In this document: positions 1-40,920 of the stretch, piece by piece
Position numbering within the stretch: position 1 is the stretch's first letter
How the letters are laid out: each line of letters begins with the position of its first letter
Source: an uncultured Sulfurovum sp.
GTDB lineage: Bacteria; Campylobacterota; Campylobacteria; Campylobacterales; Sulfurovaceae
Direction: 5' to 3'
DNA: 40,920 nt
Assembly: GCA_902727995.1 (NCBI GenBank)
Contig: CACVAZ010000033.1
Span: 1 to 40,920, forward strand
The notes under the pieces: generated by a model
What the model was told of the DNA's origin: nothing
Seen by the model: only the letters and a program-made list of their open reading frames with translations
Database searches by the model: none
Made by a program: the position numbers and the translations under genes

Positions 1-1
1 A

Positions 2-903
2 TCAAAGCTTTTAGGGCATGGATTAATTCCACCAGCATATACAACAGTCAGAAATGTATATTTAAATATAGATGTTGAAGCATTAAACAAAATGTTTGAA
101 GATTGGTCACATGAAATAGCAAAAAGAGAAGGGTTGTCAGAACTCAATATTGTCTCCTCCGATGGGAAGACAATGAGAGGTTCAAGAAACAAAACAAAAG
201 ATGAGAAAGCACGACACATAGTTTCACTATTTTTATCGAAAGAGAAAATAACATTAGCTCAAATAAAAGTAGATGATAAGAGTAATGAAATACCTGCATT
301 ACTAGAGTTACTAGACTCATTAAAACTAGAAAACTGCGTAATTACGGTCGATGCACTACATACTCAAAAAAAACTTTACGAAAAATAAGAGCCAATGGAC
401 ATAGCTTTGTAGCCCAAGTCAAAGATAATCAAAAAGGTTTAGCTAACTGGATTAAATTCAATATGACTATCTCTCAATCCATTGATAATTATTCAACCTA
501 TGATACTAATGACCATGGACGATATGAAGAACGTTCGATAGAAGTCTTTGATGACTTACATATGATTGCTAGAGATTGGACTATGGTTAGACGGCTTATA
601 AAAGTTACTGCTAAAGTTGTTAAATATGCTCAGGTAAGTTATGAGACACGATATTATATTTCAAACTTAACTGTTGATGCAAAAGAATTTTTACATATTA
701 TTCGTTCTCATTGGGCTATTGAAAACTCCCTACATTATGTCAAAGATGTAGCTTTTCAAGAAGATTTTAACCGTATGAGAACTGCTCAAATCCCTATTGT
801 TACTTCTTTACTTAAAGGAAAGTAATTCTTTATAATTTTTTTTATTAAAAAAGATAAATTATCTTATAATCAAGCTAAAAACTTAAAAGAAATTCAAACT
901 GTT
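2..903 (+). pseudogene. ISAs1-family (H-repeat-associated type) transposase remnant, frameshifted, 5' end outside the window
   Basis: Frame 2 reads SKLLGHGLIPPAYTTVRNVYLNIDVEALNKMFEDW...SSDGKTMRGS...VITVDALHTQKK and stops at 388. Homology continues in another frame (ANGHSFVAQVKDNQKGL...SHWAIENSLHYVKDVAFQEDFNRMRTAQIP). The C-terminus is shifted again after about 820. Confidence 0.8.
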
Positions 904-928
904 TAAAAGGGATTGGGCATAAAAAAGA

Positions 929-976
929 TGGTGATCACGATTGGACTTGAACCAACGACTTCTTCCATGTCAAGGA
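929..976. repeat. Left attachment site: 48-bp copy of the tRNA-Val 3' segment
   Basis: TGGTGATCACGATTGGACTTGAACCAACGACTTCTTCCATGTCAAGGA is identical to 40794-40841. Confidence 0.93.
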
Positions 977-1032
977 TTTTAAGATTTTTGATTAAATCCC
1001 ATAAAACAATAGTTCTGAAACACTTAATCTTT

Positions 1033-1055
1033 CTACTCGGCAAATACTCGGTAAA
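1033..1055. promoter_or_regulatory. Putative integrase arm-type site (left): paired CTCGG repeats, 11-bp period
   Basis: ctaCTCGGCAAAtaCTCGGtAAAc lies between the int stop codon and the att core. Related pairs occur at 11871 and 40624. Confidence 0.45.
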
Positions 1056-1059
1056 CATC

Positions 1060-2226
1060 TTAAACCTTTGCTACTTTTTTTATGAAGAGTACATCATTCA
1101 CTGGTGCTAAACTCTCTTGACCCTTTTGAGCTTGTATTTCTGTCATTGTTGGGAAGGTATAATGGTTGTCTGTTACATTGCTTCCTGGTCTATGACCCAT
1201 CGTTGATTGTCTTGCTTCTTCTTCCATAGCATAACTTTTTGCTACAGAAGCAAATGTTTTTCTTGTCATTCCAAGTGTGCCTTTTATTTTTAACTCTTTT
1301 AGCAGTGGTTGAAAATAATACTTTTCTAATGTAGAAGAACTTTTATAGAACGTTCCTTTGTTGCTTTCAAAAAGCCAGTGCTTAATGTTATTACTTTCTA
1401 TGTATTCTTTTAAAATATCAGCTGTATAATTTGAGAAATAAACAATCCGACTATGGTTTTTAGTAGTTGAAGTTACAGTAATAACATTTTGAGCAATGGC
1501 ACGTTGAATATAAATACACTTATGATTAAAATCAATGTCTGTCAGTTGAATACCTTTTAATTCTCCGACCCTTAATCCTGAATTGAAAGCTAGAAATAGC
1601 CAAGCTTTTATTTTTCCTGTTGAGTGTTTCATCATTTTTCTAGCTTGATCAACACTAAAGCCTTCTGTTTTTTTATGAACTATTTCAATAGTATCTGCTA
1701 ACTCTACTTTATTTGTAGATACAAGTTCATATTTTACGGCTCTGTCCATTATTTGACTTAAGTAATTTCTCCATTTTGAGATACTGTCAGAGGCATAACC
1801 TTGATGATCTTTCATACTTTGCCAATCTTCAACAAGATGTGCATTGATATCTTCAAGAGAAAAGTTTTTAAAGTATGGTAACAAATGTTTATAGAAAGAG
1901 ATTTCTGCACTTTTCTGTGATGATGTTCCTCTACCCTTTTTACTCCAGGTACCATCTGCTCTTTTCGTTTTGGCTCCTGATTTAATGGCTTCTATACCAA
2001 AATTTTCAAAGTCTGTTTTAATGCTCTTTGTTTTAGATGTACGTGCTATGAGTTCATCTCTTGCATTTGACTTATGTTTGATGTAGATTAGGTTCTTAGT
2101 GTTGGCTTCCATTTTAGTTGTAACACGTTTAAACGTACCCTCAATGGTTCCACAGACATAAATGATGTTGTATTCATTTACGAACCAACCTTTACCTTTT
2201 ATTCTTTTATTTTTCTTTGTTTGCAT
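1060..2226 (-). CDS. int: Phage integrase, tyrosine recombinase
   Basis: 388 aa; AFNSGLRVGELKGIQLTDIDF, TRKTFASVAK, MGHRPGSNVTDNHY boxes; adjacent to the att repeat. Confidence 0.93.
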   Translation of the reverse strand: MQTKKNKRIKGKGWFVNEYNIIYVCGTIEGTFKRVTTKMEANTKNLIYIKHKSNARDELIARTSKTKSIKTDFENFGIEAIKSGAKTKRADGTWSKKGRGTSSQKSAEISFYKHLLPYFKNFSLEDINAHLVEDWQSMKDHQGYASDSISKWRNYLSQIMDRAVKYELVSTNKVELADTIEIVHKKTEGFSVDQARKMMKHSTGKIKAWLFLAFNSGLRVGELKGIQLTDIDFNHKCIYIQRAIAQNVITVTSTTKNHSRIVYFSNYTADILKEYIESNNIKHWLFESNKGTFYKSSSTLEKYYFQPLLKELKIKGTLGMTRKTFASVAKSYAMEEEARQSTMGHRPGSNVTDNHYTFPTMTEIQAQKGQESLAPVNDVLFIKKVAKV

Positions 2227-2482
2227 AGTATCTCCTAATTTGGATAGCTACTGGTCTTGCAATAAGTATTTTACCACCCACGACCTTTTGGTAGTAGTCT
2301 TTTCCTTCTTTATAGTTTTTTGCTAAGTGAATTCTTATAGTACTGTTGTGTTTATTACAGTAAATTGCAAGTTGAGAGACTTCAAACTCTTCAGGAATTA
2401 ACGAAGTCAAAATTGACTCTAGTAGATTAAACTCTTTTACTCTTTCAAAAAATGAAAGATTGTTTTTTTTTATTGTTTCCAT
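2207..2482 (-). CDS. Small putative DNA-binding protein / excisionase candidate
   Basis: 91 aa, overlaps the int start and is co-directional; HTH-like FEVSQLAIYCNKHNSTIRIHLAKNYKEG...KILIARPVAIQIRRYY. Confidence 0.55.
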   Translation of the reverse strand: METIKKNNLSFFERVKEFNLLESILTSLIPEEFEVSQLAIYCNKHNSTIRIHLAKNYKEGKDYYQKVVGGKILIARPVAIQIRRYYANKEK

Positions 2483-2532
2483 ATCTTTACCCTTAATGTG
2501 TTATCATTACTACTGATAAGTATTTATATCAT

Positions 2533-2573
2533 AATACAATATTTTATTTGTAAAAGAAATAAAATATTGTATT
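2533..2573. promoter_or_regulatory. Perfect 17-bp inverted repeat, putative repressor operator
   Basis: AATACAATATTTTATTT-gtaaaag-AAATAAAATATTGTATT in the divergent intergenic region between 2482(-) and 2596(+). Confidence 0.65.
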
Positions 2574-2595
2574 TTTACTTCAAAAAGGTGCGATT

Positions 2596-3006
2596 ATGAA
2601 CAAAAACAACAGTAGATATTTAGATAAAGAAAAAAACAAGGAGATATTTAACCGTTTAAAATCGCATTTTAAAGTTAGGTTTGATAAAGAAGTTTTGGAA
2701 AAATGGGGAAAGAATACAAAAAGTATGAATAATTGGAGAAAATCAGGTATACCAGAAAATGAATTGTCTCTATTGGCTCTCAAAGAAAATGTAAATTATG
2801 ATTGGCTAATAGATGGAGTAGGAGAAAAAGATAAACTTGTAATTCCTACTCCTCATCTTGCTGGAATGGTTGAAGAAAATGGAACACAGTATAAGAAGAG
2901 AGACGCTCGTGAAGAGAATCTCTGTAAGGTTTTCAGTAAGGTTCCTAAAGATAAAAAAGAAGAAGCTTATCATAAAGCTATGGAAGTTATGTTCAAGTAT
3001 TATTGA
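2596..3006 (+). CDS. CI-like phage repressor with N-terminal HTH
   Basis: KNTKSMNNWRKSGIPENELSLLALKENVNYDWLIDGVGEK resembles the bacteriophage CI repressor HTH domain; divergent from the int operon. Confidence 0.75.
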   Translation: MNKNNSRYLDKEKNKEIFNRLKSHFKVRFDKEVLEKWGKNTKSMNNWRKSGIPENELSLLALKENVNYDWLIDGVGEKDKLVIPTPHLAGMVEENGTQYKKRDAREENLCKVFSKVPKDKKEEAYHKAMEVMFKYY

Positions 3007-3019
3007 AATTTAAAAGGGT

Positions 3020-3121
3020 TTAGTCTTCTAATTCATCAAAACTATCAATCGTATTTAAATCATTGGCATTGTCTCTAAGATTCATCACTGCTTGGTTAAA
3101 TTCTTCGATATTCTTTCTCAT
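3020..3121 (-). CDS. Small ORF (33 aa), hypothetical
   Basis: MRKNIEEFNQAVMNLRDNANDLNTIDSFDELED; overlaps the 3096-3239 ORF; below the supplied ORF-track length cutoff. Confidence 0.35.
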   Translation of the reverse strand: MRKNIEEFNQAVMNLRDNANDLNTIDSFDELED

Positions 3122-3239
3122 CGTTTCCGTCATACAGTTCAACAATGTCACCTCTGTTTAAAGCACTCATTTCCTCATGGTCGTACTTTGATGGCTTCTC
3201 TAACTCTTTTCCTGTATCTCTGTCTCTAAAATTGCTCAT
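3096..3239 (-). CDS. Small ORF (47 aa), hypothetical
   Basis: MSNFRDRDTGKELEKPSKYDHEEMSALNRGDIVELYDGNDEKEYRRI; ATGA overlap with the stop of 3236-3454. Confidence 0.5.
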   Translation of the reverse strand: MSNFRDRDTGKELEKPSKYDHEEMSALNRGDIVELYDGNDEKEYRRI

Positions 3240-3454
3240 TTTTTCTTCTTTCTTAAATTGTCTATCTTCTTGTTAAAAAAGATAGAAGCTGATTCTAAAT
3301 CAGCTTTGTCTTTCCAAAGCTGTTTAAGTCTTGGGTCGCTTGTTTGGTTCATGAATTTTATGTAGTTCTTTTTTCTATTTTCTATGTCTTCAATCGTGTC
3401 AGCATTCAATGTTGCGACTGTCACGATCAAGAAAAAAAACTTAGCTAAGAACAA
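3236..3454 (-). CDS. Hypothetical small secreted protein
   Basis: Signal-peptide-like MFLAKFFFLIVTVATLNA; adjacent to 3455. Confidence 0.6.
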   Translation of the reverse strand: MFLAKFFFLIVTVATLNADTIEDIENRKKNYIKFMNQTSDPRLKQLWKDKADLESASIFFNKKIDNLRKKKK

Positions 3455-3826
3455 TTATTTCCCCTCACATTTTGTTTCAATAAGTGACCAAACAAGCTTT
3501 AATTCAATCTCATAGTTTTCTTTTTTACTCTCAGATAGTTTTGATGCTTTTTCCTTGTTGAGGAGGATGCTTTCTAAATCTTTTCTGTCAAGCTTTGCTT
3601 TTGTACAGCTAAAATTTCCAGTACTAAGTCTTGAGTTGAATTTCTCATCATCAAACTTTTTGTCTGCAAGCTCTTTAACTTCTTTTTCTAATTGAAGTTG
3701 TTTTGAATTGTCGGCTACAGCTGGTAACTCGTTTGCATTTGCTTTCTGAACTGTTAGTACTGCGATGGTTACGGATAAAACTAGGATTACGCCCAGTAGT
3801 GATAGTAATGTTAAAAGGTTTTTCAT
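3455..3826 (-). CDS. Hypothetical secreted/membrane-anchored protein
   Basis: N-terminal hydrophobic MKNLLTLLSLLGVILVLSVTIAVLTVQKANANE; two Cys; co-directional with the next gene. Confidence 0.65.
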   Translation of the reverse strand: MKNLLTLLSLLGVILVLSVTIAVLTVQKANANELPAVADNSKQLQLEKEVKELADKKFDDEKFNSRLSTGNFSCTKAKLDRKDLESILLNKEKASKLSESKKENYEIELKLVWSLIETKCEGK

Positions 3827-3901
3827 TTTTGTTCTCTTTCATAAATAATGTGTTTAAATTTATGATACAATTGCGTTAGCTCTTGTATCAAGGTGCTGAT
3901 G

Positions 3902-3944
3902 GAGTTTAGAGGTTTTCCCGTCAAAGAAATTTACCTCTTTACTC
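3902..3944. terminator. Hairpin between two leftward gene blocks
   Basis: GAGTTTAGAGGT ... ACCTCTTTACTC (2 mismatches in 12). A second stem TGATACAA(3863-3870)/TTGTATCA(3883-3890) lies alongside. Confidence 0.35.
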
Positions 3945-4630
3945 TACTTTGTTAATTCTTCTTCGTACCACTCGGTAATCTCTTCTTCGTCATTGTCGTT
4001 ATGGTCTTGTCCATTGGTAACATTGTCGTCTACGTATCCAATTTGATCATCTTTCATTTTTTTTCCTTTCCAAATATAATCATTTTTGTACAAAATATCA
4101 TGAGCGTCTTGATAGCTCACTAAACTTTGAAATCTACTTTTGTCCAATGGTCTTACTACTCCTAAATCTGTTAAGATTCCAGACCAGTATTTAAACTGTT
4201 TTTCACTCACTTTGATTTTAAACTCATCTCTTTTTTTTAAAACCATATAGGGTAAACGAACGCCCCTGTAGAACTCTTCTACAATCGTAAAAGGAGAAAT
4301 GTACTTACCGTATGTTTTCTCATACTCTTTTGCAATTTTTTTCAATAACTCAATTTCACTTTTTTGAGTTTCAATTTTTTCTTTTAGTTGCTTAGAAGCC
4401 GATTCGGTTTTTTTAAATTGTTTGTTTTTATCAATCTCAACATCTCTCTCATCAATTATTTTTGCTAAAAGATAATTTAAAACATCGATTGAAACAATTC
4501 TTACTTCGTTGGGAAATATAAAGCTTTTAACTTCATACTCATCAATGTAACCATTTTTTGAAATTAGGTTTACAGCTCTTAAATCTCTTAGTTCACAAGC
4601 TTCAAGACTGTCTATGTTGTATGCACTCAT
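3944..4630 (-). CDS. Hypothetical coiled-coil protein
   Basis: 228 aa; central coiled coil; acidic tail NDNDEEEITEWYEEELTK; ATGA overlap with 4627. Confidence 0.7.
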   Translation of the reverse strand: MSAYNIDSLEACELRDLRAVNLISKNGYIDEYEVKSFIFPNEVRIVSIDVLNYLLAKIIDERDVEIDKNKQFKKTESASKQLKEKIETQKSEIELLKKIAKEYEKTYGKYISPFTIVEEFYRGVRLPYMVLKKRDEFKIKVSEKQFKYWSGILTDLGVVRPLDKSRFQSLVSYQDAHDILYKNDYIWKGKKMKDDQIGYVDDNVTNGQDHNDNDEEEITEWYEEELTK

Positions 4631-5970
4631 AGCATTTTTCCTATTTTTACGCGAACTGTGTCCAAGCCTTGCATTTTTTTTGCGACACCGTCTGCAAGAG
4701 CTAACATCTGGTGCGACTCTAGCTCTTGCATTTTTGACTCCGTAAGCAGTCTAGCGTTTTCTCTGTCTATTTCTGCAAGTCTTGATTTTTCAGTTAATTC
4801 ATGCTGTTGAGCCATGGTTTCTGACTCATAAGCAATTACTGCTGTCATGGTTTTGTTTTGCTCTAAATCTGAACCTATCTTGGTAGCTTTCAGTCTTGTG
4901 TTTCGCTCTTTTAGGGCGATATTGGAGCTAAAAAGTGTGTTGGTAACATTCTCTTTGTAAGCTTCTTCTTGACTAATGCTGTTTAAAATGGTTCTTTGAC
5001 TTAAAATACTTGCCATGGTTCCACCAAGCTCTAAAAATACAAATAATATTCCAAGCATAACGGTAATTCCCATAGTTGAAGAGGTAGAGTTTCCTGCTAT
5101 TTTTTTCAGTCTTTCTCGCTCTTTTTCTATCTCATCTTCTTTTTTTGAAATTTCATCTTCATAGAGTTGCTTTGATGTTTTTGCACTTGCAGTACTTAGC
5201 ATGTCTTTTTCGGCTTGTGCTATTTCTTGATTCTTTTTATCAATACGTTTATTGATAGAGTCAATCATTGTTTTTGCATCTTCTCGCTTTTTGACATACA
5301 TGGAAGTAGAATTGGTTTTTAGGTCTTTTGTTATTTCTTCTCTTATTTTTTCAATTTCCGAATTTAACCTGGTTATTTTACTTTGGTAAATACCTGTTGT
5401 TACGGCTGAGTCCTTAGAGTTGTCTTTGTCTTTTTTTAGACGCTCTATTTGCTTTAGCCTCGTATCAACATAGGCGTTATCATCAACATTTTTTGTTTTT
5501 TGTATGATGATATAATCAGGTAGATTCCATGCTGATATGAGTACCATTATGACTGCATAGGTTTTTATGGAAAGAAGAATGGTTTTATAAGCCACCCTGT
5601 CTTCTCCACCTAATTCTAATTCACCTTTTGTTGCAAAGACATGTTCAGAATTCGTAGACCATAGCTCAAAGAAACCTCCAACCATTAGCCCAATAACAAA
5701 TGCAATATAAAATGTTAGTGACCAAAAGACATCTTCTGTAATCAATAAAATTGAAATGGTAAGACCTAACGCAGAGTTCATGACTGAAATAGGCTTCATA
5801 AACTTTGAAGAGATTGTTAAGAATTTAACTCTGCTGTTTTGTGCTAAAACTCCTGTCATTTCTCTTCGAGATTTTCCAAGACTGTCTCTAGCCTGTGATT
5901 CAGTTGTACCGTCTACTATTTTGTAGATATCTGCTTCAGATTGTATATCTTTCACATCATTTTGAGACAT
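4627..5970 (-). CDS. Hypothetical membrane protein with long coiled coil
   Basis: 447 aa; hydrophobic segments at SAVNS..ALGLTISILLI, FYIAFVIGLMVGGFF, YAVIMVLISAWNL and MLGILFVFLELGGTMASIL; long charged coiled coil between and after. Confidence 0.75.
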   Translation of the reverse strand: MSQNDVKDIQSEADIYKIVDGTTESQARDSLGKSRREMTGVLAQNSRVKFLTISSKFMKPISVMNSALGLTISILLITEDVFWSLTFYIAFVIGLMVGGFFELWSTNSEHVFATKGELELGGEDRVAYKTILLSIKTYAVIMVLISAWNLPDYIIIQKTKNVDDNAYVDTRLKQIERLKKDKDNSKDSAVTTGIYQSKITRLNSEIEKIREEITKDLKTNSTSMYVKKREDAKTMIDSINKRIDKKNQEIAQAEKDMLSTASAKTSKQLYEDEISKKEDEIEKERERLKKIAGNSTSSTMGITVMLGILFVFLELGGTMASILSQRTILNSISQEEAYKENVTNTLFSSNIALKERNTRLKATKIGSDLEQNKTMTAVIAYESETMAQQHELTEKSRLAEIDRENARLLTESKMQELESHQMLALADGVAKKMQGLDTVRVKIGKML

Positions 5971-6007
5971 ATTTAATCCTTGGTTTTTTAAAGGTTAATA
6001 AAACAGG

Positions 6008-6571
6008 TTAAGCTACTTTTGAAACAAGTCCCTCAAATGCTTGAATTGCATTTGAATCTAAGTCTTTTACCTTGGTTTTTGATGTGTTGATTACTCCAAT
6101 CTTATAAAGATTAGGAATGGACTCAATCCCCTTATGAAATAAGAAGTCAGCGTATTCTGCAATACTCGTATTTGCTGGGGTAAAGTTACTCTTTTTAGAA
6201 TTTGGGTACTCTAAAGTATGCCACGTTTCAAATGGAGCAACTAGCTTTGCTTTTTTTGTGTCATTGTCAAGGGTAATCCCTTCAAATGAAAAGTGAGGTT
6301 TTAGAATCTCTAGCATTTCTTTAGTATAAGAGCTTAAAGGGTTTGCTTTATAGTTTTGCATTTTGTTAATGGGTTCCATTAACTCTGATTTCCCTATTGT
6401 GTCAAGCAACTCAACAAGGTTGTTGTTTTTAATTTGCTTCATACCCATTTTTTTAGGAGTATCTTTTCTGAACTTTTCGTTGTATTGTGCTACAACGGCA
6501 TATTGAACCAATGCTCTTTCATTGTCACTCATCTCTTTTTTCTTTTGTTGTTGGTCTTTTGCGTCTGCCAT
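6008..6571 (-). CDS. Hypothetical protein
   Basis: 187 aa, first gene of the 6571-to-3944 leftward cassette; paired palindromes immediately upstream. Confidence 0.7.
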   Translation of the reverse strand: MADAKDQQQKKKEMSDNERALVQYAVVAQYNEKFRKDTPKKMGMKQIKNNNLVELLDTIGKSELMEPINKMQNYKANPLSSYTKEMLEILKPHFSFEGITLDNDTKKAKLVAPFETWHTLEYPNSKKSNFTPANTSIAEYADFLFHKGIESIPNLYKIGVINTSKTKVKDLDSNAIQAFEGLVSKVA

Positions 6572-6608
6572 AATTTTTCCTTGATAATTTAATAATCCAT
6601 AAAATTTA

Positions 6609-6728
6609 ATTCCAAGCGTATTTTAAAAAAGATTTTTCTATGCTTTTTAAATTTTTTTCAATACGCTTGGAATACCACAGTTTAGGGATTCCAAGCGTAT
6701 TGTATTTTTTTTACAAAACGCTTGGAAT
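6609..6728. promoter_or_regulatory. Two consecutive inverted repeats of ATTCCAAGCGTATT (four half-sites)
   Basis: ATTCCAAGCGTATT 6609-6622, AATACGCTTGGAAT 6660-6673, ATTCCAAGCGTATTGTA 6688-6704, TACAAAACGCTTGGAAT 6712-6728. Confidence 0.75.
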
Positions 6729-6775
6729 CTCTCTTTAGTTACTCCTACTTTCAGAGTCAATATTTACTGTTTCAT

Positions 6776-6889
6776 TTATGCCCCCCTTGGTATGGGATAA
6801 TAATTTAAATTATTAACAATCATTTCAACATTCATTTTATTCAAGTAAATGGTTCGTATGTCGTTTTTAAAAAAGAATATTTTGTTCAT
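6776..6889 (-). CDS. Small ORF (37 aa), hypothetical
   Basis: MNKIFFFKNDIRTIYLNKMNVEMIVNNLNYYPIPRGA; TTAGGAAATTAA upstream of the ATG. Confidence 0.4.
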   Translation of the reverse strand: MNKIFFFKNDIRTIYLNKMNVEMIVNNLNYYPIPRGA

Positions 6890-6995
6890 TTAATTTCCTA
6901 ATAATAAATTTGTGTTCATAAAACACTTTCAGAACACACAGCTTAAGGTGTATTCTAAGAGGGTTTACTTTAAAAGTTTGTCGTCCAGAGTCTAT

Positions 6996-7229
6996 TTAGC
7001 AATTTTGGCAAGCTTGCTCATTTAGGAAATCTTGCAATACTTCCCATGTAACATAAGTGATGTTGATATTGATTTGATTATCTCCAGCATATTTGGCAAG
7101 CTTCTTAATTTTTCCACTTGGTAATATTTCAGAGTCTCCAAATCTATTACCAATTTTTACTTCTTTACTTGTGTCGTTTAGCATTTGAGCATAAGTTTTT
7201 CTGCTTACATCTAAGTTCCAGTACACCAT
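6996..7229 (-). CDS. Hypothetical protein
   Basis: 77 aa ORF; AAAAGGAAATAGT upstream of the ATG. Confidence 0.55.
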   Translation of the reverse strand: MVYWNLDVSRKTYAQMLNDTSKEVKIGNRFGDSEILPSGKIKKLAKYAGDNQININITYVTWEVLQDFLNEQACQNC

Positions 7230-7250
7230 ACTATTTCCTTTTAAATTAAT

Positions 7251-7331
7251 TTATGTTCCTAAAAACACTGAAGTTAAGTGATCACACTTAATTTTTTGTT
7301 TTGTTGTTGCTGATATAAAAATAGATTTCAT
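7251..7331 (-). CDS. Small ORF (26 aa), hypothetical; preferred over the longer 7251-7451 call
   Basis: AAGGAAATTAAC-ATG; MKSIFISATTKQKIKCDHLTSVFLGT. The longer ORF overlaps 7333-7524 in another frame. Confidence 0.35.
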   Translation of the reverse strand: MKSIFISATTKQKIKCDHLTSVFLGT

Positions 7332-7332
7332 G

Positions 7333-7524
7333 TTAATTTCCTTGTTCTCTTGATAATAATTTAAAGTACTCCTTAGCTTCCGAAAGGTCATCAAAGATAA
7401 GTGCTTCATCCTTTTCATGTTGTAAATAAACATCATAGTGTCTTGAACCATTTTCCTCGATACAATCTAGAATTATGTCTGTAGTGTCGCTTTCAAAATA
7501 ATCAATGTTGTATGAATATTTCAT
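7333..7524 (-). CDS. Hypothetical small acidic protein
   Basis: 63 aa; AAAAGGAGAAATT upstream of the ATG. Confidence 0.6.
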   Translation of the reverse strand: MKYSYNIDYFESDTTDIILDCIEENGSRHYDVYLQHEKDEALIFDDLSEAKEYFKLLSREQGN

Positions 7525-7583
7525 AATTTCTCCTTTTAAATTGAGTCTTTGGCGTGGATACTCAGCACGTTACGGGTAAACAC

Positions 7584-7619
7584 CCACCAAACTCAAATAA
7601 AACTATTTAAGTTTGGTGG
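7584..7619. repeat. Hairpin CCACCAAACT/AGTTTGGTGG
   Basis: Perfect 10-bp arms 7584-7593 and 7610-7619 in a noncoding stretch. Confidence 0.6.
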
Positions 7620-7830
7620 ACATTTATAAAGTTTTCAAAGAAGAGCCAAGCTGACCTGTAGAAGGTGGCTTGGGTTAGTTTGTTTTTTTGAGATGCATTT
7701 CTGCATCAGCTACCAGTAAAATACGTATTATTTACTTTGTAGGTTTTTTGTTTAAATTACTTATGTTCTCTATGGCATTGATACGTATTAGAGAGTGAAA
7801 TGTTAAATATCTTAAGTGTAAACACCCATC

Positions 7831-7853
7831 AAACCCAAAGTAACTTTGGGTTT
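7831..7853. repeat. Hairpin AAACCCAAAGT/ACTTTGGGTTT
   Basis: Perfect 11-bp arms separated by 1 nt. Preceded by TAAACACCCATC, which resembles TAAACACCCACC at the other hairpin. Confidence 0.6.
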
Positions 7854-7863
7854 AAAAGAAGTT

Positions 7864-8010
7864 CTATATACCTAATTTAATTTCTCTCGAAATTAATGCT
7901 TGTGCAAACTCTGCTTTTTGAGTTAGGGTTAATTGATCTTTTAATTTACAAAAGGTTTCCCAATCTTTTTCAATATTTTTTTTATGGTATTCAAATTCTG
8001 TTTTTGACAT
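7864..8010 (-). CDS. Small ORF (48 aa), hypothetical
   Basis: MSKTEFEYHKKNIEKDWETFCKLKDQLTLTQKAEFAQALISREIKLGI; strong RBS TTTAAGGAGAAGAA-ATG; directly downstream of the Rha-like gene. Confidence 0.6.
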   Translation of the reverse strand: MSKTEFEYHKKNIEKDWETFCKLKDQLTLTQKAEFAQALISREIKLGI

Positions 8011-8019
8011 TTCTTCTCC

Positions 8020-8892
8020 TTAAAATTGTTGTGTTGAAATTAATGTTTTAATTGTACGAGCAGTTACACCATGTTTTTCCATCATGTCGATTGCATCAAA
8101 AACCATATCTACATAAACAACAGCGTTTGTCTCTTGTCCTTTATATGTCTCTGGGGCTTTTGCTTTTTCTGTAGGTTGATTGTCGTTTACCATGCTTTGT
8201 AGTGCTGTTGGGTTTTGTACGGTTGGTAGTTCGCTTAATGGTCGGTTCATGATGAGTTGCAATTCTGCTCCATAGCTGTGAAGTTGAAGTTGTTCTAAAA
8301 CTTGACCATAAGTAAAGTTTGTAAGTATCTTCCCTTCTTCGTCTAAATGTAAGAATTTTTCTTCTAAAAGTTTTTCTATAACCAAAGTTATAATTTCATT
8401 TTTTGTAAGTGCTGTTCTACGGAAAAGAGATTCATTGTATTTAGTGGTGAGTTCTTCAGCAGATGAAAGTTTTAGGTTTGGTATGGCTTTTGTTATCATG
8501 GCTCTACCAAAAAGGTAAAAGATTACTAGGGTAAAGTCATACTTTGTAAATGTTGATGATGCTGGGGGAAATGATGTTGATGTTTGTTGAGCTTCTCTTA
8601 ATTTGAAAAAAGCTTTAACTAGGTTCTTTTTAAACTCTACTACTTGTTTTGAGTTTTTGAGCAGGGTCATTAGGAATGTGGCTTGTTGCTCATTGAGCAT
8701 TGTCACAGTTTTAGACTGCTTACCAACCTGCGATTTCAAATCGTAGGTTAAAACTTTTCCAAACTCCTCAATATCTTTTCTATAAGTTCTTAGAAGATTA
8801 TTAATACTTGTGTATTTATTATCAGTACTATTAGCGATGACTAACGCAGATACTCTCGGTTCATTGTTGATGATTTCTAAAAGGTGGGTCAT
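8020..8892 (-). CDS. rha: Rha-family phage regulatory protein
   Basis: EPRVSALVIANSTDNKYTSINNLLRTYRKDIEEFGKV...KQSKTVTMLNEQQATFLMTLLKNSKQVVEFKKNLVKAFFKLREAQQ is Rha-like. Start set at MTHLLEI with upstream AGAGAGG, rather than the 8922 ORF start. Confidence 0.85.
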   Translation of the reverse strand: MTHLLEIINNEPRVSALVIANSTDNKYTSINNLLRTYRKDIEEFGKVLTYDLKSQVGKQSKTVTMLNEQQATFLMTLLKNSKQVVEFKKNLVKAFFKLREAQQTSTSFPPASSTFTKYDFTLVIFYLFGRAMITKAIPNLKLSSAEELTTKYNESLFRRTALTKNEIITLVIEKLLEEKFLHLDEEGKILTNFTYGQVLEQLQLHSYGAELQLIMNRPLSELPTVQNPTALQSMVNDNQPTEKAKAPETYKGQETNAVVYVDMVFDAIDMMEKHGVTARTIKTLISTQQF

Positions 8893-8893
8893 A

Positions 8894-9397
8894 CTAAACC
8901 TCTCTTTCAGAAAGAGGTACATACTCTTTAGAAGTTACACTAACATTACTTTCTGCTGGCATAATCAGCTGTTGTCCATATTGAGGATGGTTAAATCTAG
9001 CAAATGTCTGTTCAAAGCTATCTAAAGACCCTTTTATATTTAGTATGTCGAGTAAAGGTTGAAGAGAATATTTGTTGATGGATTCAAGTGTTGCACCAAA
9101 AAAGAGCAAGACAGGACATTCTTCATCTATGTCTTGACTTTCTGCATGTTCAGCTATGAGATATTTGGTTTTTTTAGAGAGATTGTAAACAATACCCTCT
9201 TGGGTGGTAAGTGTGTCATTTCTAAAGTCTACATCTGAAACTTTAACGGCTATTAATTCACTGGCACTCATGCCTGTGTTAAATGCTAAGTATGACCAAC
9301 ATTTCATAAGACCTGTTGATTTACTCATAATAAGTTTTGACTCTTCATCTGAAAAGCCTTGATATGTTGGGGATTTTACTAGGGTAAGGTTTTGCAT
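8894..9397 (-). CDS. Truncated tyrosine-recombinase catalytic-domain homologue lacking catalytic residues
   Basis: STGLMKCWSYLAFNTGMSASELIAVKVSDVDF aligns with the prophage integrase STGKIKAWLFLAFNSGLRVGELKGIQLTDIDF; SLQPLLDILNIKGSLDSFEQTFA aligns with YFQPLLKELKIKGTLGMTRKTFA. Active-site R and H boxes are absent. Confidence 0.75.
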   Translation of the reverse strand: MQNLTLVKSPTYQGFSDEESKLIMSKSTGLMKCWSYLAFNTGMSASELIAVKVSDVDFRNDTLTTQEGIVYNLSKKTKYLIAEHAESQDIDEECPVLLFFGATLESINKYSLQPLLDILNIKGSLDSFEQTFARFNHPQYGQQLIMPAESNVSVTSKEYVPLSEREV

Positions 9398-9441
9398 TTT
9401 TTCTCCTAAAACTGTTTTTGTTCTAGGAGTATAATTAATTT

Positions 9442-9507
9442 AAAGTAACTATTTACTTAAAAAGGTTACTTTAACTATAAATTTAATGAATTAAGGTTAC
9501 TATTTAT
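9442..9507. promoter_or_regulatory. Repeated GTTACT / AGTAAC motifs, putative operator cluster
   Basis: AAAGTAAC (9442-9449) and GTTACTTT (9465-9472) form an inverted repeat; a further AAGGTTACTATTTATTT overlaps the 3' end of the HTH gene. Confidence 0.45.
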
Positions 9508-9736
9508 TTGAAATCTCTTTAATGAACCTCTTGAATTGGTCAAATTCCTTAAATTCATTTTCTTTTTCTTTATATGCAATATACCACTCTAATGCTTTTC
9601 TTAAAATTTCTCCTATCTCTCCTGTAGACGCTGATTTTTTCAAGGTACTTTCTTTTGCACCTGTAATTTCGGCTAACTCTCTATAGGACAAATTGTAATC
9701 CTTACATACTCGCTTAACTAAGTTTAATTCAGTCAA
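9500..9736 (-). CDS. Small HTH DNA-binding protein
   Basis: 78 aa; LVKRVCKDYNLSYRELAEITGAKESTLKKSASTGE is an XRE/HTH-like pattern. Confidence 0.65.
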   Translation of the reverse strand: MTELNLVKRVCKDYNLSYRELAEITGAKESTLKKSASTGEIGEILRKALEWYIAYKEKENEFKEFDQFKRFIKEISNK

Positions 9737-9779
9737 TGTTTTTCCTTTCGTGGGATTATTATAACGTGAAAACTTTGAA

Positions 9780-10637
9780 CTATGGAAGTTTTACAGTTTC
9801 AATTTGAATTTTTTCTCCAAATGCTTTAAATATAGATTCTTCGATAATATCCCACTTTTCCCATATGTAATCGTTTTTTTCCTCTATGATTAAAATTTTA
9901 CCATCATAGCTTAAGAACTCAATAGCATCATTGAATCGCTTTATCTCTATGGGATTACTATTTGTTACTAAACTTTGCAGTTCTAACCACTTTTGATTGT
10001 CATCTACACAAGGAGTTTTATTATCAGAAATATTGCCATCTCCTTTTTTATCATAATCTACCATAGGTTTAAATATGTAGATAGCAGAAGCTGTCATAAT
10101 GAAGAACATAATAATTAAGCCAAGCACTCCTACTGGTTCTTCATCATCAATATATTTAACTATCTCAAAAAATAGAATATAAGCAACTATAACTATTAAT
10201 GCCCTTTTTATAAAAGATTTAACTACTCGTTTCTCTCTTAATCTATTCTCTCTTTGAATATCTATTTCAAATTCGATTGCTTTTTTCTTTTGATTTTCCT
10301 CTATGAAAATATCTTTAATAAAACCGATAGCTCCAGCCCACAAAAAGACTCCTAAAGTAATTACAATACCAGCTCCCCATGTAGAATAAACCTTTTTTTC
10401 AATAAAATTGTCAGCAAAATAAACTATAACCATAGCCAAAACTATAGCAGTAGCTATAAGAATTAACATTTGATTGCCACTGAGTTTATTTTCTTTTTCT
10501 TTCGGTTCAGAGTTAAGATATTCGACTATTGCTTGAAATATTGCTCCTACAATACCAATCACCAAAAAAATCAATCCGATTGCTACAATAATCTTCACTA
10601 TAAACCATGCAATATCCCAAATACTTGCGTCTAACAT
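9780..10637 (-). CDS. Hypothetical multi-pass membrane protein
   Basis: Several hydrophobic helices (IVKIIVAIGLIFLVIGIVGAIF, LILIATAIVLAMVIVYF, ALIVIVAYILFFEIV, LGLIIMFFIMTASAIYIF) and a soluble C-terminal domain. Start set at MLDASIW after GGGGAACTTAAA. Confidence 0.65.
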   Translation of the reverse strand: MLDASIWDIAWFIVKIIVAIGLIFLVIGIVGAIFQAIVEYLNSEPKEKENKLSGNQMLILIATAIVLAMVIVYFADNFIEKKVYSTWGAGIVITLGVFLWAGAIGFIKDIFIEENQKKKAIEFEIDIQRENRLREKRVVKSFIKRALIVIVAYILFFEIVKYIDDEEPVGVLGLIIMFFIMTASAIYIFKPMVDYDKKGDGNISDNKTPCVDDNQKWLELQSLVTNSNPIEIKRFNDAIEFLSYDGKILIIEEKNDYIWEKWDIIEESIFKAFGEKIQIETVKLP

Positions 10638-10638
10638 T

Positions 10639-10962
10639 TTAAGTTCCCCTTTTTTCACCATACTGAAATGAATGACTAATCAAGTCAATACACTCATCAA
10701 ACTTACTTCTTTCTATCTCATGATAATCCACAACTTTAAAATCAATTCTAATAGCTTTATAGAGCTGTCTACTACAGTGTTCAAAATATTCATCATCAAA
10801 AGTACCGTTGTTCTGATGCTTAGAAAAAGCTACTGCCACCTTATTAACAGTATCTCTAATTATTTTAGCCTGATGTCTTGTCAATAGTTCTAACTCATCC
10901 TTAAAGTACCCAGATGAGTGTTCCACTCCATGTATCCACGATGCATCTATTTTTTCCAACAT
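10639..10962 (-). CDS. Hypothetical protein
   Basis: 107 aa; immediately upstream of and co-directional with 9780-10637. Confidence 0.6.
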   Translation of the reverse strand: MLEKIDASWIHGVEHSSGYFKDELELLTRHQAKIIRDTVNKVAVAFSKHQNNGTFDDEYFEHCSRQLYKAIRIDFKVVDYHEIERSKFDECIDLISHSFQYGEKRGT

Positions 10963-10965
10963 CTC

Positions 10966-11340
10966 TTAACCCTTTCTTCTCAATGTATTTATCATGCCCA
11001 TTATAAGAACATCATTTCTTTCAAGAGCCTCTAGCTGAGTTATGCTCTTTTGCTGACTGCTCTCTATGCGTTTAACTGCTTCTAGTAGCTTTACAGAGTC
11101 CATATCATGATAAAGCTTCTGAACAGACTCTTCAATCTCTGTATGCTCTTCATGTACTATTCTACCCTTTTCTATAGGTTTAGATGGATTGAGTTTTCTC
11201 TCTAGCTCACCACCAATAAATATATCGTTGTTTGCAAGATTTATCAAACCTGTTAACATCTTCTTTTGGTTGCTTTCTATGAGTTTCATAACCTCCTGTA
11301 GTTCTGAGACATCAATCATGCTCAACTCTTTAAAAATCAT
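10966..11340 (-). CDS. Hypothetical protein
   Basis: 124 aa; internally repetitive (LQEVMKLIESNQKKMLTGLINLANNDIFIGG / LLEAVKRIESSQQKSITQLEALERNDVLIMG). Confidence 0.6.
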   Translation of the reverse strand: MIFKELSMIDVSELQEVMKLIESNQKKMLTGLINLANNDIFIGGELERKLNPSKPIEKGRIVHEEHTEIEESVQKLYHDMDSVKLLEAVKRIESSQQKSITQLEALERNDVLIMGMINTLRRKG

Positions 11341-11518
11341 GACTAACAGGACAAAGGTCAGAGATACCTACATTTAGTGTTTTGGTACTACCCAATACAT
11401 CATAATAACAAATCTTATTCATCCCACTAATTCTTTCACCAGTTAAAAATCCATAAGCCCCATAAACTGTTGTAACCAATGTTGCAAGTGCAATTAATGC
11501 TAAACACATTTTTTTCAT
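11330..11518 (-). CDS. Small secreted protein, KICYYDVLGS-type family
   Basis: Signal peptide MKKMCLALIALATLVTTVYG, then GERISGMNKICYYDVLGSTKTLNVGISDLCPVSHDF; RBS AAAAGGATTTAGT before the ATG at 11518. Confidence 0.65.
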   Translation of the reverse strand: MKKMCLALIALATLVTTVYGAYGFLTGERISGMNKICYYDVLGSTKTLNVGISDLCPVSHDF

Positions 11519-11867
11519 ACTAAATCCTTTTTTCAAAGTATACCCCAACGAAATAAACTTTTATCAGTCGCCCCTTTAAATTTCAATTTTTTATAAAAAA
11601 GGGTTCTTTTCTAAGCATTTAAGTAAGAAGTGATGATTTTAAAGGTGCTTTTTGTGTGTTCACCTTATTTTTTTCAGTTTGAGGGTAAGGGAAATTTTGA
11701 GGCATTTTGAGAATTAAAAGTTTATTTTCTCTTAATTTTTACTACTGGTGAAACTTCATTTATTTAGTGCTAAACAGTAGTAGTTTAAAAGGTCGTTGCC
11801 TATTCATGGAAGCACTCTAATTTATCCAAAAGCCTATTTTATGGGATTCTATATATATATTATTGTG

Positions 11868-11890
11868 CTACTCGGCAAAAACTCGGCAAA
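11868..11890. repeat. Internal copy of the att-proximal paired CTCGGCAAA motif
   Basis: ctaCTCGGCAAAAACTCGGCAAA, 11-bp period, near identical to 40624-40642. Confidence 0.6.
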
Positions 11891-12139
11891 AATAAGCACT
11901 TCTCAGTACCTCTACACACTAATTAACAAACTATTTACAGTTTTTTTATGTTTCTTTTTGATGGGGGGGTGATTCCCCAAAGGGATTTCTGCAAAAAAAG
12001 ACCATGGAAGCAGACGTAAATAGACTTAAATAATTTCAACAAGAAATAATCTACTTTAAATAACAATAAAATATTTCCTATAATTCAATAAAATAATGAT
12101 AATATGTTGAATAGTAAAGTTATCAATAAAGGAACAAAG

Positions 12140-12736
12140 ATGAAAAACTTACCAGAAAATGAAATTCTAAACAACCGAAAAAAAATTTATGAAATTTTTT
12201 ACAAAAAAAGGGGGATGAATGGTCGTAAATATACCAGGGACTATAAACTTTGCCAACCTACTCTAACAAGTATTTTGCTAGGTAAAACACTACTTTCTAG
12301 CGAATCTTTTAACCATGCTAGTCCAGCGTTTAAAGTTGTTAAACAATTAGATAAAGATGGCATGTGGATTGGACCAATACCTTACGGAATGATAAAAAAT
12401 CCTTTAATTGATTTTCACAAAGGAGCAAATCTTGGAGCCTTTTCAGAAGATGGAAGCCTTGTTGTTTCAAATGGTTTAATTAATCATTTAAAAATTGGAA
12501 GCATTCATGATTATGAAGAAGTTTTTCTTTTAGCAGCCATAGATGCTTTTTCATCACGATCAGGAACTTGTACAAAAAGTGATGAAGAGCTTAGTCGTGT
12601 TACAGGTATGAATATCAGCTCCATAGAGGAAGAAATCAATTCTCTCTGGAGAAGTGCTTGGCTTTCTATCAAATCACACAATGGTGTTCGACATATAAAA
12701 GTTATTGAAGCTAATCCAGCTATAAAGGCAAAATAA
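12140..12736 (+). CDS. Hypothetical early/replication-region DNA-binding protein
   Basis: RBS AAAGGAACAAAG-ATG at 12140; wHTH-like C-terminus (CTKSDEELSRVTGMNISSIEEEINSLWRSAWLSI). Confidence 0.6.
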   Translation: MKNLPENEILNNRKKIYEIFYKKRGMNGRKYTRDYKLCQPTLTSILLGKTLLSSESFNHASPAFKVVKQLDKDGMWIGPIPYGMIKNPLIDFHKGANLGAFSEDGSLVVSNGLINHLKIGSIHDYEEVFLLAAIDAFSSRSGTCTKSDEELSRVTGMNISSIEEEINSLWRSAWLSIKSHNGVRHIKVIEANPAIKAK

Positions 12737-13677
12737 TGACAGTTTCAGGCACAGAATACATCATGGTTCCACAAGGATTACTCCAGGAAAATGGAATGAC
12801 AGAGGGGAAAGCTCTTCTTTGTGGACTTATCCATGGTTTATCAGGTAAATTTGGTTATTGCTCTGCAAAAAATGACTATTTAGCCAATTATTTTAATATA
12901 AAAGAATCAGCAATGAAAAAGAGAATTCTAAGATTAATTGAAGATGATTTTATTGTTAATATTGGTACAAAAAAAGAGAGAAAATTAGTGCTTAAAATGT
13001 TCCAACAAACGGGACAAATTGTCACTTCTGAAGAGTCAAAGGGACAAATTGTCACGCAAAAGGGACAAATTGTCACAAATATGGACTTATTACTTACACT
13101 ATATAGCAATAATAAATATATAATAAAGGTCAACGCGTTTGACCCTAATAAGGTCAAGTCCGAAAAAGAGATTAGACAACTCCTCTTTGATTACTTCTGG
13201 TCAACCTATCCTAATCGTGTAAAAAAACAAGATGCTTTAAAAAAGTTTATGACTTTAAAAGTAGCTGATATTGAAAAACTCATCAATGCAATGCCAAAAA
13301 TAAATGCCTACTACACTCAAGATGATGATGAAACTTCTTTTATACCTGCTTGTCCTCATCCAACAACGTTTATAAATGGCAAACGTTGGGAAGACGAACA
13401 ATATTTAACAAGTAAAAAAAATACGAAAAAGGGGGGCGATATTTTTGAAGATGTTACAAAACCTCCAGCAAACCTTTTGGTCGAAAATTTTGTAACTAAG
13501 CTTAGAGAGCTTTCAGATGGGGACGAGGTAGCGTTTAATGAACAAGAGAACAATCTCTTAGCTGAACTCGCTTGGACAGCTGAAGAGGCACTGGAGGAGT
13601 ATTACTGCTATCAGAACATCGATGTGATGACAAAAGTGATTGAAGAGAGATTAAAATCAAAAGAAAAGGTAGCATAA
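12736..13677 (+). CDS. Phage replication-initiator-like wHTH protein
   Basis: N-terminal wHTH (ALLCGLIHGLSGKFGYCSAKNDYLANYFNIKESAMKKRILRLIEDDFI); directly before the DnaB-like helicase; contains iteron DNA. Confidence 0.65.
   Translation: MTVSGTEYIMVPQGLLQENGMTEGKALLCGLIHGLSGKFGYCSAKNDYLANYFNIKESAMKKRILRLIEDDFIVNIGTKKERKLVLKMFQQTGQIVTSEESKGQIVTQKGQIVTNMDLLLTLYSNNKYIIKVNAFDPNKVKSEKEIRQLLFDYFWSTYPNRVKKQDALKKFMTLKVADIEKLINAMPKINAYYTQDDDETSFIPACPHPTTFINGKRWEDEQYLTSKKNTKKGGDIFEDVTKPPANLLVENFVTKLRELSDGDEVAFNEQENNLLAELAWTAEEALEEYYCYQNIDVMTKVIEERLKSKEKVA
13011..13076. repeat. Three iterons GGGACAAATTGTCAC inside the replication gene (putative origin)
   Basis: Identical 15-mers at 13011-13025, 13041-13055 and 13062-13076, followed by an AT-rich stretch at about 13077-13127. 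Confidence 0.65.
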
Positions 13678-14957
13678 TGAGCGAAAGAAAAATAGATTTA
13701 CTAATTGATACTGAGACTGAACAAGCTTTATTACATTCCTTGATGAGTTTTGATACTGATGAAACAATGTCAGTACTATTAAAAGCACAAGAGAAACTTT
13801 TTTATGACAAAGAACATCAAACTATTTTCGGCGTAGTAAAAAAAATTGAAGATCTTCCAAATGTAAAATTATCGCTTGAGACAGTAATGGCTGAATTAAG
13901 AGCTTATAATGCAAGTGCTATACCAAGTCTTATGAATATTGCAACAAGTGAACCTACCCCCTCTCCTGCTCATGCATTTGCTATTTTAGACGAGTGGTAC
14001 AGAAAAAGAAAAGTTTATTATGCACTTAAGAATGGATTAGATGCTCTTTTCGAGGGAGAAGAGAGTTCTTTGGTTGTCGGAAATCAAATTTCAAAAGAGC
14101 TTGATGATGCAATTATCATTAACAATGATACTTTTACTAGCTTTGCTGATTTACGTGTTCAATTCGCCAATGCTACACCATTAGCCAAAATATCAACAGG
14201 TATTCCTTTTTTAGATGCAAAAATGAAAGGTGGGCTAGAAGATGGTCAATTCGTTTTACTCTTTGGTGATCCAGAGGCTGGTAAAACCATGCTTGGTACA
14301 CAGATTATGCGAAATATGTCAAAAAATTGGAAAACAATGTTTTTTCCTTTTGAATTTAGCAGTAGAAGTTTTTTTGAACACTCAAAAGATAGATACAAAG
14401 GGCAATTCAATGAAGACAATCTTTATGTAGAAGATGGTTCTGCTGACCTTTTTGATATAGAATCAAAGCTTAAAATGTTTGCTAAACGAGGAGGAAAAAT
14501 AGCCCTAATTGATTCGCAATCAATGGTAGAAAATCATAGTAACAAAGGCACATCTGAAGAGCGTGAGACAGAAAAATTCCACGTATTATCACGAGTATGT
14601 TTACGTTATGGGCTAAGAATTATTTTTATTTGTCAACAAGCCAAAGAAGATACACGTTCAGGAATTGTATCACCCATGAAGTCCAAAATGGGAGGTCACT
14701 ATGCTCATCAAATTTACAAAGTAGAAATGCCCAAAAAGAAATATGATAATGATGGAAACCTTGTAAACTTTACAGAAAGAGATTTAGTAGTATATAAAAA
14801 TAAGCAAACAGGTCTTTTCGGTAAAAAACCAATCCATTTTGACAAAAAGACACTTGAATTTACAGGCATGTCCAAACCAAAAGAAGATGGATACAAGATT
14901 ATTATTGAAGAAGATGATAAAGACAATAATGTTTATATGCCTCACATGGGAGACTAG
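13677..14957 (+). CDS. DnaB-like replicative helicase / RecA-fold ATPase
   Basis: N-terminal DnaB-like TEQALLHSLMSFD; GLEDGQFVLLFGDPEAGKTMLGTQIMRNM (Walker A); IALIDSQSM (Walker B). Confidence 0.85.
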   Translation: MSERKIDLLIDTETEQALLHSLMSFDTDETMSVLLKAQEKLFYDKEHQTIFGVVKKIEDLPNVKLSLETVMAELRAYNASAIPSLMNIATSEPTPSPAHAFAILDEWYRKRKVYYALKNGLDALFEGEESSLVVGNQISKELDDAIIINNDTFTSFADLRVQFANATPLAKISTGIPFLDAKMKGGLEDGQFVLLFGDPEAGKTMLGTQIMRNMSKNWKTMFFPFEFSSRSFFEHSKDRYKGQFNEDNLYVEDGSADLFDIESKLKMFAKRGGKIALIDSQSMVENHSNKGTSEERETEKFHVLSRVCLRYGLRIIFICQQAKEDTRSGIVSPMKSKMGGHYAHQIYKVEMPKKKYDNDGNLVNFTERDLVVYKNKQTGLFGKKPIHFDKKTLEFTGMSKPKEDGYKIIIEEDDKDNNVYMPHMGD

Positions 14958-14958
14958 T

Positions 14959-16776
14959 ATGAGTATAGAAAAAGAAAAACTAAACAGAGCCATTCGAAAT
15001 GAAAAGATTTACCGTGGTGATGCTGAAAGTTTTTTACTTTATGTTGAAACCATTTTTAAATTTAAATATAAAAAGAAGTTTCGCCGTACCTGGTGGGATG
15101 AGCTGTTAGCTCAAGCACTTATGGACTTACTCTTTGGCGTAAATGACCGTTTACTGCTTGAAATGCCACCAAGGCACGGCAAAACAGAGCGTGGGGTGCG
15201 TATGTTGGCTTCTTATGCCCAAGGTATTGATGAGCAAATTAAGATTCAATACGGAACTTATGGTGATACACTCTCTAAGTTAACCAGTACTGAAACAAAA
15301 GAGATTATGGAGTCAAGTATCTTTAAGGAAATCTTTCCAACCTTGGATTTTTCACGAAAATTGAACTTAAACACCCATTGGCTGCTTAAAGCTGGAGGTG
15401 GGTTTTTAGGTACATCGGTAAGTGGTGGAGCTACAGGCATGGGTGCAGAGATAGGAATCTTTGATGACCTACTAAAAGCCATAGAAGGTGACTCTAAAGC
15501 TAAACGAGATGAAGCTTATAAATATTATGTTACTTCTGGACTAACACGATTAGAAGGTCGTAAAGCTGTTTTGATGATTATGCAGCGTTTACACCCCGAT
15601 GACCCTGCTGGACGTGTTATCGAAAAACAAGGACTTGTAAAAGATGGTGGTTTATGGCAAAAGATTTCTCTACCAGCCATAAATAACTTTAAAGAGTTCT
15701 ACGACTGGATAAAAGGTCGGCATAAATTGGAAAAAGATAATTGTACCAATGAAGAAAAAACACTCTTTGAACAAATTGCCAGAACTTTAACCATTGTTGA
15801 TACTGAGACATACAAACAAAACAATCCAAATCTAAAAAATCATGAATATAAAAAGTATGAAATAAAAAGAAATAAAGTCTACTATTATCAACTTGCTCGT
15901 GAAGCTTATTTAAAACTAAAAATGATAGAACCTACTGTAATACATTACAACGAAATGAAAGTTATACGACCACCACTTACTCCTCTTGATGAAGAAGAGT
16001 ATGGACTTGACTACTTGGTTCAACAACGCACAGAGCTTGGAGAGATAGATTTTAATAAACAATATCTTCAAGAGGTAAATATCGATAGAGCAGGTTATTT
16101 TTTAGAAGAGAACATTACTTATGTTACCGACATTGAGTTACCTGATCAGTATCTTTATATTATTATTGATCCTGCTGAAAGTGAAAAGAAAACTTCTGAT
16201 GACAGAGCCATAGGAGTCTATGGGAAAAGTGTTGATGAAAGTGAAGTAGTAAGAACAATACTAATGGATGGTAGACGTGGCAAATGGGGAACCTATGATC
16301 TAGTTGCAGAAATAATAAATATGATGATGAAGTATCCAACAGCAAGAGTCTTTTTAGAAGGAGCTGGTGGAGGTATCACCATTAAGAATGTACTTAACAA
16401 TCAAATTTTGATTATGAATGCAAAACTACAAAAAGAGGCAAAAGACCAAATAACAGCAAGTATTACTGTTTTTCCTCCTGATAACACTTTTCAAGCTAAA
16501 AACAAAAGAATCAAGCTCCTTACGAAGCCTTTGGAGTCACATACGTTTCAAATCTATAAATTTATGGATACCGATTTTAAACAGCAGTTTATTTATGGAG
16601 AACTTTTAAAGTTTAATCCTGAAAAAACAACCAACACCGATAACTGTATTGATACTGCTGGACTAAGTTACTCATTGCCAGACGTTTACCCAAAACGTTT
16701 TTTAGAGAAAAAAGAAAAAACCATAAGACGACATAGTCAACGAAAAACAAAGAGATCTACATGGAGAGGATATTAA
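14959..16776 (+). CDS. terL: Terminase large subunit
   Basis: FRRTWWDELLAQALMDLLFGVNDRLLLEMPPRHGKTERGVRMLASY ATPase motif; GIFDDLLKAI; nuclease-like IIIDPAESEKKTSDDRAIGVYG. Start set at MSIEKEK. Confidence 0.92.
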   Translation: MSIEKEKLNRAIRNEKIYRGDAESFLLYVETIFKFKYKKKFRRTWWDELLAQALMDLLFGVNDRLLLEMPPRHGKTERGVRMLASYAQGIDEQIKIQYGTYGDTLSKLTSTETKEIMESSIFKEIFPTLDFSRKLNLNTHWLLKAGGGFLGTSVSGGATGMGAEIGIFDDLLKAIEGDSKAKRDEAYKYYVTSGLTRLEGRKAVLMIMQRLHPDDPAGRVIEKQGLVKDGGLWQKISLPAINNFKEFYDWIKGRHKLEKDNCTNEEKTLFEQIARTLTIVDTETYKQNNPNLKNHEYKKYEIKRNKVYYYQLAREAYLKLKMIEPTVIHYNEMKVIRPPLTPLDEEEYGLDYLVQQRTELGEIDFNKQYLQEVNIDRAGYFLEENITYVTDIELPDQYLYIIIDPAESEKKTSDDRAIGVYGKSVDESEVVRTILMDGRRGKWGTYDLVAEIINMMMKYPTARVFLEGAGGGITIKNVLNNQILIMNAKLQKEAKDQITASITVFPPDNTFQAKNKRIKLLTKPLESHTFQIYKFMDTDFKQQFIYGELLKFNPEKTTNTDNCIDTAGLSYSLPDVYPKRFLEKKEKTIRRHSQRKTKRSTWRGY

Positions 16777-17363
16777 TGGCACACGATAAAACAAAACAAA
16801 TAGAGATAAGAGCTTTTTATGAAAGTCACAATCTTTCTTATGTGAAAGTAGCTGAACACTTTGTCACCACAGGTTATGAAATATCTGCTAAGACTATTGA
16901 GGGTTGGGGGAGTAAAGAGAAGTGGGTAAAGAATCGTTACAGTTCTCTTTCTGATGCACTCAATAACCTTTTAGATAACAAAGTTATTGACCTAATACCC
17001 GAAGAAGCTAAAACGCTAATAAAAGATAAAATATCTAAAGAAAATGGAGTATTAGAACCTGATGTATTAGATGCCATGGCAGAAACAATTAGCACAGAAT
17101 TAACTTATCAGATTTTAAACAAACGAGCATTAAGTAAAGAAATTGCTTTAAACCTAAGCAATTCTAAAATATTTGCCACTAACTCTAAAAGTATTCAAGC
17201 CAATGCTATTTACCATGACATGCTGATAAAAACCTTTGGCATACTAAATGGCAAAGATGAAAAAATGCCACTACCTAACCCTAATACAGAAATAAAACTT
17301 TCAAAACCTCTTAGCGAAATGACACTTGAGGAGCTAAATGCTTTAGAAGATGAAAATGGATAA
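16776..17363 (+). CDS. Putative terminase small subunit
   Basis: HTH-like KQIEIRAFYESHNLSYVKVAEHFVTTGYEISAKTIEGWGSKEKWVKNRY; overlaps the terL stop. Confidence 0.6.
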   Translation: MAHDKTKQIEIRAFYESHNLSYVKVAEHFVTTGYEISAKTIEGWGSKEKWVKNRYSSLSDALNNLLDNKVIDLIPEEAKTLIKDKISKENGVLEPDVLDAMAETISTELTYQILNKRALSKEIALNLSNSKIFATNSKSIQANAIYHDMLIKTFGILNGKDEKMPLPNPNTEIKLSKPLSEMTLEELNALEDENG

Positions 17364-17748
17364 GTTATTAGCTGTTGAACGAAACTTTCTTAATGAAAAA
17401 AGGATGAGGGTTCCTAAATTTAGAATGAGTGAAACAAATCTTACTTATTTAAATCTTAAAGCTGAACGAAGTATTCTAAGTCGAAGTAAACTCTTTGAAA
17501 AGATTCTTTTAGAAGTAATCTTTTTTTATTTGCCTGAAGAGCAAATATTTTGGGTTAAAGGAAAACCTAGAAAACGTGCGAAATGGAAAAAAGAATATAG
17601 AAAATATAAAAAATCTCCAAGCTTTTCAATGAGTCCTTGCGTTTTAAATATTCTTGAAAGAACTAAAGATACAAGGCAAATAACCTTTACTCTTTTAGTA
17701 GATGAAATTTTCTATTTATACAGAAAAAAATACCCTTTGATGATTTAA
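17350..17748 (+). CDS. Hypothetical protein
   Basis: 132 aa ORF, overlaps the previous gene by 14 bp. Confidence 0.55.
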   Translation: MKMDKLLAVERNFLNEKRMRVPKFRMSETNLTYLNLKAERSILSRSKLFEKILLEVIFFYLPEEQIFWVKGKPRKRAKWKKEYRKYKKSPSFSMSPCVLNILERTKDTRQITFTLLVDEIFYLYRKKYPLMI

Positions 17749-17757
17749 AAAAATAGA

Positions 17758-17805
17758 GACCCTTTTATTGTCACCTTGATTTTAACTAAACTTTACAAAT
17801 TAAAA
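17758..17805 (+). promoter_or_regulatory. Late leader element copy 1
   Basis: GACCCTTTTATTGTCACCTTGATTTTAACTAAACTTTACAAATTAAAA, about 85% identical by eye to 23372-23419; both lie upstream of structural genes. Confidence 0.55.
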
Positions 17806-17824
17806 TCCAAAGAGAGTAATAAAA

Positions 17825-18475
17825 ATGGAAAAAAAACAAGAATTTAGAAACCCATTGTCAATTGAAGATATCGAAAAACATCAAAAATCATTAGATAAAG
17901 ATTTTGCAAAACATGAAGTGATGAAACAAGACTTTGAAGGCTTAAAGGCTCAAAGAGAACAAGAGTTCTCAACTCAAATTGAAACCTTACTCAGTGATGA
18001 AGAGCGTGACATTGTTGAAGTAGGTGGAAATGCTAGTGAAACTTATCAAGTTCTAAAAAAGCATGAAAAGATTTTTGTTGACGATGCTGTAGAACAAGAA
18101 GCCAAAATCATTGAAGAATTTGAAAACAAGCTCCATGAAAATCAAGGCAAATTAAATGCTATGCGTATTGAGTCTGAATATGCTGGTGAATTCCCTGATG
18201 ATGACTTTGAAGGTCTTGTCCATTTCATTCAAAACAAACTAACCCCTGAACAATTAGATGCACTTCATCAAGAGAGTGGAGCTGACCAAGCACAGTTTTT
18301 ACGATTGGCTGCTAAAAAATTTAGTGAAACTAAAACCCCCGAAATACCAGAAGACCCTAACAACTTACCTACTAACTTAAACAATATTGCTGGTGCTACA
18401 GGTGACATTGACAATAACGATGGACTGAGTGATGAAGATGACTCATATGCTAAACAAGCTGGATTATACAGATAA
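17825..18475 (+). CDS. Putative scaffold protein
   Basis: Acidic, coiled-coil-rich 216-aa protein immediately upstream of the capsid gene. Confidence 0.55.
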   Translation: MEKKQEFRNPLSIEDIEKHQKSLDKDFAKHEVMKQDFEGLKAQREQEFSTQIETLLSDEERDIVEVGGNASETYQVLKKHEKIFVDDAVEQEAKIIEEFENKLHENQGKLNAMRIESEYAGEFPDDDFEGLVHFIQNKLTPEQLDALHQESGADQAQFLRLAAKKFSETKTPEIPEDPNNLPTNLNNIAGATGDIDNNDGLSDEDDSYAKQAGLYR

Positions 18476-18487
18476 CAAAGGAAAAAT

Positions 18488-19603
18488 ATGCCATTTGAAA
18501 TGACCGATTCAAAAGAAAAACAAGTACACGCAACAGAAATCTTTAATACCGTTCGACAGCGTGACCCTTATGCAACTTTTCAAGGGAACAACCCTGATAG
18601 TAACATCATTGTTCTTATTCCCGAAAGTAGAGATGCTTCTACAGTAACAATGCAAATTGTAACTGATCTTACAGGAGATGGTACATCAGGGAACCAAGAC
18701 GTAAGTGACGACCATGAAGAGATGGAGACCTTACCTTTTACTTTTAAAGGCGAATTGATTACAAAATCAACCAAGTCACCAAAAACTGTTTTAATGAAAA
18801 AAACAACTGCTGGAGTTTGGCGTTCTGAAAAGAAAAATAAAATTATCAACTGGTTTACACGATATTCTATCTTAAGAAAAGCCTATGCATTTTCATTTAA
18901 TCCAACCAATGTAGTTTGTGTAAAAAAAGATGGAACCATCTCTAATAAATCAGAAGATTTAGTAGTAGGCTGTAAATTTGATACTCAGTATGTAGATGAA
19001 GCTTTAAAAAGAGCTAAGAACGGATACATTGATGATGAAGATGTAGAGCATCCTGAACTATTACCATTTACAGAAGTTTTAACTAGAGATGGTAAGTTTG
19101 TACAAACAGGTGCGTATTATCCATTTTTTGTTGGTCCAGAGTCTTGGGAAAGCCTTTCTGATGATCCTATATACAAAGAGTACCAAAAAACAAAAGCTCT
19201 TGCTACAGGAGATTTTAAAGGAGTACAAGGATTTGTGGGTGAATACAAAGGTGCTGTGTTTATAGAGCTTGGAAAGATGACAGATAGAAGAGCTGGGTGT
19301 ATTCGTTCCGACTCTCCTGACTTCAAAAAATATATAGGGTTTGACCAATATAAGGCAGGAGATGGCACAGTAACTGAACTAAATCATCTTTTGGGTTGTG
19401 GTGCTGGGGGTCAAGGGTTTGACCTAGAACCTCAGTATGAGGAAGACCCTACTGAAGACAACAATCAAAAAGTAGTTGCTCTTGCAAACCAGTTCTTCGG
19501 CTTTGAGAAAGTACGCTGGTTGGGTGAAACAACTGAAGAGAAAAAGAGTATCTATCATGATAAAGATTATGCAACCATTGTTGCTATTGCCACTATTAAA
19601 TAA
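18488..19603 (+). CDS. Putative major capsid protein, N4-gp56/DUF4043-like
   Basis: VTDLTGDGTSGNQDVSDDHEEMETLPFTF; GAVFIELGKMTDRRAG; C-terminal FGFEKVRWLGETTEEKKSIYHDKDYATIVAIATIK; location after the scaffold-like gene. Confidence 0.7.
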   Translation: MPFEMTDSKEKQVHATEIFNTVRQRDPYATFQGNNPDSNIIVLIPESRDASTVTMQIVTDLTGDGTSGNQDVSDDHEEMETLPFTFKGELITKSTKSPKTVLMKKTTAGVWRSEKKNKIINWFTRYSILRKAYAFSFNPTNVVCVKKDGTISNKSEDLVVGCKFDTQYVDEALKRAKNGYIDDEDVEHPELLPFTEVLTRDGKFVQTGAYYPFFVGPESWESLSDDPIYKEYQKTKALATGDFKGVQGFVGEYKGAVFIELGKMTDRRAGCIRSDSPDFKKYIGFDQYKAGDGTVTELNHLLGCGAGGQGFDLEPQYEEDPTEDNNQKVVALANQFFGFEKVRWLGETTEEKKSIYHDKDYATIVAIATIK

Positions 19604-19612
19604 GGTTTCATA

Positions 19613-20143
19613 ATGCATGAAAGAATAAGTGAAAGAATTTTAAGACCTGGACTGGTTGCCATAATGTATCTGGGAACAGTAACAATTCCTTTTCGAGGAG
19701 CTGTGGAAAATAAAAAGTACCCCATGATTTCTACAGGAGACATTGTTCTTGTCTCTTTAGTAGACTCTATTACTTATTGTCGTGGTACTCAATGGAAAGA
19801 GGTAAAAACTAATGTAGATATTTCAAACATGTTAAATTCACCTTTGTTACAAACAGTAAAAGAACTTTCCAATGATGAAGTTTTAGAAGAGTGTATAGCT
19901 CGTAAATTAGGAGCTTATGCCCCTCCTACAATGCATGATGCCATAGGTATTCCTAGTGAAACAAAAAATATAGATAGAACTCAAGAAGAGCATCACAAAG
20001 CAACACTTGAAAACCTAAACCATTTAACTGAAGATGAAATTAAAAATTTATGTAAACGATTTGACATAAAATATGGAAAGACAAAAGTCATAGATTTAAT
20101 CCCTTTACTTATTCCATTTTTAGAACAAGAAAACCAAGCTTAA
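19613..20143 (+). CDS. Hypothetical head-associated protein
   Basis: 176 aa between capsid and adaptor-like genes; LTEDEIKNLCKRFDIKYGKTKVIDLIPLL is SAP/HeH-like. Confidence 0.55.
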   Translation: MHERISERILRPGLVAIMYLGTVTIPFRGAVENKKYPMISTGDIVLVSLVDSITYCRGTQWKEVKTNVDISNMLNSPLLQTVKELSNDEVLEECIARKLGAYAPPTMHDAIGIPSETKNIDRTQEEHHKATLENLNHLTEDEIKNLCKRFDIKYGKTKVIDLIPLLIPFLEQENQA

Positions 20144-20153
20144 AAACTTGGTT
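20132..20153 (+). terminator. Hairpin at gene end
   Basis: AACCAAG-cttaaaaa-CTTGGTT spanning the stop codon at 20143. Confidence 0.4.
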
Positions 20154-20155
20154 CA

Positions 20156-20267
20156 TAGATTTTAGAGGTAGAGTATAGACTTTTACAACTCTCTCCTTAC
20201 CCTTTTAATATACACTATTTGCATAGTATTTCCTTTTAACAGTCAAATACTCTACCTCTAAAATCTA
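20156..20267. repeat. Perfect 21-bp inverted repeat with 70-nt spacer
   Basis: TAGATTTTAGAGGTAGAGTAT (20156-20176) and ATACTCTACCTCTAAAATCTA (20247-20267). Confidence 0.9.
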
Positions 20268-20279
20268 AAAAGGACTCTT

Positions 20280-20879
20280 TTGATAAAGATATCTTCCGTA
20301 ATTTTATCTTGTCGTACTAAGTTAGGTGACACTGATATAAAAAAACAGCGTTACTCTGATATGGAAATCATAGATGCCATAAATGATACTGTTTCTGTAA
20401 TGAGTGAAGACCTCTTATGTTTTTCTAAAACATGGGTTATTGACTGTAAAGAATGTGTAGCCAGATATGAGCTTCCTCATGATTTTTTAAAACCTATTCA
20501 TCTTCATTTAAACAATAAACTAATAACAAATATTAAGAGCATAGAGAGCGAAAAAAAAGGAAGTGGAGCATCTTTTGATTTACAAACAGTTCATTTTTTT
20601 GGAACCAATATAAAAGATAATGACAGAATAGAAATTTATTATAATTATATTGAAACTATTTCAAATAAAGAAGAATCCATACATTTACCTCTTAATGCCA
20701 AAGAGATTATTGTCTCCTATGCATTACATCTTCTTTATCAAAACCCAATAAGAAAAGATGGCACTGGTCGAAGTACACATTATTATAATTTATATGAAAA
20801 AAAGATAATAGCTCTTCGTAACAGAGTAAAGATGAATAGCCAAAGTGTAAATATAACAACTAAGTTTAAAAAGGTTTAG
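20280..20879 (+). CDS. Putative head-tail adaptor protein
   Basis: TTG start; MIKISSVILSCRTKLGDTDIKKQRYSDMEIIDAINDTVSVMSEDL pattern resembles podovirus adaptor-type proteins. Confidence 0.5.
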   Translation: MIKISSVILSCRTKLGDTDIKKQRYSDMEIIDAINDTVSVMSEDLLCFSKTWVIDCKECVARYELPHDFLKPIHLHLNNKLITNIKSIESEKKGSGASFDLQTVHFFGTNIKDNDRIEIYYNYIETISNKEESIHLPLNAKEIIVSYALHLLYQNPIRKDGTGRSTHYYNLYEKKIIALRNRVKMNSQSVNITTKFKKV

Positions 20880-20883
20880 AAAA

Positions 20884-21663
20884 ATGTCTGATATAAAACT
20901 TACAGACTTTATGAAAGATGTCAATACTGCTTCTATAGAGTTAAATAAAAACGTATTAATCACTACGGCAAAAGAGTCTCTAGTAGATGGAATAAGTAAC
21001 AGTGAAATAAGTGACGAAGAAAAAAATACGCTTCTTTCTCAATACACGCAACAAATATCATTAGGTCTTGTAGCACAAGCTGTTGAAATAGTTAAAAACC
21101 TACCTCTTTTAAATGCAGATATAAATCTTAAAAGTTCTCAAAAAACTTTAATAGATGAGCAAAAGAAAACTGAAACCCAGCAAACGCAAAATGTAATAGC
21201 AGAGAAAGAGTTAAGGCAGTCTCAAAAGGCTAAGAATACGGCAGATGTAGGACTTGTAAATGAGCAAAAAGGTTTGGTAGTTAATCAAAAAGCTACTGAA
21301 TTAAAAGTTGCTTTAACCGAAGTTGCAAAAGCTTCAAATCTAGGTGCAGATTCATCAGTAAAAAGTTCTCAAAAAACTTTAATAGATGAGCAAAAGAAAA
21401 CTGAAACACAGCAAACGCAAAATGTAATAGCAGAGAAAGAGTTAAGGCAGTCTCAAAAGGCTAAGAATACGGCAGATATAAATATGCTGGTTAAGCAAGA
21501 AGGACTGCTTTCTGTTCAAATCGGAGGCTTTAAAACGGATGCCAATTATAAGATAATGAAGTCACTGACTGAAATGGCTGGAATGTTGGCTCAAAATGAT
21601 ATATCAACTGAGACTTGGATGGTTGATGGCATAAAAGAAGCCATATCGACTATGAAAAGCTAA
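20884..21663 (+). CDS. Phage repeat protein, coiled coil
   Basis: Two copies of KSSQKTLIDEQKKTETQQTQNVIAEKELRQSQKAKNTAD. Confidence 0.65.
   Translation: MSDIKLTDFMKDVNTASIELNKNVLITTAKESLVDGISNSEISDEEKNTLLSQYTQQISLGLVAQAVEIVKNLPLLNADINLKSSQKTLIDEQKKTETQQTQNVIAEKELRQSQKAKNTADVGLVNEQKGLVVNQKATELKVALTEVAKASNLGADSSVKSSQKTLIDEQKKTETQQTQNVIAEKELRQSQKAKNTADINMLVKQEGLLSVQIGGFKTDANYKIMKSLTEMAGMLAQNDISTETWMVDGIKEAISTMKS
21130..21477 (+). repeat. 117-bp direct repeat (2 copies, offset 231 bp)
   Basis: 21130-21246 and 21361-21477, identical except one noticed mismatch (CCCAG/CACAG). Confidence 0.85.
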
Positions 21664-21666
21664 GAT

Positions 21667-23370
21667 ATGCCACTTTCTACTTGGAACAGTAATTTATCGG
21701 CTTATGAAAACGTAAAATCAAATGTTCTTGCTGATAAAATGGCAAAAAACAGATGGGGTTCTAAATTTAAAAAGCTTTATAATCCTCTTAAAGATGTAGA
21801 TAATAAAGTAGATTTTACACAAGGGATGCATAACTGTGCTGGTACAGATGTTCTAGGAATTATTCAAGAACTTGAAGACTTAAGAGATGCTCTGAATTCT
21901 TTTTTTCTGTTAAGCGATAACAGTACAGCAAAACCAAATTCGTACTTTACGCTTTTGGGTTCGCTTCATTATGGAATGGATGCTGTACACCTTGATGATG
22001 TTCAGCTTTCTTTGTCTACTCCTACGGCTTTTACTGAAGATGACCAAAGAAGAATTTCGAAATTCTTTCGGAAAAATAACACTTCTTCAAGTGCATCTTC
22101 TTTTTTGGAACCCATAGATTCCTATTTTCTAAGAAAAGAGATAGTCCAAAATGACTCTTACCAAAAACCTTTTTATAGTAAAAATCAATTATCACTTTGG
22201 GTAAAAGATGGAACGCAGTATGGGCATATTGAAGAAAATTATATCTTAGATTCTAGTTCAAACTTTTCAAATGTTCATAGTCTTTATGGAATAGAAGAAG
22301 AAAATGAGCTTTTTAAAAACTCTTTTGACTATTCAAAAGATTTTTTAAAATTGTTTTCTGATTTTAAACTTGAAAAATGGTTGCTAAATTTTATGGAGAT
22401 TTCAAGCTCTTGGGCAGAAAATATAAATTCTATAGGAGATAGTGTTTCTATTGTTTTTGGGGCTGACTTAGTTCTAGCCTGGATTAATGAGAATCTAACA
22501 TCCTGGTATGCTTATCTTAATGATCTTGATCAATCAAGGGTAGGGAAAGAACTTGAATTGATTGAACATTTAAACTTATGTGAAATGCTAAAAGAAGAAA
22601 TAGGAAATAATGCTGGAAAAATATCTTCTATTTGGTTTCAATTTAAAAAAGAAGTTACACCTAATATTATTTTAGTTAAAAACTCGCTTGGAAACAAAGT
22701 TCAAGTTTATGATCCTGCTTACAAATGGTGGGAAGAAGAACATTTTGATGAAGTACGAAAAAAGTTTAAAAATTTTCATACTTATTTTAAGCTTGAAGAG
22801 GAAAATGTTGATGATGGTTATGGTGGGACAGGTACGGCTTATGTTGTATTAAAGGATGAATCAGCTTTAGAGCTTAGTGGCTGGAAAATATATTGGCTTG
22901 TTACAGCTTTCTTAGACATAGGAAGTAGAGCAAAAAAACAGTCACTTCTAAAAAAACTATTTTCGATTGCTCTTTTAGTTGTTGGAATTTATTTGACGGC
23001 TGTTTCAGGAAACCCTGCATGGGTCAAGATTATTTTAGTAGCTGTTTCTATTGCCAATTTTTCAGGCTCATTAAGCCCAAAAGCTCAACTTGTTTTGGCA
23101 TCGGTTATGTTCGTTTATGGAATAAGCAATACTAGTTTTAGCACCATGTCAACATCTCAAATTTTTTCATGGACAATAAATAATATAGAGATGGTCTTCA
23201 AGATGGTACAGATGTATAAGTTTATCAAACTTGAAGATGAAACCAAAGAAGAAGATCTTAATCCTCATGAGACACAAGAGCAATCTATGCATTTTATCTA
23301 TAGCGATGCATACAATCAATATGACAATTTATACGCTGTCATGTATGACTACGAACCAAAGTACAAATAG
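21667..23370 (+). CDS. Hypothetical large virion-region protein with C-terminal hydrophobic segments
   Basis: 567 aa in the late operon; hydrophobic IALLVVGIYLTAVSGNPAWVKIILVAVSIANF and AQLVLASVMFVYGI. Confidence 0.6.
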   Translation: MPLSTWNSNLSAYENVKSNVLADKMAKNRWGSKFKKLYNPLKDVDNKVDFTQGMHNCAGTDVLGIIQELEDLRDALNSFFLLSDNSTAKPNSYFTLLGSLHYGMDAVHLDDVQLSLSTPTAFTEDDQRRISKFFRKNNTSSSASSFLEPIDSYFLRKEIVQNDSYQKPFYSKNQLSLWVKDGTQYGHIEENYILDSSSNFSNVHSLYGIEEENELFKNSFDYSKDFLKLFSDFKLEKWLLNFMEISSSWAENINSIGDSVSIVFGADLVLAWINENLTSWYAYLNDLDQSRVGKELELIEHLNLCEMLKEEIGNNAGKISSIWFQFKKEVTPNIILVKNSLGNKVQVYDPAYKWWEEEHFDEVRKKFKNFHTYFKLEEENVDDGYGGTGTAYVVLKDESALELSGWKIYWLVTAFLDIGSRAKKQSLLKKLFSIALLVVGIYLTAVSGNPAWVKIILVAVSIANFSGSLSPKAQLVLASVMFVYGISNTSFSTMSTSQIFSWTINNIEMVFKMVQMYKFIKLEDETKEEDLNPHETQEQSMHFIYSDAYNQYDNLYAVMYDYEPKYK

Positions 23371-23371
23371 T

Positions 23372-23419
23372 GACCCTTTTATTTATACCTTATTTTTAAC
23401 TAAACTTTGAAAATTAAAA
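23372..23419 (+). promoter_or_regulatory. Late leader element copy 2
   Basis: GACCCTTTTATTTATACCTTATTTTTAACTAAACTTTGAAAATTAAAA; see 17758-17805. Confidence 0.55.
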
Positions 23420-23434
23420 AATGGAGTTTTTGCT

Positions 23435-23740
23435 ATGGAAGATCTAACCACAACATCGTTTCAACCTTGGTATCAGCCTTTGAACTTTGATGCAAATAGT
23501 TTTGACAATACTGTTTTAAATAATAGCTCAGATACAAACTCTTTTAATTTGGGTGATAGCTTAGACAAAATTGATTTAAGTGGTGTTGCTAGTGTAGCTG
23601 GAGTTATTGGCAGCTTCTTGGCTAATCGTGATGATAAAAAGTATAAACGTGAACTACTAGATATGGAAAAAGGTCGAATAGCACGAGATAGAGAAAAACA
23701 AGACAAATTTCAAACAGGCATGGAAAATGCTTGGAAATAA
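23435..23740 (+). CDS. Hypothetical small virion-region protein
   Basis: 101 aa; LSGVASVAGVIGSFLANRDDKKYKRELLDMEKGRIARDREKQDKFQTGMENAWK. Confidence 0.6.
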   Translation: MEDLTTTSFQPWYQPLNFDANSFDNTVLNNSSDTNSFNLGDSLDKIDLSGVASVAGVIGSFLANRDDKKYKRELLDMEKGRIARDREKQDKFQTGMENAWK

Positions 23741-24188
23741 AACTACTCGTGCAGTAACAGGAAACATTCCAACATATAATTCGCAAGTTTTAACTTTTAC
23801 GCTTTGTGACAAATACATGAATTCTTTAGGAATAGAGAAAACTGTAACTGTAATAGATGACACTTTTTTAATTGAACTGGAGATAAACAATAGCGAAGAA
23901 TGCTGGGTACTTCAAGCTGAATTTAAAATTTCTTTATTTGTCTATGAAGGTGAGGGAGAGCTAAATTTTTTAGATGCTTTAACTTTTAATAATTATCCAT
24001 CATTTCAGAACAATGAAATGAACGTTAAAAACTTTAGGTTACTTCTTGATAAATACTTAAGAGGAGAGCCTATTGTAAGTAATGAAGAGAAAAGAATTCT
24101 ATGTGACTATTTTGCTTTTGGAAATGGGAACAGTGTTGATGAGCGAATGTGTGAGATTGATAAAGGATTAGTCTATGAAGAACTGTAA
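23727..24188 (+). CDS. Hypothetical tail-region protein
   Basis: 153 aa; overlaps its neighbours by short overlaps. Confidence 0.55.
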   Translation: MLGNKTTRAVTGNIPTYNSQVLTFTLCDKYMNSLGIEKTVTVIDDTFLIELEINNSEECWVLQAEFKISLFVYEGEGELNFLDALTFNNYPSFQNNEMNVKNFRLLLDKYLRGEPIVSNEEKRILCDYFAFGNGNSVDERMCEIDKGLVYEEL

Positions 24189-25230
24189 TAATAAAGCTGG
24201 ATTTGCACAGATTGTTAATAATCTATATGATATCAAAGATGAGCTTTTAATTGTTGCTTCTATTGACAATGAATTAAAAGTTATTGCTCCTATAGCAGAT
24301 GACATTATTGCCATTACTCCTTACACAAATGACATAGAAACAGTGTCCAAAAACATTCAAGCTGTAAAAGATGCTTATGCTAATGCTAGTGCATCTTTAA
24401 AAAATGCTTCTGATGCAGAACGTTTTGCGATTATTTCAGAAAATGCGAAGAGTGTTTCTGTTGAAAAGGCACGAGAAGCCAATGACGATGCAAAAGAAGC
24501 CCATTTATCGGCACTTTATGCAAGTGAGAGGGCTGAATGGATTAAGATTAATACGAATCCTATTTTAGAACATATTGAACTTATTAAACTGTCTCCTGAA
24601 AATGCAAGGATTGCCAAAGAGAGTGCTGAAATAGCAACACGTGCAAAAGATATTTCCATTGAAAAAGCACGAGAAGCTAATGCTGATGCGAATCAAGCCC
24701 ATTTATCGGCTTTGTATGCTTCTGAACGTGCTGAACATGTAGATGGCGTTTCAAATTATATTGATAATAGAAAAATAGAGATTGTAGGAATTGTTAATGA
24801 ACTTAAAGAGTTTATAGCGATTTCTACAGATAATATAGATGAGATTAAATCACTTCTTTTACGAAGATCCAGTGAAGTAGAGATAGCTAGAAATGAAGCT
24901 CTTCAAAGTGCTGTTTCTTCCACAGAAGCAAAAAAACTAGTAAACATTAAGGCTAACTTTGTTGAAAGTGTTGTTCCTATTGTTCGTGAGCAGGCTAATA
25001 CAGCTATAAAGGCTTCTGCTGATGCGAAGAGATATGGAGATGAAACCAAAGCTCTGTCTCTTGATTTTGAAGAGAAATCTACCACTTTTTTAAGTGAGGG
25101 TAGAGACTACAGAGATGAAACTAAAACTATGTATGAAGCACTTAAAGAAGTAGGTTCAGTCTACCAAATTCACAAGGAGATTTATACAATGCGTACAGGG
25201 GTTATATATGAAATTAGAGGTGAACTATGA
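24175..25230 (+). CDS. Fibre-like coiled-coil protein with repeated module
   Basis: EKAREANDDAKEAHLSALYASERAE and EKAREANADANQAHLSALYASERAE, about 66 aa apart. Confidence 0.6.
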   Translation: MKNCNNKAGFAQIVNNLYDIKDELLIVASIDNELKVIAPIADDIIAITPYTNDIETVSKNIQAVKDAYANASASLKNASDAERFAIISENAKSVSVEKAREANDDAKEAHLSALYASERAEWIKINTNPILEHIELIKLSPENARIAKESAEIATRAKDISIEKAREANADANQAHLSALYASERAEHVDGVSNYIDNRKIEIVGIVNELKEFIAISTDNIDEIKSLLLRRSSEVEIARNEALQSAVSSTEAKKLVNIKANFVESVVPIVREQANTAIKASADAKRYGDETKALSLDFEEKSTTFLSEGRDYRDETKTMYEALKEVGSVYQIHKEIYTMRTGVIYEIRGEL

Positions 25231-27098
25231 GTGCTTATGAACTAACGATAGTGATTCCAAGGAATGATGCGAACACAATTAAAGCTGATACCAATTATTT
25301 TGAGTTGAATGCTAAAGCTCAAAAAATTGTAGATGATATTGTACTTATTCTTGAAGAGAATAACGGTGTAATGCAAGAACTTGTAACTGACATTCAAAAC
25401 ATTGCACCCGATAGTACCTATTACACTAAAGAAGCGATTGATGAGCGCATTAACAATCTAAGTGAAGCTAAGGCACATATTCAGCTTGAATTATTGACTC
25501 AAGCAAAGAAAAATACACAATATGATGCGTTTGTTAGAAGTATTACTAATAAGATTGATGCACATGTTAAAGCGCTTGAGTCCATTAACTCAAATATATC
25601 TGAATTAGAAAAACGTATTGATACTTTAGAAGCGTTAGAAAAAGATGGAAAAATCTTAACTTTTCAAGCGACTGAAACATTAGCAGAGTTTGTTCGAAAT
25701 GAGAAGAACACAGGAATAATGACCGTTAAACAAGGCTCTTATTTTTCTAATGACCCTGTAGACCAACCCATAGATACACGATATGCTGTGGACGACATCC
25801 ACACGCACAACAACTATGAGGGCATGAGTGGAATGGGTGAATATACGTACAATGCTAATGGCTACATAGGTCAAACACGACACAATGATTACCGTTTCTT
25901 TACCAAGAGTGTTAGTTTTATGGAAACTGTAAAAAATGAAGCACCAAGTGTGCCAAACTATAGTTACACGGTAGAGAACATGCAAAACCTTTTCCAACGT
26001 TATCTTAATGGTGCGTTAGATGAAGATGAAAAAGAGTTGTTTGGTTGGGACATAGTTTATTTAGAATCATATTGGCTAAAGGTGGAGTCTTTGACAGGAG
26101 CCATTAATGACAGTTTCGAGAGCTTTAGACATACTTATGGCACTACTTCGGCTTCAAAATTGGCTTATAATCATTTTAAAATGAGAAGTGAAGGGAAAAA
26201 GGCACGTTTTGAAAACATTCCTTTTATTCCAATCGCCTCTAAGATGGAAAATAGCAGTGGGGAAACTACTTATGCTGTTAAAATGTACCGAATTTTGACG
26301 CACAGAGTGACTGACTACAACGGAAAATTAGCTACAGAGATTTTAGAGCAAAAAGATGACTTAGTGAATCGTGCTAGATTTGGAGATGTTGATTATTTTG
26401 ATAGAACAGCGAAGTTTTCTCTGAGCGATAATGATATTGACAAGATTGTTAACAATATACCCGGATTAGGAGGTTTAAGTGAAAATATTGAAACGTTTAA
26501 GACGATAGATAATTATGATATTGTGACTCCAGAAAATAAAGCACGATATCATAGAAAGTATCAAATGGCTTTTGATGCAGTTGGACGTGGGACTTATGCT
26601 AGTGGATGGAATGACCCTACACTGATTGTGGCTCATACTGAAGCTGAAGAGATAGTGCAGGGGACTAGTTACTTAATTCCTTTGGAAATGGTTCTTAGAA
26701 CGCCTTTAGAAACATGGAACCCTAATGACTTGGAGCTAAAAGACTCCATAGCAGGGAATGGAACACTAGAGAACCCTTACAGTGGAATGAAAGCCAATAG
26801 TGCTTTTTATCACACTCCAGCAGAGTTTTTTGAGAGTTATGGTGCTGGTGACCCTGCTGATACTGGTACAGGGGTAAAAGCCGTTACCAATATAAGGGGT
26901 GAAGTAACAAAAAATGTGGGAAGTGGGATTTATATAACACTTCCTAAGATAGATGGCATAGAAGAGAGTGTAAGGGTTCGTTTCCCTATCTCTTGGAATG
27001 CAGATGAGTTTAGTCCATCGAACATTGCTCTTTCTGCTTACATGAAAGAGAATAATGAGATGATGGATATTTTAAAATTAAAAAGTTTAGGAGAATAA
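25227..27098 (+). CDS. Putative tail fibre/appendage protein
   Basis: 623 aa; N-terminal coiled coil then Gly/Asn/Tyr-rich region; overlaps the fibre-like gene by 4 bp. Confidence 0.55.
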   Translation: MSAYELTIVIPRNDANTIKADTNYFELNAKAQKIVDDIVLILEENNGVMQELVTDIQNIAPDSTYYTKEAIDERINNLSEAKAHIQLELLTQAKKNTQYDAFVRSITNKIDAHVKALESINSNISELEKRIDTLEALEKDGKILTFQATETLAEFVRNEKNTGIMTVKQGSYFSNDPVDQPIDTRYAVDDIHTHNNYEGMSGMGEYTYNANGYIGQTRHNDYRFFTKSVSFMETVKNEAPSVPNYSYTVENMQNLFQRYLNGALDEDEKELFGWDIVYLESYWLKVESLTGAINDSFESFRHTYGTTSASKLAYNHFKMRSEGKKARFENIPFIPIASKMENSSGETTYAVKMYRILTHRVTDYNGKLATEILEQKDDLVNRARFGDVDYFDRTAKFSLSDNDIDKIVNNIPGLGGLSENIETFKTIDNYDIVTPENKARYHRKYQMAFDAVGRGTYASGWNDPTLIVAHTEAEEIVQGTSYLIPLEMVLRTPLETWNPNDLELKDSIAGNGTLENPYSGMKANSAFYHTPAEFFESYGAGDPADTGTGVKAVTNIRGEVTKNVGSGIYITLPKIDGIEESVRVRFPISWNADEFSPSNIALSAYMKENNEMMDILKLKSLGE

Positions 27099-27099
27099 G

Positions 27100-27858
27100 A
27101 TGACTATACCAAATAAATTGTACGTGGCTATGAAGAGCCAATACGATAAATTTCACGATTTATTCGTGAGTGATACGGCACAAGATGTGACAGTGCAACA
27201 TATAGATGATGATGGAAACTTGGTGGATAAAACTATTGGGAATTTGGCTAAGAAGAAGAGGGAGGTTGATGATTTTATAAATGGAGGGGTACCGTCTTTT
27301 TTTAGAAAATCCTTTTCTGTAGACAACACAACAATTTGGGAAAAACTAGCACTCTTGCCGAGTGGGGGAGCTATCTTTTTGACGCTAACAGAAGATGTTG
27401 TTTGGGACAGAGATATAACAAAGGATAATGTTAGCATTGTAATTAATGTAAACGGTCACAATCTTCAGCTTAAAGAGAAGTTTTACGACTCAGATAATAC
27501 ATTACTATTTGGATTAAAATGTTCAAATTCATCTGTAAGCATTTCTGGGAATAATTTATCAGGTTCAACTTTGACTCTTCTTTCTAAAACTTTTCCCGGA
27601 CAGACACGAACCCATTCGACATTTTTATGCTCGAGTAATACTGGTTTTGCTGACAACAATACATTGGCACTAGGCTACGGATTAAAAGTAGTGGACAATG
27701 GAGATTTCGGACTTATCTCAACAAAAGCAGGAAGTTCACTTTCTGCTTCAGGCGTGACATTGGAATCTGAAAATAGAACTTGGAAAGACTTAGTCTATGG
27801 ATTACAAATAGTAAATGGTGTGGCTAAAAACTTTAGCACAAATATATCTTTAGACTAA
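27100..27858 (+). CDS. Putative tail/fibre-associated protein
   Basis: 252 aa, beta-rich-looking, immediately downstream of the fibre-like gene. Confidence 0.5.
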   Translation: MTIPNKLYVAMKSQYDKFHDLFVSDTAQDVTVQHIDDDGNLVDKTIGNLAKKKREVDDFINGGVPSFFRKSFSVDNTTIWEKLALLPSGGAIFLTLTEDVVWDRDITKDNVSIVINVNGHNLQLKEKFYDSDNTLLFGLKCSNSSVSISGNNLSGSTLTLLSKTFPGQTRTHSTFLCSSNTGFADNNTLALGYGLKVVDNGDFGLISTKAGSSLSASGVTLESENRTWKDLVYGLQIVNGVAKNFSTNISLD

Positions 27859-27868
27859 AAGGAAAATT

Positions 27869-28237
27869 ATGATAATAGAAAAATACACATTAGATGGACA
27901 AGTTTTTGATAATTTGGACACAGTAGAAAACAAACAAATTTTTGAAGAATATGGGGTCGATGTAATAGCAGTAGAAGCTGATGAAACGGAACGACTTGCT
28001 GCTAAAAGAGAGAGAGCAGAGAGAAAAATGAACACCGACTACAAAGGAACCTCAATCTCTCTAACAGAATCCGACCAAAACGGCATGATGGCAGTAGCAA
28101 TGGGGTTTCAAAATGGACTTTTTACAAAAACTGTTTTTAGATTTGCTAATGGTACAAAGTTTGAGATGACCCCTGAAAATTTCGGGGAAATTTCGGTTTT
28201 CTTTGCAACAAAAAGAAATGAGTTTTTCCAAGAGTAA
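27869..28237 (+). CDS. Hypothetical tail-region protein
   Basis: 122 aa; RBS AAAAGGAAAATT before the ATG. Confidence 0.5.
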   Translation: MIIEKYTLDGQVFDNLDTVENKQIFEEYGVDVIAVEADETERLAAKRERAERKMNTDYKGTSISLTESDQNGMMAVAMGFQNGLFTKTVFRFANGTKFEMTPENFGEISVFFATKRNEFFQE

Positions 28238-28305
28238 TCTCTTGGAAAAACCGTGAATTAGAGCAACGGCATAGGGTAGAACTAGCTATGTCGTTACTCT
28301 AGTTC
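28223..28305 (+). terminator. Two consecutive hairpins at gene boundary
   Basis: TTTTTCCAAGAG-taat-CTCTTGGAAAAA (28223-28250) and GAATTAGAGCAACGGCATAG...CTATGTCGTTACTCTAGTTC (28255-28305, one mismatch plus wobbles). Confidence 0.6.
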
Positions 28306-28326
28306 ATATAAACAATAAGGATAATA

Positions 28327-29028
28327 ATGAAAACTACAGAACTACTCAGCTCAGTAACCATGGCACAACTTGGGAATTTAGATACAGAATCTAAATTGGC
28401 AATGATTGAGGCGATTGTTGGTAAAGCTGAAAATGAAACTTATAACGATGAAGCTGTTCGTCAATTAATTTCTGAAGCAAGAACAATTGCAGAAGAAGCT
28501 AGAACTAAAGCTGGTATTTTGGATGACCTAGAAAAAGGTCAAATTGAATCAATGATTCTACAGTTATTAGAAAATGTAGATCTACAATCTCTCTATGAGG
28601 GAATGACTGTAGATATTGGTGGAACAGCTTACACAATTATGAGTGTGGTTGGTGCTATTGCATCTTCGCCTGAGATTAAAAAAGTTGATATTATTAGAGA
28701 TGCAAATAATGCAATTTCTGGTGTTAAAGTTACATTAACAGACGATACTACAGCAACTCTTGCAGCAACACATACCATGGATGATGTAACAGACAAGCAT
28801 ACTTCTGTTTATGTTGGAGCTATTAAAGGTTATGCAGTTGAAAAAAAAGATGTATTTGGTTTTACAACTGCTACTAAAAAAGGTGTGACTACTAAGACTC
28901 CACATGTGGAATCTGAAGGTTCATTGGTTTTTGATTTGACTACTAATTTTGTGATTCCAGCAACAAGACCAACGAACATTGATGCAGCTGATATTGATGA
29001 TAATGGTACAGCAGGAAATACAGAGTAG
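28327..29028 (+). CDS. Hypothetical virion-region protein
   Basis: 233 aa; Thr-rich C-terminus; preceded by AATAAGGATAAT. Confidence 0.55.
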   Translation: MKTTELLSSVTMAQLGNLDTESKLAMIEAIVGKAENETYNDEAVRQLISEARTIAEEARTKAGILDDLEKGQIESMILQLLENVDLQSLYEGMTVDIGGTAYTIMSVVGAIASSPEIKKVDIIRDANNAISGVKVTLTDDTTATLAATHTMDDVTDKHTSVYVGAIKGYAVEKKDVFGFTTATKKGVTTKTPHVESEGSLVFDLTTNFVIPATRPTNIDAADIDDNGTAGNTE

Positions 29029-29030
29029 TC

Positions 29031-29228
29031 GTGATTAAGACTACCAATTTAAGCTCTGTAACGTTTACACGTCTTATGGAGCTTTCTCAGGAAGCGATTT
29101 TAAAATCAATTTCTGAGAGTAGAGAAGAAAACTTCTTACTTGTCGAAGTAGAAATAACCCTAGAGAAAAAAACATTAGAAATTGTTTTAGAAAACAAAAC
29201 AATAGAATTAGAAATAATAGAGGAATAG
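29031..29228 (+). CDS. Hypothetical small protein (GTG start)
   Basis: 65 aa between tightly spaced late genes. Confidence 0.45.
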   Translation: MIKTTNLSSVTFTRLMELSQEAILKSISESREENFLLVEVEITLEKKTLEIVLENKTIELEIIEE

Positions 29229-29230
29229 AA

Positions 29231-29560
29231 ATGAACTACTTAAATAATCTTAATTATGAGAATGAGATAAAAGAAGTAATTGTTCGTGGTTCTGATGCGA
29301 AAATAAAAATAAAATTTAAAGATGAAGCTGGACAGCTTTTAGATCTTAAAAAATATATTGTTACTTATGATGTTTTAGATGAAGATGGAAGACACGTTTT
29401 TAAAGACTTAAGTTTTAGTGAAAAGTTTATTAATGATGATAAGTTTTTTAATATACCTTATGCAATTACGGAAAAACTAAATGGTAAATATAATTTAAAA
29501 ATCTATATAGCATCATTGGAAGAAAAAAAAGCTTTTAATAATTTGATGGAGGTTCGATGA
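29231..29560 (+). CDS. Hypothetical protein
   Basis: 109 aa in the late operon; ends overlapping the next gene's start. Confidence 0.55.
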   Translation: MNYLNNLNYENEIKEVIVRGSDAKIKIKFKDEAGQLLDLKKYIVTYDVLDEDGRHVFKDLSFSEKFINDDKFFNIPYAITEKLNGKYNLKIYIASLEEKKAFNNLMEVR

Positions 29561-29853
29561 TGAGTAAAAACTGTTGTACTTATTGGCTAGAAGGCTGGTG
29601 GGAAACTTATTGCTGTAAGCACGATGAGGACTACTCACAAAGTGGTAAGACGCGTATAAAATCAGATAATGATTTATTTGTAGGTGTTTTAACTTCATTG
29701 AGAGAGAAAGAGCCTGTTAGATTTTCAAGCTTTATTATTACTTTTCCTATTGCGTCTATCATGTTTATAGGTGTTCGTGTAGGTGGTCGTAAGCGTTATG
29801 TGCGTAAGCAGAATATTATGAAGATTAAAAAGTTTAGAGCTAAACATGACTGA
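29557..29853 (+). CDS. Putative phospholipase-A2-like small membrane protein
   Basis: CCKHDEDYSQSGKTRIKSDNDLF matches a HDxxY...G...D-type PLA2-like pattern, followed by a hydrophobic helix; next to the lysis genes. Confidence 0.5.
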   Translation: MMSKNCCTYWLEGWWETYCCKHDEDYSQSGKTRIKSDNDLFVGVLTSLREKEPVRFSSFIITFPIASIMFIGVRVGGRKRYVRKQNIMKIKKFRAKHD

Positions 29854-30130
29854 TGAAAAACTACTACATTTTGAAGAAAGATTAAAACGTGTTGGTCAAG
29901 ATGTCTCTGAATTAAAACTCTTGCAAAAAGAGTTAATAGAGATAATAAAGAAAAATGTTGAGTTAGAACAAAAGATGATTCATGCGAACGAAAAGCATGA
30001 TGAGGGTCGAAGAGTACTGCATAAACGTATTGATTTACTTGGAAAAATATTCTTTTGGTTCGGTACTACTTTATTTACTGGCATGGCTGGGGTGATTTTT
30101 ACCCTAGTTCAAGCAACCATGAAAGGATAA
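29846..30130 (+). CDS. Coiled-coil protein with C-terminal TM helix, lysis-region (possible holin partner)
   Basis: LLGKIFFWFGTTLFTGMAGVIFTLVQ after a coiled coil; immediately upstream of the holin-like gene. Confidence 0.55.
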   Translation: MTDEKLLHFEERLKRVGQDVSELKLLQKELIEIIKKNVELEQKMIHANEKHDEGRRVLHKRIDLLGKIFFWFGTTLFTGMAGVIFTLVQATMKG

Positions 30131-30135
30131 AAAAG

Positions 30136-30552
30136 ATGAATTTAACAGACATATTCACAGGTGGACTTGACAAAGTTGTTACTAGTGTAGGAACAACCAT
30201 TGATAACCTTGTAACCAGTGATGAAGAACGTGAAGCTCTTAAGAATGAATTGGTAAAAATTAAGATTAACGCTCAACTTGAGGGTGAAAATAACTATCTT
30301 AAGCACGAGACAGAAATAACAAAAAGATGGCAGAGTGATAATGAAAACATGCTCACGCGTTTAGTACGTCCTTCTATTGTTATATGGTCCTATGTCCTAA
30401 TTACCATTATTATTCTTTTTGATGGAAACATTAGTGATTTCACTGTAAAAGAGTCTTATATTCCTATCCTGGAAACCATTGTGACAACTGTAACAATCGC
30501 GTATTTCGGTAGTAGAGGTTTTGAGAAAATAACTAAAAAGATGAAGGAGTAA
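30136..30552 (+). CDS. Putative holin (3TM-type)
   Basis: MNLTDIFTGGLDKVVTSVGTTIDNLVTSDEEREALKNEL...LTRLVRPSIVIWSYVLITIIILFDG...YFGSRGFEKITKK; start set at 30136. Confidence 0.75.
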   Translation: MNLTDIFTGGLDKVVTSVGTTIDNLVTSDEEREALKNELVKIKINAQLEGENNYLKHETEITKRWQSDNENMLTRLVRPSIVIWSYVLITIIILFDGNISDFTVKESYIPILETIVTTVTIAYFGSRGFEKITKKMKE

Positions 30553-30555
30553 AGC

Positions 30556-31155
30556 ATGACTTTAAAAGAAAAAACAATTAATAAAATTATTACTGTTGAG
30601 GGTGGTTATGTAAACCATAAAGATGATTCGGGTGGCGAAACGATGCATGGTATTACAAAAGAGACTGCATACTCTCATGGTTATCGTGGTGATATGCGTT
30701 ATTTGTCTCGTGCTACAGCTTTTGAAATTTATGCTGCTACTTTTTGGGATGCTCAGAATCTTAGTAAAGTTGAAGAGCTTAGCTATGAAGTAACAAAAGA
30801 ATTGGCTGATACAGGTGTAAATATGGGAACGAAAACAGCTGCTATATTTTTACAGCGTTGTTTAAACGTTTTAAATAATAAAGCTAAACACTATAGAGAT
30901 ATTAATGTAGATGGTAAGATTGGTAGAGAAACAATTAGATCATTACGACTGTATTTAAAAGGACGTGGAAAAGAAGGTGAAGAAGTTCTTGTTGTCGCTT
31001 TAAACGGCTTACAAACAGCAAGATACATTACTTTGGCAGAGCGAAACATGAAAAATGAGAGTTTTGTGTATGGCTGGCTCAGTCATAGAGTTACTAAGCC
31101 TCTTAAATCGTTTTTTGCTTCCATTGGTACGTTCAAAAGTATAGAACACGCTTAA
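30556..31155 (+). CDS. Endolysin, glycosyl hydrolase 108 family with PG-binding domain
   Basis: VEGGYVNHKDDSGGETMHGITKETAYSHGYRGDMRYLSRATAFEIYAATFWD. Confidence 0.92.
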   Translation: MTLKEKTINKIITVEGGYVNHKDDSGGETMHGITKETAYSHGYRGDMRYLSRATAFEIYAATFWDAQNLSKVEELSYEVTKELADTGVNMGTKTAAIFLQRCLNVLNNKAKHYRDINVDGKIGRETIRSLRLYLKGRGKEGEEVLVVALNGLQTARYITLAERNMKNESFVYGWLSHRVTKPLKSFFASIGTFKSIEHA

Positions 31156-31188
31156 AACGGCTCCTAGCGTTTAGAAAAAAGGAATATT

Positions 31189-31884
31189 ATGCAAATAAAT
31201 GACCAATTTAACCCCAATTTAGCCTACATGCTTCAACCTAGTAAAGAAAATGCTTTTACCATTTTAGGTAAAGGGGTTTCTGACTACATGAGCATGAGAG
31301 ACAATCAAGAACTAAAAGAAATTAATTTAGAGTCAATTCGTGAGAAGATGAACAGTTCTAAAAAAGCAGATACTCGTGCTGATAAAAAGCTAGATCTTGA
31401 CACGGAAATAGGAGAGGCAAACATTGATAACCTGAACTTTAACCAAGGCATGAAAAATAAAGAGTTTGGTCTTAATGAAAAAAGTACCAATGCAAACATT
31501 GATAACCTGAACTTTAACCAAGGCATGAAAAATAAAGAGTTTGGTCTTAGTGAAAAACGTACCAATGCAAACATTGATAACCTGAACTTTAACCAAGGCA
31601 TGAAAAATAAAGAGTTTGGTCTTAGTGAAAAACGTACCAATGCGAATATAAACTATAACAATAAAAGTTTAGGAATACAGCAACAAAAAGTTGATATTGC
31701 TAGAAGCAAAAAAAAGTCTAAAAAAACTATCATTGCTCCTGTCTCAGATTTGAGAGAACTCAACAAAAATATTTCTAAACGAAATAAACCAAAAGAGCAA
31801 GAGAAAACCATTGTACGTACAGGGATGAAAGATGGTAAAAAAGTGATTCAATACAGTGATGGGAGCATAGAGTATGGGAACTAA
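31189..31884 (+). CDS. Tandem-repeat protein, putative virion internal protein
   Basis: Three 25-aa repeats ANIDNLNFNQGMKNKEFGL(N/S)EK(S/R)TN. Confidence 0.65.
   Translation: MQINDQFNPNLAYMLQPSKENAFTILGKGVSDYMSMRDNQELKEINLESIREKMNSSKKADTRADKKLDLDTEIGEANIDNLNFNQGMKNKEFGLNEKSTNANIDNLNFNQGMKNKEFGLSEKRTNANIDNLNFNQGMKNKEFGLSEKRTNANINYNNKSLGIQQQKVDIARSKKKSKKTIIAPVSDLRELNKNISKRNKPKEQEKTIVRTGMKDGKKVIQYSDGSIEYGN
31417..31641 (+). repeat. 75-bp tandem repeat, 3 copies
   Basis: Units start at 31417, 31492 and 31567; copies 2 and 3 appear identical. Confidence 0.9.
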
Positions 31885-32767
31885 AGTAGAAGATATAACA
31901 GGCATAGTATGGGACAATGAGTTAACAGAGCCTAAAGCTACTGAACCTGAAGCTTTAAAACCTTTGGGTAGAGAGTACAGCACTCAAGAGAAAAGCTACT
32001 TAAGAAGTCTTGGTACACGTATAGGACGTTTTGAAGACCCTGAACGTATTTCACTTGCTACAAAAGCTTTAAGTTCAGGAGCTACCCCAGCAACATTAGG
32101 GGCTTTGATAGGTGGGTTACAAAGAGAAGAAGTAGCAGAGAAAAAAGAACAAGCTCTTACTTTAGACCGAAAAAAGATATCTCAGAACATTGTTAAGAAA
32201 TGGGCTGGACTTGAAACGGCTGGTAAACATCTTGAGAGTCTTATGGACAACTATGACAGCTCAAATGTAGGAGCCATAGACTCTATGGACTCCGTACAAT
32301 GGGTAAAACGCCAATTTGGAATAGGAGACACGGAAAAACGTTCTAATCATGATGCTGCTATATCTGGTATAGAATCTTCTCTAAAAGATGCGTTTGGATT
32401 TGGAGCAAATTACGCACTAAATGAACAAGCACTTATGCGTAAATACATGCCCACTATATCTGATGGAGAAGAGTCTTATAAGAACCAAATCTATACTTCT
32501 GCTAAAAATCTTAAAAAAGAACTTTCTTCTAAAATCAACATGCAAAATTTAGCAGGGTACGAAAGTAAAGACTTAAAAAATATGCTAGGTAAGCTTGATT
32601 CGCTTATAGTAAAAGCTGATGGGTTTAGAGGAAATAATAAAGAAGAAAAAAGTCCAAAACCTACAAAACTTCGTTCATTACGCCAAGAGCCAAAACCAAC
32701 AAGCACACCCAACCAAGCTACAACAATGAGTAGAGAAGAGAAAATAAAACTCTTACAAGATTTATAG
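31874..32767 (+). CDS. Hypothetical virion-region protein
   Basis: 297 aa, overlaps the upstream gene; charged helical. Confidence 0.6.
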   Translation: MGTKVEDITGIVWDNELTEPKATEPEALKPLGREYSTQEKSYLRSLGTRIGRFEDPERISLATKALSSGATPATLGALIGGLQREEVAEKKEQALTLDRKKISQNIVKKWAGLETAGKHLESLMDNYDSSNVGAIDSMDSVQWVKRQFGIGDTEKRSNHDAAISGIESSLKDAFGFGANYALNEQALMRKYMPTISDGEESYKNQIYTSAKNLKKELSSKINMQNLAGYESKDLKNMLGKLDSLIVKADGFRGNNKEEKSPKPTKLRSLRQEPKPTSTPNQATTMSREEKIKLLQDL

Positions 32768-32768
32768 T

Positions 32769-35700
32769 ATGTTTGAAAATCTAAACGACAATGAACTTGA
32801 TGCCCTACTTAAATACAAAAGTGATGGTAAGATTGATGATGAAACTCTAAATGGTCTAAGTGATGCTGCTCTTGATGCGATGTTGAGTTTAAAGAAGAAA
32901 AAGAGTTCTGTCCCAACAACTTTAGCAGCTGACAACATAGATCACTCCATTGTGCCTGATGTAAATGATAATACTCCTCCAAAAGAAAAAAGTCTATGGG
33001 AAAAGGTTAAAAAAACAGCCACTAAGTTAGGTGAAGAGATTTTACAACCTCTTGCCATAGGAGCTGAAAACATTGCTACGGTTATTTCTCCTGTAGATGT
33101 AGATTTAACTGATGCTCCTACACTTAAAGATGACATTAACAAAGTATTTACCCCTGAAGATGATGTAACTTTTGACACTTATCAAAAGATAGGAATGCTT
33201 TCCAAAACAGCCTCTGGGTTAAATAGCATAGGCATAGGTGAAGCCAAAAAAGAAGATGTAGAAACTTATAATAATAACTTAACCCATCTTTTAGTAGACA
33301 AAATGGGTTATAAAGATGTTTTATTTGACGATGACAATGGTAAGTACTATGTAGAAACTGCTGATGGTAAACAGGTGCAACTTAACAAAGATTGGGTTAA
33401 AACCATGAGTGCTGATATATTTGCTGATAAAGCTGAAATAATTGGTGCTATGGTCGGAGCTAAAAAAGGTTTTGATGCGACAAAGGTAGGTGGAACCAAA
33501 GGTAAAATAGTTGGTTCTTTGGTTGGGGGTGCTTTGGGTGCTGGGCTTGGTAACATAGGTGACCAGTTTATGAGTGCTATTGAAACAGGTGAAAAGCTTA
33601 CTATGGCTCAACGTCTTAGAGAAGTTAATAAAGCTGCTGCTTTAGATGTGGCTGGTGGGGTTGTGGCTGGTACTGTTATATCTGTGGGTGGTAAAGCCCT
33701 TTCTTTACCTGCTGATGTAAGTAAAAAAGTTTATAACCATATTATTAATGGAAACATCGATGGAGCCAAAAAGATTTTAAAGTCTGACTTTGGTGTAGAT
33801 GATGCTTATATAGATGATGCACTTGCTCAAATGAACGCTGCACAAAAAGAGGCTTATGGTAAGGAACGTAATATTATAGATGATGCTGTTACTACAGCAA
33901 AAAGTGGTGACCTTAAAGGTGCATTAACTCAAGTGAGTGATGGTGCTTTAGATACATTGGGGAATGCTCAAGCTAAAGAAGAGATGTTAGCCACAGCCAT
34001 GAGTCACCCTCAAGGTGCTGGTGTGATTAAAGATGCCTTAGCTGGAAACGTCAAAGGAGCATTGGAACTTGAAAAAAGCATTGATGGACGTGCAAAACAA
34101 GTTTTAAACAGTGTAGATGGGATTACAGGTACAAAAGCAAAAGAAGCTGTTGGTAACTATGAACAAAGAGTACAAAAACAGTACTCTGACATGAGAAATA
34201 CGTTTAATGACGCTTTTAAAGAGACAGATTATCGTTTTGAATTAGATGACTTGGGGCTTGAAAAAGTTCTGGGTGATTTAGAACAAAGAGTTGCTGACCC
34301 TTTTGCTAAAGAGCGTTTTAATGGCATGTCTAAAGCCGTTGAAAACATTATTGAAAAAAGTAATGATGGTTTAGGAGTTGAAAAAAATATTGATGCTCTA
34401 CTGGACGTACGGCAAATGATGAACAAGTTTTACCGTAAAAACAAAACTGCTTTTGAATTAAAACCTGACAAAGATGCTTTTAGAGCTTTGATAAAAGGAA
34501 TTGATAATGAAGTAGAAAATGCCATGAGCAATAATCTAACTCCTGAAATAAGTAAAGAGCTTTTAGGATACTTTGATGATGCTAGAGGTGCTTATAAAGA
34601 GATGTATGATGTTCAAGACAGTGGCATTTACAAAGCTCTTATGGGTAATGATAAATCTTCTGATGATAGACTAAAGGGTCTACTTAACCATGCTAAAGAT
34701 GATGGTAAAGAGTTACAAGCACTGCTAAAGAACTTGGGGAGCGAAGAAAGAACCCAGATGGAAGAAACTTTAGTAAGTGCTGTACTTGATAAGTTCACCA
34801 AAGGTAGCAATAGTGAACTACAAGTGATTGACTATGCTAAAGCTATTGATGAATTTACAGCGTTAAAACCATTTGTAGAAAATGATGGTGCAAAACGTTC
34901 TATGGATTTGGTTGAAGATATTTATAAAAAGTATCGTCACGATTATGATCTTAGTAAAAGTGTAAAAAGTGTTTCTGAAATGGTAAACGCTGGAGGGATT
35001 GGTTCTAGTGTACAGGGACGATTAGAGGTTGCGACTACTTCTAAGGTTTTTAGGTACGTAATGACCCTTATTCCTTTTGGTGAAACACCTAAACGTTTGG
35101 CTCTTCAACGGCACATTGGCTCTGCTTTAAAAAAGAGTAGAACCCCTGTAGACTTAGCCAAAAGATTAAGTGCTGACAATACCATTGATATGAAGTCAAG
35201 AACACACTTGAAGGAGCTTATAAAAGTTCACAATCAAGTTTTAAAAGCTGACAATGTAGCCAAACAAGAACAGGCAGCCAAAGAGTTCGATGAGATTCAA
35301 GAGCGTATTGCCAAAGAGCAGGAGTTAAAGGCACGTGAAGTAGTTGACTTTGTGGTTCCTGATATTACAGAGCTTAGGGCTGTTCAGAAGTTACACGGAG
35401 ATGATACTACGGCAACATTGGCACGTACCATACGTACACTTCAAGAGGGTAAAGGCACTACTGCTGACATAGAGCGTTATTTGAAAGCCAAAGAGAAAGT
35501 AGCCAATAGATTACCCAAGCAGTTAGAAAAAGAGCAGATTAATCTCTTTCCTGCTAAGTACCGTAATGTGGGAACCAAAGAGATTGATGAGTTAAAAAGC
35601 TTAAGAGATTATTTGATGAGTCATAATGATTTGAAGTTTGGTAATGAGATACAGCCCCAAAAATTTAAAGCCCTACTCTTTGACCTAGAGCGTAATGGTG

Positions 35701-35828
35701 TACCGAGAAGTGTTGAATATGATGGGCTTTATGATGAACTTAGAGCGATGCATGAGCAGTTGAAGCCTGAGATTAATAAAGCGTATGGCAGTCCACTTGA
35801 TGATGTAAGTCCAGATGATGTTTTTTAA
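32769..35828 (+). CDS. Large putative internal/ejection virion protein
   Basis: 1019 aa; glycine-zipper-like AMVGAKKGFDATKVGGTKGKIVGSLVGGALGAGLGNIGD; long helical remainder; podovirus-like context. Confidence 0.6.
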   Translation: MFENLNDNELDALLKYKSDGKIDDETLNGLSDAALDAMLSLKKKKSSVPTTLAADNIDHSIVPDVNDNTPPKEKSLWEKVKKTATKLGEEILQPLAIGAENIATVISPVDVDLTDAPTLKDDINKVFTPEDDVTFDTYQKIGMLSKTASGLNSIGIGEAKKEDVETYNNNLTHLLVDKMGYKDVLFDDDNGKYYVETADGKQVQLNKDWVKTMSADIFADKAEIIGAMVGAKKGFDATKVGGTKGKIVGSLVGGALGAGLGNIGDQFMSAIETGEKLTMAQRLREVNKAAALDVAGGVVAGTVISVGGKALSLPADVSKKVYNHIINGNIDGAKKILKSDFGVDDAYIDDALAQMNAAQKEAYGKERNIIDDAVTTAKSGDLKGALTQVSDGALDTLGNAQAKEEMLATAMSHPQGAGVIKDALAGNVKGALELEKSIDGRAKQVLNSVDGITGTKAKEAVGNYEQRVQKQYSDMRNTFNDAFKETDYRFELDDLGLEKVLGDLEQRVADPFAKERFNGMSKAVENIIEKSNDGLGVEKNIDALLDVRQMMNKFYRKNKTAFELKPDKDAFRALIKGIDNEVENAMSNNLTPEISKELLGYFDDARGAYKEMYDVQDSGIYKALMGNDKSSDDRLKGLLNHAKDDGKELQALLKNLGSEERTQMEETLVSAVLDKFTKGSNSELQVIDYAKAIDEFTALKPFVENDGAKRSMDLVEDIYKKYRHDYDLSKSVKSVSEMVNAGGIGSSVQGRLEVATTSKVFRYVMTLIPFGETPKRLALQRHIGSALKKSRTPVDLAKRLSADNTIDMKSRTHLKELIKVHNQVLKADNVAKQEQAAKEFDEIQERIAKEQELKAREVVDFVVPDITELRAVQKLHGDDTTATLARTIRTLQEGKGTTADIERYLKAKEKVANRLPKQLEKEQINLFPAKYRNVGTKEIDELKSLRDYLMSHNDLKFGNEIQPQKFKALLFDLERNGVPRSVEYDGLYDELRAMHEQLKPEINKAYGSPLDDVSPDDVF

Positions 35829-35887
35829 GATGATGAGTTAGTAGTGTTACTTGGTACCTAAGAAAAGACAAATTAAAGGAACATATT

Positions 35888-36196
35888 ATGAATGAAAAAA
35901 AAACAGAAGAAAAATTACAAGAATTAGGTTTAAATGCTCCAAGATTAAACCCTGAACATATAGATAATATTATCATTGATGAGTATTATCATATTGTTCC
36001 AAACACAACATTAACCCTCTGCGTCTTAACACTTAGAAATGGTTTTACCGTTTCAGGAGAATCAGCTGCTGCTTCTCCTGAAAATTTTAATGAAAAAATC
36101 GGTAGAGAAATTTCTAAAGAAAATGCTAGAAACAAAATTTGGGCATTAGAAGGTTACTTACTCAAGCAAAAGTTATATATTAGTAATTTAGGATAA
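35888..36196 (+). CDS. Phage protein, N4 gp49/Sf6 gp66-like
   Basis: IIIDEYYHIVPNTTLTLCVLTLRNGFTVSGESAAASPENFNEKIGREISKENARNKIWALEGYLLKQKL. Confidence 0.82.
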   Translation: MNEKKTEEKLQELGLNAPRLNPEHIDNIIIDEYYHIVPNTTLTLCVLTLRNGFTVSGESAAASPENFNEKIGREISKENARNKIWALEGYLLKQKLYISNLG

Positions 36197-36199
36197 ACA

Positions 36200-37894
36200 A
36201 TGAACCAAGTAACACTACTAACTTATCTAAAAAAAATATTCGATGAATCTCTAAGACTCTCGGAAGGGTCACGTCGTGAGGCACGTAGAGCTTATGAGTA
36301 TTTAGAGGGTAATCAGTTACCTCATGATGTTAAAGCTGTTTTGGCAGAACGTGGACAACCTGAACGATGGGAAAATATCTTTTCGGAGATGGACAGCTCC
36401 ATAGAGGGTATGAAGCTGATGACAAAACAAGAGATAAATGTTCATCCTCGTAATGCCGATGATGCAGAACGTGCGAGTATTATCACAAAGCTTTTGCGAA
36501 CAGCTTTGGATTCTACTGAGTGGTGGGCAAACAAAAACCGTGCTGATATGGATTTACGCCTTGCTGGTTTTTGTGCCATGGAATCTACTGTTTCACCTCT
36601 AAACGAGTACGATGCCAAGGGTAAACAGCTTTATGAGTTAAATCATACTCATTTACCAGCTCTTGAATGTTTTATAGATATGTATGCACGAAAACCTGAT
36701 ATGTCTGACATGCGTTATTTTCATCATTCACGTTTGGTATTTAAAGATCATTTAGTTCAGTTGTTTGGTAGAGAAGCCGAAAAACTCTCTGCTGACAAGT
36801 CTGACATGAGTAGAGTTACACGTACCTGGTATAAAGATGCAACAGGTCAAAGACGTATTGCTATTTGGGCTGACAATGCATTACTAGAAGATAAACCCAT
36901 GCCCTACTCTAAGTTAGAGCGTTTTAATGTTGCTGTACGTAAACTAAAATACACACAACAAAAAGAGTACTTTGGTATGTACAGAGATATCTTTCCGTTT
37001 CAAGACCAAATAAATAACATTATGCTCCGTCTCATTAATATGTTGGGTTCTACCAAGATGTTAGTAGAAGCCTCGGCTGTTGATGACATAGACCGTTTTC
37101 AAAGTGAGTACTCTTTAGACAACTCTGTTACGAAAGTAAACGATGGAACTCTAAAAGAAGGAAGACTAAAAGAGATAAGTACCCGTAATGACATAGCCCA
37201 ACTGATGCAACTGGTTCAAAATGAAAGAGCAAAGGCTTTTAAGGTCATGGGGGTAAATCCTGAATTAATGGGTAGCTCAACAACCCGTCAAAGTGGTGTG
37301 GCATTAGAAATAAAACAAAATGCTGGTTTAATCGGTCTACAAAAGTTCATGACTGTTTCAACCGAAGCAGACAGAGACACAGCAGAAATAAGTACTAAAG
37401 AAATAGAAGAGTACTTTACAGCTGAACAAGTCTTTAGCATTACAGACATCGATGGTAAAAGAGAAAATTTTGTGATTAATGATTATGAGAGAGATACACA
37501 AGGCAGGATGATTTATATAAAAGGTCAAGCTAAACAAAAAAATATCTTGTCTACGAATCGTTATGATTTTGTGCTGGAGTCTGTACCGTTTAACCGTGGT
37601 GGAGCAAACGAAAAAATGAAAAGTTGGGCAGAGGTAATGAAGATACTTGACCCTACAGTGGCACAAGCTCTTGTGCCTTCTATGCTTAGAGATGTAGATT
37701 CGCATCAAGCCAAAGAGGCTCAAAGGGTCATGGATGAGTTAGCAAATAAAGCAAGTGAAACACCAACAGAGCCAAGTCAAGTTGAACAACTACAGCTTCA
37801 AGATATGATGCTGGAGCTACAAAAGAAACAGGCTCAGATAGAAGAGATGATGAGTAAGGCGAATTTGAATAATGCTAAGGCTGAAATAGCTTAG
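36200..37894 (+). CDS. Portal protein (P22/N4-type podoviral)
   Basis: KKIFDESLRLSEGSRREARRAYEYLEGNQLP...; FPFQDQINNIMLRLINMLGSTKMLVEASAV; GVNPELMGSSTTRQSGVALEIKQNAGL. Confidence 0.85.
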   Translation: MNQVTLLTYLKKIFDESLRLSEGSRREARRAYEYLEGNQLPHDVKAVLAERGQPERWENIFSEMDSSIEGMKLMTKQEINVHPRNADDAERASIITKLLRTALDSTEWWANKNRADMDLRLAGFCAMESTVSPLNEYDAKGKQLYELNHTHLPALECFIDMYARKPDMSDMRYFHHSRLVFKDHLVQLFGREAEKLSADKSDMSRVTRTWYKDATGQRRIAIWADNALLEDKPMPYSKLERFNVAVRKLKYTQQKEYFGMYRDIFPFQDQINNIMLRLINMLGSTKMLVEASAVDDIDRFQSEYSLDNSVTKVNDGTLKEGRLKEISTRNDIAQLMQLVQNERAKAFKVMGVNPELMGSSTTRQSGVALEIKQNAGLIGLQKFMTVSTEADRDTAEISTKEIEEYFTAEQVFSITDIDGKRENFVINDYERDTQGRMIYIKGQAKQKNILSTNRYDFVLESVPFNRGGANEKMKSWAEVMKILDPTVAQALVPSMLRDVDSHQAKEAQRVMDELANKASETPTEPSQVEQLQLQDMMLELQKKQAQIEEMMSKANLNNAKAEIA

Positions 37895-37898
37895 CATT
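37871..37898. terminator. Hairpin between convergent genes
   Basis: AATGCTAAG (37871-37879) / CTTAGCATT (37890-37898), at the portal gene end. Confidence 0.5.
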
Positions 37899-38227
37899 TA
37901 ATTCTCCCAATAATGTTTATATTTTTTACAAGTATTAAAACTACAACCACTTGCTAGTGAAACACTATAGGTGGTTATCTCTTTCTTTTCTAATCTTAAA
38001 AGATTTACTGCATTTTCTATTTTGTTCTTAGCTTTTGCAGTTCTTGTTTTTGTTGCTTTTTTGGCAGCATGTTTTTGTTTTTCACTTGAATGTTTATGCT
38101 TCTCGTTTATAATTTGTTTCAATAGAGTATATGCAACAGTTTTTTCATTTTCAATATCACTATTCATAGAGTTCTCTAAAATTGCTTGTAAAACACTTGC
38201 TTGTTTTTCTGTAATTGTTATTCTCAT
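37898..38227 (-). CDS. Small basic putative DNA-binding protein
   Basis: 109 aa; KKATKTRTAKAKNKIENAVNLLRLEKKEITTYSVSLASGCSFNTCKKY, HTH-like C-terminus. Confidence 0.55.
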   Translation of the reverse strand: MRITITEKQASVLQAILENSMNSDIENEKTVAYTLLKQIINEKHKHSSEKQKHAAKKATKTRTAKAKNKIENAVNLLRLEKKEITTYSVSLASGCSFNTCKKYKHYWEN

Positions 38228-38281
38228 GATATATACTTCATTTCTGTTTCATGGAGTGAAGTAATTATTAAAACTCTCATC

Positions 38282-39871
38282 TTAACTAACCTCTTTCAAT
38301 TTATTATTTATAGAAACTATCTCAGAAAAATCATTAGTACTTTTTTTTAAATCTAAAAGAAACTTTTTCTGTTTTTGCTTTACCAATGCTGTGAACTGTT
38401 CTTTGCTTAACTGCATAATATCATCTCTTAGTAAAAGTGAGGACATCATATTTTGGGTTACTTTGTGAGAAACAATACTTTGATAAAGTTCCTGATTAAA
38501 CCAAGCTTTAATATCACATACACTGGTACACCATTGAATCCAGTTTGGCATGTGATACATGGTGAGCAATAAAGCATCTTCTGAAGTTGACTTTTGCATA
38601 ACATTGTTTTGAATAACTTGTTTTGATTTTTGAAAATTAAGTTCTTGCTCGTTGATTCCTAAAAGTTCAGCTACATAGGGTTTATAGTCACTTGCAACAA
38701 TAGGATTTAACTCTCTTAAATAGTCTAAACACTCTTTTAATGCATTTACTTTGTCATAAGGGTTAGTACTTGTTACAAGATTGTATTTGTTTCTGATACT
38801 AATCAATACAAAGTTTATGATAGGGGTTGCATTTTCTATCTGATTTTTGTACTGGTCCACTTGATTTTTACTCATCATTTCTGCTGGGTCTGTTCCTTCT
38901 GAAAACAATACTACCCCACCATCAAATTCATGGATGCTAAGTAAAACGGCTGCTTTAAGTGCTGCTGTTTTTCCTGCATTGTCTCCGTCATAGGCTATGA
39001 TGATTTTTGCACCTGTTTTCTTAAGTATCGGTAGATGTTTTTCAGTTAATGCCGTTCCTTGCGTTGCTATGGTACTTTTAATGCCATTTTGATGAGTAAG
39101 TATGACATCTAGTTGCCCTTCATGTAAAATGGCTTGTTTTGTAGCATAGATGGCTTCTTTGGCTTTGTCAAATCCAAAAAGTATAGAAGACTTGTCAAAC
39201 AACTTAGTGTCTGGACTGTTGAGGTATTTTGCTACTTTAGACTCTTCTTTAAGTGTACGACCAGCAAAACCTATGGTATGTCCTGTATGACTCTGTATAG
39301 GAAACATAATACGTTCAGAGAAACGTGCATAAGTTCTATTTTCAGACGTAGCCATAATACCAAGCTCTTGTGCTATTGGCAGTGGTAACATATTTTGTTC
39401 TAAAAACTTTTGTGTATTTGGATTTCTTGGGGCATAACCAATCTTCCACTCCCTAATGCTCTCTTCTGTTAACCCTCTGCCGTACAAATAGTTTCGATGT
39501 TCATCATTAAGACTACGAGCATAAAATTCACTTACTAGTTCCATGACTCTTTTGTACTCTTGATGATTTTGACCACCAGCTTCGTACTCTAAAGAGACAT
39601 TTATCATGTCCCCAATCTTTTCTAAGGCTTCTGGATAGCTTAACTTTTCATACTCTCGTACAAACTCAATAGTATCACCACCAATTTGGCAGCCAAAGCA
39701 ATGAAAGATTTGTTTTGCTGGAGAAATAACTAAACTCGCTGTTTTCTCTCCATGAAAAGGACAACATGCTTTAAAGTTTGCCCCTGACTTTTTTAACTCT
39801 ATGTAGTTACTTACAATGTCTACGATGTCCATGTTAGTTTTTATGGTTTGAATTGATTTTTGGGTTATCAT
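38282..39871 (-). CDS. DnaG-type primase
   Basis: CHC2 zinc finger CCPFHGEKTASLVISPAKQIFHCFGCQIGGDTIEFV; TOPRIM AKIIIAYDGDNAGKTAALKAAVLL; AGRTL motif. Confidence 0.93.
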   Translation of the reverse strand: MITQKSIQTIKTNMDIVDIVSNYIELKKSGANFKACCPFHGEKTASLVISPAKQIFHCFGCQIGGDTIEFVREYEKLSYPEALEKIGDMINVSLEYEAGGQNHQEYKRVMELVSEFYARSLNDEHRNYLYGRGLTEESIREWKIGYAPRNPNTQKFLEQNMLPLPIAQELGIMATSENRTYARFSERIMFPIQSHTGHTIGFAGRTLKEESKVAKYLNSPDTKLFDKSSILFGFDKAKEAIYATKQAILHEGQLDVILTHQNGIKSTIATQGTALTEKHLPILKKTGAKIIIAYDGDNAGKTAALKAAVLLSIHEFDGGVVLFSEGTDPAEMMSKNQVDQYKNQIENATPIINFVLISIRNKYNLVTSTNPYDKVNALKECLDYLRELNPIVASDYKPYVAELLGINEQELNFQKSKQVIQNNVMQKSTSEDALLLTMYHMPNWIQWCTSVCDIKAWFNQELYQSIVSHKVTQNMMSSLLLRDDIMQLSKEQFTALVKQKQKKFLLDLKKSTNDFSEIVSINNKLKEVS

Positions 39872-39874
39872 CTG

Positions 39875-40291
39875 CTATACACCTTCACTTTCAATCTGCT
39901 CTAATCCCTCAAGCTTTTTGAATTGTCTTAAAAATGTTTTTTCATTTTTAAAAGTTGGTAAAAAAGTAGAGTAAGTTTTAGAAAAGTCATAACGTTTTGC
40001 AACCTCTCTTTTACCCCATATTTTAGTAAGTGTATCTACCTCTTTTTTCTTATAAACCTTACGTTTCATTTCATACCAAACTTTAGTAATAATTGGGAAA
40101 TTATCGGGATTCCATTCATATTTTATATAACCATCAATATAAATAGAAAAAGTAGACTTTGTAGCTGAAATCCTACCTTTTTGAACATCTATGGTATGAC
40201 CATCTAATTTAAAGTGTACAGAAAACCAAGGATGATAAATATCCTCTTCTATTTGTTTCCAATCGATATTGGTTGTTTTTTTGGAGATCAT
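39875..40291 (-). CDS. Hypothetical protein
   Basis: 138 aa, co-directional with and 3 bp from the primase gene. Confidence 0.6.
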   Translation of the reverse strand: MISKKTTNIDWKQIEEDIYHPWFSVHFKLDGHTIDVQKGRISATKSTFSIYIDGYIKYEWNPDNFPIITKVWYEMKRKVYKKKEVDTLTKIWGKREVAKRYDFSKTYSTFLPTFKNEKTFLRQFKKLEGLEQIESEGV

Positions 40292-40500
40292 GATAGTTTC
40301 CAGTAATTTTTGTAAGCTTTCACAAATTCATCATAATTAAAAGAAGCTTGACCTTCAGAAGCTTGAGCGTTTGCTTTAGCTTCTCCAAACATAAATAAAT
40401 GCTTTACATACTTAATACTGTTTTTTTTAATCTTGTTTTTTTTCAAAACTTCGAGAAACTCTTGAATTTGCCACTCGGCAATGGTTGATCTAATTTGCAT
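40288..40500 (-). CDS. Hypothetical small protein
   Basis: 70 aa; ATGA overlap with 39875-40291. Confidence 0.6.
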   Translation of the reverse strand: MQIRSTIAEWQIQEFLEVLKKNKIKKNSIKYVKHLFMFGEAKANAQASEGQASFNYDEFVKAYKNYWKLS

Positions 40501-40623
40501 AATATTTCCTTGTGTTCATATTTTCAGAATTTTTAATTCTTAAGAAAATTTAGAAATAAACAATAATCCTTCTAAATTCACTTAAAAATTAAGTGATAGA
40601 AGTGATTAGGGAGGGCTAGTTGT

Positions 40624-40642
40624 CTCGGCAAAAACTCGGCAA
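40624..40642. promoter_or_regulatory. Putative integrase arm-type site (right)
   Basis: CTCGGCAAAAACTCGGCAA, 11-bp period, about 150 bp inside the right att core. Confidence 0.45.
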
Positions 40643-40793
40643 TAAAAGTATGCAAAAAGGGCTTTTTTGAAGAAAAGACTAAAATTAAGTGCAAGACCAA
40701 TGCACCCTAATTTAATTAAAATTGTTGAAAAAATGTTTTGAGTAGAGACCGAAGTATAAGTATTTTGGTATGTTTGAGTAGTATTTGAGAGTG

Positions 40794-40841
40794 TGGTGAT
40801 CACGATTGGACTTGAACCAACGACTTCTTCCATGTCAAGGA
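40794..40841. repeat. Right attachment site within the tRNA-Val gene
   Basis: 48 bp identical to 929-976. Confidence 0.93.
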
Positions 40842-40868
40842 AGTACTCTACCACTGAGTTACGCGATC
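40794..40868 (-). tRNA. tRNA-Val(GAC)
   Basis: Reverse complement GATCGCGTAACTCAGTGGTAGAGTACTTCCTTGACATGGAAGAAGTCGTTGGTTCAAGTCCAATCGTGATCACCA folds as a cloverleaf; anticodon stem CTTCC/GGAAG, loop TTGACAT, encoded CCA. Confidence 0.93.
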
Positions 40869-40920
40869 AAAAGTAAATAAGAGTGAAAGTATAGGTTATT
40901 TCACTTAAACTAAAGTTATT

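Follow-up and report, generated by a model that had tools for sequence, protein, structure and literature searches.

An extra gene (8894..9397, minus strand) in a conserved prophage regulatory cassette encodes a 167-aa acidic protein (pI 4.7), here called INT-like, a catalytically dead paralogue of the prophage's own tyrosine recombinase integrase (1060..2226, minus strand), its nearest relative. The best overall explanation, to which we assign a probability of about 0.4, is that INT-like was copied from the prophage's own integrase lineage and, as an acidic protomer mimic that does not cut, binds either the prophage's integrase or that of a competitor.

The window (the whole stretch of DNA that was analysed, a single MAG contig of 40,920 nt from a Sulfurovaceae bacterium) holds a complete prophage at about 929-40841, with both ends on one contig. 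An identical 48-bp repeat in tRNA-Val(gac) provides the att cores, attL at 929..976 and attR at 40794..40841, the latter within the tRNA-Val(gac) gene at 40794..40868 (minus strand). Besides the integrase, the prophage encodes a 91-aa candidate excisionase/RDF (2207..2482, minus strand), a repressor-like gene, replication genes, terminase, capsid, endolysin, portal and primase. The 91-aa gene sits just upstream of the same integrase type in relatives, and its position beside int fits that of an excisionase/RDF. The integrase itself is non-canonical: its box II reads GMTRKTFA, in which Gly occupies the position of the first His and Lys that of the next His, unlike YATRHTF in its relatives. In the related prophages L079 and L089, the module of repressor, 91-aa gene and integrase (1060-3006 in the window) is reversed in orientation with respect to the portal gene. 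Three genes between this module and Rha (3944-6571) have no clear family match. Two fragments directly outside attL (92-825) resemble, by eye, an IS-type transposase, and the genes at 20884-21663 and 31189-31884 encode proteins with near-identical internal repeats (QKTLIDEQKKTETQQTQNVIAEKELRQSQKAKNTAD and NIDNLNFNQGMKNKEFGLSEKRTNA).

INT-like and its relation to the integrase

The INT-like frame opens with an ATG at 9397, five bases after the Shine-Dalgarno (SD) sequence TAGGAG, and closes with a TAG stop codon (8896-8894). A reading made from the sequence alone had aligned the protein by eye with the catalytic half of the prophage integrase and had noted that the N-terminal arm-binding and core-binding regions are missing, and both observations hold. 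BLASTP matched the two proteins with an E-value of 3e-20 and 31% identity across residues 13-133, and their local alignment score is 175, where 1000 shuffles averaged 34 and reached at most 65. The N-terminal parts are absent from the ORF, and tblastn of the upstream region detected no remnant of them. General profiles match INT-like weakly (PF00589, E = 0.004; PHROG 216, E = 1e-4), and the curated PF00589 profile gives 17.3 bits, under its cut-off of 27.1. Significant homology stops near residue 135. The part homologous to the catalytic domain (residues 12-135; 8993..9364, minus strand) lacks some 16 residues in the beta2-beta3 hairpin region and is followed by a diverged tail (residues 136-167; 8897..8992, minus strand), whose roughly 32 residues align at chance level (p = 0.31).

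The catalytic set R...HxxR...GH...Y has largely been dismantled. As had been claimed, the box I and box II arginines are replaced, by Ser (R44S) and Glu (R129E), respectively, and the alignment places Ala-Glu at the GH positions (G148, H149). The claimed replacement of the MGHRPG histidine stands insofar as no GH motif occurs anywhere in the tail, but which residue stands opposite the lost His, like the tentative assignment of Y159 as the catalytic Tyr, is alignment-dependent because the tail is unalignable and its modelled pLDDT is below 50; Y159 falls in the conserved Tyr column only in the uncertain tail alignment. While the catalytic columns are lost, structural residues are kept (G29, F39, G42, E47, D55, F99 and L115-L116), and among columns at least 90% conserved in other integrases INT-like retains G29, G42, E47, D55 and F99, with L51 changed to Val. 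Over the aligned columns its net charge is -9 and its pI 4.65, the lowest among 48 catalytic domains (the next is -1), against +10 and 9.6 for the catalytic domain of the window integrase. INT-like is acidic at seven positions where fewer than 10% of integrases are, and these include R67E, Y126D, R129E, H149E and H158E, mostly in the active-site pocket.

AlphaFold modelled most of residues 12-136 of INT-like with a pLDDT of around 90, from an input alignment of the window integrase and integrases of the compared loci, which leans the model towards the integrase fold. A Foldseek search with this model returned XerA, XerD, Tn1549 Int and P2 Int, with a probability of 1.00 for XerA and P2 Int and TM-scores of 0.5-0.6. 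As modelled, INT-like folds as a tyrosine-recombinase catalytic core, which is the fold that had been presumed from its sequence.

The HTH-Rha cassette and the region upstream of INT-like

The cassette that hosts INT-like opens with a small HTH regulator gene (9500..9736, minus strand; PHROG 4779) and continues with the gene for a Rha antirepressor-type regulator (8020..8892, minus strand; PF09669). A single base separates the INT-like stop codon from the Rha ATG at 8892, in agreement with the earlier placement of the gene in the regulatory cluster, adjoining the Rha start. The HTH-Rha pair recurs at ten other distinct loci, six of them in genome G075, and these loci include Nitratiruptor phage NrS-2 and an Aliarcobacter prophage that also carries the 91-aa gene and the same integrase type further on. 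From the HTH stop codon to the open Rha frame there are 31-129 nt at the ten other loci and 566 nt in the window, which is the only one of the compared HTH-Rha loci with a gene between the two. Similarly, in G346 and IMG/VR 3300026518_000041, which have related portal and integrase genes, the HTH gene is followed by an antirepressor-like gene without INT-like. This comparison shows that INT-like is an addition to a conserved cassette, inserted after the control region and ahead of Rha.

Most relatives (L096, L058, L086, L084, L089 and L053) feature, by eye, a CTTGAC...TATAAT-like promoter in the HTH-Rha gap. This is absent from the window gap ahead of INT-like, where operator-like repeats are found instead: an inverted repeat, TTAAAGTAACTATTT/AAAAGGTTACTTTAA (9440..9474), and beside it a further half site, AAGGTTACT (9493-9501). 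Closer to the gene, a predicted RNA hairpin with 10-bp arms (CTCCTAGAAC-7-GTTTTAGGAG; 9403..9429, minus strand; -12.8 kcal/mol) sequesters the INT-like SD. It is more stable than expected from shuffled sequence (z = -5.5, 0/200 shuffles), and the INT-like ribosome site is the least accessible among 47 gene starts; there was no Rfam or PADLOC match. The same element, with its 10-bp arms and 7-bp spacer, was rejected as a recombinase core site, as the att cores at 929 and 40794 are unrelated to it in sequence and palindromes of this type are only slightly commoner than in shuffles (19 versus 5-14).

A candidate -10 box, TATACT (9428..9433, minus strand), overlaps the 5' edge of the hairpin. Transcription from this box would start inside the stem and lose the 5' arm, giving a transcript that is open at the INT-like SD, whereas read-through transcripts from the HTH gene would close it. 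INT-like would then be made chiefly from the cassette's own promoter, and on those transcripts together with Rha. The protection of transposase genes against read-through provides an analogue for a hairpin that occludes an SD on read-through transcripts.

The chief rival to an integrase target is a target within the Rha switch. INT-like may have left recombination entirely and now operate there through contact with either Rha or the HTH protein, or its frame may mainly couple the translation of Rha. Its acidity and its location exactly inside the cassette, one base from Rha, are consistent with such a partner, and the Rha SD also has poor accessibility (0.24). However, the hairpin over the Rha start is not above shuffled sequence (z = -0.55) and was rejected as a coupling device, while a coupling leader alone would need no recombinase core under protein-level constraint. 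We therefore regard this account as doubtful.

Origin and maintenance of INT-like

A tree constructed from the catalytic-domain columns present in INT-like placed it as the sister of the window integrase (99/94), which bears out the proposed paralogy, and grouped both with the integrases of two related-type prophages (95/88). A first tree from all columns, with 47% of the INT-like columns filled, had placed it elsewhere with weak support (79/66). The window integrase is clearly the closest match to the C-terminal half of INT-like; for the N-terminal half it is roughly level with a G329 integrase, and an origin from the G329 lineage would be compatible with the AU test (p = 0.10). The INT-like branch is 3.7-fold longer than that of the window integrase (2.27 versus 0.62). 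No second copy was found by direct search of IMG/VR, GTDB contigs and INPHARED, and no homologue among 399 order-level and 397 class-level genomes, two sets that overlap; these searches returned full integrases or catalytically intact remnants only. In one case, the G194 integrase has two truncated C-terminal copies whose catalytic residues are intact (8585-9169 and 10755-11057 of locus L033); they lie approximately 15-20 kb from the full integrase gene and are recent remnants.

INT-like shows neither neutral evolution nor damage to its frame. Its codon score of 0.286 is inside the 0.25-0.49 range of the phage genes and all other frames score negatively, while its identity to the integrase gene at codon positions 1, 2 and 3 is 49, 69 and 40%, where chance gives 28, 28 and 32%. 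Simulated neutral decay from the integrase left about nine stops in the frame once identity had fallen to 31%, and at any mutation load, indels not counted, at most 0.1% of runs combined a frame that was still open with the loss of R, R and H. Together, the open frame, the codon-position pattern and the simulations indicate that, for most of its existence, selection acted on INT-like at the protein level, in support of the earlier view that its intact frame is not a case of simple decay. INT-like is thus best regarded as a real gene that selection has maintained as a protein, although that selection could have ended recently.

The competing idea, that INT-like is a decaying remnant of a truncated second integrase that is still unbroken, draws on its long branch, its singleton status in the searched collections, the deleted beta2-beta3 hairpin and unalignable tail, and the fact that truncated integrase remnants are common. 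It is unlikely given the simulated probability of no more than 0.001, the conserved second codon position and a good SD with a specific hairpin, and because the true remnants that were observed, two recent integrase truncations in other genomes (G194 and G311), retain their catalytic residues.

Proposed function and comparison with known systems

The best reading of a core that selection kept, minus catalysis, the DNA-gripping domain and positive charge, is that of a protein-contact module, and INT-like most likely acts by protein contact rather than by cutting DNA. Tyrosine recombinases usually assemble through contacts between catalytic domains, including the exchange of C-terminal helices between protomers (PMC3646895), which makes the parent integrase the simplest target. 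A copy from the prophage's integrase lineage was trimmed to the core of its catalytic domain and lost catalysis and positive charge. In the proposed mechanism, its product would bind integrase and disrupt the assembly of the enzyme at att at the time when Rha sets the lysogeny switch, such that integration and excision would be tied to the antirepressor decision. The sequence-only reading had listed such a role, an integrase-binding modulator or a dominant-negative control, among its options. Several points weigh against an integrase target: the C-terminal helices of protomer exchange are not recognisable in INT-like, its acidity could equally serve to bind a host protein or the cassette's own HTH and Rha products, and a singleton in the searched collections offers no dN/dS and no co-evolution with the integrase or Rha.

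The fullest form of this proposal, in which an integrase copy serves as an acidic, non-DNA-binding recombination inhibitor in a coupled antirepressor operon and one transcript sets both switches, is tentative and rather unlikely. If true, the gene-expression switch and DNA integration and excision would be set by a single transcript, and INT-like would be a small protein that inhibits a tyrosine recombinase. Phage integrases are known to be controlled by directionality factors, promoters and proteolysis; a duplicated, disarmed integrase domain, if it is a regulator, would be a further route of control. The present extent is one gene in one prophage, and the value of the proposal lies in the test that it invites.

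The same protein logic as in the integrase-binding reading could make INT-like a superinfection tool, an acidic decoy that keeps related phages from integrating at this tRNA-Val, and lineage-specific inserted genes are typical of accessory phage genes; PADLOC, however, gave no match, and we consider this role quite improbable. DNA binding is the least likely mode of action: the sequence-only reading had suggested a DNA-binding regulator, and repeats do lie just upstream of the gene and the recombinase-fold proteins Tfp and GinC are thought to bind DNA (PMC10214605), but the change in charge from +10 to -9 with acidic residues in the phosphate pocket, the lack of a core-binding domain and an adjacent HTH protein that is the natural binder of the 9440-9501 repeats make action on these repeats or on att very improbable.

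Compared with active tyrosine recombinases (PF00589; P2 Int, XerA), INT-like shares the fold of residues 12-135 and the structural residues, but it is acidic, has lost the hairpin and is without the box I and II arginines, the GH motif and the core- and arm-binding domains. Unlike an excisionase/RDF, which is a small basic DNA-binding protein encoded next to int, INT-like is acidic and encoded 6.7 kb away. IntC of the split suicidal archaeal integrases is also a free-standing C-terminal integrase part, but it includes the catalytic domain and is generated by the integration event (PMC8371274), whereas INT-like coexists with a complete integrase gene.

Closer parallels are found among proteins that have lost catalysis. 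Tfp of SE elements and GinC of GInts have a tyrosine-recombinase fold without the RHRY motif and are encoded in a mobile-element operon for which translational coupling has been suggested, all of which resembles INT-like (PMC10214605). They are large proteins with a central recombinase fold, such that anything under 550 aa is treated as truncated, and are located in an intA-tfp-intB recombination operon, beside intA/intB and srap/ginD (PMC10214605); INT-like, in contrast, is a 167-aa acidic protein encoded in an antirepressor cassette, with HTH and Rha as its neighbours and the integrase gene 6.7 kb away. DUF3504/Crypton-derived proteins likewise contain a recombinase core that has lost most catalytic residues, for which protein-protein or DNA contacts have been suggested, but this core was domesticated in eukaryotes and is fused to other domains (PMC3212892). 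The DUF3504 profile did not match INT-like, and a Pfam scan to E = 1 gave the weak PF00589 match only. The earlier statement that no described family has such a role therefore needs qualification: an isolated, acidic, dead recombinase-fold protein in a phage antirepressor operon was not found described in the literature, but dead recombinase-fold proteins as such are known. Tfp/GinC and DUF3504 are precedents for these, and neither fits INT-like as a family.
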